Shown: positions 1 through 49,291 of the stretch, one piece after another | Position numbering within the stretch: position 1 is the first letter of the stretch | How the letters are laid out: every line of letters begins with the position of its first letter | Origin: Melioribacteraceae bacterium | Lineage (GTDB): Bacteria > Bacteroidota > Ignavibacteria > Ignavibacteriales > Melioribacteraceae | Length of the DNA: 49,291 bases | NCBI GenBank assembly: GCA_015493615.1 | Contig: WGCV01000051.1 | Location: 1 to 49,291, forward strand | Reading direction: 5' to 3' | Position numbers and translations under genes: made by a program | The notes under the pieces: model-generated | Databases searched by the model: none | The model's input: the letters and a program-made list of their open reading frames with translations, nothing else | What the model was told of the DNA's origin: nothing

Positions 1-86
1 CAGCGGTTTTCCGGGTCTAACTCTCCCTCAAACGGATGTTCAAACTCAAATAATTCTATTTGATTGGGGTCTTTTCTTCTTAACAT
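1..86 (-). CDS. IS transposase, N-terminal fragment (cut by window edge)
   Basis: The minus-strand frame opens with ATG at 84-86 and reads MLRRKDPNQIELFEFEHPF followed by EGELDPENR, then leaves the window. This short acidic N-terminus, with the phrase L(D)PENRW, is typical of IS1182/IS5-superfamily DDE transposases. Only about 28 residues are visible, so no catalytic residues can be checked. It is the first gene of the IS whose end is near 213, and the 115-bp gap between that end and the ATG fits an IS leader. Whether it is intact cannot be seen. Confidence 0.6.
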   Translation of the reverse strand, partial: MLRRKDPNQIELFEFEHPFEGELDPENR

Positions 87-213
87 TTGCCTTGTTTATT
101 TTGTTAAAGTGCACATATTTTTACCCCAATTTATTAATTTATTTGCACTTTTTCAGGTTTATTTTCTCTCTTCCCCTTTATTTATAGGGCTTCTGCGTTT
201 TTCAGCAAGCCCT
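1..213 (-). mobile_element. Insertion sequence, partial (IS5/IS1182-like end)
   Basis: One end of an insertion sequence that continues beyond the left edge of the window. It holds the first codons of a transposase at 1-86 and ends near 213 with a terminal sequence that reads AGGGCTTGCTGAAAAACG on the minus strand. An 8-bp inverted repeat (AAAGTGCA at 106-113, TGCACTTT at 144-151) lies in the IS leader. The Crp/Fnr-like reading frame at 369 runs directly into this end and stops inside it, which places the insertion boundary. The other end and the target duplication are outside the window, so the IS family is an inference from the N-terminus and the terminal sequence. Confidence 0.6.
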
Positions 214-369
214 AATTATTCCTTTTGTAACAAGGGGAAGAGCTGCAACATACTCTCCCTCTTTAAGGATAAATGTGTCGGGAGGAAGAGTTTTTGTCGA
301 ACATGTATCGAGAATTTCTTCCGCGAGTTCATTTTCCAGAAATTTTAGGTGCTTAATAAGTTCTTTCAT
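202..369 (-). pseudogene. Crp/Fnr-family regulator, N-terminal remnant cut by IS
   Basis: Minus-strand frame from ATG at 369 encodes 55 residues. After an N-terminal helix (MKELIKHLKFLENELAEE) it has LPPDTFILKEGEYV and ALPLVTKGII, which match the first beta strands of a cyclic-nucleotide-binding (Crp/Fnr effector) domain with its Gly-Glu turn. The frame then enters the IS end near 213 and stops at TGA (202-204), so only about a quarter of a normal 220-residue regulator remains. The missing roll and the HTH domain would lie beyond the IS, outside the window. What the regulator sensed is unknown. Confidence 0.65.
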
Positions 370-458
370 AAACGTGCTCTGTTGTTATCCCTAATATAAG
401 GAATAACTCTTAATAATACGACCGGAAGAGCCGTTGCAAGTTGGGATTGCGGAAAAAC

Positions 459-1913
459 CTATTTCAGCAGAATCAACTTTTTTGTAATCATGGTTCTGCC
501 GCTTTGTAATCTGTAGAAATAAATTCCGTTCGATAAACTTCCAGCGTTGAAAACTATTTGATGTTCGCCGGGAGATTTAACTTCGTTTACCAGAGTTGCA
601 ACTTTGCGCCCGAGAATATCGTAAACCGTAATATTTATGGTTTGTTGCTGCGCTCCGCCATAATTTTTAACGTCAGGCACCGAGTATTTTATTACAGTCG
701 TAGGATTTCCGCCCGAACCTTTGTAAAGGGGATTCGGGTAATTCTGGTAGAGCTTGAATCCGCTGACCGCTGTTGCGCCGTCTTCAATTCCGCCGATATT
801 GTATAATCGTTTAATCCCGAATAGATTTTTATAACCGTTAACGGAATCCGCCCAAACAGAATAGACTATGTAGCTATCATAACTAAAACCAACGAGACCG
901 ATATTTTGTCCCGGATTCGATATGTTAACCGGAAAGGAAGTGTCCTGTCCGGTCTCGGATGAAACGACAATATAATGTTCGGCTTGATTTTGTTTTTCCA
1001 AAATATGAGGGAAATAATTTAATTCGCTGTATTTTGTAATGATAGCGAAAAAGAGTGAGTGAACATCAAACATTGAATAGACTGAATCGGAAAAAGCGAC
1101 CTCGGGGACTGCATAGGTATCAAAAAAATTATATGAATAGACGGAAGTCTTATTATTATTTTCCAAGTTAAATGCAACAACATCGGGTAATTCAAGCATA
1201 GGGTGGCTTGGAGTTCCGGTAACATCTATGGTCATTATTGGATTCCATACGCCATTTGTTTTTTTTCTGTAAACTAATTTTTTACAACCTGCGCTGTCTC
1301 TGATTGCCGTCGCAATATATCCCGAATAATAAATTGCGGCGGTTGCTTCCGCTTCGCTGTAAGTTATTCCGTTGCTATCAGTAAAAATTGTATCTTCAGA
1401 AGCGGTCTGGCTCAAGATGTCTTTTATGATTATCTTTCCCCCTCTTTTAAATATTGCCAACAATGAGTTTGAACTAAACTGATTTCTGACAAATTTTACG
1501 TCATCTTCATTTTCAGGCGTATTTGTTATAAAACGGACAGAGTCCCAATCTTCACCGTAGTTCTTTTTCCGGTAAGCAATATCAAAATTTCCGCTCTTGT
1601 TACTTTCCCACATTACAAAGCAATCATTTGAACTTATATATGCTTGCGGATTTTTATTAATATAGCTGTCGCGTGTTAAATAGAAGAGATTATTAAAACT
1701 GTCATCATTTTGAGAATATTCAAGTCCGGCAATGTTGCAGGAATCTCTGTTGTGAATTTCAAAAAAAAGAAAGTTGGAAAAACCAAAATCCGGTGAGTTG
1801 TTGGCGAATGCCGGCGAAGAAACGTCAAAATTAAAATTAGTGATTTGTTTAACCGAATCTTGAGCAAAAAGAGTAAATGTAAAAAGAGATAAAAGAAGAA
1901 TTATTTTTTTCAT
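459..1913 (-). CDS. Exported protein with T9SS C-terminal sorting domain
   Basis: 484 residues. Signal peptide MKKIILLLSLFTFTLFAQ at 1-18. The middle has repeated strand motifs of the TolB/PD40 propeller type, for example VMWESNKSGNFDIAYRKK around residue 100. The last 100 residues are a Por secretion-system sorting domain that starts near residue 383 with FKLYQNYPNP and ends GIYFYRLQSGRTMITKKLILLK-like strands. It is therefore probably exported through the outer membrane and anchored or released by the type IX system. The start is supported by GGAG eight bases upstream of ATG 1913. No enzymatic motif is recognised, so its substrate or partner is unknown. It faces away from glgA. Confidence 0.75.
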   Translation of the reverse strand: MKKIILLLSLFTFTLFAQDSVKQITNFNFDVSSPAFANNSPDFGFSNFLFFEIHNRDSCNIAGLEYSQNDDSFNNLFYLTRDSYINKNPQAYISSNDCFVMWESNKSGNFDIAYRKKNYGEDWDSVRFITNTPENEDDVKFVRNQFSSNSLLAIFKRGGKIIIKDILSQTASEDTIFTDSNGITYSEAEATAAIYYSGYIATAIRDSAGCKKLVYRKKTNGVWNPIMTIDVTGTPSHPMLELPDVVAFNLENNNKTSVYSYNFFDTYAVPEVAFSDSVYSMFDVHSLFFAIITKYSELNYFPHILEKQNQAEHYIVVSSETGQDTSFPVNISNPGQNIGLVGFSYDSYIVYSVWADSVNGYKNLFGIKRLYNIGGIEDGATAVSGFKLYQNYPNPLYKGSGGNPTTVIKYSVPDVKNYGGAQQQTINITVYDILGRKVATLVNEVKSPGEHQIVFNAGSLSNGIYFYRLQSGRTMITKKLILLK

Positions 1914-2035
1914 AGCTTAGCTCCCCATATTTTTTACCCAAGTTTAAAAAAAAGTAGGAGAAAATCAAATCAATTCATCTTCAAACCTGAATTTAATCGA
2001 AAATTTAATCATATTTGAAAAAAGAAAATTTGAAT

Positions 2036-3505
2036 ATGAAAATTGCATTTATATCGAGCGAAGTTTTTCCGTTCTCAAAAACCGGCGGTCTTGCCGACGT
2101 TGCCGGAGCACTTCCTGCGGCGCTTACCGGGCTGTCTCACAAAGTCAGAATTTTTACTCCGTTGTATATTTCAATTGATAAGGAGAAATTTAATCTCAAA
2201 CCGGATGAAAGCTTATCCGGAGTTGCGGTTGAAATTAACGGCAAGCCGCACAACGTGAATATTTATCGAGGCGTTCTGCCGGAAGAGGATGTTCCCGTTT
2301 ATTTTATTGACTATCCCGAATACTTCTCTTCAAAATCTTATTACGCGGATGATGAATACGAGGATGTTCGGTTTATTCTTTTTCAGAAAGCGGTTTTGGA
2401 ATTACTGCTCATAATGAATTGGAAGCCTGATGTTGTTCACGTAAATGATTGGCAAACTTCATTGATCCCCTATTATCTCAAAGAAAATTACGCCGGCGAG
2501 AAGTTATTCCGGGATGCGGTTTCGCTCCTTACGATTCATAACGTCGGTTACCAGGGGCTTTTTCCGAAACCGGCTTTAATTAACGCCGGAATTGATCCGA
2601 AGCTCTTTTATGTTACGGGACCGGCGGAGTTTTACGGCAAAGTCTCATTCTTAAAACTCGGCATTGTTTATTCCGATTTGATTAACACAGTAAGCAAAAC
2701 GTACGCAAAGGAATTATTAACCGATGAATTTTCGGGCGGCTTAAAGGATGTTTTTATCTCGCGCAAAAAAGATTTATTCGGTATCGTTAACGGAGTCGAT
2801 TACTCGGTTTGGAATCCCGAAACGGATGAATTGATACCGCAAAATTATTCGCTGGAAACGATTTCGCTGAAGGAGAAAAATAAAATCTCGCTCGCGTCTG
2901 AGTTTAATCTCGATTATCATCGCGATGTCCCGATATTCGGAATAGTTTCCCGCCTTGTATCGCAGAAGGGCTTTGATTTATTCTATGATTTGTTTGACGA
3001 GTTGATTGGGATGAACGCTCAATTAATTGTTCTTGGAAGCGGCGATGAAAAGTATGAAACGTTTTTTAAGAAAGCGGAATATTTTTCATCGGGAAATATT
3101 AAAACCCATATCGGGTATAACAACGATTTGGCTCATTTGATTGAAGCCGGAGCGGATATTTTTCTTATGCCTTCCCTTTACGAGCCGTGCGGATTAAACC
3201 AAATTTATTCGCTTAAGTACGGAACCGTTCCCGTTGTTCGTAAAACCGGCGGACTTGCCGACACGGTGGATGATTGGGACGAATCGGTAAAGAAAGGAAA
3301 AAGGGATGGCTCAGGATTCAGTTTTACGGAATTTAAAAGCGAAGAACTATGGAAGACGATTAAGCGCGCTTTGAAATATTTTAACGATAAACCTACATGG
3401 CGGCAAATTCAGATTAACGGAATGCGAAAAGATTTTTCATGGGAAAAATCGGCAAAAAAATATGACGAGCTATATAAGCTGGGTTTGGGAAGAAAAAGGG
3501 TTTAA
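2036..3505 (+). CDS. glgA: Glycogen synthase (ADP-glucose), GT5 family
   Basis: 489 residues from ATG 2036, the usual length for bacterial GlgA. It transfers glucose from ADP-glucose to the non-reducing end of alpha-1,4-glucan. The N-terminus reads MKIAFISSEVFPFSKTGGLA, with the ADP-glucose-binding KTGGL at 15-19. The C-terminal GT-B half carries VSRLVSQKGFDL and the nucleotide-sugar region PSLYEPCGLNQIYSLKYG with the conserved Glu, followed by a second KTGGLADTV motif. A longer frame from TTG 2015 adds seven residues before this start; ATG 2036 is preferred because the family begins at MKIAF. It is a single gene with no other glycogen genes in the window. Confidence 0.93.
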   Translation: MKIAFISSEVFPFSKTGGLADVAGALPAALTGLSHKVRIFTPLYISIDKEKFNLKPDESLSGVAVEINGKPHNVNIYRGVLPEEDVPVYFIDYPEYFSSKSYYADDEYEDVRFILFQKAVLELLLIMNWKPDVVHVNDWQTSLIPYYLKENYAGEKLFRDAVSLLTIHNVGYQGLFPKPALINAGIDPKLFYVTGPAEFYGKVSFLKLGIVYSDLINTVSKTYAKELLTDEFSGGLKDVFISRKKDLFGIVNGVDYSVWNPETDELIPQNYSLETISLKEKNKISLASEFNLDYHRDVPIFGIVSRLVSQKGFDLFYDLFDELIGMNAQLIVLGSGDEKYETFFKKAEYFSSGNIKTHIGYNNDLAHLIEAGADIFLMPSLYEPCGLNQIYSLKYGTVPVVRKTGGLADTVDDWDESVKKGKRDGSGFSFTEFKSEELWKTIKRALKYFNDKPTWRQIQINGMRKDFSWEKSAKKYDELYKLGLGRKRV

Positions 3506-4056
3506 AATTAAACCCGAAATTGTCATTAATATTTCCCCAAATCGGAAATTTCAGATAACAGACAGTTTATTGTAGCACAGTTTGCTTAGCGGAGCGGGCA
3601 AACTGTGGTTTTTTGTTTTAAATGGAAATAACGACTGGTTAATGTATTTTCACAGTCCGCCTTGGCGAACTTTTTTTGCAAAGGTCTCTAAAAATAAACC
3701 CAAAATTGTCATTAGAATTTTTTCTAATCGAAATTTTTAAGAAAAACACTATTCTTTGTAACGTAGATTGCTTGCAATCTGCGAAAAAACAGCATAATGC
3801 TAAATTGCAGCCACAGATTGACCGTTCGCAAGCTCACTAATCAATCTGCGCTACAAATAGAACGAGTAAGATTTTCTTACTTGGTTTTTTGCCCAAAATT
3901 AACATTTACAACACAGGTCAACATTCCGGTCAGTTCACTTTCCCCTAATGGCTATTATTAGAAATTTATCCAATATTGAAAATTTTGAGTTAAAAATTTT
4001 CGCGCTCCGTTGCGGGGATACAAAATTACTCTTATCCCTATTTTTTCAAGTGAGTA
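3506..4056. repeat. Gene-free gap with dispersed repeats
   Basis: No gene is apparent. It contains a decayed right end of the MITE family described elsewhere (about 3655-3690, with TTTGCAAAGGTCTCTA). A second repeat at 3758-3816 reappears in inverted orientation at 21903-21963 and shares GCAGATTGCAAGCAATCTACG on one strand. Other short palindromes around 3565-3605 (CACAGTTTGC and its partner GCAAACTGTG) could fold into a hairpin downstream of glgA, but there is no clean T-run after it, so a terminator is not claimed. Confidence 0.6.
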
Positions 4057-5760
4057 CTACTGCCGTCGGTTATTACGCAAAGTGATTTCATGATTCGTTT
4101 TCAAGTTAATTAATTTCACAGATGAGAAATTAACGCCTCCGGGCAGGTCAATGTAATTTATTCCGGCATGAAGATTAACTGAGAGATAATTAGTTCCCTT
4201 TTTATTTGAGACTTCAATTTTGAATGGGAATTCATTTTCGGCAAAGTAACAAAGCGTAAGTCGGTTTTCACCTTTTATTAATAATGGTCTCAACGGAATT
4301 AAGTCCGGTTCTTTGATTAAATTATTTAAGCGCGATAGAACGATTTCGGGCTTTTTGCTCGATGGCTTGCTCTCGTTCCATAATTTGCTTACGGAACAAA
4401 GTTCATATTTGTATTTAATTTTGGAAGGTCTCTTAATTGTATAAACCACAAAATTGGATTTCCCCGAAAATAAAGAAACAAGCTGTTTGCTTTCAAAACC
4501 GGCTTCTTCATCTATTGAATAGAGAGAGTAGTACTTAATATTTTCGGATAGGGATTTTTTCCAAGAGAGTGAAATTCTGTTATCCGATGAACCGGCGGTT
4601 GCCGTAAAGCCGGTGGGGGGCAGCGGCACATTAGGATCTAGCCAGGGCATTTGCGCGGGAAAAACAAATGAGTCGAACTCTGGGAATGAACGATTGCGGA
4701 TAAATCCGTAACGGAAAAAAGCGAGTCCGTTTGCTTTAATTTCGCGGGATAGAGTAATGATTTTATCCAGCTCTTTGTAAACCTGTTTCTTATAGGGCGC
4801 TGTCCCGAGAACAATATTTCTTCCGTATGAGTGTTTAACCCAATCGACAGCAAGCGCGTCAAATCTCGGGTTGTGATTTATATCCCAATAAATCTGCGGA
4901 GTCAGATAATCCACCCAGCCGTTTTTTAACCAAAGTCGGGAGTCCTGATAAACAGTATAAAAAGCTTCGCTTCCTTCCGCATCCGGTAGGTTTTTATAAA
5001 TCCCGAAAGGCGTTGCTCCGATTTTAAGAAAATGATTAACAGCGCGAAGCGAATCATGAAGCGAGTGAACAAACTTGTCGATATTTTCTCTTCGCCAATC
5101 GTCCAAGTCAAGCGTATCGCCGAAAGCAATATATTCGGGCATGTCAGAAATGTTATGCCCGGGATATCTAATGAAATCAAGCTGAATGCCATCAACCGGA
5201 TAGCGCTCCGCCAATTCAACCAGTGCGGAAACCATAAAGAAGCGCGCGCGGGGATTCCCGAAATTCAGCCAGAGCGATGTTTCGCCGTTTTGCTTAATTT
5301 TCTCAATCCACTCGGGGTGTGTATTAACGACGTGTTTGGGATTGTCAAGAAATTCCGTTTCGTCGCCTGAAAAAACTCGCGCCGTGTTGACCCAAGCATG
5401 AATTTCCAATCCGTATTTATGAGCAAGTAAAATCGCATATTTCAGCGGATCGAAGAACAAGGTGTCGCTTCCGGGCACAGTAAAATAAGGGACTTCGGGA
5501 AGAATTGAAGATTTGTAAAGAGCGGATCCCTTAATTAACGATTGAAAATAAACCGTGTTAAAGTTTTTGCTTCGTATATTGAAGAAAATTTCATCAAGAG
5601 AACTTTTAAGCTCTTCAACGTTTGCATTGCGCGGAGGCCAATCGAGATGAAAATTTGTTACTATCCAAACGGCTCTTGTTTCACGCCGGGGTTGTCCCGA
5701 TATCAGAGAAAGCGCCGCGAAAAAAATCGGCAGAATATATTTTAAGCGGGGGAATTTCAT
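4057..5760 (-). CDS. GHL10 / DUF187-type glycosyl hydrolase-like exported protein
   Basis: 567 residues with an N-terminal signal peptide (MKFPRLKYILPIFFAALSLI). Residues about 25-370 match the GHL10 (COG1649, YngK/DigH-like) TIM barrel: RRETRAVWIVTNFHLDWPP, HAWVNTARVF, GIQLDFIRYPG and WVDYLTPQIYWD. These proteins act on glycans, in DigH on denuded peptidoglycan; the substrate here is not known. A fibronectin-III-like domain follows at about 385-470 (LPPTGFTATAGSSDNRISLSW). Its ATG shares one base with the aroB stop (TGATG), so it is translationally coupled as the last gene of the aro operon. A cell-envelope enzyme behind shikimate genes is probably only positional association. Confidence 0.82.
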   Translation of the reverse strand: MKFPRLKYILPIFFAALSLISGQPRRETRAVWIVTNFHLDWPPRNANVEELKSSLDEIFFNIRSKNFNTVYFQSLIKGSALYKSSILPEVPYFTVPGSDTLFFDPLKYAILLAHKYGLEIHAWVNTARVFSGDETEFLDNPKHVVNTHPEWIEKIKQNGETSLWLNFGNPRARFFMVSALVELAERYPVDGIQLDFIRYPGHNISDMPEYIAFGDTLDLDDWRRENIDKFVHSLHDSLRAVNHFLKIGATPFGIYKNLPDAEGSEAFYTVYQDSRLWLKNGWVDYLTPQIYWDINHNPRFDALAVDWVKHSYGRNIVLGTAPYKKQVYKELDKIITLSREIKANGLAFFRYGFIRNRSFPEFDSFVFPAQMPWLDPNVPLPPTGFTATAGSSDNRISLSWKKSLSENIKYYSLYSIDEEAGFESKQLVSLFSGKSNFVVYTIKRPSKIKYKYELCSVSKLWNESKPSSKKPEIVLSRLNNLIKEPDLIPLRPLLIKGENRLTLCYFAENEFPFKIEVSNKKGTNYLSVNLHAGINYIDLPGGVNFSSVKLINLKTNHEITLRNNRRQ

Positions 5761-6854
5761 CAGCGCGAGAAAAGCTCCGAAGTTTCTTTAATCGAGTTAA
5801 CGATATCTTTCCGCCCGGCTTCAACGCCTATCGCGTATTCCCCGAAATCAATCGGAAGCACAAACTTAACTTTTCCGTCGCGGTTCTTCTTGTCGTGAAG
5901 CATAACTTTGTAACAAGATGAAGCGTTTATCCCTTTCAGATTAATTGCAAGCTGCGGAATCGCGGCGAGCAGTCTGAAATATTTTTCTTTCAAGCCGGTT
6001 GCGGAAAGCCCCATTTTTTCCGAGAGCAAAATTGCGCTTACAATTCCCGCGATAACAGCTTCGCCGTGACGAAGAGTATAATTCTTTTCAATTTCATACG
6101 CGTGAGCAAAAGTGTGTCCGAGATTTAAAATTTGTCTTAATCCCGTTTCCATCTCGTCCTGTTCAACCACGCTGATTTTAATTTTGACCGAATCGAGAAT
6201 TATTTTATTAAGCGCTTTTTTATCGCAGCTGAAAAACTTATCGATGTTTTTTGAAATGAAATTGAAGAATTTTTCATTCGTTAAAAAAGCGTATTTTATT
6301 ACTTCGCCGAGTCCCGAAACAAGTTCCCGTTTATCCAGCGTTTTAATGAATCGCGAATCAATTAAGATTGATTCCGGCTGATAGAACGAACCGATAATAT
6401 TTTTTGTGTCGGCAAAGTTAATTCCCGTTTTCCCTCCGATTGAGCTATCGACAGCGGCAAGCAGAGTTGTCGGAATTTGAACTAACTTAACGCCTCTTGA
6501 AAATGTGGCGGCCACGAAACCGGCGGCATCCCCCGTAACTCCCCCTCCGATTGCAACAACAGTTGTATCACGCCCGAAATTCTTCTTCAGCATAGTTGAA
6601 TAAATTTTTTCGATTCCCGCGAATGTTTTGTTTTTTTCTGTGGCGTTAAAGGGAAAAACATAAGAGCGGGGAAATTCGGAAGCTAAGCCGTTTATTAAAT
6701 CGCCGAAAAGTTTGAGCGCATTTTTATCGGCAACGATGAAAACATTATCGTTTATCAGTTTTTTTATTCTAGGTAAAGCAAGCAAATCGGCGGCGCCTTC
6801 TCCGGCGAAGACATCAATTTTTTTATCGGGCAAATTGAGATTAAGTTTTTTCAT
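5760..6854 (-). CDS. aroB: 3-dehydroquinate synthase
   Basis: 364 residues, normal family length. Converts DAHP to 3-dehydroquinate in the shikimate pathway, using NAD and a divalent metal. Visible motifs are the NAD-binding VVAIGGGVTGDAAGFVAATF with RGVKLVQIPTTLLA, the IGGKTGIN loop, and the metal ligands in ILNLGHTFAHAYE and LRHGEAV. The start ATG 6854 is preceded by CGGAG seven bases upstream and lies inside the end of aroK (14-base overlap), so the two are coupled. The order aroK-aroB is common in bacteria. Confidence 0.96.
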   Translation of the reverse strand: MKKLNLNLPDKKIDVFAGEGAADLLALPRIKKLINDNVFIVADKNALKLFGDLINGLASEFPRSYVFPFNATEKNKTFAGIEKIYSTMLKKNFGRDTTVVAIGGGVTGDAAGFVAATFSRGVKLVQIPTTLLAAVDSSIGGKTGINFADTKNIIGSFYQPESILIDSRFIKTLDKRELVSGLGEVIKYAFLTNEKFFNFISKNIDKFFSCDKKALNKIILDSVKIKISVVEQDEMETGLRQILNLGHTFAHAYEIEKNYTLRHGEAVIAGIVSAILLSEKMGLSATGLKEKYFRLLAAIPQLAINLKGINASSCYKVMLHDKKNRDGKVKFVLPIDFGEYAIGVEAGRKDIVNSIKETSELFSR

Positions 6855-7407
6855 CTATTACTCCGTGTAGTTTTCGGGCAATAAAATCAACGGTTTTCCC
6901 TATTCTTGTCGCGTCGGACGAAATTTCCAAATCCGCTTTTTTGTAAAATTTTTCTCTCGCCGAAAGAAGCGCGGAAATCTTTTTTGTAAATTCTTCTTCG
7001 GCGATATTTTCGGATAAAACCAAATCTCTGAATAGAGGGCGGTCGATTTTATTTTTTAAGCGCTTGTAAAGATTTTCCGGTTTAACGGTTAAGTAAATTA
7101 CAAATCCATTTTGATTAATAAAATCAATAACAAAATCGTTTGTCGGAGTTCCTCCTCCGAGAGAAATCACAACATACTCTTTTTCGGAAAGCTCCTTTAA
7201 TTTTTCAACTTCGTAATTCCGGAAAAACTCTTCCCCTTTATTTGTAAATATTTCGTGAACCGCCATTTTCTGTTCTTCCTCAATAACTTTGTCCAGGTCA
7301 TAAAAATCCCACCCGAGTACATTGGCTAAGATTTTACCGAGAGTGGTTTTTCCGCTCGTCATAAAGCCGATAAGGTAAATCCGTTTTTGTCCCGATTTAT
7401 TTTTCAT
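6841..7407 (-). CDS. aroK: Shikimate kinase
   Basis: 188 residues from ATG 7407 (a TTG three bases upstream is in frame). Phosphorylates shikimate with ATP. The P-loop reads LIGFMTSGKTTLGK near residue 13, followed by the shikimate-binding DLDKVIEEE, FFRNYEVEKL with the family Arg, and LGGGTPTND. The lid region carries IDRPLF. It overlaps the upstream phosphatase gene by 11-14 bases and aroB by 14, so all three appear to be read from one transcript. Confidence 0.94.
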   Translation of the reverse strand: MKNKSGQKRIYLIGFMTSGKTTLGKILANVLGWDFYDLDKVIEEEQKMAVHEIFTNKGEEFFRNYEVEKLKELSEKEYVVISLGGGTPTNDFVIDFINQNGFVIYLTVKPENLYKRLKNKIDRPLFRDLVLSENIAEEEFTKKISALLSAREKFYKKADLEISSDATRIGKTVDFIARKLHGVIDEKT

Positions 7408-7927
7408 CAAAGAATATTCCCTTGTTCAGAAACGGAATTAAGGCGACGAGAACGCCTGTTACATACAAATCTTTACGTTGAAAAACGCCGTTGGTAAAAA
7501 AGCCGATTGCGCCCCCTTTCCTTTTTGTATCTGTATCGCCGCTCAGTTCGTCAATTACAGTCCCGAGTTCCTTTCCGTTTTTTAATTCTTCGATGATTTT
7601 TTCCGGTAGTTCATACTGCGGTGAAGTTCCCCGACCGAGATTTCCGGAAACATCTAAAATCGTAACGGCGCCGAATCCGAACCAAATACCGCTTAAGAGT
7701 TGGACGCCTCCTTCTATCCCGACAAAATAATCTGCGTTAGGATAATTACGCAGAAGCGCGCGCGCGCGGTTTTCGGCGCCGGTATATGTCTCCTCGCCGA
7801 AAGGCTGATCTGAAACCCCGGATGGAACCGAAATTCCCTCCACGGTGATTTCATCGAAAAACTTCCCGAAAGCTTCCGCCGTCGCTTCTATCTTTACTCT
7901 GTTTTCAGAGCCTACAAGTACTTTTAT
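7397..7927 (-). CDS. DUF84/YjjX-type inosine/xanthosine triphosphatase, apparent AUA start
   Basis: The frame opens in a conventional way only at GTG 7843 (MEGISVPSGV), which would remove the substrate-binding N-terminus. Upstream in the same frame, without a stop, the DNA encodes KVLVGSENRVKIEATAEAF, the hallmark start of non-canonical purine NTP phosphatases of the YjjX/DUF84 family. The codon at the family's Met position is ATA (7925-7927), and AGAGG sits seven bases ahead of it. Read this way the protein has 176 residues, the normal family size. Later motifs are PSGVSDQPFGEETYTGA and FVGIEGGVQ, and GTSPQYELP. It would hydrolyse ITP/XTP to keep damaged purines out of nucleic acids. The start could equally be a mutation or read error. 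Confidence 0.78.
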   Translation of the reverse strand: MKVLVGSENRVKIEATAEAFGKFFDEITVEGISVPSGVSDQPFGEETYTGAENRARALLRNYPNADYFVGIEGGVQLLSGIWFGFGAVTILDVSGNLGRGTSPQYELPEKIIEELKNGKELGTVIDELSGDTDTKRKGGAIGFFTNGVFQRKDLYVTGVLVALIPFLNKGIFFDEK

Positions 7928-7982
7928 ATTTTTACCTCTTAAATTTTAGATTGAAAAAGAAAACCGTGGGAATTAATTCCAA

Positions 7983-8783
7983 TTAACTTCCCTTTAACTC
8001 GTTGAACTTTTGAACAAACTTATTTACACGCGAAACGTCGATTTCATTTGCCCAATATCCATCCCGTTTAAAATAGGAACCGACAATAAATCCGTCGGCA
8101 AAGTTAAAATATTTCTCGATGTTTTCAGTTGTAAGTCCCGACCCGATTAAAACCGGACAGTTCACGTTTTTTTTCACTTCGACTATATCAACAACGCTTG
8201 CCGCTTTGCCGGTTGCCGAGCCGGTAATTATTACGCCGTCCGTGATGAAAAACTCTGCCGCTTTAGCGGTCTCGACAACGGAAGTATCCGCCGTTATTGA
8301 GTGTGAGCTGTGTTTCTTTTTGATGTCGGTGAAAATCTTAATTTTTTCGGCGCCTATTTTTTTGCGGTATCTCATTAACTCGCCTGCGTCCGATTCAAAA
8401 AAACCTTCGTCGGCGACATGACCGAAAACAAAACCTTCCGCCCTGATAAAATCAATCCCGGCGGCGTGGGCGGCGGAGATTGCCGCGATATTCGCGCCCG
8501 CAAGAATTTGCATCCCGACCGGAAGTCGCGTAGTTGATTTTATCTTCTCGGCAATCAGCGCCATCATTGTTGAGATTTCATGTCCGACTTCCCGTTTTAA
8601 GTAAGGAACATCGTGCATGTTTTCAATCATTATGGCGTCCGCTCCCGCGTTGCGGTAAATTTCAGCTTCTTCCAACGCCTTGTCAATAATATCCTGCACC
8701 GAGCCGCCGTATTTCGGAGTTCCGGGAAGCGGAAGAACATGAACCATTGCAATAAGTTTTTTGTCATCAAAAGTAAAATTCAT
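7983..8783 (-). CDS. BtpA/SgcQ family protein
   Basis: 266 residues from ATG 8783, chosen because GAGG lies six bases upstream; a TTG at 8795 gives a frame four residues longer. The sequence matches the BtpA/SgcQ TIM-barrel family: KLIAMVHVLPLPGTPKYGG, AGADAIMIENMHDVPY, FIRAEGFVFGHVADEG, ADTSVVETAKAAEF, GVIITGSATGKAA and VLIGSGLTTENIEKY. BtpA was linked to photosystem I stability in cyanobacteria, and SgcQ is an enzyme-like paralogue in enterobacteria; in a non-phototroph the role is unknown. It is the first gene of the run btpA-like, NTP phosphatase, aroK, aroB, GHL10, with a 55-base gap to the second gene. Confidence 0.85.
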   Translation of the reverse strand: MNFTFDDKKLIAMVHVLPLPGTPKYGGSVQDIIDKALEEAEIYRNAGADAIMIENMHDVPYLKREVGHEISTMMALIAEKIKSTTRLPVGMQILAGANIAAISAAHAAGIDFIRAEGFVFGHVADEGFFESDAGELMRYRKKIGAEKIKIFTDIKKKHSSHSITADTSVVETAKAAEFFITDGVIITGSATGKAASVVDIVEVKKNVNCPVLIGSGLTTENIEKYFNFADGFIVGSYFKRDGYWANEIDVSRVNKFVQKFNELKGS

Positions 8784-8909
8784 TTTGAACCTCAAATTTT
8801 TATAATCATTAACAAAAGATAAAACATTACGGATGAAAAGTCATTTTTCATAAAATACCGTAAATGAAGTATTTGTTATCTTTTCATGAAATGTTAGATT
8901 TGCATAGCT

Positions 8910-9275
8910 AATAGTCTGTTATTCTGATTCCATCCCCAACGAAAAACAGTCGGGGTAAACTTGGCGGACTCAATATGACAATATTAGGTTTTTCAAAGGT
9001 CTCTTAAAATAAAAGGGAACCCAAATTCGAATTTTGCAATGATATGAAGAATCTCTTACGCGGGATTTGCGTAAATTCGAATTTAGAGATTCTTCTTCCG
9101 CCCAAAAACGGCGGAATCAGAATGACATTACTTAACCCAGCTTAAATTTGTCATTCTGATCCCGCCTTGGCGGGAGAAGAATCTCGGAGTTGGTAATTTT
9201 ATCGAATTCAGAGATATTGAGGACGGCTTGCACCTTTGCCGCGGCGAGCTCAATATGACAATTTTAGGTTTTGGA
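8910..9275. repeat. Decayed copies of the MITE family
   Basis: Gap of about 500 bases between the BtpA-like gene and trmB. About 8910-9004 keeps the right half of the repeat (CTCAATATGACAATATTAGG then TTCAAAGGTCTCT). About 9132-9275 keeps most of the interior (TTTGTCATTCTGATCC, a CCGCCTTGGCGG palindrome, AGAATCTC, CAGAGATATTGAGGACGG, CAATATGACAATTTTAGG) but has lost the terminal inverted repeats. A third fragment near 9040-9125 pairs AAATTCGAATTT-type arms into a hairpin. No gene is seen. Confidence 0.6.
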
Positions 9276-9297
9276 AAATTATTAATTAAGAGTAAAG

Positions 9298-9948
9298 ATG
9301 GCGAGAAGAAGAAAAAGCATAAAAATTCAGGAAGCTGAGAATTTACCAAACATAATTGCCTACAAAGATGGCGATGTGGAGAATAGGATTAAGGAATTTT
9401 TCGGGAACGACAATCCGGTTGTGCTCGAAATCGGTTGCGGTCGCGGAGATTATTCCGTGGAATTGGCGCAGCGATTTCCGGATAAAAATTTTGTCGGTCT
9501 CGACTTAAAACCTGCGCGTTTGTGGAACGGAGCAACAAAATCATTGGAGCTTGGATTAAAAAATATTCTTTTCCTTTACATGAACGCTAAGGATTTGGCA
9601 GATGAAATTAAGACTCTGAAATTTTCCGAGATTTGGATTACTTTTCCCGACCCGATGCCAAAAAAGAAGCAGGAAAAAAAGCGGCTTCTCGCGCCACATT
9701 ATCTAAACATCTACAAAAATATTACGACGCCCGATTCCCTTATTCATCTTAAAACGGACGATGAAGGATTGTACGAATATACGCTTGAGACGTTAAAGGA
9801 ATTAAACATCAGAATTATTAAAAACAGAAACGACCTTTATTCAGAGCAAGCGGTTTCCGAAATTGAAAGCATAAAAACCAAATATGAGCTGATGCACTTG
9901 GCTGAAGGGAAGAAAATTAAGCTGATTGATTTTTCATTTACCGAGTAA
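9298..9948 (+). CDS. trmB: tRNA (guanine-N7-)-methyltransferase
   Basis: 216 residues, normal for TrmB, which methylates G46 in the tRNA variable loop using SAM. The SAM-binding motif is VLEIGCGRGDYSVELAQRFP near residue 41, followed by FVGLDLKPARLW. The family signature IWITFPDPMPKKKQEKKRL corresponds to the canonical FPDPWPKKRHxKRR, and LKTDDEGLYEYTLETL follows. The lysine/arginine-rich start MARRRKSIKI fits tRNA binding. The ATG has an AAGAG-like ribosome site about five bases upstream. It is a single gene between repeats on the left and the defence island on the right. Confidence 0.94.
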   Translation: MARRRKSIKIQEAENLPNIIAYKDGDVENRIKEFFGNDNPVVLEIGCGRGDYSVELAQRFPDKNFVGLDLKPARLWNGATKSLELGLKNILFLYMNAKDLADEIKTLKFSEIWITFPDPMPKKKQEKKRLLAPHYLNIYKNITTPDSLIHLKTDDEGLYEYTLETLKELNIRIIKNRNDLYSEQAVSEIESIKTKYELMHLAEGKKIKLIDFSFTE

Positions 9949-10509
9949 GTTGAAACTTTGCGCTTTTAATAATCCGAAGTCTGTTATTACCAGACTCTGT
10001 AAAGGAAATGTAGAGAAAAAAAATGTTTAAAGATTGTCTATAGCGCAGTCTGCCTAAGTCGGAGATTAGCAATTCCCGAAGTATGAAAGATAAGCGGTTA
10101 ATCTGTGAGAGTGAATGTTAAATGTTGATTTAGAAGCTGATGTTTAATATCTTAACTTAGAATTGACAATGGCATAATTTAGGACTATATTTTATTTACA
10201 TGATTCTATGTAGTTGAATGAGAGTAGTTAAATGAAAAATATTTCTGTCTCATATGATATAATTCCAGTTGGTCAATTTAATACGAGGTTACTTAATACC
10301 TCAAAGAAATTCAAGTGCAATGAAGCACTCTTAAATAATTACACAATACGGGAAGCCTGCATGCATTGTAATCTCTTCATAAGAATTTAATAAACTGAGG
10401 AACTAAATTATTTGTTGATTCTATCTCATGCGGATTATCGGATTCCTAAAAGACTAATTCACCGAAAATGACATGAGTTAAACAGCGGTTGAAAAAACAT
10501 AGAGCAAAA
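9949..10509 (+). other. Gene-poor gap with a possible 52-residue ORF
   Basis: No recognisable gene. One short frame, ATG 10232 to TAA 10390, encodes 52 residues beginning MKNISVSYDIIPVGQF with CMHC near its end, and has GAGAG about ten bases upstream. It matches no family I know and may be chance. The palindromic, AT-rich sequence here marks the left edge of the defence island. I see no tRNA and no att-like duplication. Confidence 0.3.
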
Positions 10510-11238
10510 ATGAGCGAGAATAATAAAAAGATATTAGAAGAATATTTAGAAATAATATTGAAAAATCAAATTTTTATGGCGGATGAATCATACTTTGTTT
10601 TACAGACAATAAATGAATATTGGTCCCAAATTTCCAAAGATGGATATGAATTATTTTTCAAATCGACTTACTCTGCACATATAACAAGATATACATTATC
10701 AATTACAAAACTATTTGACAAACCAAGTAAAAAATATAAAACTATTAATATTCCTTTTGTATTGGAATATATTGAGAGATATATGAATGATATTCCTTTT
10801 TTTAATCAAGTCAATCTTATCAAACAATTTTCATTACTTGGTTATGAAATTAAATATCTGAATTCCTTATCTGATTATGAATTAAATAAAACCATTCTTG
10901 AACATTTCAAGAAAAATCTTCCCTCTATCGACTATAGCGGTGATTTATTATTAAGTAAAACATTAGATATTATAAAAATATATAGAGACAAACACTATAG
11001 TCATGAGGAATATATCGATTTCTCATCTTTACCAAAAACAACTTTTGACGAAGTATCAAACTTACTTTTATATGCAAAACAGTTTGTGTCTATATATTTT
11101 TTGGCTTATTTCAATAAGTATTTTTCAATTGATGGAATTAACTTTTTCTTTTCAGAAGATGCTCAAAAAACAAATGTTTCTTTCAAGAGGGTATTAGAAA
11201 AAGCAGGGTTAATTAATTTGAAGAAAAATGGCAAATGA
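10510..11238 (+). CDS. HEPN / AbiU2-like protein
   Basis: 242 residues from ATG 10510 (a TTG at 10489 is in frame). Mostly alpha-helical. The pattern of an N-terminal helix pair (SAHITRYTLSITKLFD), a linker, and a late RDKHYSH motif near residue 168 fits the HEPN fold of AbiU2-like proteins, where R-x(4-6)-H forms an RNase site in dimers; here R and the last H are separated by five residues. AbiU2 proteins are associated with phage abortive infection. The codon composition is visibly more AT-rich than in neighbouring housekeeping genes, consistent with transfer. It lies 94 bases upstream of a type ISP restriction-modification gene on the same strand. The family call is moderately sure; the function is inferred. 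Confidence 0.5.
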   Translation: MSENNKKILEEYLEIILKNQIFMADESYFVLQTINEYWSQISKDGYELFFKSTYSAHITRYTLSITKLFDKPSKKYKTINIPFVLEYIERYMNDIPFFNQVNLIKQFSLLGYEIKYLNSLSDYELNKTILEHFKKNLPSIDYSGDLLLSKTLDIIKIYRDKHYSHEEYIDFSSLPKTTFDEVSNLLLYAKQFVSIYFLAYFNKYFSIDGINFFFSEDAQKTNVSFKRVLEKAGLINLKKNGK

Positions 11239-11332
11239 TAAAATCAGCAGAGTTTCGGTTAGATGCAACACCGTTACACGGTATAAAAAATATTGCTCTC
11301 CCAAATAAATTTTGTTCATTATATTATTAATT

Positions 11333-13174
11333 ATGACAAAAAAATATTTATCAAATTTATTCAATGCCTTTAAAAAAGGCGATGCGAGGGAAGAATCTTA
11401 CTACAAACACCTTGCTGATTTTATTACGGCTTTTTCCGAATCGGAAAGGAAAAAGAAAATTGACGTTACCATTCTGCCTAAAAAAACCGAGGCTGGCAAT
11501 CCCGATTTTAGAATTTGGGACGGCAGACAAAAAATAATCGGATATATTGAGGCGAAAGATTTAGGCGTTGACCTTGACAGGATTGAAGTCAGCGAACAAC
11601 TCGAAAGGTATTTGTCAACTTTCCCGAATGTTATTTTAACAAACTTTACGGAGTTTCGTTTATACAGAAACGGCGAAAGAATCGAAAAAATATCAATCGC
11701 CCGTCCATTTGTTATTAAAAAACTTTCCGCCGTTCCGCCCCTTGAAAACGAGGACAAACTCTTTGAACTGCTCGAAAGATTTTTGGACTTTTCCCTTCCC
11801 AAAACTTACACTGCCCAAACTCTTGCCGTTGAACTTGCAAAAAGAACAAAATTTTTGAAAGATGATATCGTAAACGAAGAGTTGAAGCTCGGTACAGAAT
11901 CGATTCACGGTTTTTATGATGCGTTCAAAGAGTTTTTAATTGCCGGAATAAGCGAGGATGAATTTGCCGATCTTTATTCGCAAACAATTACTTACGGATT
12001 GTTTGCCGCTCGTCTTCGCGCGGAAAATGATTTTAACAGAAAACTTGCTTTTTCGTACATTCCCAAATCAATCGGCATTCTTCGGGATGTTTTCAAATTT
12101 ATTTCTTTGGAAGATTTACCTCGGCAAATGGAAATAATTATCGACGATATTGCCGAAGTACTAAATGTAGCGGATGTTAAAAAGATTCTCGACCAATATT
12201 ATCACGAAGGAAAAGGAATCGATCCGGTTTTGCATTTTTACGAAACATTCCTCTCGGTTTATGATCCCAAAACAAGAGAAAGGAGAGGAGTTTATTACAC
12301 GCCCGAACCTGTAGTTTCTTTCATCGTTCGTTCGCTTCACCAAATACTTAAGGACAAATTTAATATAGCGGAAGGATTTGCCGCAAAAAATGTAACCTTG
12401 CTCGATCCCGCCGGCGGAACCCTAAGTTTTTTGGCGAAGGCAATTGAAACAGCGGTTGAAGAATTTCAAAACAAATACGGCAATGGAGCTGTTAAAACTT
12501 TTCTCAAAAATCAGATTCTGCAAAATTATTACGCTTTCGAGTTGATGATGGCGCCTTACGCAATCGGGCATATGAAAATGTCCTTTCTGTTGGAAGAACT
12601 CGGCTACAAAATGGAAGACGATGAACGCGTGAAGTATTATTTGACGAATACTTTGGAAATGAAAGAGCTTGATGAATCGAAATTCCCCGGGATGTCGTCT
12701 CTCTCACATGAAAATCACGAAGCGGGAAAAGTTAAAAAGCAAGTCCCGATTCTCGTTATTCTCGGCAATCCGCCATATTCGGGGCATTCTTCTAATAAAG
12801 GCGAATGGATTTCCGATGTAATTAAAGAATATTATCAGGTTGACGGGAAACCGCTTGGAGAAAAAAACCCCAAGTGGCTGCAAGATGATTATGTTAAATT
12901 TATTCGTTTTTCTCAATGGAAAATTGATCAGGCGGGCGAAGGAGTTTTGGGATTTATTACAAATCACAGTTATCTCGATAACCCTACTTTCAGAGGAATG
13001 CGTCAATCTTTGATGAACAGCTTTGATGAAATATATATTCTCGATTTACACGGCAACAGTCTGAAAAAAGAAAAAGCTCCCGACGGTAGCAAAGACGAAA
13101 ATGTTTTTGATATTCAGCAAGGCGTCGCTATTTGTTTTATGATAAAATACGCGAAACAAACAAATGCTTCTTAG
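11333..13174 (+). pseudogene. Type ISP restriction-modification enzyme, N-terminal part (nuclease + methyltransferase)
   Basis: 613 residues from ATG 11333. Residues about 40-80 hold a PD-(D/E)XK nuclease core (GNPDFRIW then GYIEAKDLG, with PD at 57-58 and E-x-K at 73-75). A helical coupler follows, then a gamma-class N6-adenine methyltransferase with motif I DPAGGTLSFLAKAI near 357 and motif IV ILGNPPYSG near 476. This is the architecture of single-chain type ISP enzymes (LlaBIII type). The frame ends at TAG 13172 after YAKQTNAS. Shifting by one base after TCT restores RKDDNSQIV, so a single-base insertion precedes the transposon. The target-recognition half lies at 13947-15191. Together they total about 1,030 residues, so the enzyme is probably broken or at best split. 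Confidence 0.85.
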
Positions 13175-13202
13175 AAAGGACGATAATTCACAGATAGTAT
13201 TA

Positions 13203-13920
13203 ACCCACGGATTTATCCGTGGGTGCAACTGGTAAAAGATAATTCAAAACCGTTTCAACGGTTTTTTACGGAAGAATAAATGTCGCATTCGTTAACTAAA
13301 ATATGGATTCATCTGATATTCGGGACAATAAACCGATTCCCGATGCTCGACGCTTCTTTTGAGAATAAACTTTACTCTCATATTAAAAACTTGCTCGAAA
13401 AAGATTTTGAATCTAAAGTTGAAATAATAAACGGAACCGCCGATCACATCCACATTCTTCTACTGCAAAATCAAAATCACTCGATTGCAGAATTAACGAA
13501 GAACATAAAAGGAAATTCTTCCCATTGGATAAATCAAAACAACTTTATTAAAGGAAAATTCGCTTGGCAAACAGGATACGGAGCTTTTTCCGTCAGCGAA
13601 TCAATGGTTGGTAAGGTTCGGAATTATATCGAGAACCAGAAGGAACATCATAGAAAAATCAGTTTTGCCGAAGAATACAGAATATTTGAAGAAAAGTATG
13701 GTTTTAGAAGAGGAAACCGATGAATCGGTTTCTTTCTTTGAGGTGTGTTTCTAAACCCACGACTGAAGTCGTGGGTTGCCTCCGGTTGTTACAATGCCGG
13801 TCTCGGGATTTCATACGAGAGTTATGCAGAACTCACAGCCTTCAGATTTATCTATTTGTGGGAACATAAAACATGGATTAATCCGTAGAAACAAAGCCTA
13901 TGGATTAATCTACGGGCATA
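13203..13920 (+). mobile_element. REP/RAYT unit inserted in the type ISP gene
   Basis: A transposase gene flanked by short palindromes. Left: ACCCACGGAT/ATCCGTGGGT hairpin at 13203-13224 and AAAACCGTT/AACGGTTTT at 13246-13265. Right: GAAACCGAT/ATCGGTTTC at 13713-13732, overlapping the transposase stop, and AACCCACGACT/AGTCGTGGGTT at 13754-13777. Further copies of the palindrome GGATTAATCC follow near 13874-13910. ATAGTA occurs on both outer sides (13193-13198 and 13925-13930), but RAYT elements normally make no target duplication, so this may be chance. Exact ends are uncertain. Confidence 0.7.
13280..13723 (+). CDS. REP-associated tyrosine transposase (RAYT, IS200-like Y1)
   Basis: 147 residues, typical of Transposase_17/RAYT proteins, which cut and join single-stranded DNA at REP hairpins. 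The HUH metal motif is present as ADHIHILLLQ near residue 54, and the catalytic tyrosine is probably in KVRNYIENQKEHH near residue 118. The N-terminus MSHSLTKIWIHLIFGT is characteristic. It is flanked by palindromes of the expected type on both sides, and its stop codon lies inside the first right-hand hairpin. All expected motifs are present, so it looks intact. It interrupts the type ISP restriction gene in the same orientation. Confidence 0.9.
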   Translation: MSHSLTKIWIHLIFGTINRFPMLDASFENKLYSHIKNLLEKDFESKVEIINGTADHIHILLLQNQNHSIAELTKNIKGNSSHWINQNNFIKGKFAWQTGYGAFSVSESMVGKVRNYIENQKEHHRKISFAEEYRIFEEKYGFRRGNR

Positions 13921-13946
13921 TTGAATAGTAGGAAGGAAATATAACA

Positions 13947-15191
13947 ATGTCTAAAATTTATCATTTTGAAATATTCGGATTGCGAGAGGATAAATACGAT
14001 TGGCTCGATAAACACAGTATAGAAAATGTAAAATGGAATAAGCTGGAGCCGAAAAGCGAGTTCTATCTTTTCATTCCGCAAGATGTGAAACTGCAAAGCG
14101 AGTATCGGAAATTTACAAAAATAACAGATATTTTTCCCGTGAACAGCGTCGGGATTGTTACGGCAAGAGATGGTTTCGTAATTGATGCTGATAAAAAAAA
14201 GCTTGAAAGAAGAATTCGTCATTTTATTGATGCTAATGTTGATGATGAAATTATTAAGCAGACTTATGGATTGAAAGAAAATAAAAACTGGAAAATAAAA
14301 AAACGAAGAGAAAATCTAAGAAAAGATGAAGATTGGCAAAGCGCATTTACTCAAATTCTTTACAGACCATTTGATGTACAATGGATATTTTATCACGCTG
14401 AAATGGTTGAACGCACCCGTAAAGAAGTAATGCGCCATATGTTGGAAAAGGATATTGCTCTGTGCATAGGACGACAGTTTAATGCAATTGGTTCAGATAA
14501 TTATGACATAGTATTTATTTCGGAAAATATCGTAGATTTTAATTTATTTAGACGAGGAGGAGAACTAGTTTTTCCTCTTTACCTCTATCCCGAAACCGAT
14601 AAAGAAGATTTATTCAGTGAACACGAAACCGGAGAGAAAATACCGAATATAAAAAAAGAACTGTTTGAAGAACTGAAAAAGAATTACAAAAATGATGTAA
14701 CGCCCGAAGAAGTATTTTATTACATCTATGCGGTTCTTTACAGCGCCACTTACCGTGCAAAATATGCGGAATTTTTAAAGATTGATTTCCCCCGCGTTCC
14801 TTTTACCAAAGACTACAATCTTTTTATTCGGCTCGGAAAACTCGGCAACCGGCTTGCGGATTTACATTTGCTAAAATCAAAAGAGTTGGAAAATACAATC
14901 TCCAAATTCCAAGGGGAAGGAAACAACAAAGTAGAAAAGCCGAAATACGAGGAGGAAAAAGTTTGGATGAACAATGACCAATATTTTGACGGAATAAAAG
15001 AAGAAGTTTGGAAGTATCAAATCGGCGGTTATCAAGTCTGCGCAAAATGGTTAAAAGACAGAAAAGGAAGAACGCTTACCTTAGATGAAATAAAAACCTA
15101 CTGCAAAATAGCAACTGCGCTTTCAAAAACAATTGAAGTGCAAAAAGAAATAGATGAGTATTTTGATAACATTGAAAAAACTGCCTGTTGA
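13947..15191 (+). pseudogene. Type ISP restriction-modification enzyme, C-terminal part (specificity domain)
   Basis: 414 residues. It begins MSKIYHFEIFGLREDKYDWL, which in intact type ISP enzymes follows the methyltransferase domain without a break (the dLWGLRExKYxxL phrase). The rest is the target-recognition and C-terminal region: FTQILYRPFDVQWIFYH, ALCIGRQF, FPLYLYPETDKEDLF and the conserved VLYSATYRAKYAEFLKIDFP and YQVCAKWLKDRKGR near the end. The ATG has AAGGA nine bases upstream, so it could be translated on its own. Two TAG codons stand in frame just upstream, so it cannot be reached by readthrough from the first half. A functional two-subunit split is possible but less likely than a pseudogene. 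Confidence 0.82.
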
Positions 15192-15250
15192 GATAACATA
15201 TTATTGGGCTATGCAAAGACGTCCAATGGTATTTTTAGTTACAGGAATTA

Positions 15251-15838
15251 TCACAGTTTAATCTGCTCCCAAAAGAACGAGGCGTGTTTGCGGGCATAGT
15301 TGAGAACTTGTTCCTTGTCGAAAAAATTATTGATTAGGAAGCGGAATTTAAGGACAACAAGGGGGGCAAGGAATTGCTCGGAAAGAAGCTCGTTATCGTA
15401 ATCTTTAATGTAGCCGTAATTTCTAAGCTCTTCAAAAACTATTTCCAATATATTTGAAATACCGGCAAATAAATCGTTTAAGGTTAAATCGAACTCCACG
15501 GAGGAATTAAATTTTGCTTGGATCATCATCTTAGTGAACATGCGTTCTTCCAACTTTGTCCAAACTTCAATTACTTTGTCAATAAATTGCGTGAAAAACA
15601 ATTCGGGATTATTCAAAAGTTCCAGCATTTCCTCGTTAATATATGAAGCCGCTTGAACGCGTTTTTTACCGTCATGCACTAATTCCAAGAACAAATCTTT
15701 TTTTGAGGGAAAATGATTATATATCGCGCTTTCCCGTATCCCGACATTTTTGGCAATCATTCTAACGGAAGTCTGATGATAGCCGAACTCGGCAAACAGC
15801 TTTAACGCTTCTTGTTTTATTTTTTCGCGATTTGTCAT
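15251..15838 (-). CDS. TetR/AcrR family transcriptional regulator
   Basis: 195 residues from ATG 15838; a GTG at 15847 adds three residues. The N-terminal helix-turn-helix is clear at 2-50: REKIKQEALKLFAEFGY, SVRMIAKNVGIRESAIYNHF, PSKKDLFLELV. The C-terminal ligand domain is not assignable to a named effector. Upstream DNA contains nested inverted repeats suited to autoregulation (see next entry). It sits head-to-tail with the giant exported protein gene, which reads in the same direction and ends in the shared gap, so its target is not evident from context. Confidence 0.88.
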   Translation of the reverse strand: MTNREKIKQEALKLFAEFGYHQTSVRMIAKNVGIRESAIYNHFPSKKDLFLELVHDGKKRVQAASYINEEMLELLNNPELFFTQFIDKVIEVWTKLEERMFTKMMIQAKFNSSVEFDLTLNDLFAGISNILEIVFEELRNYGYIKDYDNELLSEQFLAPLVVLKFRFLINNFFDKEQVLNYARKHASFFWEQIKL

Positions 15839-15846
15839 AGTGAACA

Positions 15847-15890
15847 CCGGTTAATATTTAATTACGTAAAATAAGTAATTTTTTAACCGG
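15847..15890. promoter_or_regulatory. Candidate TetR operator (nested inverted repeats)
   Basis: Directly upstream of the TetR gene. An inner palindrome AATTAC-N9-GTAATT spans 15860-15880 and includes TTACGTAA. An outer pair CCGGTTAA (15847-15854) and TTAACCGG (15883-15890) brackets it. A 20-odd bp palindrome in front of a tetR gene is the usual operator arrangement. Binding itself is an inference. Confidence 0.45.
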
Positions 15891-15911
15891 ATTACAAAAA
15901 TTAAATAAATT

Positions 15912-18900
15912 TTACAATTTTCTGGCGATTACGAGAGGTTTTTTGAATGTTTTTACAGTTTTATTGCCCGTAGCGATTTCTTCAATCAGCAGAATATAAA
16001 TTCCCATTCTTAACGGTTCTCCGTTTTTTCGTTTGCCGTCAAAGATAATCTCGCCCTTTGTCCCGCTTGGAAAGTTGTCAATTAAGGTTCTTACCAATCT
16101 TCCGATTGAATCGTAAACGCGGATTCTTATTTCAGCGATGTTTTCGGGAAGCGTAAATTTAATGATTGTAAAATCCTCAAAGCCGTCGTTATCCGGCGAG
16201 AACGGATTTGGGCTGATTGTTATTTCGTTCTTTAAAGAAACGTTATGCAAATAAATTGAATTTTGAGAGAGCGGAGTTCCGCCTATGTTATTTACGCAGC
16301 TCGACCAATTTGCGGGTAAGTTACTGCGCGCTGATGGTGAAATTCGCTCTAATGAACGATTGTTCACATTTGTAAAGCTGCTGTTGTGCCATTTTGCGTA
16401 GTAATGTAGGGAGTCGATAGTTTTTCCCCGAAAATCTTTTATAACAATTTCGTCTTCATTATTGCCGAAAGATAGCGATGAAGTTGTCGGGATAAATACG
16501 TTCTCCTTTTCAATTCCGTAATATGTGAAAATATTTGAATCGCCGGCAAAGAGAAAGAATTTTCCCGAGGATAATTTATATTCTTTATCGCATAAGTATG
16601 AACTTTTTCCGCTTGAATCCAAAATTTTCCAGCCCCCGATTTCAACCTGCTCATCTCCGTAATTTGTTATTTCAACATATTCGCTGTTATCTGAGGCGGG
16701 ACTGAACATAATTTCATTTATTGCAATTCTATGATTTTCCGAAAAATCATAGTCGGAAACGGAGTTGATTTCCCCGGGCGTCGCGCCGGTGGAATCGAGA
16801 GAGGGGAACCAGAAACTTAATGAATTTGCAGAATCGGGGGAAAGTTTTTCCAATGATTTTCCCTTCACAATATTCCATTTATTGTTCCAGCAGAGGGAAT
16901 CAATCAAGTTGCCCCGAAAATCAAAGAGGAAGAGCGCGTCGTGTGAATTACCGAGAGAACCGAAATCCGCAATTGAAGCGCTAATTCCCAATCGACTAAG
17001 GGAATCGGAAAAAGAGGAGTCCGGCGTTACAACGAAATATGAGTTTTTATCCAGAAAGTAAGCGCCGTTAAAAAGAGGGACTTTATTTGTCAGTTTTGAG
17101 GAATCGCATATAAAAACTTTACCGAGATTTATTTGTTTTCCGCTGTTGTTGAATATTTCACACCATTCCGGCTGATAGCGTACCGGATTTATCATAACCT
17201 CATTGAGGGTTAACGCGTGTTCACTAATTCCGGTTTTTATTACGATATTGTAGGAATTATCCGTCGTATCTTCATCAGACGGGAAATCACATTTCACATT
17301 TATTAGAAGGGAATCGTTAATCGGAAAGGGCGTGGTTTGTGTAACGAGTAGCGAATCTAACTGATTAAGTTCCGTAACATGTTTTTCTCCGAAAGGAATA
17401 TATGAACGTGCGTTCATGTCAAAACCGGAGAATATAATATTAAAGTCATTTGCCGTTGAATTACCGATATTTTTAATTTGCGCATTTATTAAAATATGTT
17501 CTCCGGAATCGGGAAATTCAGGTTCGAAGCTTAAATTTGTAATTTCTAAATTGTAATTTTTCGGACTTATTGAGTTTTTTCTTCCCGGAGTACTGAGCTC
17601 AATATCGGTGGAACTTCCCCAATTTGTGCTGTCGTCAGTGGGAGCGTTTACATATATTCTTTCAAGGGAAGCGCTCGCAATATCACCCCAATCCGAATGG
17701 AAAAGAAGAGAATCGATTAGATTGCTTTTCCCATCTTTAATCACGATTCCATCGGCGTCATTGTTAAGATTTGCGAAACTTTTGACCAGCAATTTGGAGT
17801 TTATCGCTCGGTGGTAATCAAGAATAACGCTGTCTTTGGCGATTACAATTTTCTCATTACCGGAGAGAAAATAATCGGAATCGGAAATATCGGTAAAAGT
17901 GGGATGAAGGAGAACATCGCCAATCCGCCAATTTTTTAGATTTACCGAATCTCCGCTGCAATTTTGCAATTCTATCCATTCCGGTTCTCCATCTATCGGA
18001 GCAAAATGAACTTCGTTTATTTTTATATCTCCCGCGCGGAAAGCGGGTAAAATCAGACAATTTTTGTGGTTATTGCTTGTATCTTCATCCTGCGGGAAAG
18101 ATATTTTCGCTATGAACGCTTGTTCATTATTTGCATTGAGAGTTGTCGCAAAGGTTAAAATCGCTGAATCTCCCGCAAAGAGGGATTTGGAAAGCGTCTC
18201 AATCAAAATATTTTGTGGTGAACCGTTGTTCATCTGTTTGAATAGTGAAATAGTGAATGAAGCCTGATTTCGACCGATGTTTTTAACGACGCACTTCAGA
18301 TTAAAGTTTTCTCTGAAGTAAGGCATCTCCGGCTGCGGGAATAAATCCGTAATTTTTATATCGTAATCTTTTTGAGTAACTGAATTTATCATTCCCGGCG
18401 TTCCGAGTCTCGGATTTATGCACCCTTTCCAAGAAGCGGAATCATTTCCGAATAACGCCGGAGAAATCTTTTCGAGCGACGAAAACTCCGTTCCGTGATT
18501 CCAGCTCGATATGTAATAAACCGAGTCAATCACCGTTCCCATCGAATCAATCAACCGCAAGTCGTCGTCCGAATTATTTAACGAAGGAAGGTGAACAATT
18601 ACCAAACCCGAATCAAATGTGAAGAAATCCCGCAGTGTGTCTGTAGGGCAAAGCACAACAAAACTATGCGGATAAAATAAAACGGTGTCGAGAGTGATTC
18701 GGATTGAGGATGTTCTGTCGGCGATGCGCCATTTTCGAAGATTGAATATTGTAGAGTCTGTATTGTTGTAAAGCTCAATCCATTCCGGCTCCCCTTGCGG
18801 CGGACGATATGCGATTTCGTTTATTACAATATCGCCGTATTTCGGTTTCGAAGGAAAGATGAAAGTTTCGACCGTCGCTGCGTTATCGTTCGGGTTTTCG

Positions 18901-21380
18901 TCTTCCGGTAAATTCAGAACTGCAAAAAGACGGCATTTTCCCGTATCGGGAGGGAAAAAATTCGCCGTCATGTTTGCCGTATCTCCCGGAGAAAGCGCCG
19001 CATAGTCGGATTCCGCGAAAAGTTCGTTTTCCTCAATCAGCGAATCAAGGTTTTTATCGTTATAAAATTTTACGGAAAAAGCAGGGGCTTCAGTTAAGCC
19101 GGAGTTTGTTATTTTTGCCGTCGCAGACGCGGTGTCGGAAACCGTGATATAATCGGGAGTGAGAGTAAGCTCAACCGCCGAAAGATTTTTATCAAACGGA
19201 GTAATCGAGTTTTTTCTTCCCGGGGTGCCGAGTTCGCTGTCGGTCGAGCTTCCCCAATTCGCGCTGTCGGCTGTTGGGGCGAAACTCAGAATCCGCTCGA
19301 GCGACTTTCCGTTTCTGCCGCCCCAGCGGGAGGAGTAGCGGAGCGAATCAATTGTTTTCCCGTTGGCGTCCCGAATTACAACACCATCCTCCGAATTGCT
19401 TAAATTGGGAAACGCCGTAACGATTAATCCGGAAGGAATCGATTCGTGAAAATCGTAAATCGAGCTGTCTTTAGAGATCACCAATTTATTGCGCGGCTGA
19501 ACAATAATGAAGGAATCCGAAATTGTTACGGAATGCGGAACGCTCAGCAAGTCGGACATTTGCCAATTTACAAGATTGACGGGAGAATCGGAGACATTCT
19601 CAAGTTCAAACCATTCCGGTTCGCCGTCAGCGGGAGCGAATTGGACTTCATTGATTATGATGCTGTTCGCCGGATAGCTCGGGAAAATGTCTATAAAACC
19701 GCCGTTGTTAGTGGTATCCCGGTCTTCATCGGAAATTATTTTTACCGAAAGAAGCAGCGGTTCATCTGTTAATTGAAAGGGAGAAAAATTTACCGTCGCC
19801 GAATCGCCCGCGCTCAAAAGGAGAGATAAAGTTTCGAGATTCGATACGGGAAGCGAATCGGCAAAAGAAAGTAAATTAAGCTCAAGATCGAAGTTCATTT
19901 CATTTTTACCGATATTTTTAACATCTGCAAATAGGGTAATATTTTCTCCGGAAAGAGCGTTTTCCGGCTGATAAAATATTGAGTCGAGAACAATATCAAA
20001 ATCTTTCCGAGTTACCGAATTTACAAATCCCGGCGTGGCGCGGGAAGGATTTACCGAACCGCTCCAGTTGTTTGAATCCGACGAAGCGTCGGAAGCTGAA
20101 ATACGCTCGAGAGAAAAATGTTTGGGGGAGTGATTCCACGAAGCCGAATAATCTACGGAATCAATTACGGTATCGAGGGAATCGATTAACTTCAGGTTGT
20201 CGCCGGAATTGTTAAGCGTAGGCAAATTCATTACAATAATTCTCGAATTAATATCGTAGAAATCCGCAAGCCCGTCGTCCGAGGCAAGAATAACGAAATC
20301 TTTCGGAGAGAGTAAAACGTTTTCTTCCGAAATTATCGGGCGGCTTGTTTTATCGGCAAAGCGCCAATTTTTCAAGTTGAATATTGTGGAATCTGTTTCG
20401 TTTTGAAGCTCAACCCATTCCGGTTCGCCGGTAACCGGTTCGTATTGAATTTCGTTAATTACGATATTTCCGAATTGCGGCTTTGGAGGGAAAACCGAAA
20501 TATTTTTGATTAAGAAGTTGTCTGAAAGATTTTCATCTTCGTTAAACAGAATCTCGGCAATTACCGAATAATTTCCCGTATCGGGCGGAATTGAAGAAGC
20601 TGCAATCCGGAGAGAATCGTACGGCGGCAGAGAGGGGAAATTTTCGGAATGAAAAAGCTCCGATTCTTCTCCCGTGGAATCGTTATTTAAATCGTAGTAG
20701 AATGAAACCGAAAAGTTTTGAGCCGGGTGCAAACCTGAATTTGCAAATATTAATCTTGCAAAAAGTGAATCGGCAACCGTAAGATAGCCAGGGGTAATAT
20801 CCAACAAAACGGCGGAAAGGTCGTAATCGTAAGGCGTTCGCGAGTTGCGGCTTCCCGGCGAGCCGTTTTGCCAAAGCGAGTTAGCCCAATTTTCCGCGCG
20901 ATTGCTTCCGCCCGGAATAATCTTCTCGTCGGAAATACCGGACGGATTATTCGCCGAATATGTGTAAACGGAAAGGGTGTCGAAAGCGGAATTAAAGAGC
21001 CGAACGGTTCTGTCGGACGAATTCGACATTCCCGAACTTCCGAACGCGTTGTCGGCGGTTTTAAGAACGACAATGGAATCGGGAATCGAATAAATGCCGT
21101 TTTGAAAATCATAATCGCCCTCCAAAACAAGCGCAAAACGATGCGGCGACAAAATATGATTGGACGTAACGAGGATTAACGAATCGGGATTTGAAGTGTG
21201 ATATTTAAAATGGTAGCCGGATAAATCGTAGTTTGTGTTTTCGGAATAATTGTAGAGTTCGATAAATTCGGAATTGGATGCGTCCGGTTTAAACATAATC
21301 TCGGAAAATGTAACCGAATCGACCGATTGTGCGTACATCAGAATATTGAACAGCAGAATTACGAAAACGCCCTTTTTCAT
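15912..21380 (-). CDS. Giant exported lamin-tail / CARDB repeat protein
   Basis: 1,822 residues with a signal peptide (MKKGVFVILLFNILMYAQS). Lamin-tail domains recur at about residues 22, 307, 575, 850, 1120, 1393 and 1555, each opening with phrases like IVINEIQYEP..GEPEWVEL or IAINEIMFSPASDNSEYVEI. Between several of them are CARDB-like adhesion beta-sandwiches (DYDLSAVLLDITPGYLTVADS, ALSGENITLFADVKNIG). The C-terminus is a FlgD-Ig/T9SS type sorting region: ISPNPFSPDNDGFEDFTII then RIRVYDSIGRLVRTL. It is therefore predicted to be a surface or secreted scaffold. GAGG six bases before ATG 21380 supports the start. Regular spacing of about 270 residues shows tandem growth of an LTD-CARDB unit. 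Function unknown. Confidence 0.85.
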   Translation of the reverse strand: MKKGVFVILLFNILMYAQSVDSVTFSEIMFKPDASNSEFIELYNYSENTNYDLSGYHFKYHTSNPDSLILVTSNHILSPHRFALVLEGDYDFQNGIYSIPDSIVVLKTADNAFGSSGMSNSSDRTVRLFNSAFDTLSVYTYSANNPSGISDEKIIPGGSNRAENWANSLWQNGSPGSRNSRTPYDYDLSAVLLDITPGYLTVADSLFARLIFANSGLHPAQNFSVSFYYDLNNDSTGEESELFHSENFPSLPPYDSLRIAASSIPPDTGNYSVIAEILFNEDENLSDNFLIKNISVFPPKPQFGNIVINEIQYEPVTGEPEWVELQNETDSTIFNLKNWRFADKTSRPIISEENVLLSPKDFVILASDDGLADFYDINSRIIVMNLPTLNNSGDNLKLIDSLDTVIDSVDYSASWNHSPKHFSLERISASDASSDSNNWSGSVNPSRATPGFVNSVTRKDFDIVLDSIFYQPENALSGENITLFADVKNIGKNEMNFDLELNLLSFADSLPVSNLETLSLLLSAGDSATVNFSPFQLTDEPLLLSVKIISDEDRDTTNNGGFIDIFPSYPANSIIINEVQFAPADGEPEWFELENVSDSPVNLVNWQMSDLLSVPHSVTISDSFIIVQPRNKLVISKDSSIYDFHESIPSGLIVTAFPNLSNSEDGVVIRDANGKTIDSLRYSSRWGGRNGKSLERILSFAPTADSANWGSSTDSELGTPGRKNSITPFDKNLSAVELTLTPDYITVSDTASATAKITNSGLTEAPAFSVKFYNDKNLDSLIEENELFAESDYAALSPGDTANMTANFFPPDTGKCRLFAVLNLPEDENPNDNAATVETFIFPSKPKYGDIVINEIAYRPPQGEPEWIELYNNTDSTIFNLRKWRIADRTSSIRITLDTVLFYPHSFVVLCPTDTLRDFFTFDSGLVIVHLPSLNNSDDDLRLIDSMGTVIDSVYYISSWNHGTEFSSLEKISPALFGNDSASWKGCINPRLGTPGMINSVTQKDYDIKITDLFPQPEMPYFRENFNLKCVVKNIGRNQASFTISLFKQMNNGSPQNILIETLSKSLFAGDSAILTFATTLNANNEQAFIAKISFPQDEDTSNNHKNCLILPAFRAGDIKINEVHFAPIDGEPEWIELQNCSGDSVNLKNWRIGDVLLHPTFTDISDSDYFLSGNEKIVIAKDSVILDYHRAINSKLLVKSFANLNNDADGIVIKDGKSNLIDSLLFHSDWGDIASASLERIYVNAPTDDSTNWGSSTDIELSTPGRKNSISPKNYNLEITNLSFEPEFPDSGEHILINAQIKNIGNSTANDFNIIFSGFDMNARSYIPFGEKHVTELNQLDSLLVTQTTPFPINDSLLINVKCDFPSDEDTTDNSYNIVIKTGISEHALTLNEVMINPVRYQPEWCEIFNNSGKQINLGKVFICDSSKLTNKVPLFNGAYFLDKNSYFVVTPDSSFSDSLSRLGISASIADFGSLGNSHDALFLFDFRGNLIDSLCWNNKWNIVKGKSLEKLSPDSANSLSFWFPSLDSTGATPGEINSVSDYDFSENHRIAINEIMFSPASDNSEYVEITNYGDEQVEIGGWKILDSSGKSSYLCDKEYKLSSGKFFLFAGDSNIFTYYGIEKENVFIPTTSSLSFGNNEDEIVIKDFRGKTIDSLHYYAKWHNSSFTNVNNRSLERISPSARSNLPANWSSCVNNIGGTPLSQNSIYLHNVSLKNEITISPNPFSPDNDGFEDFTIIKFTLPENIAEIRIRVYDSIGRLVRTLIDNFPSGTKGEIIFDGKRKNGEPLRMGIYILLIEEIATGNKTVKTFKKPLVIARKL

Positions 21381-21517
21381 AAGTCCCTCTTTTTTTACAA
21401 AAATAATAAAATTCAGGAAGAATACATCAAAAAATTTATACTTTTATCCCGGAATTGCCATTAGGGAATAAATTTCTAATAACAGCCCTATCGCAGTAAA
21501 CCGCAATTTAATTAAGA

Positions 21518-21674
21518 GAAGGCTTTGCATAACCCCGAAATTTGTCATTCTGATCCTCCGCCACGGCGGAGCGGGAGAAGAATCTCAAAACCGGTAATAG
21601 TACCGAATTTAGAGATATTGAGGACGGCTCCGACCTTCCTCAATATTACAATTTTAGGTTTTGCAAAGGTTTCT
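21518..21674 (+). mobile_element. MITE copy 1
   Basis: 157 bp. Left end GAAGGCTTTGCATAACCCC, right end TTTGCAAAGGTTTCT, imperfect inverted repeats. Direct repeat AAGA flanks it at 21514-21517 and 21675-21678. The interior includes CCTCCGCCACGGCGGAGCGG and a CGGTA/TACCG hairpin. No ORF. It shares its left flank (ACCGCAAT-TAATTAAGA) with copy 5. Confidence 0.75.
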
Positions 21675-22081
21675 AAGAATTAATAATGATAAAAGCGTTT
21701 ATAAGTTTAGATTGTTTATGGTCTATGAACAAAAGAGCGTTCAGCCGTCAGCGTTCGGATGTAGTTTCAATAAGCGTAGCGAAAAAGGTTAAAAAGCAAA
21801 GAGGTAAATACTTATGAACCTTTGCGCCTTTGAACCTCTGTTCCTTTTAACCTTGCGGTTTACCGCAATATGTTATTGCTACCCCCCGTCCGCCACGGCG
21901 GACTGTGGCAGAAATAATTTAGCATTATGCTGTTTTTCGCAGATTGCAAGCAATCTACGCTACAAAAAACGTTTTGTTATTTAAGTTTTTAGAGCGTTTT
22001 TTTATGACAATTTCGGGGTTATGCAAAGCCTTTTATTAAAAAGACGGATACATTTGCTGCATCCGTCTCATCTGTAAGTTT
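21675..22081. repeat. Repeat-rich gene-free gap
   Basis: No gene. Contains a block at about 21865-21900 (ATGTTATTGCTACCCCCCGT then CCGCCACGGCGG) that recurs at 47281-47315. It also holds the inverted partner (21903-21963) of the repeat at 3758-3816, and a lone MITE end at about 22004-22031 (TTCGGGGTTATGCAAAGCC). Confidence 0.55.
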
Positions 22082-23905
22082 CTATTCCTCGAGATAATTT
22101 GTTGTGTTTTCGAGATTAAACTGGTTGGTAAGTTGTTGAAGATTTTCGGTTAGTCTGTTTAAATCGTCGCTTGCCTGAGAAATCTGCTGAATACCGATTG
22201 CCGTTTCGTTTGTTACGGATGTGATTTCCTGAATTCCGTTCCCGATTTCCTCGACAACAAGAGATTGCGTTTTACTTGTCTTTTCAATCTCGGTAACAAT
22301 ATCGACTACTTCGTTTGTTTTGCTGATAATCTCGTTTAACGCGTCAACGGCTTTGGAAACATTCTCTTTCCCTCTGTTAACTTTTACGTTGCCTTCCTCA
22401 ATATTATTTACCGTTGCCGAAGTATCGACTTGGATTTTATTAATCATGTCGGCAATTTCTTTTGTGGCGGTGCTTGTTCTTTCGGCAAGTTTACGGACTT
22501 CGTCGGCGACTACCGCAAAACCGCGTCCCTGTTCGCCTGCTCGCGCGGCTTCGATAGCCGCATTCAGAGCGAGTAAGTTTGTCTGGTCGGCAATTTCGTC
22601 AATTACTTTAATAATTTCGCCGATCTTGTCGCTGTTCTGTCCCAGCTCCTTGACGGATTCGGTGGCAATGTTAAAAACTTCGGCAATTTCATAAATATCC
22701 CGAGATGTTACCGACATTATTTCGCCGCCGTTTTTTGCGACTTCGCCGGCTTCGTGAACTTTGTTATAGGAGTTTTCTATCATTGACGCGCTTTCCTGGA
22801 ACGAAGCGAGCATTTCATTTGTCGCGCTTCCCAACTGCGAAGCTTGAGCCGCTTGTTCCTGAGTTCCCGCAGCCATTTCTTCGGCGCTCGCTGAAATTTC
22901 GGCGCTTGCGCTTGCCGTGGCGTCCACGGAATCGATAACCGCCATAATCATCTTTCTTACGTTATTTACTACAATGTTAAAACCTTCAAATAAATCCGCA
23001 AGCTCTTGGTCCGAACTGTAATTCAATTGAACGGAAAAGTTTCCTTTTGACAGTTGCTCCATTCCCCGATTGATTATTTTAACTTCATTTTCGAGTTTAA
23101 TTCGTTTTTCTTCGGCTTTTTCCACCGCTTCGTCAACTTTTTTCTGCACTGAATTTTTTTCCGCTACCAGTTCGTCTCTCGAACGTTTGATGTTGCTGAT
23201 CATCACATTAAAGCTTTCGGCTACCTGACTTATTTCATCTTTTTGCGTAATAGGAATTTGGAAATCCACGTCGCCGTGGGCTATTCTGTCGGCAAAATCT
23301 TTCAGTAATATTATGCGTTCGACTATTTGCTTTTTCAGGTAAAATAGAATAACAAAGAATAGGATTATTGCAATTACGCCGTAAATCAGTTGTATTGTAA
23401 TTAGTTTTGTGGTTTTCGCATCGGAATGTTTTTGGTATAATCCGACGACATAATTCATCTTTTTCAGCAACGGAACGTTGTTTTTATAAACATAATCCAT
23501 TGCTTTTTTTACCTGTTCCGGATCGTTAGAGTTTATTATTGTTTCAATTGAGTTTTTGAAAGGCGTCCACAAATCGGATACAACTTTTAGTCCTTTAACT
23601 ATGTCGGGCGATTCCGCTTTGGGCAAACCGAGTTTTTTATTTCCGTTTATTAGTCCGTCTAATACGGTTTGAAAACTGTTGACAGTCTTTTGAAGCGTGC
23701 CTTTGTCTTCCTTCCCGGTAAGCGCTCCTATGGCTTCTTTCGTCATTTTCTGTGTCAGCATTCTTTGTTTACCGGACAAATTTATCACGGTTGCATCCGC
23801 TTTTTGGGATTGGGTAATCCAATAAGTCGTTCCGATAAACAAAAAAACAAAGAAAAGGAAAGAAAATAAAATAATTGATAATGTTGTTTTGATAGTACTG
23901 AACAT
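22082..23905 (-). CDS. Methyl-accepting chemotaxis protein with PilJ/NarX-like sensor
   Basis: 607 residues. TM1 at about 9-28, periplasmic helical sensor 29-165, TM2 168-190, HAMP 191-243, a second HAMP-like stretch near 270-325, and a signalling domain with the hairpin tip [20 protein letters not shown]. The sensor contains [14 protein letters not shown] at 41-54, which resembles the P-box of NarX/NarQ and the PilJ N-terminal domain. AGGAG seven bases before ATG 23905 supports the start. It is transcribed divergently from the NO reductase gene with a 203-base intergenic region. A nitrogen-oxide or redox taxis role is suggested by motif plus neighbour, but not proven. Confidence 0.9.
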
Positions 23906-24029
23906 CTTTCACTCCTAAAATTATAATCTCGATAGCTATTATCGTAGAAAATCTTGAAATGTTAATCATTTTATTACAATTTTTGTCTCTTTTTTTGTTT
24001 GTATGAAGATAGAATTAGCCGAATGAAAT

Positions 24030-24060
24030 TTTGACAATATATCTTATTTCCATATATTTC
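24030..24060 (+). promoter_or_regulatory. Candidate Bacteroidota-type promoter of the NO reductase
   Basis: TTTG at 24030-24033 is followed after 19 bases by TATATTTC at 24053-24060, one base from the Bacteroidota -7 consensus TAnnTTTG. It also reads as TTGACA-N17-ATATTT. It lies 49 bases upstream of the norZ start. No convincing FNR/NnrR dyad was found. Confidence 0.4.
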
Positions 24061-24108
24061 AAAATTAACCTTTTTATATTTTTCATTAATAAAGTAGGAG
24101 TTCGTTAT

Positions 24109-26343
24109 ATGCAGCAAACATTACTAGACAAATTTATGTCCAAAAAGGGGCTTTATTCAGCGTTTTGGATAATAGCCATATTTATGGTAACAATATTAAT
24201 TTATTTTACCGCAACCTTGCAGAAGGAAGTTCCTCCGATACCTAAGGTTGTCCAGTCCGACAGCGGGAAGGTCCTTTATACCTACAATGATGTTGTGGAA
24301 GGAAAAGGATATTTCCAGGAATTTGATTTGATGGATTGGGGGACAATGTTAGGTATGGGAGCTTACATGGGCCCGGATTTTACGACCGATTTTTTCCATC
24401 ACAGGGCTGTTTATTTGTATGACTATTATGCAAAGCAGATGTTCGGAAAACCATCGGCTCAGTTAACGGATATTGAAAGAGGCGCGGTAAAAGAAAGAGT
24501 GAAAGAGGATTTTAAGAAACAAACTCATCTTTCCGAAAAAGAAGTTGTTTATACAACCGCCTCCGCCGAAGCTTATCTTCATAACAAAGCTTTGTTGACG
24601 AAAATGCTTGTCGAAGGGGATTCCACAAGAGCGTTTCCCGGCGGAATAATTTTACCCGAAGAAGCTCATAAAATTGCCGCCTTTGTTGATTGGTCGCAGT
24701 TAGTTGCGTCTTCGCTTCGTCCCGGTACCGTAGGCAAAATAGGGGAAGAACGAACTTGGTCTAATAACTGGCCTAAAGAACCGCTGATTGATCAGGATAT
24801 GCTATATACGAACAATGTTGTTTCTCTTTGGGAGTTTTTGCTTCTCTGGACGTTGACTATTATAGTAATATTCTTGTCGTACGAGTATTTGTTCAATAAG
24901 GAAGAAAAACTTGAACCCGCCCTGAAAGTATCTAAATTATTTAAATCTCAGAAAAAACTGCTGAAGTATGTTCCGATAGTAGCCGCATTATTTGTTGTGC
25001 AAATGTTTATCGGCGCATACTTGGCGCATCTTTACGCCAATCCGTCAGAGAGTTTTATTTTTTCGCAATCATTGCTGCCTTTTAATGTGATGAGATCGCT
25101 TCATACGCAAATTGCGATTCTCTGGGTGGCTGTCGGCTGGCTAGTAGGCGGATTGTTGATAGCGCCGTGGGTTGCAAATAAAGATCATAAGTTTCCATGG
25201 CTTGTTGACGTGCTGTGGGCTGCGCTTCTTGTAATTGCAGTCGGTTCGATTATCGGTTTATATTTGGGCGCGACGGGACAATTGAGAGAAACATGGTTCT
25301 GGCTCGGAAACGAAGGACGCGAGTTGCTGAATCTCGGTCGTGTTTGGGATATCGGACTGCTCGTGGGACTTGTCTTCTGGTTCCTGCTTATAATATCATT
25401 AATAAAAAAATCCGCGACAAACAACCCGCTCGTAGGAACGATTATCTGGGCGGCGTTCGGAATCGCCACTCTTTATATTGCGGGAATGATGCCGCTTCAT
25501 AAAATTATGCCCAACTTTACGGTTGACGATTATTACCGCTGGTGGGTAATTCACCTTTGGGTTGAATTAACATTTGAATTATTTGCAGCCGGCGTTATCG
25601 CCTTTATGACGGTATCACTCGGTTTGATTTCTCAGAAAACCGCTGAAAGAACAATGTTCTTTGAACTCTTTCTTATTATGTTGTCAGGTACGCTGGGAGT
25701 TGGTCATCACTATTTCTGGCAGGGACTTGATGAGTACTGGATTGCAATCGGCGGAATTTTCTCGGCATTGGAGCCGTTACCGCTTGCTTTGATGATTATC
25801 GAAGCTTGGAAAAACGTAAGAGAGCAGCGCGCCGAAGGAGTTTCTCACGATTTCTCCACTCCGTTTATGTGGATTACCGGTTCGGCAATCTTGAACTGGA
25901 TTGGCGCGGGATTCCTCGGTATGGTTATTAATACTCCGACGATTTCTTACTATTCGCACGGAACTTATTTGATTATGCCGCACGCCCACGTCGCGTTGCT
26001 CGGAGCTTTCGGTTACATTTCGATTGCATTCTTATATATGACTTCCCGGGCAAATTCTCTCGCAAATGGTTTGGTCTGGAATGAGAAATGGAGCAAAATC
26101 GGTTTTTGGCTCCTTACAATAGGAGTCTTGCTTTTTGCCTTGCCGACTATCATAATCGGATTTCACCAAACAAGAGTTGCAGCGGAAATGGGATATTATT
26201 ACACCCGCGTTCGCACGGCGCTTCAAGATATGCAGGGCTGGATGTGGTTCCGCATTCTCCCGGATGCGCTTATGCTGCTTGGAGGAATCACCATTTTCGT
26301 AGATTTGATAGCAAAAACGTATTCCCGGAAAAAAGTATCCTGA
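24109..26343 (+). CDS. norZ: Quinol-dependent nitric oxide reductase (qNor)
   Basis: 744 residues from ATG 24109, selected because AGGAG stands eight bases upstream; the open frame extends 26 residues further back without an SD. It reduces 2 NO to N2O with quinol electrons at the inner membrane. The N-terminal extension typical of qNor is present (MLGMGAYMGPDFTTDFFHH). The catalytic subunit carries MRSLHTQIAILWVAVGW, HLWVELTFE (histidine and the key glutamate), GVGHHYFWQG and HAHVALLGAFGY, the heme b, heme b3 and FeB ligands. There are about 14 membrane segments. No norC is nearby, as expected for the one-subunit form. It could serve respiration or NO detoxification; no other denitrification gene is in the window. 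Confidence 0.95.
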   Translation: MQQTLLDKFMSKKGLYSAFWIIAIFMVTILIYFTATLQKEVPPIPKVVQSDSGKVLYTYNDVVEGKGYFQEFDLMDWGTMLGMGAYMGPDFTTDFFHHRAVYLYDYYAKQMFGKPSAQLTDIERGAVKERVKEDFKKQTHLSEKEVVYTTASAEAYLHNKALLTKMLVEGDSTRAFPGGIILPEEAHKIAAFVDWSQLVASSLRPGTVGKIGEERTWSNNWPKEPLIDQDMLYTNNVVSLWEFLLLWTLTIIVIFLSYEYLFNKEEKLEPALKVSKLFKSQKKLLKYVPIVAALFVVQMFIGAYLAHLYANPSESFIFSQSLLPFNVMRSLHTQIAILWVAVGWLVGGLLIAPWVANKDHKFPWLVDVLWAALLVIAVGSIIGLYLGATGQLRETWFWLGNEGRELLNLGRVWDIGLLVGLVFWFLLIISLIKKSATNNPLVGTIIWAAFGIATLYIAGMMPLHKIMPNFTVDDYYRWWVIHLWVELTFELFAAGVIAFMTVSLGLISQKTAERTMFFELFLIMLSGTLGVGHHYFWQGLDEYWIAIGGIFSALEPLPLALMIIEAWKNVREQRAEGVSHDFSTPFMWITGSAILNWIGAGFLGMVINTPTISYYSHGTYLIMPHAHVALLGAFGYISIAFLYMTSRANSLANGLVWNEKWSKIGFWLLTIGVLLFALPTIIIGFHQTRVAAEMGYYYTRVRTALQDMQGWMWFRILPDALMLLGGITIFVDLIAKTYSRKKVS

Positions 26344-26352
26344 TAATATATA

Positions 26353-26509
26353 GGAGACCTTTGCAAAACCTAAAATTGTTATATTGAGGACGGTGAGAGC
26401 CGTCCGAAATATCTCTAAACTCGGTACTATTACTGGTTTTGAGATTCTTCTCCCGCTCCGCCGTGGCGGAGGATCAGAATGACAAATTTCGGGGTTATGC
26501 AAAGCCTTC
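26353..26509 (-). mobile_element. MITE copy 2 (between norZ and its terminator)
   Basis: 157 bp, reverse orientation, with GGAGACCTTTGCAAAACC at the left and GGGGTTATGCAAAGCCTTC at the right. Flanks TATA/TATC match at three of four positions. It starts 10 bases after the norZ stop and ends 18 bases before the terminator stem, so it has lengthened the norZ 3' UTR and contributes its own hairpins (GAGGACGG/CCGTCC). Confidence 0.75.
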
Positions 26510-26526
26510 TATCAGTCTTTTCTTTT

Positions 26527-26562
26527 AAAGCCGCCCAAGTTAAAGCCGGGCGGCTTTTTTAT
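26527..26562 (+). terminator. Rho-independent terminator of norZ
   Basis: Stem AAAGCCGCCC (26527-26536) pairs with GGGCGGCTTT (26548-26557), followed by TTTATT. This is a GC-rich ten-base-pair stem and is clearly an intrinsic terminator. Confidence 0.88.
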
Positions 26563-26723
26563 TGCTCTAAACTAAACCTAGAATTGTCATTAGAAAATTG
26601 GGCAATCACTTAAAAGGTTGAGTTTACCGGTATAACATCTAATTTTTAGTCCTTTAATTAAGTATTGTGGAGAGAAAACTAAAATAATTTTATTTTTCTT
26701 CTAGAAAATAGTTAATTTTGAAA

Positions 26724-26793
26724 AGGCGATGGAGTTCGCTTTAACTATTCCCGGCGCGGAATTAATAACTCCTACAAAACGGAATTATTAATT
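26724..26793 (+). promoter_or_regulatory. Fluoride riboswitch (crcB motif) with expression platform
   Basis: The aptamer reads GGCGATGGAGTTCGC at 26725-26739, TTAAC, a hairpin ATTCC(26747-26751)/GGAAT(26758-26762), then AATAACTCCTAC to about 26775. It matches the fluoride-riboswitch consensus (GGCGAUGGAGUUCGCC...AUGACUCCUAC) at nearly every conserved position, and GGAGT (26731-26735) pairs with ACTCC (26768-26772). Downstream, 26781-26793 can pair with 26760-26772 (12 of 13 positions), destroying the aptamer pairing. That alternative hairpin ends one base before ATG 26794. This predicts fluoride-induced expression of the dynamin-like gene. The aptamer identity is secure; the mechanism is inferred. 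Confidence 0.9.
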
Positions 26794-28533
26794 ATGTCTC
26801 AAAAAGAGGATTATATGGAAAACAATTTTTCCCTTTCGCAGCAGCTTTCCGAAATCGCCGACGCCCTGGATGGATTTTTAACGCCAAGATTAAAAAACGA
26901 TATTTCAGAACTTGATGAAAAAGTCAGAGGGGATAAGTTTTATCTTGTCGTCCTCGGGTTATTTAAAAGAGGAAAATCATCCTTTATAAACTCGATTCTT
27001 GAAAGCAATGTTGTTCCCACCGGAGTAATTCCCCTTACCGCAATCATTACATTTATTGAATATGCGGAAAATCCGTCGGCTAAAATCTATTTTGAAGATA
27101 ACGAAACAAAGGAAGTTTCGGTTGAGGAAGTTGCCGATTACGTTGCAGAAGAAAAAAATCCCAATAACGAAAAAGGCGTTCTGAAAGTTGTAATTTATAC
27201 TCCAAATCCGTTGCTGAAAAAAATAGTTCTGATTGACACTCCCGGAGTCGGTTCTTCTCTCGAACATAACACCGAAGCAACGTTGCGTTTTGTAGATAAA
27301 ATCGATGCCGCTCTTTTTATTCTTTCCACAGATATTCCCGTTACGAAGTTAGAAGTTGAATTTTTAAGTGAGTTAAAAACAAAAGTCCCGAGGATAATCT
27401 TTATCCTGAACAAAAGCGATTTGCTTCAAAATGAAAAATTGAAGGAGCTGTTATCGTACAACGAAAAAGTGTTAAATGAAGTTTGCGACAGAGAAATCAT
27501 AATTGATTCCGTTTCCAGCTTAAAAGCCGAAGCGGCTCTGAACTCGGGCGACAGGGAGAAGTTTTCCGAAAGCGGAATTACGCGCGTCAGGGAAGATATA
27601 ATCGGAATGGTTGAAAGCGAAAAACAGTCAATCCTTAAAGAAACGACAAGGATAAGAATCAGAAATATTATTACGGAGGGGGAATCGCTTCTTAAGTTCA
27701 AACTTTCTTCGCTGGAAATGCCCGCTGTTGAGCTGGAGGCAAAGTTAAAGGAATTCCGCCATTCAGCCGATGTGATGAAAGAGGAAAAAGATGAGTTTGA
27801 TATCTTAATCGAGGGGAAAGTTAAGCGTTTGAAAGAGTTTGTCTCCGAAGAAGTTGATATGCTCGGGCAAAATCTGATTAGCGAAATAAACGATAAAATA
27901 AATCGCGATGAACGCGAGATAATCAAAAAGCTGCGGAATCAGGATTTGAGAGAATTCCAAAATGAATTTTTCGAGTATATTAAAGGGGAGTTTGACCGAA
28001 AGAAGAAAAATCTCGAGGAGAAAGCGATTGAAAGATTCAGAGAGCTTCTTGTTAAGTACGGTGAAAGATCGAATACGTTTCTAAGTGAAATGATAAAAGG
28101 ATTAACCGGTTTGATGAACATAAAATTCGATTCGCTTGCCGAAGTTTTCGACCTGAATATTTACACGGGATTTTATTACAACTTTTCGGGAGAATCGATT
28201 CCGATCGGATTGAGTTCTAAACAGATAAGAAATGTTATGCCGTCGTTTATTATTAAATCTGTAATTTTGAAAAAAATAACTAAAAATTTTGAAGATAAAA
28301 TTCACGGTAACTGCAGCAGTATTAAGTATGATTTGAGCTACAAAATTCAGGAATCATTCCTCAAGTTTAAGTTTGACTTAAACAACAAGCTGGAATCAAT
28401 ATTGGAAAGCTTGGAAAGAATAATGACGAATACGATTCGGGAAAAAGCCCGTACCGAGGAAGAAGTAAAAGAGGAAGTGAATAGCATTAAAAGCAGATTG
28501 TTGCGGTTAGAGGAAATCAAAGAAAAAACTTAG
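26794..28533 (+). CDS. Bacterial dynamin-like GTPase
   Basis: 579 residues. The GTPase domain has G1 GLFKRGKSS at 55-63, a G2 threonine near 82 in TGVIPLTAIIT, G3 DTPG at 148-151 and G4 NKSD at 206-209, the pattern of bacterial dynamin-like proteins. Charged helical stretches from about 270 to 400 and 480 to 575 predict a stalk or coiled coil. A hydrophobic segment near 435-470 (LTGLMNIKFDSLAEV) could be a membrane paddle. Such proteins remodel or repair membranes. ATG 26794 follows the riboswitch hairpin; ATG 26815 has a better SD (AGAGGA, 26805-26810) and would give 572 residues. No partner dynamin gene is adjacent. It is predicted to be under fluoride control. Confidence 0.85.
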   Translation: MSQKEDYMENNFSLSQQLSEIADALDGFLTPRLKNDISELDEKVRGDKFYLVVLGLFKRGKSSFINSILESNVVPTGVIPLTAIITFIEYAENPSAKIYFEDNETKEVSVEEVADYVAEEKNPNNEKGVLKVVIYTPNPLLKKIVLIDTPGVGSSLEHNTEATLRFVDKIDAALFILSTDIPVTKLEVEFLSELKTKVPRIIFILNKSDLLQNEKLKELLSYNEKVLNEVCDREIIIDSVSSLKAEAALNSGDREKFSESGITRVREDIIGMVESEKQSILKETTRIRIRNIITEGESLLKFKLSSLEMPAVELEAKLKEFRHSADVMKEEKDEFDILIEGKVKRLKEFVSEEVDMLGQNLISEINDKINRDEREIIKKLRNQDLREFQNEFFEYIKGEFDRKKKNLEEKAIERFRELLVKYGERSNTFLSEMIKGLTGLMNIKFDSLAEVFDLNIYTGFYYNFSGESIPIGLSSKQIRNVMPSFIIKSVILKKITKNFEDKIHGNCSSIKYDLSYKIQESFLKFKFDLNNKLESILESLERIMTNTIREKARTEEEVKEEVNSIKSRLLRLEEIKEKT

Positions 28534-28609
28534 TTTATGGCTAAATTGTTTTTTGATGTGCTGGAAATATTTTATTTATAAAACCATTCCAACTCTACAT
28601 ACTTAGTTG

Positions 28610-28850
28610 AACTACTTCGTAGTTCCCGAGAGTTTGGGTTTTGTTTGCCTATGGACTTCGTCCATAGTTATTCAAATTGAAGTGCTTCGCACTTCCTGTT
28701 GCATAAACTTGCTTTGTTTCACAAATAATATTGCTTCATACTTACGAGAAAGCTAAATTTTCATCGACTGCGAAGCAGTCGAATTTGAATAGCCCCGAAC
28801 GAAGTTCGGGGGTTACAAATAAAAAAAATGTCACAACTGCGGAGCAGTTG
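28610..28850. repeat. Cluster of six REP-like hairpins with GAA/TTC loops
   Basis: Perfect short palindromes at 28610-28624, 28649-28667, 28679-28695, 28764-28782, 28793-28811 and 28834-28850, for example CTATGGACTTCGTCCATAG and CCCCGAACGAAGTTCGGGG. Each has a three-base apex: TTC in the first three, and GAA (or GGA) in the last three. The stems differ in sequence, so the shared feature is structure and loop. The apices resemble those of the palindromes around the RAYT transposase at 13280. There is no gene between 28534 and 28940. Confidence 0.75.
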
Positions 28851-28940
28851 AACATCAAATAACGCTGAGAGAAATATGGATAATCTAAATCTATTTAGCA
28901 CATCAAAAAATAATTTAGCCTGATTTATTACGAAAATTAA

Positions 28941-29564
28941 ATGAATAATAATTCAATAAAAATTTACGGACTCTTAATCTCCGCCGGTTTTTCCGGCAGG
29001 ATGAAAAGTTTTAAGCCGCTGCTTAAATTCGAAGGTAAGCCGTTTGTAGTAAACATTGCCGATAAACTTGCTGAAGTTTGCGAAAAAGTGGTTGTCGTAA
29101 CCGGTTATAAGGCGCATGAAATTCTTAAAGAATTTGAAGCCGCAGAAAATAACGCGCTGTGCGAAAAGACAAAATTCGTTTTCAATAAAAATTATAAGGA
29201 GGGTATGTTTTCTTCGCTTCAATCGGGCTTGAAGAAATGCGGTGAAGCCGATTGGGTTTTGCTTCATTTTGTGGACCAGCCGACCTTGCCGCCGGAGTTT
29301 TACAAAGATTTCACAAAACAGATTAAAGATAAGTTTGATTGGGTTCAGCCGATTCATGAAGAAAGGAAAGGGCATCCCGTTTTAATCGGGAAAAAGATTG
29401 TCCGTGAGATTTTAGATTCCACACTTGACGGAAATCTGAGGGAAATTTCGCACAATGCCGGAATAAAGAAAAAATTATGGGAGTGTAATTTCCCTCAAAT
29501 ATTTACGGATGTTGACACGCCCGAGGATTACAGGAAGCTCGGAAGTTCTTTCACGAATGAGTAA
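28941..29564 (+). CDS. MobA/MocA-like nucleotidyltransferase
   Basis: 207 residues. The N-terminus IYGLLISAGFSGRMKSFKPLLKF is the nucleotide-binding signature of NTP_transf_3 proteins (L-x-A-G-x-S-x-R-M...K). LLHFVDQPTLPPEFY corresponds to the DxP motif, and HPVLIGKKIVREIL and TDVDTPEDYRKL match MocA, which makes molybdopterin cytosine dinucleotide from CTP. Similar proteins activate other small substrates, and no molybdoenzyme gene is nearby, so MocA is a best guess. The gene is preceded by the REP cluster and followed after 45 bases by a MITE. Confidence 0.82.
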   Translation: MNNNSIKIYGLLISAGFSGRMKSFKPLLKFEGKPFVVNIADKLAEVCEKVVVVTGYKAHEILKEFEAAENNALCEKTKFVFNKNYKEGMFSSLQSGLKKCGEADWVLLHFVDQPTLPPEFYKDFTKQIKDKFDWVQPIHEERKGHPVLIGKKIVREILDSTLDGNLREISHNAGIKKKLWECNFPQIFTDVDTPEDYRKLGSSFTNE

Positions 29565-29609
29565 TTCGCCCGGCGGCGCCCGGTCTGTCGCAATCGGATA
29601 TGATTATTA

Positions 29610-29784
29610 GAAGGCTTTGCATAACCCCGAAGTTTGTCATTCTGAATGAAGCGAAGCGGAATGAAGAATCTCAAAACCGGTAATAGTACCGAATTTAGAG
29701 ATATTTCGGACGGCGCCCACTCCTCCTCCGCCTTGGCGGATTGGCGAACTCAATATGACAATTTTAGGTTTTGCAAAGGTCTCT
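29610..29784 (+). mobile_element. MITE copy 3
   Basis: 175 bp. Ends GAAGGCTTTGCATAACCCC and TTTGCAAAGGTCTCT. Target duplication ATTA at 29606-29609 and 29785-29788. The right-hand duplication includes the stop codon of the glycosyltransferase gene. The interior carries CCGCCTTGGCGG. Confidence 0.82.
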
Positions 29785-29785
29785 A

Positions 29786-30673
29786 TTACGCAGTTTTTTC
29801 AATGCCGAAATCCGTCCGGGCTTTAGCTGAGGATTTAACCTTTTCGAACAAGATTAAGTTTTCCTCTTTTCGCGGAAGAAGTTTGTGATAAAGATGGTAT
29901 TGAACGGCAATATTGTTAAGCGACTTTATTTCTACTCCGTTAAGTTCAAGGCGGTATTGCAGATCGCTGTCTTCCCCTATCGACGGGGCTTTGTAGCGTT
30001 CGTCAAAACCGTTAACCGCAAGTAAATCAGCTTTGTTCATCGACATATTACATCCGAGAAGCCCCCGTTTTTTTTTGTTTAATTTATTCCTTAAAAATTC
30101 CGATTTAATATAAAATCCCTTTTCAACATCATATGAATTCCCGAATATTCCGTCAATAATAATTTTACGGAATTTCTTTTCGAGAAAACGGTTCTTAATC
30201 TTTTCCTCGGAAAGCTCTGCAGTAATTCTTTGCGAAAGATTCACGCGTCTTCCGGTAAGCGCGGCGCGGTTTTCTTTGTGCCTTAAATGTTCCTCAACAA
30301 AATACGAATGCGGGATGCAGTCTCCATCAATGAAAATAAGGTAATCGGAAGCGGCGTTGAGAATCGCTTTGTTCAGAATTCTGTTCTTTCTGAATCCGTT
30401 ATCTTCCTGCCAAATATGTTTTACCGGCAGAGAAAAATCATCCGCAAGTTTATCGACCGCCTCGGCAACTTCTTTAGACGAGCCGTCGTCGGCGATAATT
30501 ATTTCAAATTCTTTAAACGACTGAATTCCCAATCCGGCAAGTACAAGCTTGAGGTAATCAATCTTGTTGTAGAATGAAATAATTACGGACGCGTTTATTT
30601 TATTGGCGTATGTCGATTCTTTTTTCTTCAGTGTTTTTTCCGGATTATAATAAGTAATAGAAACCTTTTGCAT
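29786..30673 (-). CDS. Glycosyltransferase family 2, start codon inside a MITE
   Basis: 295 residues. GT-A fold: ASVIISFYNKIDYLKLVL from residue 28, EIIIADDGSSKEV, a DxD-type FIDGDCIPHSYF, and a late SIGEDSDLQYRLELNGVEI motif of galactosyltransferase-like GT2 enzymes. It would transfer a sugar to a surface polysaccharide or lipid; donor and acceptor are unknown. The ATG (30671-30673) and first five codons lie in the terminal repeat of MITE copy 4, and no other ATG, GTG or TTG is in frame before the domain. The stop lies in the target duplication of MITE copy 3. The gene is thus flanked on both sides by the same mobile family. SD is weak (TTAGG two bases upstream). Confidence 0.85.
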   Translation of the reverse strand: MQKVSITYYNPEKTLKKKESTYANKINASVIISFYNKIDYLKLVLAGLGIQSFKEFEIIIADDGSSKEVAEAVDKLADDFSLPVKHIWQEDNGFRKNRILNKAILNAASDYLIFIDGDCIPHSYFVEEHLRHKENRAALTGRRVNLSQRITAELSEEKIKNRFLEKKFRKIIIDGIFGNSYDVEKGFYIKSEFLRNKLNKKKRGLLGCNMSMNKADLLAVNGFDERYKAPSIGEDSDLQYRLELNGVEIKSLNNIAVQYHLYHKLLPRKEENLILFEKVKSSAKARTDFGIEKTA

Positions 30674-30810
30674 AACCTAAATTTGTCATATTGAGGACGG
30701 TGTAAGCCGTCCGAAATATCTCTAAATTCGGTACTATTACCGGTTTTGAGATTCTTCATTCCGCTTCGCTTCATTCAGAATGACAAATTTCGGGGTTATG
30801 CAAAGCCTTC
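30659..30810 (-). mobile_element. MITE copy 4
   Basis: 152 bp, reverse orientation: AGAAACCTTTTGCATAACC at the left, GGGGTTATGCAAAGCCTTC at the right. Target duplication TAAT at 30655-30658 and 30811-30814. Overlaps the first 15 bases of the GT2 coding sequence. Confidence 0.82.
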
Positions 30811-31179
30811 TAATAAATTTTTCTTTTGAATAATGAAATATATGGAAAATAGCAGAATTTAGAATCCGCTAAAACGGAAGATTTCAGAATGAAAAATTGC
30901 TACGTCATCAAAAAAGTTATACCGATTCAACAGGAAATGTCCAAAATGAAATAATCTAAAGTATGAATTCAGCGACATAATTAATCGCTCCGTTAGTTTC
31001 GGTTGCATAAAATTAAGTTTGTCTTTTCTTTAAGTTTTTCCTTTGCGCCTTGGCGAGTAGCAGCGTTAAGTGGTGAACGTAAAAAGTCCGCTCTTTAAAA
31101 AGCTTTATAAAAAAATTGACTTTTTGCTAAAAATGTTTAAGTTCAATACTCTTTTTTTTAACAAACTGTGGAGATGCTG
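30811..31179. other. Gap upstream of the LOG gene
   Basis: No gene seen. AT-rich sequence, with a possible TTGACT element at about 31116 upstream of the LOG-family gene. No convincing -10 partner and no structured RNA. Confidence 0.35.
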
Positions 31180-31995
31180 ATGGTAAAAAACTTAAAACCC
31201 AAAAAGGCATACAAAAATCTGGATTTTCTTTTGTCGCATGAAGCGAGGGAAATCAGAGTATTGTCAGAATTTATAGAACCTGAAAAAAGATTCAAAGACA
31301 ACAATGTTACGGATACATTTGTCTTTTTCGGTTCGGCTCGAATAAAATCGGAAAAAGAAGCTCTTAAGGAATTAAAAGCGCTTAAAAAGCAGAAGGATAA
31401 AACGCGGGGGTATGCAAAGAAACTGAAATCCGCCGAAAAGACGCTCGAGCTTTCCTGGTTTTACGAGCAGGCGCGCGAGCTTTCCAAACGCTTGACCGAA
31501 TGGTCCATTAACTTAAAGCATCCGAAGCACAGATTTATAGTCGCCAGCGGCGGAGGTCCCGGGATTATGGAAGCCGCAAACAGAGGCGCGCACGAGGCGA
31601 AAGGAAAATCAATCGGGATGAATATCAGTCTTCCGTTCGAGCAGTATGTTAATGAATGGGTCTCGCCCGAACTGGCGTTTGAATTTCACTACTTTTTCAT
31701 CCGTAAATTCTGGCTGATTTATATGGCAAAAGCTTTGATTGTTTTTCCCGGCGGCTTCGGAACATTGGATGAAATGTTTGAAGTTTTGACTTTGATTCAG
31801 ACAAAGAAAATAAACAAAAGCATGAAGGTTGTTATTTTCGGTTCCGATTACTGGAAAAAATTAATTGATTTCGATCTGCTTGTAGAAAACGAAATGATAC
31901 AAAAAAGAGATTTAAAACTTTTCTCATTCTGTGATTCCGTTGAAGAAGCATTTGAAGAAATAACTTCTTGTATGAAGGAAAATTATCTTAAATAG
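31180..31995 (+). CDS. LOG-family protein (lysine decarboxylase-like Rossmann fold)
   Basis: 271 residues from ATG 31180, chosen because GGAG (31170-31173) stands six bases upstream; GTG 31168 and ATG 31174 are also in frame. The family motifs VFFGSARI, ASGGGPGIMEAANRGA and VFPGGFGTLDEMFEVLTLIQ are complete; the PGGxGTxxE signature is that of LOG phosphoribohydrolases, which release cytokinin-type bases or free nucleotide bases from nucleoside monophosphates. Bacterial members with an N-terminal extension of about 100 residues like this one are mostly uncharacterised. An inverted repeat (32004-32047) with GTGGTTCTT arms follows the stop but lacks a T-run. Confidence 0.88.
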   Translation: MVKNLKPKKAYKNLDFLLSHEAREIRVLSEFIEPEKRFKDNNVTDTFVFFGSARIKSEKEALKELKALKKQKDKTRGYAKKLKSAEKTLELSWFYEQARELSKRLTEWSINLKHPKHRFIVASGGGPGIMEAANRGAHEAKGKSIGMNISLPFEQYVNEWVSPELAFEFHYFFIRKFWLIYMAKALIVFPGGFGTLDEMFEVLTLIQTKKINKSMKVVIFGSDYWKKLIDFDLLVENEMIQKRDLKLFSFCDSVEEAFEEITSCMKENYLK

Positions 31996-32071
31996 TGTAA
32001 TCAGTGGTTCTTTAAGCTGCACAGTTACTCGGCTTTTTAAGAACCACGAAAAGCACTTTCACTTTAAAATG

Positions 32072-32096
32072 AAAAAGGCGAGAATTGCTTCCCGCC
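32072..32096 (-). terminator. Intrinsic terminator of the beta-barrel gene
   Basis: On the minus strand GGCGGGAA pairs with TTCTCGCC around a four-base loop and is followed by TTTTT. It lies 24 bases after the stop of the gene at 32120. Confidence 0.7.
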
Positions 32097-32119
32097 AGTT
32101 TCATAGTGAATGAAAAAAA

Positions 32120-32611
32120 TTATAATCTGTAAAGAACTCCACCCGTAACAGCAAGATGATCCGCCGTTCCGATGGTATATTTTGCTTCTGCAAAAACGTC
32201 GAACTTACCGAAGTTTTTTATCGCTCCGGCGCCGACATTTAATCCGATATAAGTTTCCGAATAGGAATAGCCGGAACCTAACCAGCCGCTCGGAAAATCG
32301 AGACTGACCATTGTCAGAGCTAATCCGCCCAATGCGTAAATGTCAATATCGTTTTTCTTCATAAACATGTAATGTTCGTCTATGTTCAGTTCTTTCCAAT
32401 TTACGTAATCCTTTGTAAAGTAGTAAACGAATGAAGGAGCAATATCAATCTTTTCGTTAAACTTGTAAGTACCGTTTAATGAAATTCCCGGATTGCCGAT
32501 GTTTGTAGAATACGCCAGTCCGCCGCCGACTTTAATGTTTTGAGCATTGACCGCCGAAGAAAAAGCAAAAATGAAAGCCGATAGAATAATTAGTTTAACT
32601 GTTTGTCTCAT
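32120..32611 (-). CDS. Small outer-membrane beta-barrel protein
   Basis: 163 residues from ATG 32611, which begins a clean signal peptide (MRQTVKLIILSAFIFAFSS, cleavage after NAQ). The longer frame to 32680 would put 23 charged residues before it and is not preferred. The mature protein alternates polar and apolar residues in short strands with Tyr/Phe girdles (VGGGLAYSTNIGNPGISLNG, IDIAPSFVYYF, FDVFAEAKYTIG) and ends in YRL, a usual C-terminal aromatic-rich strand. About eight strands fit an OmpA/OmpW-size barrel. Ligand unknown. Confidence 0.75.
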   Translation of the reverse strand: MRQTVKLIILSAFIFAFSSAVNAQNIKVGGGLAYSTNIGNPGISLNGTYKFNEKIDIAPSFVYYFTKDYVNWKELNIDEHYMFMKKNDIDIYALGGLALTMVSLDFPSGWLGSGYSYSETYIGLNVGAGAIKNFGKFDVFAEAKYTIGTADHLAVTGGVLYRL

Positions 32612-32843
32612 TGTTTCACCATATTTTATATAAATTATTGAAGCGAAAATAGAAAACGTTTGCTTAAATATTCTCCTCAATTAGAATTCAGCCGCTCTCA
32701 ATTAGGATTTACAGATAAAAGAGTTAGAATTTTTAACCGTTTGTTTAATAGGGGAAAGCGTAAAGCAATTAGGGCGGAAGCATCCTATTGCCAATCTCGG
32801 GATGTTTAATGTTTGTAATGGTTTCGTGATAAATGAAATTCCA

Positions 32844-33122
32844 CTAAGTATTACTTTTTGAGGTAGATTTTAACTCGCCTTTATTGTATTTATGAATCAA
32901 ACTTGAAATTAATGTCTGATACGGAATACCTTCTTCAATTGCCTTAATTTGAATATCGTGATAATCCTTTGTTGTTAAGCGAATATTAATTCGTTTTTTT
33001 TTAGACAAACTTTCTTTGGCTGCTTCAATGTAAGCTTTCTGATCTTTCTTCTTGATTGATTTCCATTCGCCTTTTTCGAAAGATTCAATCAACTCTTTTT
33101 CCTCTTTATCTAAATATTTCAA
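32844..33122 (-). CDS. CopG/RHH-type antitoxin, apparently orphan, TTG start
   Basis: 92 residues. The C-terminal half, INIRLTTKDYHDIQIKAIEE then GIPYQTLISSLIHKY, is a ribbon-helix-helix of the CopG_antitoxin family (COG5304), in which the N-terminal acidic part binds the toxin. The start is TTG 33122, supported by AAGGAG seven bases upstream. A short upstream frame ending in KQGEVN overlaps it (TGA at 33119-33121 inside TTGA), which looks like the tail of a coupled toxin, but that frame cannot be followed beyond about 33184. I therefore read the toxin as lost or reduced. Binding to its own promoter is typical of the family. Confidence 0.75.
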   Translation of the reverse strand: MKYLDKEEKELIESFEKGEWKSIKKKDQKAYIEAAKESLSKKKRINIRLTTKDYHDIQIKAIEEGIPYQTLISSLIHKYNKGELKSTSKSNT

Positions 33123-33184
33123 TTTACTTCTCCTTGCTTAAATAGACTTTTGTGGCTTTGATCTGCCCCCTTAATCAAGTACAT
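33119..33184 (-). pseudogene. Possible toxin-gene tail upstream of the antitoxin
   Basis: A 21-codon frame ending KGADQSHKSLFKQGEVN with a stop that overlaps the antitoxin start by two bases. Overlap of this kind is typical for toxin-antitoxin pairs. Upstream sequence turns into AT-rich non-coding DNA and repeats. The toxin family cannot be named from so little. Confidence 0.3.
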
Positions 33185-33331
33185 ACACTAAAACAACTAA
33201 TTTAAAAAACAACAATTCAAAATTGCAATTCACAATATTTGATAATGAGGAAGGAACTAATTGATGACAGTTGGCGGCGTTGGTTTTAACAATATTGTTC
33301 CGGTTGTTATTGTGTTGAGGGCGTAAAAATC

Positions 33332-33417
33332 CAAAATTAGTATTTGCGTCGGCGCAAGGTAGGAGATTGCCATCCCGCTGTGCGGGAATAAAAAACATCG
33401 GAGTTCGCAATGACAAA
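33332..33417. repeat. Second repeat family, copy A
   Basis: 86 bp nearly identical to 36041-36124: AAAATTAGTATTTGCGTCG, GCAAGGTAGGAGATTGCC, ATCCCGCTGTGCGGGA, then TTCGCAATGACAAA. It contains a CCCGCTGTGCGGG palindrome and is distinct from the 150-175 bp MITE. Confidence 0.75.
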
Positions 33418-33512
33418 TTCATGAATTGTTGGGAAACGGGTTATTCAATAAATTCAGAATGACAGTTCTGGGAAAAGTTTACGTATTGCGGAAAACCGCA
33501 ATCTAATTAAGA

Positions 33513-33684
33513 GAAGGCTTTGCATAACCTAATTTATATGTCATTCTGATCCCGCCTTGGCGGGAGAAGAATCTCAAAACCAATAAATATACCGAATTTA
33601 GAGATATTTCGGATGGCTTGCACTCCTCCGCCTTGGCGGATTGGCGGACTCAATATGACAAATTTAGGTTATGCAAAGGTCTCT
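33513..33684 (+). mobile_element. MITE copy 5
   Basis: 172 bp. Ends GAAGGCTTTGCATAACC and TTATGCAAAGGTCTCT; AAGA duplicated at 33509-33512 and 33685-33688. The interior carries two CCGCCTTGGCGG palindromes. The left flank resembles that of copy 1, so the two insertions may share history. The rest of the gap (33685-33896) holds no gene. Confidence 0.78.
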
Positions 33685-33896
33685 AAGAATGAAGTCCGCC
33701 ATGGCAGATTAGAGAAAAAATAATTTCGCCGCGATATGCGAATATTTTCGCTCATAATGACCGCCGCTAAGCAATTTCTTGTTCGTTACTCATTACTCGT
33801 AACTCATCACTGAAAATCAGCGTCCCATTAAAATTAGTCCTGTCATTGCCACAATTTACTTTGCCGCGGCGAAGACGGGCTGTTTAATTATTAAAT

Positions 33897-35648
33897 TCAT
33901 TTAATTAATAGAGATTTTATTGTTCTGCTATATTTCCCGGCAGTCATCTTTATCAAATAAACTCCGCTTGGCAAATTACTTCCGTTAAACTTAATACTGT
34001 AATTTCCTCGGGACTGTTCTTTGTTTACCAATTCCCCAACTTTCTCTCCGAGTATATTATATACGGTTATATTTACAATATCTCGTTTTGGTATTGCATA
34101 TTCAATTTTTGTTGTCGGATTAAACGGATTCGGATAATTTTGGTATAATTTATAAGAAGAAATATGATTTTCAATATTTCTTACACCTACTAAATCGGTT
34201 GGTTTATAAATATTTGTAAATAGCTTATGATCTTGATAATTATTAAATATTTTGTCCGTCATTATTAGTATTTCTTCATATCCATCATTATCAACATCAT
34301 TCATTAAAGCCCCGAAATAGATTCCTTGAGATTGTTCAACATCATTTAGTTTCAAATAAAACAGATCAAAAGCCCATTGATTTTCTGTTCCGGTAAACTT
34401 GAATATCATAAACGTCTGGTCAAGGCATAAACCAATCTCGTCTGTTCCGTCTTTGTCTATATCAACCGCAAATCCGTTGTAAGCGTCAAATGAAAATCTG
34501 CCTATTATATCTATTACATGTTTTATTTCATATTGATTGTCTCCATTTGATTCCAAACAGGATAATCTTGTGATTGGCACGTTATTATAAAAAGCCTCTC
34601 CCCCTACCCAAATCTCTTTTTTCCCGTTTCCATCTATATCGTTTGTGTTAAAATGGATATATACGTTATAAGTTCCGGCGTTTCCGCGCCATACATCTCG
34701 GTAATTCCCGATGCTATCATCATATTCAAATATTACTATATCTCCGTACAATCCGCCGGTTACCAAATCGGCATATCCGTCTCCATCTATATCCCAATTC
34801 GATAAACCGGCAAGATAGAATATATCTTCCGGCACCGGATAAACAAATACTGTTGAGGCAATATTTGTGCTTTTATCATATCGCGCTGCAGCTGCTATTA
34901 TTCCGGGACCTTCTCCGCAATAAAATAAATCCGTACCTTCTTTATTGTCATATTCTCCCCACTTTGGATCGTTCATTTGATACCATTGTTTATAATCAAA
35001 TAAAATATCTGTAGGTAAGTTTGTAGTATCATTTACTTTTAAGGTCCTGGCTACTCTTATGCCTGATAGTGTATCGGTGTCCGGTTCGTTGCCGGTAATA
35101 AAAACATTCTTTTTTCCGTCTTGATTTACATCGTAAATTTGTTTAAAAGAGCCATAATCACCAAGGCTATCCCAAGGCATATCGGTTTTAAAATCAAATG
35201 TTTCTTCGTCAGGATTATATTCATACATACTGCGTTCGTTTATTTGTGTATATGAGTTATATCTTGCTCCATAAAGTTCCGGTTTCCCATTTTCATTTAC
35301 ATCGCCAACCACAATTACTTCGGGTCCAAAAGAACCGACTGGAACTGAAGTCCAAAAATCGTACATACCGCTAAATTGAGTTGTGTCAACGAAATCGGGA
35401 TAAATCACAGTTGTATCTACCCGAGTTATAATTTCCCCTCTTTTTGTTTTATAATTGTTCAAGTTTATATAGAATGTTTTTACAGACTGTTTATTTGTTA
35501 TTTTATATACTTTTCCAAGACGTTTGATTTGTTTAATATTTATGTAAGGTTTTGCTTTTTCCCTCATTAATAATTGTTCTTTTGATTGGCCATAAACACT
35601 GCCGATAAAAAGGATTAATAACCAGAGATTCACTATCATATTCTTCAT
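33897..35648 (-). CDS. FG-GAP/VCBS-type exported protein with T9SS sorting domain
   Basis: 583 residues with signal peptide MKNMIVNLWLLILFIGSVYG. At least six Asp-rich loops of the FG-GAP/VCBS type occur: DVNENGKPE, DVNQDGKKN, DIDGDGYAD, DIDGNGKKE, DIDKDGTDE and DVDNDGYEE, which suggest a calcium-stabilised beta-propeller. The last 90 residues are a T9SS sorting domain (YKLYQNYPNPFNPTTKIEYA, then VYNILGEKVGELV and GVYLIKMTAGKYSRTIKSLL). It should be exported and surface-attached. AGGA nine bases before ATG 35648 supports the start. Related in design, not in fold, to the protein at 459-1913. Confidence 0.82.
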   Translation of the reverse strand: MKNMIVNLWLLILFIGSVYGQSKEQLLMREKAKPYINIKQIKRLGKVYKITNKQSVKTFYINLNNYKTKRGEIITRVDTTVIYPDFVDTTQFSGMYDFWTSVPVGSFGPEVIVVGDVNENGKPELYGARYNSYTQINERSMYEYNPDEETFDFKTDMPWDSLGDYGSFKQIYDVNQDGKKNVFITGNEPDTDTLSGIRVARTLKVNDTTNLPTDILFDYKQWYQMNDPKWGEYDNKEGTDLFYCGEGPGIIAAAARYDKSTNIASTVFVYPVPEDIFYLAGLSNWDIDGDGYADLVTGGLYGDIVIFEYDDSIGNYRDVWRGNAGTYNVYIHFNTNDIDGNGKKEIWVGGEAFYNNVPITRLSCLESNGDNQYEIKHVIDIIGRFSFDAYNGFAVDIDKDGTDEIGLCLDQTFMIFKFTGTENQWAFDLFYLKLNDVEQSQGIYFGALMNDVDNDGYEEILIMTDKIFNNYQDHKLFTNIYKPTDLVGVRNIENHISSYKLYQNYPNPFNPTTKIEYAIPKRDIVNITVYNILGEKVGELVNKEQSRGNYSIKFNGSNLPSGVYLIKMTAGKYSRTIKSLLIK

Positions 35649-36040
35649 GTTAACTGTCCTTTGATTATTGCAAGCCTAACAAACTTAAAGTATTTCTTGT
35701 TAATATTGTCATTCAATTCGCATCCATTACTATTCATCCAATTCTAAATTGACAAAAGTGAAATTGGAAAGAAAGTAAAGAAACTTCTTTCGCCCTCATT
35801 AGTGAGTTTTTTGTATCAATATTTTTTAATGCGGGGTTGCTCAATATTTGCCTCTGTTTAATAAAATTAAAGTATCGAATTTTTTGGTTTTTTGCAAGTG
35901 AAGAGGGAATAATTGTTGGATTGTTGAATGATGATAGTCCGCCAAGCTTGTCCCAACTCTTATTCATTGGGAGCGGATTAGAATATATAATGATTTTATG
36001 AAAAAATCCGAGTACCGCAAAAAGCGGGACAAAGAATCTC

Positions 36041-36124
36041 AAAATTAGTATTTGCGTCGCTGCAAGGTAGGAGATTGCCATCCCGCTGTGCGGGAATAAA
36101 AAACATCTGAGTTCGCAATGACAA
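36041..36124. repeat. Second repeat family, copy B
   Basis: Partner of 33332-33417, same orientation, about 95% alike over 84 bp. The surrounding gap 35649-36272 holds no credible gene; a 143-codon minus frame there runs through this repeat and looks non-coding. Confidence 0.72.
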
Positions 36125-36272
36125 AAGTTGGATTTGTGAAGGCGCTTACCCACGATGAAAAACATCGTGGCAAGCCTCGCTTCATTTAAAATGACAAATG
36201 CAGTAAAAGTTTTACAAAAACGTTTTTCGTTTAACGTCTCAACGTCTTGCGTTTCACGTCCTGCGTGTTGCG

Positions 36273-38048
36273 TTATTTCTTTTTTCTGCTTCTTCCTTTG
36301 GAACGGGTTTCTCCGTTGCTTCGTCCGCTTCTTTTCCCCGATTTTTTCCCGGCGTATTTTCCTCTTCCGCCCGAACTTTTGGAGAATGATTTTCTTCCGC
36401 CTTGGCGTCCGCTTTTCTCGGCAGGTTCAATTCTGATTTCGCATCCTTTGTAACTTCCTTTGTTAAACGCTTTCAAAACATCGTCCGCAAAATCCTGACT
36501 GACTTCAAAAAACGTAAAATTATCTTTTATGTCGATGTCGCCGATATTTATGTCGCGGTTATTTGTTTTGTCGTTTACGAGTCCGATAATATTTTTTGCT
36601 TCCAAACCATCTTTTCTTCCGAGGTTAAGGAAAAATCTGGTAAAGTTATCGTCATATTTTCCGGCGCGTCCTTCTCTTCTTCCTCGTCCCGAATCGGAGC
36701 TCCCTTTGGCGCTTTTTCGCGCGTTAATATTTAAGTCGGGCGCGTCTTTATAATAATCAAGGAAACGGTTAAACTCGAGAGAAACAAAATGTTTGATTAT
36801 CTCTTCCTTGGAAAGCCATTCCAATTTTTTATTAACTTTTTCCATGAACGGTTCAATCTGCGATTCGTCAATTCTAACTTTTTCCATTCTGTCGATTAGG
36901 TTAAAGAGCTGTCTCTTGCAGATTTCATCGCCCGTGGGAACAAGTTTTTGCTCGAACTTTTTCCCGATTATCTTTTCAATCTGGGGAATTCTGTTTCTTT
37001 CTCTGAAGTTTACTATTGCAATCGAAATTCCCGATTTTCCCGCGCGTCCGGTTCTTCCGCTTCTGTGAGTATAAATTTCAAGCTCGTCGGGAAGGTTGTA
37101 GTTGATAACATGCGAAATATCGTTTACGTCTATTCCGCGCGCGGCAACGTCGGTAGCCACAAGCATCTGAAGCGATTTATCTCTGAACTTTTTCATCACA
37201 TAGTCGCGCTGCGATTGTGATAAATCACCGTGAAGCGCGTCGGCATTGTAGCCGTCTTTAATAAGTTTGTCCGCCACTTCTTTGGTTTCGGTTCGCGTGC
37301 GGCAGAAAACGATTCCGTAAATATCGGGATTGTAATCGGCAATTCTCTTCAGAGCGAGATATCTGTCCTTGGCGTGTACCTGGTAAAAAATATGATTTAC
37401 ATTTTCGGCTCCGGCGTTCTGCTTCCCGATAGTAATTTTCACAGGTTCGTGCATGTAGTTTTTAGCGATCCGGGCAACTTCTTTCGGCATAGTTGCGGAA
37501 AAAAGGAGCGTCCTTTTGTTCTCGGGAGTTGTCTGCAAAATCCCGTCAAGCTCGTCGCGAAATCCCATATTAAGCATTTCGTCCGCTTCGTCAAGAACGG
37601 CTATTTGCAACTTTGTGATATTTGCGGCTCCTCGGTTTAGCAAATCGAGCATTCTTCCCGGAGTTGCGACCACGATATTTGCTCCTTTTCGCAATGCGCG
37701 TATTTGAGTTTCCATACTGGCTCCGCCGTAAACGGCGACAATTTTAACGCTCTTTTTATATCGTGCAAAGTCCTCCAGATCTCTTGAAATCTGGATACAA
37801 AGCTCGCGCGTAGGAGCTAAAATTAAAGCGTGAACGCTTTTGTTTTTCTTCTCGATTGTTTCGATGATAGGCAATCCGAATGCCGCCGTTTTGCCGGTAC
37901 CGGTTTGAGCCAGACCCACAATGTCTTTGTCGTTTTCGAAAAATAGAGGTATAACTTTTTCTTGAATCGGGGTAGGAGTTTCAAATCCGAGTTCTTCAAC
38001 CGCTTCAATAACTTCGGGCGATAAGCCCATTTCCTGAAATGATAACAT
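36273..38048 (-). CDS. deaD: DEAD-box ATP-dependent RNA helicase (CsdA/DeaD-like)
   Basis: 591 residues. Q motif FQEMGLSPEVIEAVEELGF with TPTPIQ at 4-28, motif I AQTGTGKTAAFGLP, Ia PTRELCIQ, motif II DEADEMLNMGF, motif III SAT, and motif VI HRSGRTGRAGKSG. A DbpA/CsdA-type RNA-binding domain follows at about 475-545 (NIIGLVNDKTNNRDINIGDI, FTFFEVSQDFADDVLKAF), then a basic Gly/Arg/Ser/Lys tail. It unwinds RNA in ribosome assembly or cold adaptation. AAAGGA five bases before ATG 38048 supports the start. The leader (38049-38200) contains an imperfect inverted repeat, GCAATGAAAC at 38104-38113 and GTTTCAATGC at 38138-38147, which may be regulatory. Confidence 0.93.
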   Translation of the reverse strand: MLSFQEMGLSPEVIEAVEELGFETPTPIQEKVIPLFFENDKDIVGLAQTGTGKTAAFGLPIIETIEKKNKSVHALILAPTRELCIQISRDLEDFARYKKSVKIVAVYGGASMETQIRALRKGANIVVATPGRMLDLLNRGAANITKLQIAVLDEADEMLNMGFRDELDGILQTTPENKRTLLFSATMPKEVARIAKNYMHEPVKITIGKQNAGAENVNHIFYQVHAKDRYLALKRIADYNPDIYGIVFCRTRTETKEVADKLIKDGYNADALHGDLSQSQRDYVMKKFRDKSLQMLVATDVAARGIDVNDISHVINYNLPDELEIYTHRSGRTGRAGKSGISIAIVNFRERNRIPQIEKIIGKKFEQKLVPTGDEICKRQLFNLIDRMEKVRIDESQIEPFMEKVNKKLEWLSKEEIIKHFVSLEFNRFLDYYKDAPDLNINARKSAKGSSDSGRGRREGRAGKYDDNFTRFFLNLGRKDGLEAKNIIGLVNDKTNNRDINIGDIDIKDNFTFFEVSQDFADDVLKAFNKGSYKGCEIRIEPAEKSGRQGGRKSFSKSSGGRGKYAGKKSGKRSGRSNGETRSKGRSRKKK

Positions 38049-38289
38049 AATGTCCTTTGATATTAATTAATTTGCAAAAATATTTTGCATTAATAGACAA
38101 ACAGCAATGAAACCGCCTCCCAACAGGCTTTGGTTTTGTTTCAATGCGACTAACCGGCTGCTTAAAAAATCACTGAGGAATACTTAAAATTTTGTTTAAT
38201 GTAAAACGGAAGCAAAAGTAATGCCCGGAATATTACAAAAGCGGAAATCTTAATTTTTTCATATTGGTGATTTGAGATTGGAGTAATAA

Positions 38290-38315
38290 TGAAAAAGCGA
38301 CAATTTTTGTCGCTT
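38290..38315 (-). terminator. Intrinsic terminator of the DUF4295-like gene
   Basis: On the minus strand AAGCGACA pairs with TGTCGCTT (38295-38315) and TTTTC follows. The stem begins inside the stop codon of the small gene. Confidence 0.72.
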
Positions 38316-38478
38316 ATTTCAAATTTGCAACTTGGTTAACGTCATCTAACTGGACAAAGTTTTCAAGAAACTTGTAGCTTCCTTTTTCGGATTTTACGGT
38401 CTTTACTACTTTAACCGTAACTTTGTTTCCTTTTCCTTTCCCTTTAGATTTATCGGCAAATGTTTGTTTCTTCGCCAT
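38314..38478 (-). CDS. DUF4295-like small basic protein
   Basis: 54 residues: MAKKQTFADKSKGKGKGNK, then VTVKVVKTVKSEKGSYKF and LENFVQLDDV. The pattern MAKK, K..K.VKS.K.G.Y.F..E. matches DUF4295, a short basic protein found throughout Bacteroidota, often near ribosomal genes. The start has AAGGAG eight bases upstream, and a terminator begins at the stop codon, so this is a complete one-gene unit. The family's role is unknown; its basic charge suggests ribosome or RNA association. Confidence 0.75.
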   Translation of the reverse strand: MAKKQTFADKSKGKGKGNKVTVKVVKTVKSEKGSYKFLENFVQLDDVNQVANLK

Positions 38479-38887
38479 TTCTCTATCTCCTTAAATTTAG
38501 CTTATAAAAATAATAAAAAGTTTTTTTAAATGTAAAAATATTTTTCACGGTTAGTATGACTTATCGCAGAAAACTGCGAGGTTAAAGGTTAAGAGGTTAA
38601 AAGGCGCAAAGGTTTATAGGTACATAGTTTTTTTACTTTTGAGCCATTGCCCACCGTGTCGGACTCTGAACCTTTTTCCGGCTTGGCGGATTGCGGTTGA
38701 CCGCGATAGGCATTTGTCCGTTTTTCACTACTTAACTTGATGTTGTACCTTTGGTCTCCTTTTTTATTCACTTCGAAAAATGTTGTCGCGCATTTTTTTT
38801 ATTGCCGCGGAATAATAATTTGCAAGTCTCTGATTCCTTGAGTAATTTTACCGAGTTAATCTCAATAATTTATAGGTGATTAAAATA
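38479..38887. other. Gap between DUF4295-like gene and transporter operon
   Basis: No gene seen. Contains low-complexity AGGTTAAAAGGCGCAAAGG sequence resembling 21780-21850 and a TTGCGGTTGACCGC partial palindrome. No clear promoter could be chosen. Confidence 0.4.
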
Positions 38888-39109
38888 ATGGAAACTTTCC
38901 AACCCTTAAGAGACGTTTGGCTCTCCTTTTTTTACCTATATGGAGTAGGAGGATTTATTTTTTTCCTCGGTATTCACATAATTAAAAAAACCGGAGCCAT
39001 TAATTTAAAATTAAAACGTCACCGTTTTTGGTACAGAGTAATGTTAATCGGTTACTTTTACTTTGTCGCATTTCATGCATTTTTCATAATTTTAGGATTA
39101 AACACATAA
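38888..39109 (+). CDS. Small two-TM membrane protein paired with an SSS transporter
   Basis: 73 residues from ATG 38888 (GTG 38876 in frame), with AGGTGAT upstream. Two membrane helices, about 10-30 (WLSFFYLYGVGGFIFFLGIH) and 48-70 (YRVMLIGYFYFVAFHAFFII), joined by a basic loop (KLKRHRFWYR). The next gene, a sodium:solute symporter, starts two bases after its stop, so the two are translated together. The layout parallels the small-subunit (DUF4212) plus SSS pairs known elsewhere, but the sequence does not look like DUF4212. A role as accessory subunit is inferred from position only. Confidence 0.7.
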   Translation: METFQPLRDVWLSFFYLYGVGGFIFFLGIHIIKKTGAINLKLKRHRFWYRVMLIGYFYFVAFHAFFIILGLNT

Positions 39110-39110
39110 T

Positions 39111-41216
39111 ATGGAAACTTATCACAGTATTGGTACAAGTACCGACTGGATAATTATGGTTGTTTATTTTATCGTAATTATGTTGTTCGGTTCATATTTC
39201 GGTAAATATAACAGAAGCACAAAGGATTTCTTTTTCGGCGGTCGCCGCTTTGCCTGGTGGCTTATCGCTTTTTCGATTGTCGCCACGGGCGTCGGGAGTC
39301 ACAGCTTCGTAAAATATTCCGCGAAGGGATTTCAGCACGGACTTTCTTCGACAATGACTTACATAAACGATTGGTTTTTCATCCCGTTTTTCTTGTTCGG
39401 ATGGCTTCCTATTATCGTTTACACGCAAATAAGGTCTATTCCGGAATATTTTGAGAAGCGTTTCGGCACGCAAGCGCGATTTCTTGCCACGGTGCTTCTT
39501 TTATTATACATGATCGGTTACATCGGAATCGGATTTTTAACATTGGGTAAAGCTGCAATTCCGATGCTGCCTAAATCCTTTATTTTGTTCGGACATACAA
39601 TTCCCATAACGCTAATGCTGGTTGTAATTGTAATTGCGGTGATAACCGGAATCTATATTACTTTCGGCGGACAAACGGCGGTTATTTTCACGGACCTTCT
39701 TCAGGGGTTTGTTCTTCTTTTTGCCGGCTTTTTGCTGTTTTTCCTCGGATTGGATTATGTCGGAGGTCTCGGAGTTTTCTGGCATTCGCTGCCGGTTGAG
39801 TTTAAAATGCCTCTTGCCGAATTCAACAGACCGCCCGATTTTAACTTCGTCGGCATTTTCTGGCAGGATGCAATTGCAGGTTCGGTAGGCTTCATGTTTA
39901 TGAACATGGGACTTGTAATGCGCTTTATGGCGACCAAAAGCGTTGACGAAGGGAGAAAAGCCGCGACGTTTAACATCCTATTTATGCTTCCGCTTTCGGC
40001 GATTGTAGTTGGAAACGCCGGGTGGATTGGGAAGGTTATTTCCGTTCTTCATCCGGGAATCATTAGTCCGCATACTTCTCCCGATCAGATTTTTGTGGTG
40101 GTGGCAAATGTCGTTTCTCATCCGGGCGTTTTCGGATTTATAATGGCGGCGTTAACCGCTGCGCTTATGTCAACGGTGGATACGCTTATTAACGCAACTT
40201 CCGCTATTTACATAAACGATATTCACCGTCCGATTGTGGATTTTATTCATAAGAAAAAGCAAGTAAGCGAGAACCGGAGAAAAACCGAAAAACGGGAGCT
40301 TAGCGCGGCGAGAATTTCGTCGGTCGTAGTTACCTTCCTCGGCGTAATTGCAGTGCTTGCCTTCAAGAATTTCCCTACTGTTTACGAAGCGCACGGATAT
40401 TTCCACTCGACGCTTACTCCGCCTCTTGTAGTGGCTATTTTCCTTGGGGTTTTCTGGAAGAAGGTTACTCCGGCTGTGGTGATTACAAGTTTTGTGGTTG
40501 GGGTTTCTTTAATGCTTCTCGGAGCAAATTATCCGGGAGTGCTGATTAAACCCTTTGCGCAGGGTATTCAGATGGAGCCTCATCACCCTTACATATATAT
40601 CAGGGCTTTCTACAACTTGTTTGTTTGTTCGGCTATCGCTGTGATTGTAGTTTACACTACAAAGTATCAGGTTACTTGGGCTGAGAGAATTAAACAACTG
40701 CCGAACAGAAAGAACATCGTTACGGGACTATATGCTTTATCAACAATTCTTTTTATTCTTGTCGCGTTCGATTTAATTCATTTAGTGCTTTCGTTAATTG
40801 CCGCTTTGGTTATGACAATTGTAATTGCAATAATTACCACATACCATGTGGAATATGATCCGGTTAAACAAACCGAAGGCTTAATTATCTGGTCTATTCA
40901 TAAAGCGAAAGAAAGTTTTAAAGGCGGCGAAATCAACGAAGCCGAAGGCGAGAAAGTTACCGTTAATTGGAAAGTGAAAGAGGGAGACGAAGATTTAGTC
41001 AACCTTTCCAAAAACGATTTAGCCAAGATGAAAGCTAATCCAGGAGATTTGGTTTACTTATGTGATAAACGTAAATGGCTCGGCGGATTGAAATCGATTC
41101 ACTCGCGTATCGGCGAACCGCATGACGAGGATGGCGTTGTTTACATCACGGACGAACATACCAAACAAGGCGTATTTATAAAGGGAAAACCCCTCGAAGC
41201 CGAATTGGAAATGTAG
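39111..41216 (+). CDS. Sodium:solute symporter (SSS family) with soluble C-terminal domain
   Basis: 701 residues. About 13 membrane helices in the SSS pattern: DWIIMVVYFIVIMLFGSYFG, STKDFFFGGRRFAWW (the typical loop after TM1), IRSIPEYFEKRFG, and ALMSTVDTLINATSAIYIND near residue 350. The substrate cannot be told. After the last helix a soluble extension of about 110 residues carries VTVNWKVKEGDEDLVNLSK, GDLVYLCDKRKWLGGLKS and GVVYITDEHTKQGVFIKG, an unusual small beta-rich domain. The gene is coupled to the two-TM protein upstream and followed by a strong terminator. Confidence 0.88.
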   Translation: METYHSIGTSTDWIIMVVYFIVIMLFGSYFGKYNRSTKDFFFGGRRFAWWLIAFSIVATGVGSHSFVKYSAKGFQHGLSSTMTYINDWFFIPFFLFGWLPIIVYTQIRSIPEYFEKRFGTQARFLATVLLLLYMIGYIGIGFLTLGKAAIPMLPKSFILFGHTIPITLMLVVIVIAVITGIYITFGGQTAVIFTDLLQGFVLLFAGFLLFFLGLDYVGGLGVFWHSLPVEFKMPLAEFNRPPDFNFVGIFWQDAIAGSVGFMFMNMGLVMRFMATKSVDEGRKAATFNILFMLPLSAIVVGNAGWIGKVISVLHPGIISPHTSPDQIFVVVANVVSHPGVFGFIMAALTAALMSTVDTLINATSAIYINDIHRPIVDFIHKKKQVSENRRKTEKRELSAARISSVVVTFLGVIAVLAFKNFPTVYEAHGYFHSTLTPPLVVAIFLGVFWKKVTPAVVITSFVVGVSLMLLGANYPGVLIKPFAQGIQMEPHHPYIYIRAFYNLFVCSAIAVIVVYTTKYQVTWAERIKQLPNRKNIVTGLYALSTILFILVAFDLIHLVLSLIAALVMTIVIAIITTYHVEYDPVKQTEGLIIWSIHKAKESFKGGEINEAEGEKVTVNWKVKEGDEDLVNLSKNDLAKMKANPGDLVYLCDKRKWLGGLKSIHSRIGEPHDEDGVVYITDEHTKQGVFIKGKPLEAELEM

Positions 41217-41239
41217 TTTTTCACGAGTCCTATTATTTG

Positions 41240-41271
41240 AAAAAAGGGAATCCCCTCGGATTCCCTTTTTT
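41240..41271 (+). terminator. Terminator of the transporter operon
   Basis: AAAAAAGGGAATCC pairs perfectly with GGATTCCCTTTTTT around a four-base loop. The A/T flanks make it work in both directions. Confidence 0.88.
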
Positions 41272-41379
41272 GTTTGAGTGTGTTTGCGCCGTTTGCTTAA
41301 TAGATGCAAATGATTATATTAATGCTTTAAATTGAAATTATTCTAATAGAAATCATTTTTGGAAATAATCGGTAAAAAT

Positions 41380-42909
41380 ATGGAAGGCAGTAAAAATAAC
41401 CGTCCCGAAAGTTTTGTCTCCGAGATCAAAACGGGAGATGAAATTGTTCTGAAAAAGTTTTTTGAAGAGCGTTCCGGTTATTTCGATGATTTTTTTATTA
41501 TGATTTCCAACAATTCCCGAGAGGAACCGGAGAAATTTTACGGCGCGGTAGCTAAAGTTACAGGTTATTCTTCCGAAGAGTTAAACTCCATGCCGGGCGG
41601 GATATTATCAATTATCCACGAAGATGATTTGGAAAGCTACAAGCGTACCTACTTTGATATTTCAAGGAACAATCCGGAAGGAACAACATATCACACATTT
41701 AGAGTTCTTCACAAAACAAGAAAAATTGTTTGGATTGAGGAGAATATTAAGGTACACAGCGAGGATGAAAAAATTTGGTACGAGCGTCTTTTAAGAGACG
41801 TTACAATCTATAAAGAGCGGGAAAAAGATTTGCTTGCAAAGTATTCCCGGATTGAATATCTGAACAACGCGAAAGATAAATTCATCTCAATCGTCTCTCA
41901 CGATTTGCGCTCCCCCTTTACAAGTTTGCTTGGCTTTGCCGAGATACTGCTAAACGAGCCGGACTTGCCGGAAGAGGAGAAGGAAGAATATCTTCGCTAT
42001 ATTCATAAAGCGTCGGAGACGCAGCTGGAACTCGTAAACCACTTGCTGGATTGGTCCAGATTACAGTTAGGCAAGATTGTAATCGAGCCAGTGCGGCTTA
42101 ACGTAAGAATGATTGTTTCCAATGCAATTTCGGCGCTTACCGGATTGGCTGTACGGAAGGGCGTCGAGATTATCACTGATATTCAGGAAGATTTATACTT
42201 CTTTGCCGACTCCAAACTGATTGAGAGAGTTATTTCAAATCTTGTTAACAACGCGATTAAATTTACTCCTCCCGAAAAAACAATCACCGTAACCGCTGGA
42301 AAATTCGGGAAAGGGATGATTGAACTTGTTGTTAAAGATGAAGGAATCGGCATTGAGGAAAAAGATCAGAGCAAGTTGTTCAAACTTGAAGAAAAATTTT
42401 CGACAGACGGCACCGAAGGGGAAAAAGGAAGCGGACTCGGACTGATGCTTGTAAAAGAAATTGTTGAGAAGCATAACGGCGAAATCTGGTTTTACTCCGA
42501 GCTTGGAAATGGAAGCGAGTTCCATTTTACGGTTCCCGAAGCGAGACAAATATTTATGATTGTGGACGACGACCCGCAAACGTTGAAGCTGTACAAAAAT
42601 ATTATCGCCTCAAATTTTCAAGATTCCGAAATAATGGTCGCCGAAAACGGTTTTGAAGCTTTGAATTTAACCAATGAAAAAATTCCGTCCATTATAATTA
42701 CCGACAACGATATGCCTTTGATGAACGGCGCACAGATGATTGAAGTATTTCAGAAGAACTCCCTTTTGAAAAATATTCCGGTCATTGTTATTACGGGAGA
42801 TCAGGACGATGAAACGAAGGAAAAATATAATAAGCTGGGGATTCATTCCCTTTTATCAAAACCGATAAAAAAAGAGTTATTAATTGAAGAAATAAATAAT
42901 TTTGCTTAA
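41380..42909 (+). CDS. Hybrid histidine kinase (PAS-HisKA-HATPase-REC)
   Basis: 509 residues from ATG 41380 (TTG 41359 in frame). Cytoplasmic: no TM helix. PAS at about 35-145 (AKVTGYSSEELNSMPGG, DLLAKYSRIEY linker). HisKA with H174 in FISIVSHDLRSPFTSLLGFA. HATPase with NLVNNAIKFTPP, VKDEGIGIEE and GSGLGLMLVKEIVEKH. A receiver follows with the acidic pocket MIVDDDPQ, phosphoacceptor ITDNDMPLMNG near 442 and LLSKPIKK. The signal is unknown. It opens a compact six-gene cluster, with the NusG-like gene six bases after its stop. Confidence 0.92.
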   Translation: MEGSKNNRPESFVSEIKTGDEIVLKKFFEERSGYFDDFFIMISNNSREEPEKFYGAVAKVTGYSSEELNSMPGGILSIIHEDDLESYKRTYFDISRNNPEGTTYHTFRVLHKTRKIVWIEENIKVHSEDEKIWYERLLRDVTIYKEREKDLLAKYSRIEYLNNAKDKFISIVSHDLRSPFTSLLGFAEILLNEPDLPEEEKEEYLRYIHKASETQLELVNHLLDWSRLQLGKIVIEPVRLNVRMIVSNAISALTGLAVRKGVEIITDIQEDLYFFADSKLIERVISNLVNNAIKFTPPEKTITVTAGKFGKGMIELVVKDEGIGIEEKDQSKLFKLEEKFSTDGTEGEKGSGLGLMLVKEIVEKHNGEIWFYSELGNGSEFHFTVPEARQIFMIVDDDPQTLKLYKNIIASNFQDSEIMVAENGFEALNLTNEKIPSIIITDNDMPLMNGAQMIEVFQKNSLLKNIPVIVITGDQDDETKEKYNKLGIHSLLSKPIKKELLIEEINNFA

Positions 42910-42915
42910 GGAATT

Positions 42916-43434
42916 ATGAGAGAAGAAGTTAACAACAAATACTGGCTTGCCTTTTACACCCGTCCCCGTCACGAGTTTACGGCGCGAACGGATATTCTGC
43001 ATTTGGGAATAGAGGTTTATCTTCCGGTTGTAACCGTAATGAAAAAATGGAGCGACAGAAAAAAACGGGTAACCGAGCCGCTCTTCAAAAGTTATATCTT
43101 TGCTTACTGCAACGAAGCCGAAAGATTGCAAATTTTACAAAGCAAATCAATTGTTACAACAGTTTTTTATAACGGAAAGCCTGCTCACGTTCCCGAATGG
43201 CAAATTGAAGGCGTGCGCAGAATGCTTGAGGGAAACGAGGAAGTTAAAATCGTCGAGGGAATTAAAAAAGGCGTTCGTATTAAGATAACCGACGGACCTT
43301 TTGCCGGAGTTGAAGGCGTTATCTACTCGACCGGAAATAATGAAAAATATGTGGCTGTTTCTCTCGATATTTTAAATAGAAGCGTTATCGCCAAACTGCC
43401 TGTTAAAGATATTGAAATATTAAAGGCGGTTTAA
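42916..43434 (+). CDS. UpxY-type NusG paralogue (antiterminator)
   Basis: 172 residues. NusG N-terminal domain: KYWLAFYTRPRHEFTARTD, EVYLPVVTVMKKWSDRKKR and FKSYIFAYCNEAE. A C-terminal KOW domain follows (VRIKITDGPFAGVEGVIYS). It resembles Bacteroidota UpxY proteins, which bind RNA polymerase and stop premature termination, mostly in polysaccharide operons. Here it is not next to polysaccharide genes but between a kinase gene and yhaM. AAGGA four bases before the ATG is a good ribosome site. Confidence 0.88.
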   Translation: MREEVNNKYWLAFYTRPRHEFTARTDILHLGIEVYLPVVTVMKKWSDRKKRVTEPLFKSYIFAYCNEAERLQILQSKSIVTTVFYNGKPAHVPEWQIEGVRRMLEGNEEVKIVEGIKKGVRIKITDGPFAGVEGVIYSTGNNEKYVAVSLDILNRSVIAKLPVKDIEILKAV

Positions 43435-43435
43435 T

Positions 43436-44392
43436 ATGCCTAAAATCAAAACACTGACTACAAACCAAACCGTTACAGGCTTTTACCTTCTCGGAAGCGT
43501 AACCGAAAAAACTGCGCGAACGGGAAAAACATATCTTGATATGACGCTTTCGGACGACAGCGGAAACATCTCTGCAAAGTTGTGGGATTTTAATAAAGAT
43601 AAGCATAAATTCAGCGCGGGCGATATAATTAAAATTCAGGGAAAAGTTTCGGAATACCAAGGACAGAAACAACTAACCGTTGAACGAATACGAAAAGCCG
43701 AAGATGCTGATAATGTTGATGTTTCCCAATTCTATAAAGTTTCCGAAAGAAACTTTGACGAAATGATGGCGGAATTGAAAGGGGTTATCGATTCGGTAAA
43801 AAATCCCTTTTTAAACAAACTTCTGACGATGATTTTTTCCGGCGAAAAATTAAAGAAATTCTCGAATGTCCCCGCTGGAAAAGCGTGGCATCACGCATAT
43901 ATTCACGGACTACTCGAGCACACGCTGGAAATAGTAAAACTTTGCGAGTTGTCGGCAACTTTTCATAAAGAGGTAAACCGCGATTTGCTTGTAAGCGGCG
44001 CGTTGCTGCACGATTTCGGGAAAACCGAAGAGCTTTCCGATTCGGCAGATTTCGGCTACACCGATAAAGGAAAGCTTCTCGGGCATATCGTAATCGCTGC
44101 AATGGAAGTTGAAAAAACGATTGAAAAAATTCCGGACTTTCCCGAAGATTTGAAAAACCAGCTTGAACATTTAATTTTAAGCCATCAGGGAAAGCTGGAG
44201 TTTGCTTCGCCCGTTGTGCCGAAAACGCTTGAGGCGATTATTCTTTATCATTCCGACGAACTGAGCGCTAAAGCAAACGCCTACAACAATGTGATAAAGT
44301 CGCAATCGGGAGGTTCATCATCCTGGACAAACTTTATCCGCCTTGCCGAAACAGACCTTTATATTCCAAACAATAAAAAAGAGGAGCAATAA
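43436..44392 (+). CDS. YhaM-like 3'-5' exoribonuclease (OB + HD)
   Basis: 318 residues. The N-terminal OB fold (TGFYLLGSVTEKTARTGKTY, SAKLWDF, IIKIQGKVSEYQGQKQLTV) precedes an HD metal domain with AWHHAYIHGLLEHTLEIVKL, GALLHDFGKTEEL and HLILSHQGKLEF, all as in B. subtilis YhaM, which degrades RNA and single-stranded DNA. The ATG follows the UpxY stop directly (TAATATG), and its own stop overlaps the next ATG by one base, so it is strongly coupled on both sides. Confidence 0.88.
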   Translation: MPKIKTLTTNQTVTGFYLLGSVTEKTARTGKTYLDMTLSDDSGNISAKLWDFNKDKHKFSAGDIIKIQGKVSEYQGQKQLTVERIRKAEDADNVDVSQFYKVSERNFDEMMAELKGVIDSVKNPFLNKLLTMIFSGEKLKKFSNVPAGKAWHHAYIHGLLEHTLEIVKLCELSATFHKEVNRDLLVSGALLHDFGKTEELSDSADFGYTDKGKLLGHIVIAAMEVEKTIEKIPDFPEDLKNQLEHLILSHQGKLEFASPVVPKTLEAIILYHSDELSAKANAYNNVIKSQSGGSSSWTNFIRLAETDLYIPNNKKEEQ

Positions 44393-45162
44393 TGAAAAAG
44401 TTAACTTCATTATTTCTAACAGCTTTAATAATAGGATTATTTTCATCTGTAAATTTTGCGCAGGACTTGGAATCCTATCTTGCCAAAGCAGATTCGCTGA
44501 GCGATGCTTTTAAGTTTAACGAAGCAGTTACCGTACTGGAAAAAGCAAATCAGAAATTCCCGAACAACTGGAAAGTTTTATGGAGATTAAGCCGCGAGAA
44601 TATCTATATCGGCAACGCGACAAAGGATGACGATAAACGGGAAGCCATTTACGAAAAAGCATTTGCCCTTGCCGATCAAGCCGTTAAAGCCGGTCCCGAT
44701 CAAGCGGTAACTTATCTCAGGCGCGCAATCGCGAATGGAAAAATAGCTTTATCCAAAGGAGTTTTTTCCGTAGGCGGAATAGTAAACGCAGCGCGCGCCG
44801 ATTTGAAAAAAGCGATTCAGCTCGGCAACGGCGGCAACTACGTTCAGGCTGTCGCGCATTATGTGCTCGGAAGAACGCACGCCAAAGTCAGCGAAAAATG
44901 GAAACCGGCTCGCTCCGTTTTAGGTTTGGGCTGGGCGGATTTGGACATTGCCCTTAAAGAATATCAGAAAGCAATCGATTTATATCCCAACTTTGTGATG
45001 TTTTATGTCGATTACGCAAGAGCCGAAATGCGCAACGACAATTACGAAAAGGCAAAACAGCTTCTTGAAAAAGCTCTCACCGTTCCCAACAAGGATGTTG
45101 ACGATCCTAAGTTAAAAGAGGAAGCGAAAAAACTGCTTAAGGAAGTTAACGAAGAATTATAA
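44392..45162 (+). CDS. Exported TPR-repeat protein
   Basis: 256 residues with signal peptide MKKLTSLFLTALIIGLFSSV ending FAQ. Helical repeats: SLSDAFKFNEAVTVLEKANQ, NWKVLWRLSRENIYIG, AVTYLRRAIANGKIAL, ALKEYQKAIDLYPNFVMFY and YEKAKQLLEKAL are TPR units at about 30-70, 95-130 and 185-245. It probably scaffolds other exported proteins; the partner is unknown. Its ATG shares a base with the previous stop and the sirtuin starts at the next base after its stop. Confidence 0.82.
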   Translation: MKKLTSLFLTALIIGLFSSVNFAQDLESYLAKADSLSDAFKFNEAVTVLEKANQKFPNNWKVLWRLSRENIYIGNATKDDDKREAIYEKAFALADQAVKAGPDQAVTYLRRAIANGKIALSKGVFSVGGIVNAARADLKKAIQLGNGGNYVQAVAHYVLGRTHAKVSEKWKPARSVLGLGWADLDIALKEYQKAIDLYPNFVMFYVDYARAEMRNDNYEKAKQLLEKALTVPNKDVDDPKLKEEAKKLLKEVNEEL

Positions 45163-45912
45163 ATGCAATTTTCCGATGAGCTGATAAGCAAACTCTTATC
45201 GGCTCAAAATATTTTATTTTTTACAGGCGCCGGAATTTCAGCCGAAAGCGGAATCGAAACATTCCGCGGCTCGGGAGGATTGTGGAAAAAATATAGAGCC
45301 GCCGATTTGGCAACGCCGGAAGCGTTTGAACGGAATCCGGATCTTGTTTGGCAATGGTACGAATACCGGAGAAAAATGGTAAGGAACGCGCAACCCAATG
45401 CAGGGCATATTGCGATAGCGGAGTTTGAAAAATATTTTCAGTCTGTAACCGTGGCTACTCAAAATGTTGATAATCTGCATAACCGCGCCGGAAGTTCTTC
45501 GGTTTTGGAACTTCACGGAAACATTGAAAAAAACTTTTGTTCCGATTGCGGGAAACGATTTGATTTTATTACTTTTAAAGATAAAAATAATGTTCCTGTT
45601 TGTGATGAGTGCGGCGGTTTTATCAGACCGGATGTTGTTTGGTTCGGCGAACAGCTTCCTTATGAAGTTTTTCAGCGCGCCGGAATTAAAGCCGGAAGCT
45701 GCGACATCTGTTTTGTGGTCGGGACTTCCGCGTTGGTTTATCCCGCAGCTTCAATTCCCGAAACAGCCGAACGCGCCGGAGCGTTTATTGTCGAGATAAA
45801 TATTGATAAAACCAATTTAAGTGAAATTGCAGATATTACCCTGTTAGGAAAATCCGGAGAAATTTTACCAAGTTTATTAACTGAAATAAAAAACATAAAA
45901 GGAACGGCTTAA
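45163..45912 (+). CDS. cobB: NAD-dependent deacylase, class III sirtuin
   Basis: 249 residues. NAD-binding GAGISAESGIETFR at 22-35, TQNVDNLH near 100, catalytic His118 in LELHGNI, and zinc cysteines C126, C129, C147 and C150. Y66 and R69 in WQWYEYRRK give the YxxR pair that in E. coli CobB and human SIRT5 binds acidic (succinyl/malonyl) lysines, so desuccinylase activity is likely. GTSALVYPAA and NIDKTNLSE complete the fold. It removes acyl groups from lysines and makes O-acyl-ADP-ribose. Confidence 0.94.
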   Translation: MQFSDELISKLLSAQNILFFTGAGISAESGIETFRGSGGLWKKYRAADLATPEAFERNPDLVWQWYEYRRKMVRNAQPNAGHIAIAEFEKYFQSVTVATQNVDNLHNRAGSSSVLELHGNIEKNFCSDCGKRFDFITFKDKNNVPVCDECGGFIRPDVVWFGEQLPYEVFQRAGIKAGSCDICFVVGTSALVYPAASIPETAERAGAFIVEINIDKTNLSEIADITLLGKSGEILPSLLTEIKNIKGTA

Positions 45913-45942
45913 TAGATTTAAGTTCTGTTCTAAGGAGAAAAA

Positions 45943-46407
45943 ATGGAAGTAGAAAAAAACAAAGTGGTTACAATACATTACACTTTAACAAACGACGAAG
46001 GACAAGTCCTCGATTCATCCGTTGGGAAAAATCCCTTAAAATACTTACACGGCAACAAAAACCTGATTGAAGGACTCGAGAAAGAACTGCTCGGGAAAAA
46101 AGTCGGGGACAAACTCCACGTAGTAATTGAGCCTGCCGAAGCATACGGCGAAAGACGCGACGACCTCGTTCAGGAAGTTCCGCGCGAAGCGTTCCAAGGC
46201 GTTGAAGATATTCAGCCCGGAATGCAGTTTAACGCTCAGGCTCCCGACGGCTCAACTTATGTTGTAACCGTAACAAATGTCGGCGAAGAGAAAATTACGA
46301 TCGATGCAAACCATGATTTGGCGGGCGTTCGCTTAACCTTTGACGTTGAAGTTATGGATATCCGCAACGCAACCGACGAAGAGATTTCGCACGGTCACGT
46401 TCACTAA
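45943..46407 (+). CDS. slyD: SlyD-like FKBP-type peptidyl-prolyl isomerase
   Basis: 154 residues. VVTIHYTLTNDEGQVLDSS, LKYLHGNKNLIEGLEKELLG and KVGDKLHVVIEPAEAYGERR are the FKBP core, with the insert-in-flap domain at about 75-130, as in SlyD. The C-terminus is short (EEISHGHVH), with only three histidines, so strong nickel binding like E. coli SlyD is unlikely. AAGGAG before ATG. Last gene of the 41380-46407 cluster, 30 bases after the sirtuin, with a terminator 26 bases downstream. Confidence 0.92.
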   Translation: MEVEKNKVVTIHYTLTNDEGQVLDSSVGKNPLKYLHGNKNLIEGLEKELLGKKVGDKLHVVIEPAEAYGERRDDLVQEVPREAFQGVEDIQPGMQFNAQAPDGSTYVVTVTNVGEEKITIDANHDLAGVRLTFDVEVMDIRNATDEEISHGHVH

Positions 46408-46433
46408 GATTTTCTTTTAATCTTTACAATTCT

Positions 46434-46460
46434 AAGCTCTTAATTTTAAGGGCTTTTTTT
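46434..46460 (+). terminator. Terminator of the kinase-SlyD cluster
   Basis: AAGCTCTTAA pairs with TTAAGGGCTT (one G-T pair) and is followed by seven T residues. Confidence 0.75.
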
Positions 46461-46479
46461 GTTTACGGAAAACGTGAGA

Positions 46480-46690
46480 CGCAAGACGTAAAGTCAAATC
46501 CTATGTTGTCATTCTGAGTTGAGTCGTTAGACGAAACGAAGAATCTCCTACCAAGTATTTATACAGTTGTAATTTTTTCTGCATTCCGTAGAAACGTCAA
46601 GCGCAAGACGGGAAACGCAAAAATCAATCCCATTTGGTCATTCTGATCCCGCCTTGGCGGGAGAAGAATCTCCTATCATGCATTTTAGCT
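46480..46690. repeat. Partial repeat copies
   Basis: Two fragments related to the MITE interior, each with GTCATTCTGA followed by AGAATCTCCTA (about 46503-46555 and 46637-46680), plus short GACGCAAGACG repeats. No gene between 46408 and 46927. Confidence 0.5.
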
Positions 46691-46927
46691 AATCTCAATT
46701 TTACCCGCCGGAGCGAACCCAAAACGAAAAAGTGAACTTTTCTTACAATTATTTATCTAAAGAAAAAATAGAACACGTAAGACACATATTGTCTTGAATT
46801 GTGATTTTTTCAGAAGTTAGAAGTTAGCAGATTTTATCCTTATTCCACCGGCGCGTAATTGGAATAAAGCTCCGCCGAGAATAAAAATTTCTTCCGGTAA
46901 TCCGTTTATTAACCAATGCGCCTAATA

Positions 46928-47079
46928 GAAGGCTTTGCATAACCCCCGAAATTTGTCATTCTGAATGAAGCGAAGCGGAATGAAGAATCTCAAAACCGGT
47001 AATAGTACCGAATTTAGAGATATTTCGGACGGCTCCCACCGTCCTCAATATGACAATTTTAGGTTTTGCAAAGGTCTCT
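46928..47079 (+). mobile_element. MITE copy 6
   Basis: 152 bp. Ends GAAGGCTTTGCATAACCCC and TTTGCAAAGGTCTCT; target duplication AATA at 46924-46927 and 47080-47083. The interior includes GGACGG-CTCCCA-CCGTCC hairpin. The most regular copy together with copy 4. Confidence 0.83.
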
Positions 47080-47252
47080 AATAACTTTTTTTAGGTATAT
47101 GGTGAATTATGTACGGTAATTGAAGATTCTCTGTTATTTGTTAAAAAAATTAGTGTCGGAATTGATAAGAAAAACTTGAATATAATTTTTTTAATTTATA
47201 ATGCATGAACCTACTTAAAAAAGGTGATTATTTACAAATTCAATAATTTATA

Positions 47253-47370
47253 AACCGCTGAAGCGGTTACTAATTTCTCTATGTTATTGCTAACCCCCCG
47301 TCCGCCACGGCGGATAAGTCGTGGGTTAATAGAATGCTTATTATACATTGCAACCGTTTCAACGGTTTTT
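47253..47370. repeat. REP-like hairpins related to the RAYT unit
   Basis: AACCGCT-GA-AGCGGTT at 47253-47268, AAGTCGTGGGTT (half of the RAYT right hairpin) at about 47316-47327, and AACCGTTTCAACGGTT at 47352-47367, the last identical to the core of the hairpin just upstream of the RAYT gene. No gene between 47084 and 47532. Confidence 0.7.
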
Positions 47371-47459
47371 AGACCTTTCTTTAGTAAACTCATGCATTGC
47401 TTCTTCTATAGAAACACAAAACAACTCTAAAACTTTCCATTGAAATTACAAAGGTACAC

Positions 47460-47520
47460 GGCGTGCCGCTTTGCCCCTTAGCTCAACACCGGATTATCTC
47501 TCGGCAGGCTTCGAGATGAA
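47460..47520 (-). other. Degenerate attC-like end
   Basis: Reads GGGGCAAAGCGGCACGCCGTG on the minus strand, resembling GGGTGAAAAGCGACGCCGTTATG of the palindromic site at 48171. It sits just after the stop of the 206-residue ORF, where a cassette recombination site would be expected. Weak on its own. Confidence 0.3.
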
Positions 47521-47532
47521 TCCTTTATTACG

Positions 47533-48153
47533 TTATGCATCTATATCAATAATCTCATTTATCTTAAGTATGTATCCCTTTATTCTGTCAGAAGATAGCT
47601 GTATTTTAATTTGGCTAGGATTATTATTATCCGTTTTCTGTGTTTCTCCATATAAATGAATAAGTAGTATCTCTTCTTTGAAGGAATCTGAAATATTCTT
47701 TGCTTTCATTAAGACTTTTACTCTATTCATTATATGGTCTGTTTCATTTTGAAGTGGAGCAGAAGTAAATATCATAATTTTATATTTGCTTTTTATCATT
47801 AATAACTTTACAAAATCTTCAACGACATTCTTTAATACTGGCCCAGCAGAAGTTCCCCCTTCACCACCGAGTTCTGATTCAATTGCTAATAGTGCTTTGA
47901 TTTCTAATTTGTCAATATTATAACTATTTCCATTTTTTTTAATAATTGATTTAGGCTCGAAGTTGGTAATCAATATATCAGTTAAAAATTCACTTTTGTT
48001 ATGATCTGGTGATGAATACAATACATTATAATCCGCAAACTTTTTTAAGAAATAATTCTTGATATTTTTTGTTATATCAGGAGTTAGTATTCCATTGTCA
48101 CTTGCTAATTCAGTTTTAAAATCAATAAAAATGTCTTTATAAAATAAATCCAT
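47533..48153 (-). CDS. Hypothetical protein in a cassette-like unit
   Basis: 206 residues, family not recognised. Soluble, acidic, mixed alpha/beta. A central segment ALLAIESELGGEGG, then VVEDFVKLLMIKSKYKIMIF, could be a PD-(D/E)XK-type nuclease core (E, E-x-E, strand-turn-strand), but the lysine is not convincingly placed, so this is only a guess. ATG 48153 lies about 18 bases from the attC-like palindrome, and the gene is AT-rich compared with housekeeping neighbours. It reads in the same direction as mazEF. Confidence 0.6.
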   Translation of the reverse strand: MDLFYKDIFIDFKTELASDNGILTPDITKNIKNYFLKKFADYNVLYSSPDHNKSEFLTDILITNFEPKSIIKKNGNSYNIDKLEIKALLAIESELGGEGGTSAGPVLKNVVEDFVKLLMIKSKYKIMIFTSAPLQNETDHIMNRVKVLMKAKNISDSFKEEILLIHLYGETQKTDNNNPSQIKIQLSSDRIKGYILKINEIIDIDA

Positions 48154-48170
48154 AAATTTCCCCAGTAATT

Positions 48171-48383
48171 ACGTGATACATAACGGCGTCGCTTTTCACC
48201 CGTCCGCCGTAAACTGAAACGCCGAGTTAAAAAGCAAATGCCTTAAATTATTTCTAAACTTTTATCTACTTACTGTTATTAATTTTTAACATTATTAAAA
48301 AACAAACACTAAATTTGCTTAGCCATAAAATACCATAAAAACCGCACCGCGTTAGGCGGTCGGGTGGGAAAGGCGGTTAGTTG
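48171..48383 (-). other. Palindromic attC-like recombination site
   Basis: On the minus strand an arm beginning CTAACCGCCTTTCCCACCCG and ACCGCC pairs with an arm GGCGGACGGGTGAAAAGCG followed by ACGCCGTTATG. A perfect RYYYAAC box (GCCTAAC at 48354-48360) and a GTTATGT end give the R''/R' pair of integron attC sites. The near-identical block ACATAACGGTGTCGC at 49128 starts a second site. Length (185-213 bp) is more than most attC sites, so this needs a covariance-model test. Confidence 0.45.
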
Positions 48384-48388
48384 CCAAC

Positions 48389-48736
48389 TTAAAGATTAAG
48401 TAATACAGTAATGTTATTCAGAGCTTTTCTCAATACGTCTTTTGGTAACTTACAAGCAAACTGAGCCTCTCGACGATTCCAATCAAGACTTTTTATTTGG
48501 TCAGATAAAATGACACCTTGCACTTTTAATCCAGATGGAATTTTTATTTCAAACGGATAACCTTTTTCTTGATTAGTAATCGGCAAAAATAATGCTAATT
48601 TTGATTTTTCATTATAAATTTTTGGCGATATCACAACTGCAGGCCTTCTTCCAGATTGTTCGTGACCTGTTTGTGGATTAAAATTCAGCCATACTATATC
48701 GCAAGTATCCGGAATATAATATTTGAATTTTACCAC
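48389..48736 (-). CDS. mazF: MazF/PemK-type mRNA interferase toxin
   Basis: 115 residues. CDIVWLNFNPQTGHEQSGRR with PAVVISPKIYN is the MazF signature, with the active-site Arg in GRRPAVV, then FLPITNQ and GVILSDQIKSLDW. It cuts mRNA at short sites when free of antitoxin. It starts at GTG 48736, seven bases inside the mazE gene, so the pair is coupled. Confidence 0.93.
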   Translation of the reverse strand: MVKFKYYIPDTCDIVWLNFNPQTGHEQSGRRPAVVISPKIYNEKSKLALFLPITNQEKGYPFEIKIPSGLKVQGVILSDQIKSLDWNRREAQFACKLPKDVLRKALNNITVLLNL

Positions 48737-48969
48737 TGTTCATTCCCAACTGGATCACCAAAGTCAAACTCTCCGTGCAAATTTGATTCATCAATTCTGT
48801 CAACCAAATCTTTTAGAGTTAACTTCTCTTTAGAAGGTTCAATGAAAATTCTGCCACCTTCCAAAGTAAGATTTACGAATTTATCTTCTCGAATTTTCGT
48901 TTGAGAAGCAAAGGCTTTTGGAATTCTCAAGGCTAAACTGTTTCCCCATTTTTGAACTTTAACACGCAT
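48730..48969 (-). CDS. mazE: MazE-type antitoxin
   Basis: 79 residues. The AbrB-type DNA-binding swapped hairpin is VKVQKWGNSLALRIPKAFA, followed by VNLTLEGGRIFIEP. The acidic, flexible tail NLHGEFDFGDPVGNEQW would wrap MazF. AGGAG eight bases before the ATG. It is the first gene of the cassette-like unit between 48383 and 49127. Confidence 0.93.
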   Translation of the reverse strand: MRVKVQKWGNSLALRIPKAFASQTKIREDKFVNLTLEGGRIFIEPSKEKLTLKDLVDRIDESNLHGEFDFGDPVGNEQW

Positions 48970-49126
48970 AATTATACTCCTAAAATGTTTCTACAACGAA
49001 GATACATAATTGTTAGCTTTTTTCAAAAAAGAATGCAAGAATTGTCCAATAAATATTTTCTATCTCAAATTTATTTTTCGTATTCAAATTTGAATTTAGA
49101 TTATATTCAAATATTAACACAAACTG

Positions 49127-49291
49127 GGGCACATAACGGTGTCGCTTTTCACCCGTCCGCTTTTGCAATGCTTTAAGAGACGAATTGCCAACGCCTTTTA
49201 TTGAAAAATTATTTTACTAACTTGAACAACTTTATAAAAACTACAACCTTGTTACTTACCCAACTTGAAAAACACGCCTCGCGTAAAAGCG
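49127..49291. other. Second attC-like site (cut by window edge)
   Basis: Starts CACATAACGGTGTCGCTTTT then CACCCGTCCGC, which matches 48171-48200 at about 28 of 30 positions. The window ends in ACACGCCTCGCGTAAAAGCG, similar to the AACCGCACCGCGTTAGGCGG block at 48340-48365. No gene between 48970 and the end of the window. Confidence 0.45.

Follow-up and report, generated by a model that had tools for sequence, protein, structure and literature searches.

A miniature inverted-repeat element may have supplied the start codon of a glycosyltransferase gene whose own start appears lost in a Melioribacteraceae bacterium

Prokaryotic miniature inverted-repeat elements (MITEs) are located almost exclusively in intergenic regions (PMC4596501). 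The closest described system in which such an element contributes to a neighbouring reading frame is MITEAba12 of Acinetobacter. At three places, an outward-reading terminal repeat of MITEAba12 gives a neighbouring gene its start codon together with its first four residues (MQQS), and one end of the element has an outward promoter from which transcripts have been detected (PMC6382973). The supply of a start codon by a terminal repeat is thus already published. Searches of the available literature on miniature inverted-repeat elements of Ignavibacter, and on a start codon provided by the inverted repeat of an insertion sequence under that wording, returned no report. The locus considered here belongs to a Melioribacteraceae bacterium and lies on contig 51 of an incomplete, 3.15-Mb genome assembly of 67 contigs; the whole stretch of DNA that was analysed, hereafter the window, comprises 49,291 nucleotides. 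In the window, one MITE copy (copy 4) adjoins the 5' end of a gene for a GT2-family glycosyltransferase, and, judging from the sequence, the start of that gene lies in the outward-reading, in-frame terminal repeat of this copy, as it does in the terminal repeats of MITEAba12. The site of copy 4 fits the intergenic habit reported for MITEs in the available text of PMC4596501, and its use in frame would therefore be unusual.

The GT2 gene occupies positions 29786-30673 on the minus strand, and its open reading frame (ORF) encodes 295 amino acids with Glycos_transf_2 and Glyco_transf_7C domains. The former scores 73.9 bits with profile PF00535 (cut-off, 23.3), and the latter 36.2 bits with PF02709 (cut-off, 23); the GT2 domain begins at residue 29. 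By sequence, the best solved relatives are chondroitin synthase structures (PDB 2z86 and 2z87), which match residues 28-264 with an E value of 4.1e-15, although their chains comprise approx. 625 residues compared with the 295 of the window protein. None of the 17 NCBIfam models among the matches listed for the protein exceeded its cut-off. In an alignment with 49 non-redundant relatives of at least 47% identity, the window protein keeps all 42 invariant and all 37 near-invariant columns (79/79 in total), and seven relatives subjected to the same treatment keep from 77/82 to 79/79. Both flanking genes (28941-29564 and 31168-31995) are encoded on the plus strand, and thus the GT2 gene seems to stand alone. 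A protein search revealed no second close copy in the same genome, the next best match being 27% identical over part of the length.

Copy 4 (30660-30810, minus strand, 151 bp) has imperfect terminal inverted repeats, its ends being GAAGGCTTTGCATAACC and GGTTATGCAAAAGGTTTC, and is flanked by the target-site duplication (TSD) TAATA, the inner copy of which lies at 30655-30659 and the outer at 30811-30815. A sequence-only reading of the window had proposed that the GT2 gene takes its only possible start from the terminal repeat of this element. This was borne out: the ATG at 30671-30673 (minus strand) is the sole ATG, GTG or TTG before codon 48, where the next in-frame candidate, a TTG, falls inside the GT2 domain. 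The same reading assigned the first five codons to the MITE, which holds as far as the second base of codon 5, but the last base of that codon belongs to the TSD. The MITE share of the reading frame is the last 14 bases of the terminal repeat, and the N-terminal peptide predicted from the MITE ATG is MQKVSITYYNPEK. In order to view the site as it would be without the element, copy 4 and one TSD were removed from the sequence. As had been stated, the frame joined in this way is open and lacks a start: 38 codons extend upstream of codon 26 to a TAG, and no ATG, GTG or TTG is found among them.

The window and 27 loci were also scanned for ORFs with 90 or more codons that read out of a MITE. The scan yielded 53 edge pairs, some of them false, and eight ORF rows, among which copy 4 was the only one judged to be a real MITE copy that contains the one ordinary start available to a plausible gene. 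The rows at window positions 8500, 44143 and 24438 and at position 690 of locus L006 were judged to be false edges and are outside the 45 distinct MITE copies that were compared. One row corresponds to a 106-codon frame antisense to the ORF at 24031-26343. In the rows from L004 and L018, the start does lie in the MITE, but an ATG is also found less than 30 bases outside the element. At L018 (1501-1660), a GTG at the MITE end is in frame with an ORF of 349 codons, which has its own ATG 28 bases outside the element; the GTG is a possible alternative, longer start.

In the genome of the window, at least 41 MITE copies of 100 bp or more were detected with a 160-bp query; 40 of 304 first-look candidates were scored, and the total is therefore probably larger. 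With up to two mismatches allowed, each strand has 220 matches to the terminal-repeat pattern, compared with 8 and 5 matches for the control. The copies are mostly 148-175 bp long, their terminal inverted repeats are imperfect, and a matching 5-bp TSD accompanies 39 of 46 element rows, a few copies being counted in both orientations; mismatched TSDs were noted for L009, L016, L018, L022, L107 and one copy in the window. Copies 3 and 4 thus have the features of a bacterial MITE, as they are short and have inverted terminal repeats, a fixed 5-bp TSD and many dispersed relatives; at 151 bp, the element has no room for a transposase. Other copies in the window are located at 21518-21673, 26354-26509, 33513-33683 and 46928-47078, one of which starts approx. 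10 bases past the end of the ORF at 24031-26343. In most cases an outward codon resembling a start is found at both ends of the element, as ATG CAA AGC on one side and as TTG/ATG/GTG CAA AGG on the other. A stretch of 340 bp at 8943-9285 contains part of a MITE body together with two right ends of MITE type, an arrangement that looks like nested or decayed copies. A separate pair of 86-bp repeats, 97% identical and 2.7 kb apart, lies at 33332-33417 and 36040-36125.

Outside this genome, the MITE family is abundant, with long matches, in a single one of four genus mates (G004, e.g., at loci L136 and L146) and gave no match in the remaining three, a distribution pointing to recent bursts or losses. 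Eight further relatives gave weak matches, nearly all of them inside bases 8-99 of the element and mainly in its core (bases 22-65). The core motif GTCATTCTGA...GAAGAATCTC (approx. bases 22-65 of copy 4) is also present in G005, G022, G023, G026 and others, and in these other genera, which belong to the same family and order, the core-motif matches span little beyond the core. No clear candidate for a partner insertion sequence (IS) was found among six transposase loci (PF01609, PF13586), five of which have no MITE-type repeats nearby within two mismatches. At the sixth, L147 (contig C11; 803-1120), a DDE transposase gene starts directly next to a MITE copy, and a further, incomplete terminal repeat precedes it; the left end of this IS looks like a different repeat, but the contig stops before its right end, so L147 may still be a partner. 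A pair of repeat ends at C2:169468/171387 was rejected as the partner IS, as no ORF there was taken for a transposase. The ORFs adjoining that pair look like cas1/cas2.

The reading frame that opens in copy 4 depends on a single base. The terminal repeat of this copy has CAAAAG where the family has CAAAGG (30665-30670, minus strand), and the one extra A puts the ATG in frame with the GT2 gene. As read from the sequence, the MITE ATG would otherwise be out of frame and would open a frame that runs for 14 codons into a TGA. The nearest sister of copy 4, C36:33512, differs from it at three positions in 151 bp. In particular, copy 4 has a terminal G that is common to most family rows, an internal C that it shares with the window copies starting at 21518, 29610 and 46928, and the extra A in the repeat. 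Since the first two bases occur in other copies, the extra A is the sole difference that looks new in copy 4. The A run is readable in 43 of the 45 distinct copies, irregular ends having made it unscorable in L017 and in the second copy in L011, and the inserted base is found in copy 4 alone. Among the 40 copies with a scored run, 37 have three As, two have four and one has two (L112 has one A fewer, and L119 reaches four As through substitution); copy 3, L028 and L109, which were read by eye, have three As each. The extra A suggests selection for the frame, an argument made after the fact and for which no probability is claimed.

The start used by the rest of the family is found further downstream. 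The relatives examined for this purpose number 57, that is, 63 loci minus the window, two unanchored loci (L096 and L101) and three marked duplicates, and some of them may be near-identical (e.g., L082 and L083). Each of these distinct, anchored relatives has an ATG, GTG or TTG at a position matching residues 20-26 of the window protein. The start corresponds to codon 25 in 41 relatives, codon 26 in 10, codon 24 in two, and codons 20, 21, 22 and 23 in one each; 51 of the 57 thus start at codon 25 or 26. At these two codons, the window gene reads AAA ATA (30596-30601, minus strand). Because every relative has a start in this region and neither the window gene nor the joined empty site has one, the family's own start is gone from the window gene, unless the assembly is wrong. 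The ATA at codon 26 is one transition away from ATG, and the AAA at codon 25 is two changes away. Among the 41 relatives that start at codon 25, 12 carry an Ile codon at position 26, so the loss of an ATG at codon 25 is also possible, and either codon may represent the lost start. The segment at 30602-30659 (minus strand), which is now read as the last base of codon 5 and the codons up to 24, would be the former 5' leader.

An allele without the MITE that was close enough to show the empty site was found neither in 39 genomes, including that of the window, nor in a broader contig collection, in which the best match to the GT2 protein is 66% identical and from which the records nearest to the window genome may be absent. 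A search of the remaining four genomes of the genus gave no match to the GT2 gene at E ≤ 1e-20; two of them are 77% and 85% complete. Among 45 GT2-protein loci in named genomes, 21 are labelled Ignavibacteria, Ignavibacteriales, Ignavibacterium, Ignavibacteriaceae, Melioribacter or Melioribacteraceae, and eight are labelled just 'Bacteroidetes bacterium'. A comparison of 31 window ORFs with 62 loci from relatives, many of which extend 1.5 kb or less to a side, gave no match to the neighbours of the GT2 gene. The LOG-like neighbour is present in three genus mates at 66-74% identity; in the surrounding 4.7, 10 and 11 kb (the first of which ends with its contig), the GT2 gene did not turn up, nor did the dynamin-like or the MobA-like gene. 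The MobA-like neighbour has no match in any of the four genus mates. A relative (approx. 60% identity) of the window gene at 7983-8795 adjoins the LOG-like gene in L133 and L134 (genomes G001 and G003); the distance between the two genes in the window is 22 kb.

The explanation that fits these data best starts from the insertion of a 151-bp MITE approx. 60 bases upstream of the native start of a stand-alone GT2 gene. The terminal repeat would have brought an outward-facing ATG, and a one-base insertion in its A run would have joined that ATG to the gene in a single frame, the intervening leader being open by chance. The original start, at what are now the ATA of codon 26 or the AAA of codon 25, would have been lost, and the enzyme would be made with an N-terminal extension of approx. 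25 residues, the first five codons of which come from the MITE and the TSD. Transcription would begin inside the MITE and would thereby leave the ATG outside a hairpin that the two terminal repeats can form. We infer the use of the MITE ATG, the transcription start inside the MITE and the order of events from the arrangement of the locus. That the MITE replaced the native GT2 start and added approx. 25 residues to the protein is a proposal that we hold with about even confidence. It may further be suggested, more tentatively, that the turnover of the start codon is complete, i.e., that a MITE end and one selected base have replaced the lost start, and that the gene has come to rely on the element for this codon and probably also for its promoter; we consider this possible but somewhat doubtful.

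The predicted structure of the mRNA bears on this proposal. An RNA reading through the element is predicted to fold with -59.6 kcal/mol (z -5.3), and in this fold the whole ATG is paired to the CAU of the opposite terminal repeat. For an RNA that starts inside the MITE past that arm, the predicted structure is weak, with -9.8 kcal/mol, and 193 of 200 shuffled sequences fold at least as well; the ATG is still placed in a weak helix. As the hairpin would hide the ATG in any transcript that begins upstream of the MITE, the use of this ATG most likely requires a promoter within the element; otherwise the GT2 gene would be silent. A pattern scan upstream of the GT2 gene found no sigma-70-type promoter-like site that reads into the gene. 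With a Bacteroidota-like consensus, one match points into the gene, which is near chance (0.46 expected by simple shuffling), and it lies outside the MITE; promoters of this group may not fit the patterns that were scanned.

The pairing of the ATG in the read-through fold and the lack of a promoter match above chance argue against a start in the MITE, and they make a silent young pseudogene a serious rival. According to this explanation, the MITE cut the promoter off, the native start mutated, the in-frame ATG is coincidental, and the ORF is still intact because the event is recent. The near identity of copy 4 to its sister copy and the strong hairpin around the ATG are consistent with such a history, as is the dispensability of the gene in the genus, where none of the four other genomes gave a match at E ≤ 1e-20. 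Moreover, since copy 4 looks young, the kept residues indicate that the GT2 gene was functional until recently and not that it is translated at present; with a recent insertion, they are weak evidence for use of the MITE start. For the same reason, the absence of decay at the 79 conserved columns counts only slightly against a pseudogene. A further objection is that the one base that looks new is the very base needed for the frame. A fresh pseudogene is regarded as unlikely, though it deserves more weight than the alternatives that follow.

Translation might instead begin at a non-standard codon near the native site, either at ATA 26 or at CTG 15 in the A-rich leader, in which case the MITE would be irrelevant. 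The leader is indeed open, near-cognate codons are found in frame, and the RNA folds predicted leave codon 26 unpaired. However, the relatives without exception have ATG, GTG or TTG in this region, and the ATA may be an ordinary coding triplet, given the Ile codons found at the same position in relatives that start at codon 25. We regard a non-standard start as improbable. An error in the assembly consensus, or a mixture of strains, could also hide a real ATG at codon 25 or 26 or have introduced the extra A. The genome is incomplete and in 67 contigs, and a single wrong base at codon 26 would suffice, the extra A then being incidental; the remainder of the gene is nevertheless clean, with every conserved column kept, and an artefact of this kind appears more improbable still.

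At the other end of the gene lies copy 3 (29610-29783, plus strand, 174 bp), which is oriented opposite to copy 4 and is flanked by the TSD TATTA at 29605-29609 (outer) and 29784-29788 (inner). It had been noted that this copy abuts the GT2 stop codon and that its TSD contains TAA, and this was confirmed: the TAA is the reverse complement of 29786-29788, within the inner TSD. The C-termini of the 57 relatives correspond to residues 280-317 and most of them to residues 293-299. As a TSD copies its target and the relatives end at similar residues, the stop codon is probably native to the gene. Its location in the TSD needs no special cause, because the duplication preserves the target and a TAA suits an AT-rich target. 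Each copy has its own TSD, whereas a unit that had moved as a whole would show one outer duplication; thus copies 3 and 4 look like two independent insertions. The sequence-only suggestion that they form a composite transposon that brought the gene as a unit is very improbable and did not hold up, for although inverted terminal repeats of a single family form the outer ends and the gene is absent from other genomes of the genus, the TSDs are separate, the outer flanks (TATTA and TAATA) form no direct repeat, the genome has no second close copy of the GT2 protein, and repeats of this type occur near only one of the six transposase loci (L147), on one side and with the contig ending there.

If the MITE did replace the native start, the GT2 gene is a concrete case of a small mobile element capturing the translation start of a gene that was already in place, and the sequence still shows the likely steps (insertion, setting of the frame and disappearance of the former start). 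If the turnover is complete, the approx. 200 terminal-repeat matches per strand, most of which carry an outward ATG or TTG, would constitute a genome-wide supply of portable starts. The annotation of starts beside MITEs can also be wrong.

Among known systems, MITEAba12 resembles copy 4 in that a terminal repeat supplies the start codon and the targets are AT-rich; in contrast, it is 113 bp long in most copies, has a 9-bp TSD where one was found, and occurs in other bacteria (PMC6382973). Neither the loss of a neighbour's own start nor a frame-setting insertion, as seen in copy 4, is described in the available text of that report; Tn6645, a composite transposon treated there, is bounded by ISAba3-like elements and not by MITEs (PMC6382973). 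The enterobacterial repeats RU-1, RU-2 and RU-3 are small, MITE-like and fused in frame to host genes, in some cases near the N-terminus, and are in this respect similar to copy 4, but they contribute longer reading frames of their own, whereas copy 4 contributes only the last 14 bases of a terminal repeat (PMC2759123). Pneumococcal BOX elements likewise provide a start codon for ORFs that end beyond the element, and for BOX there is RNA evidence from RT-PCR; according to the available text, these ORFs match hypothetical proteins alone, in contrast to the established enzyme gene at copy 4 (PMC3049150). QMITE1 of Coxiella is a MITE family that often overlaps annotated ORFs and carries promoters, and the available part of its description, unlike the locus considered here, includes no replacement of a start (PMC5896051). 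What may be new at copy 4 is the combination of a start supplied by a terminal repeat, a copy-specific base that sets the frame, and the loss of the native start.
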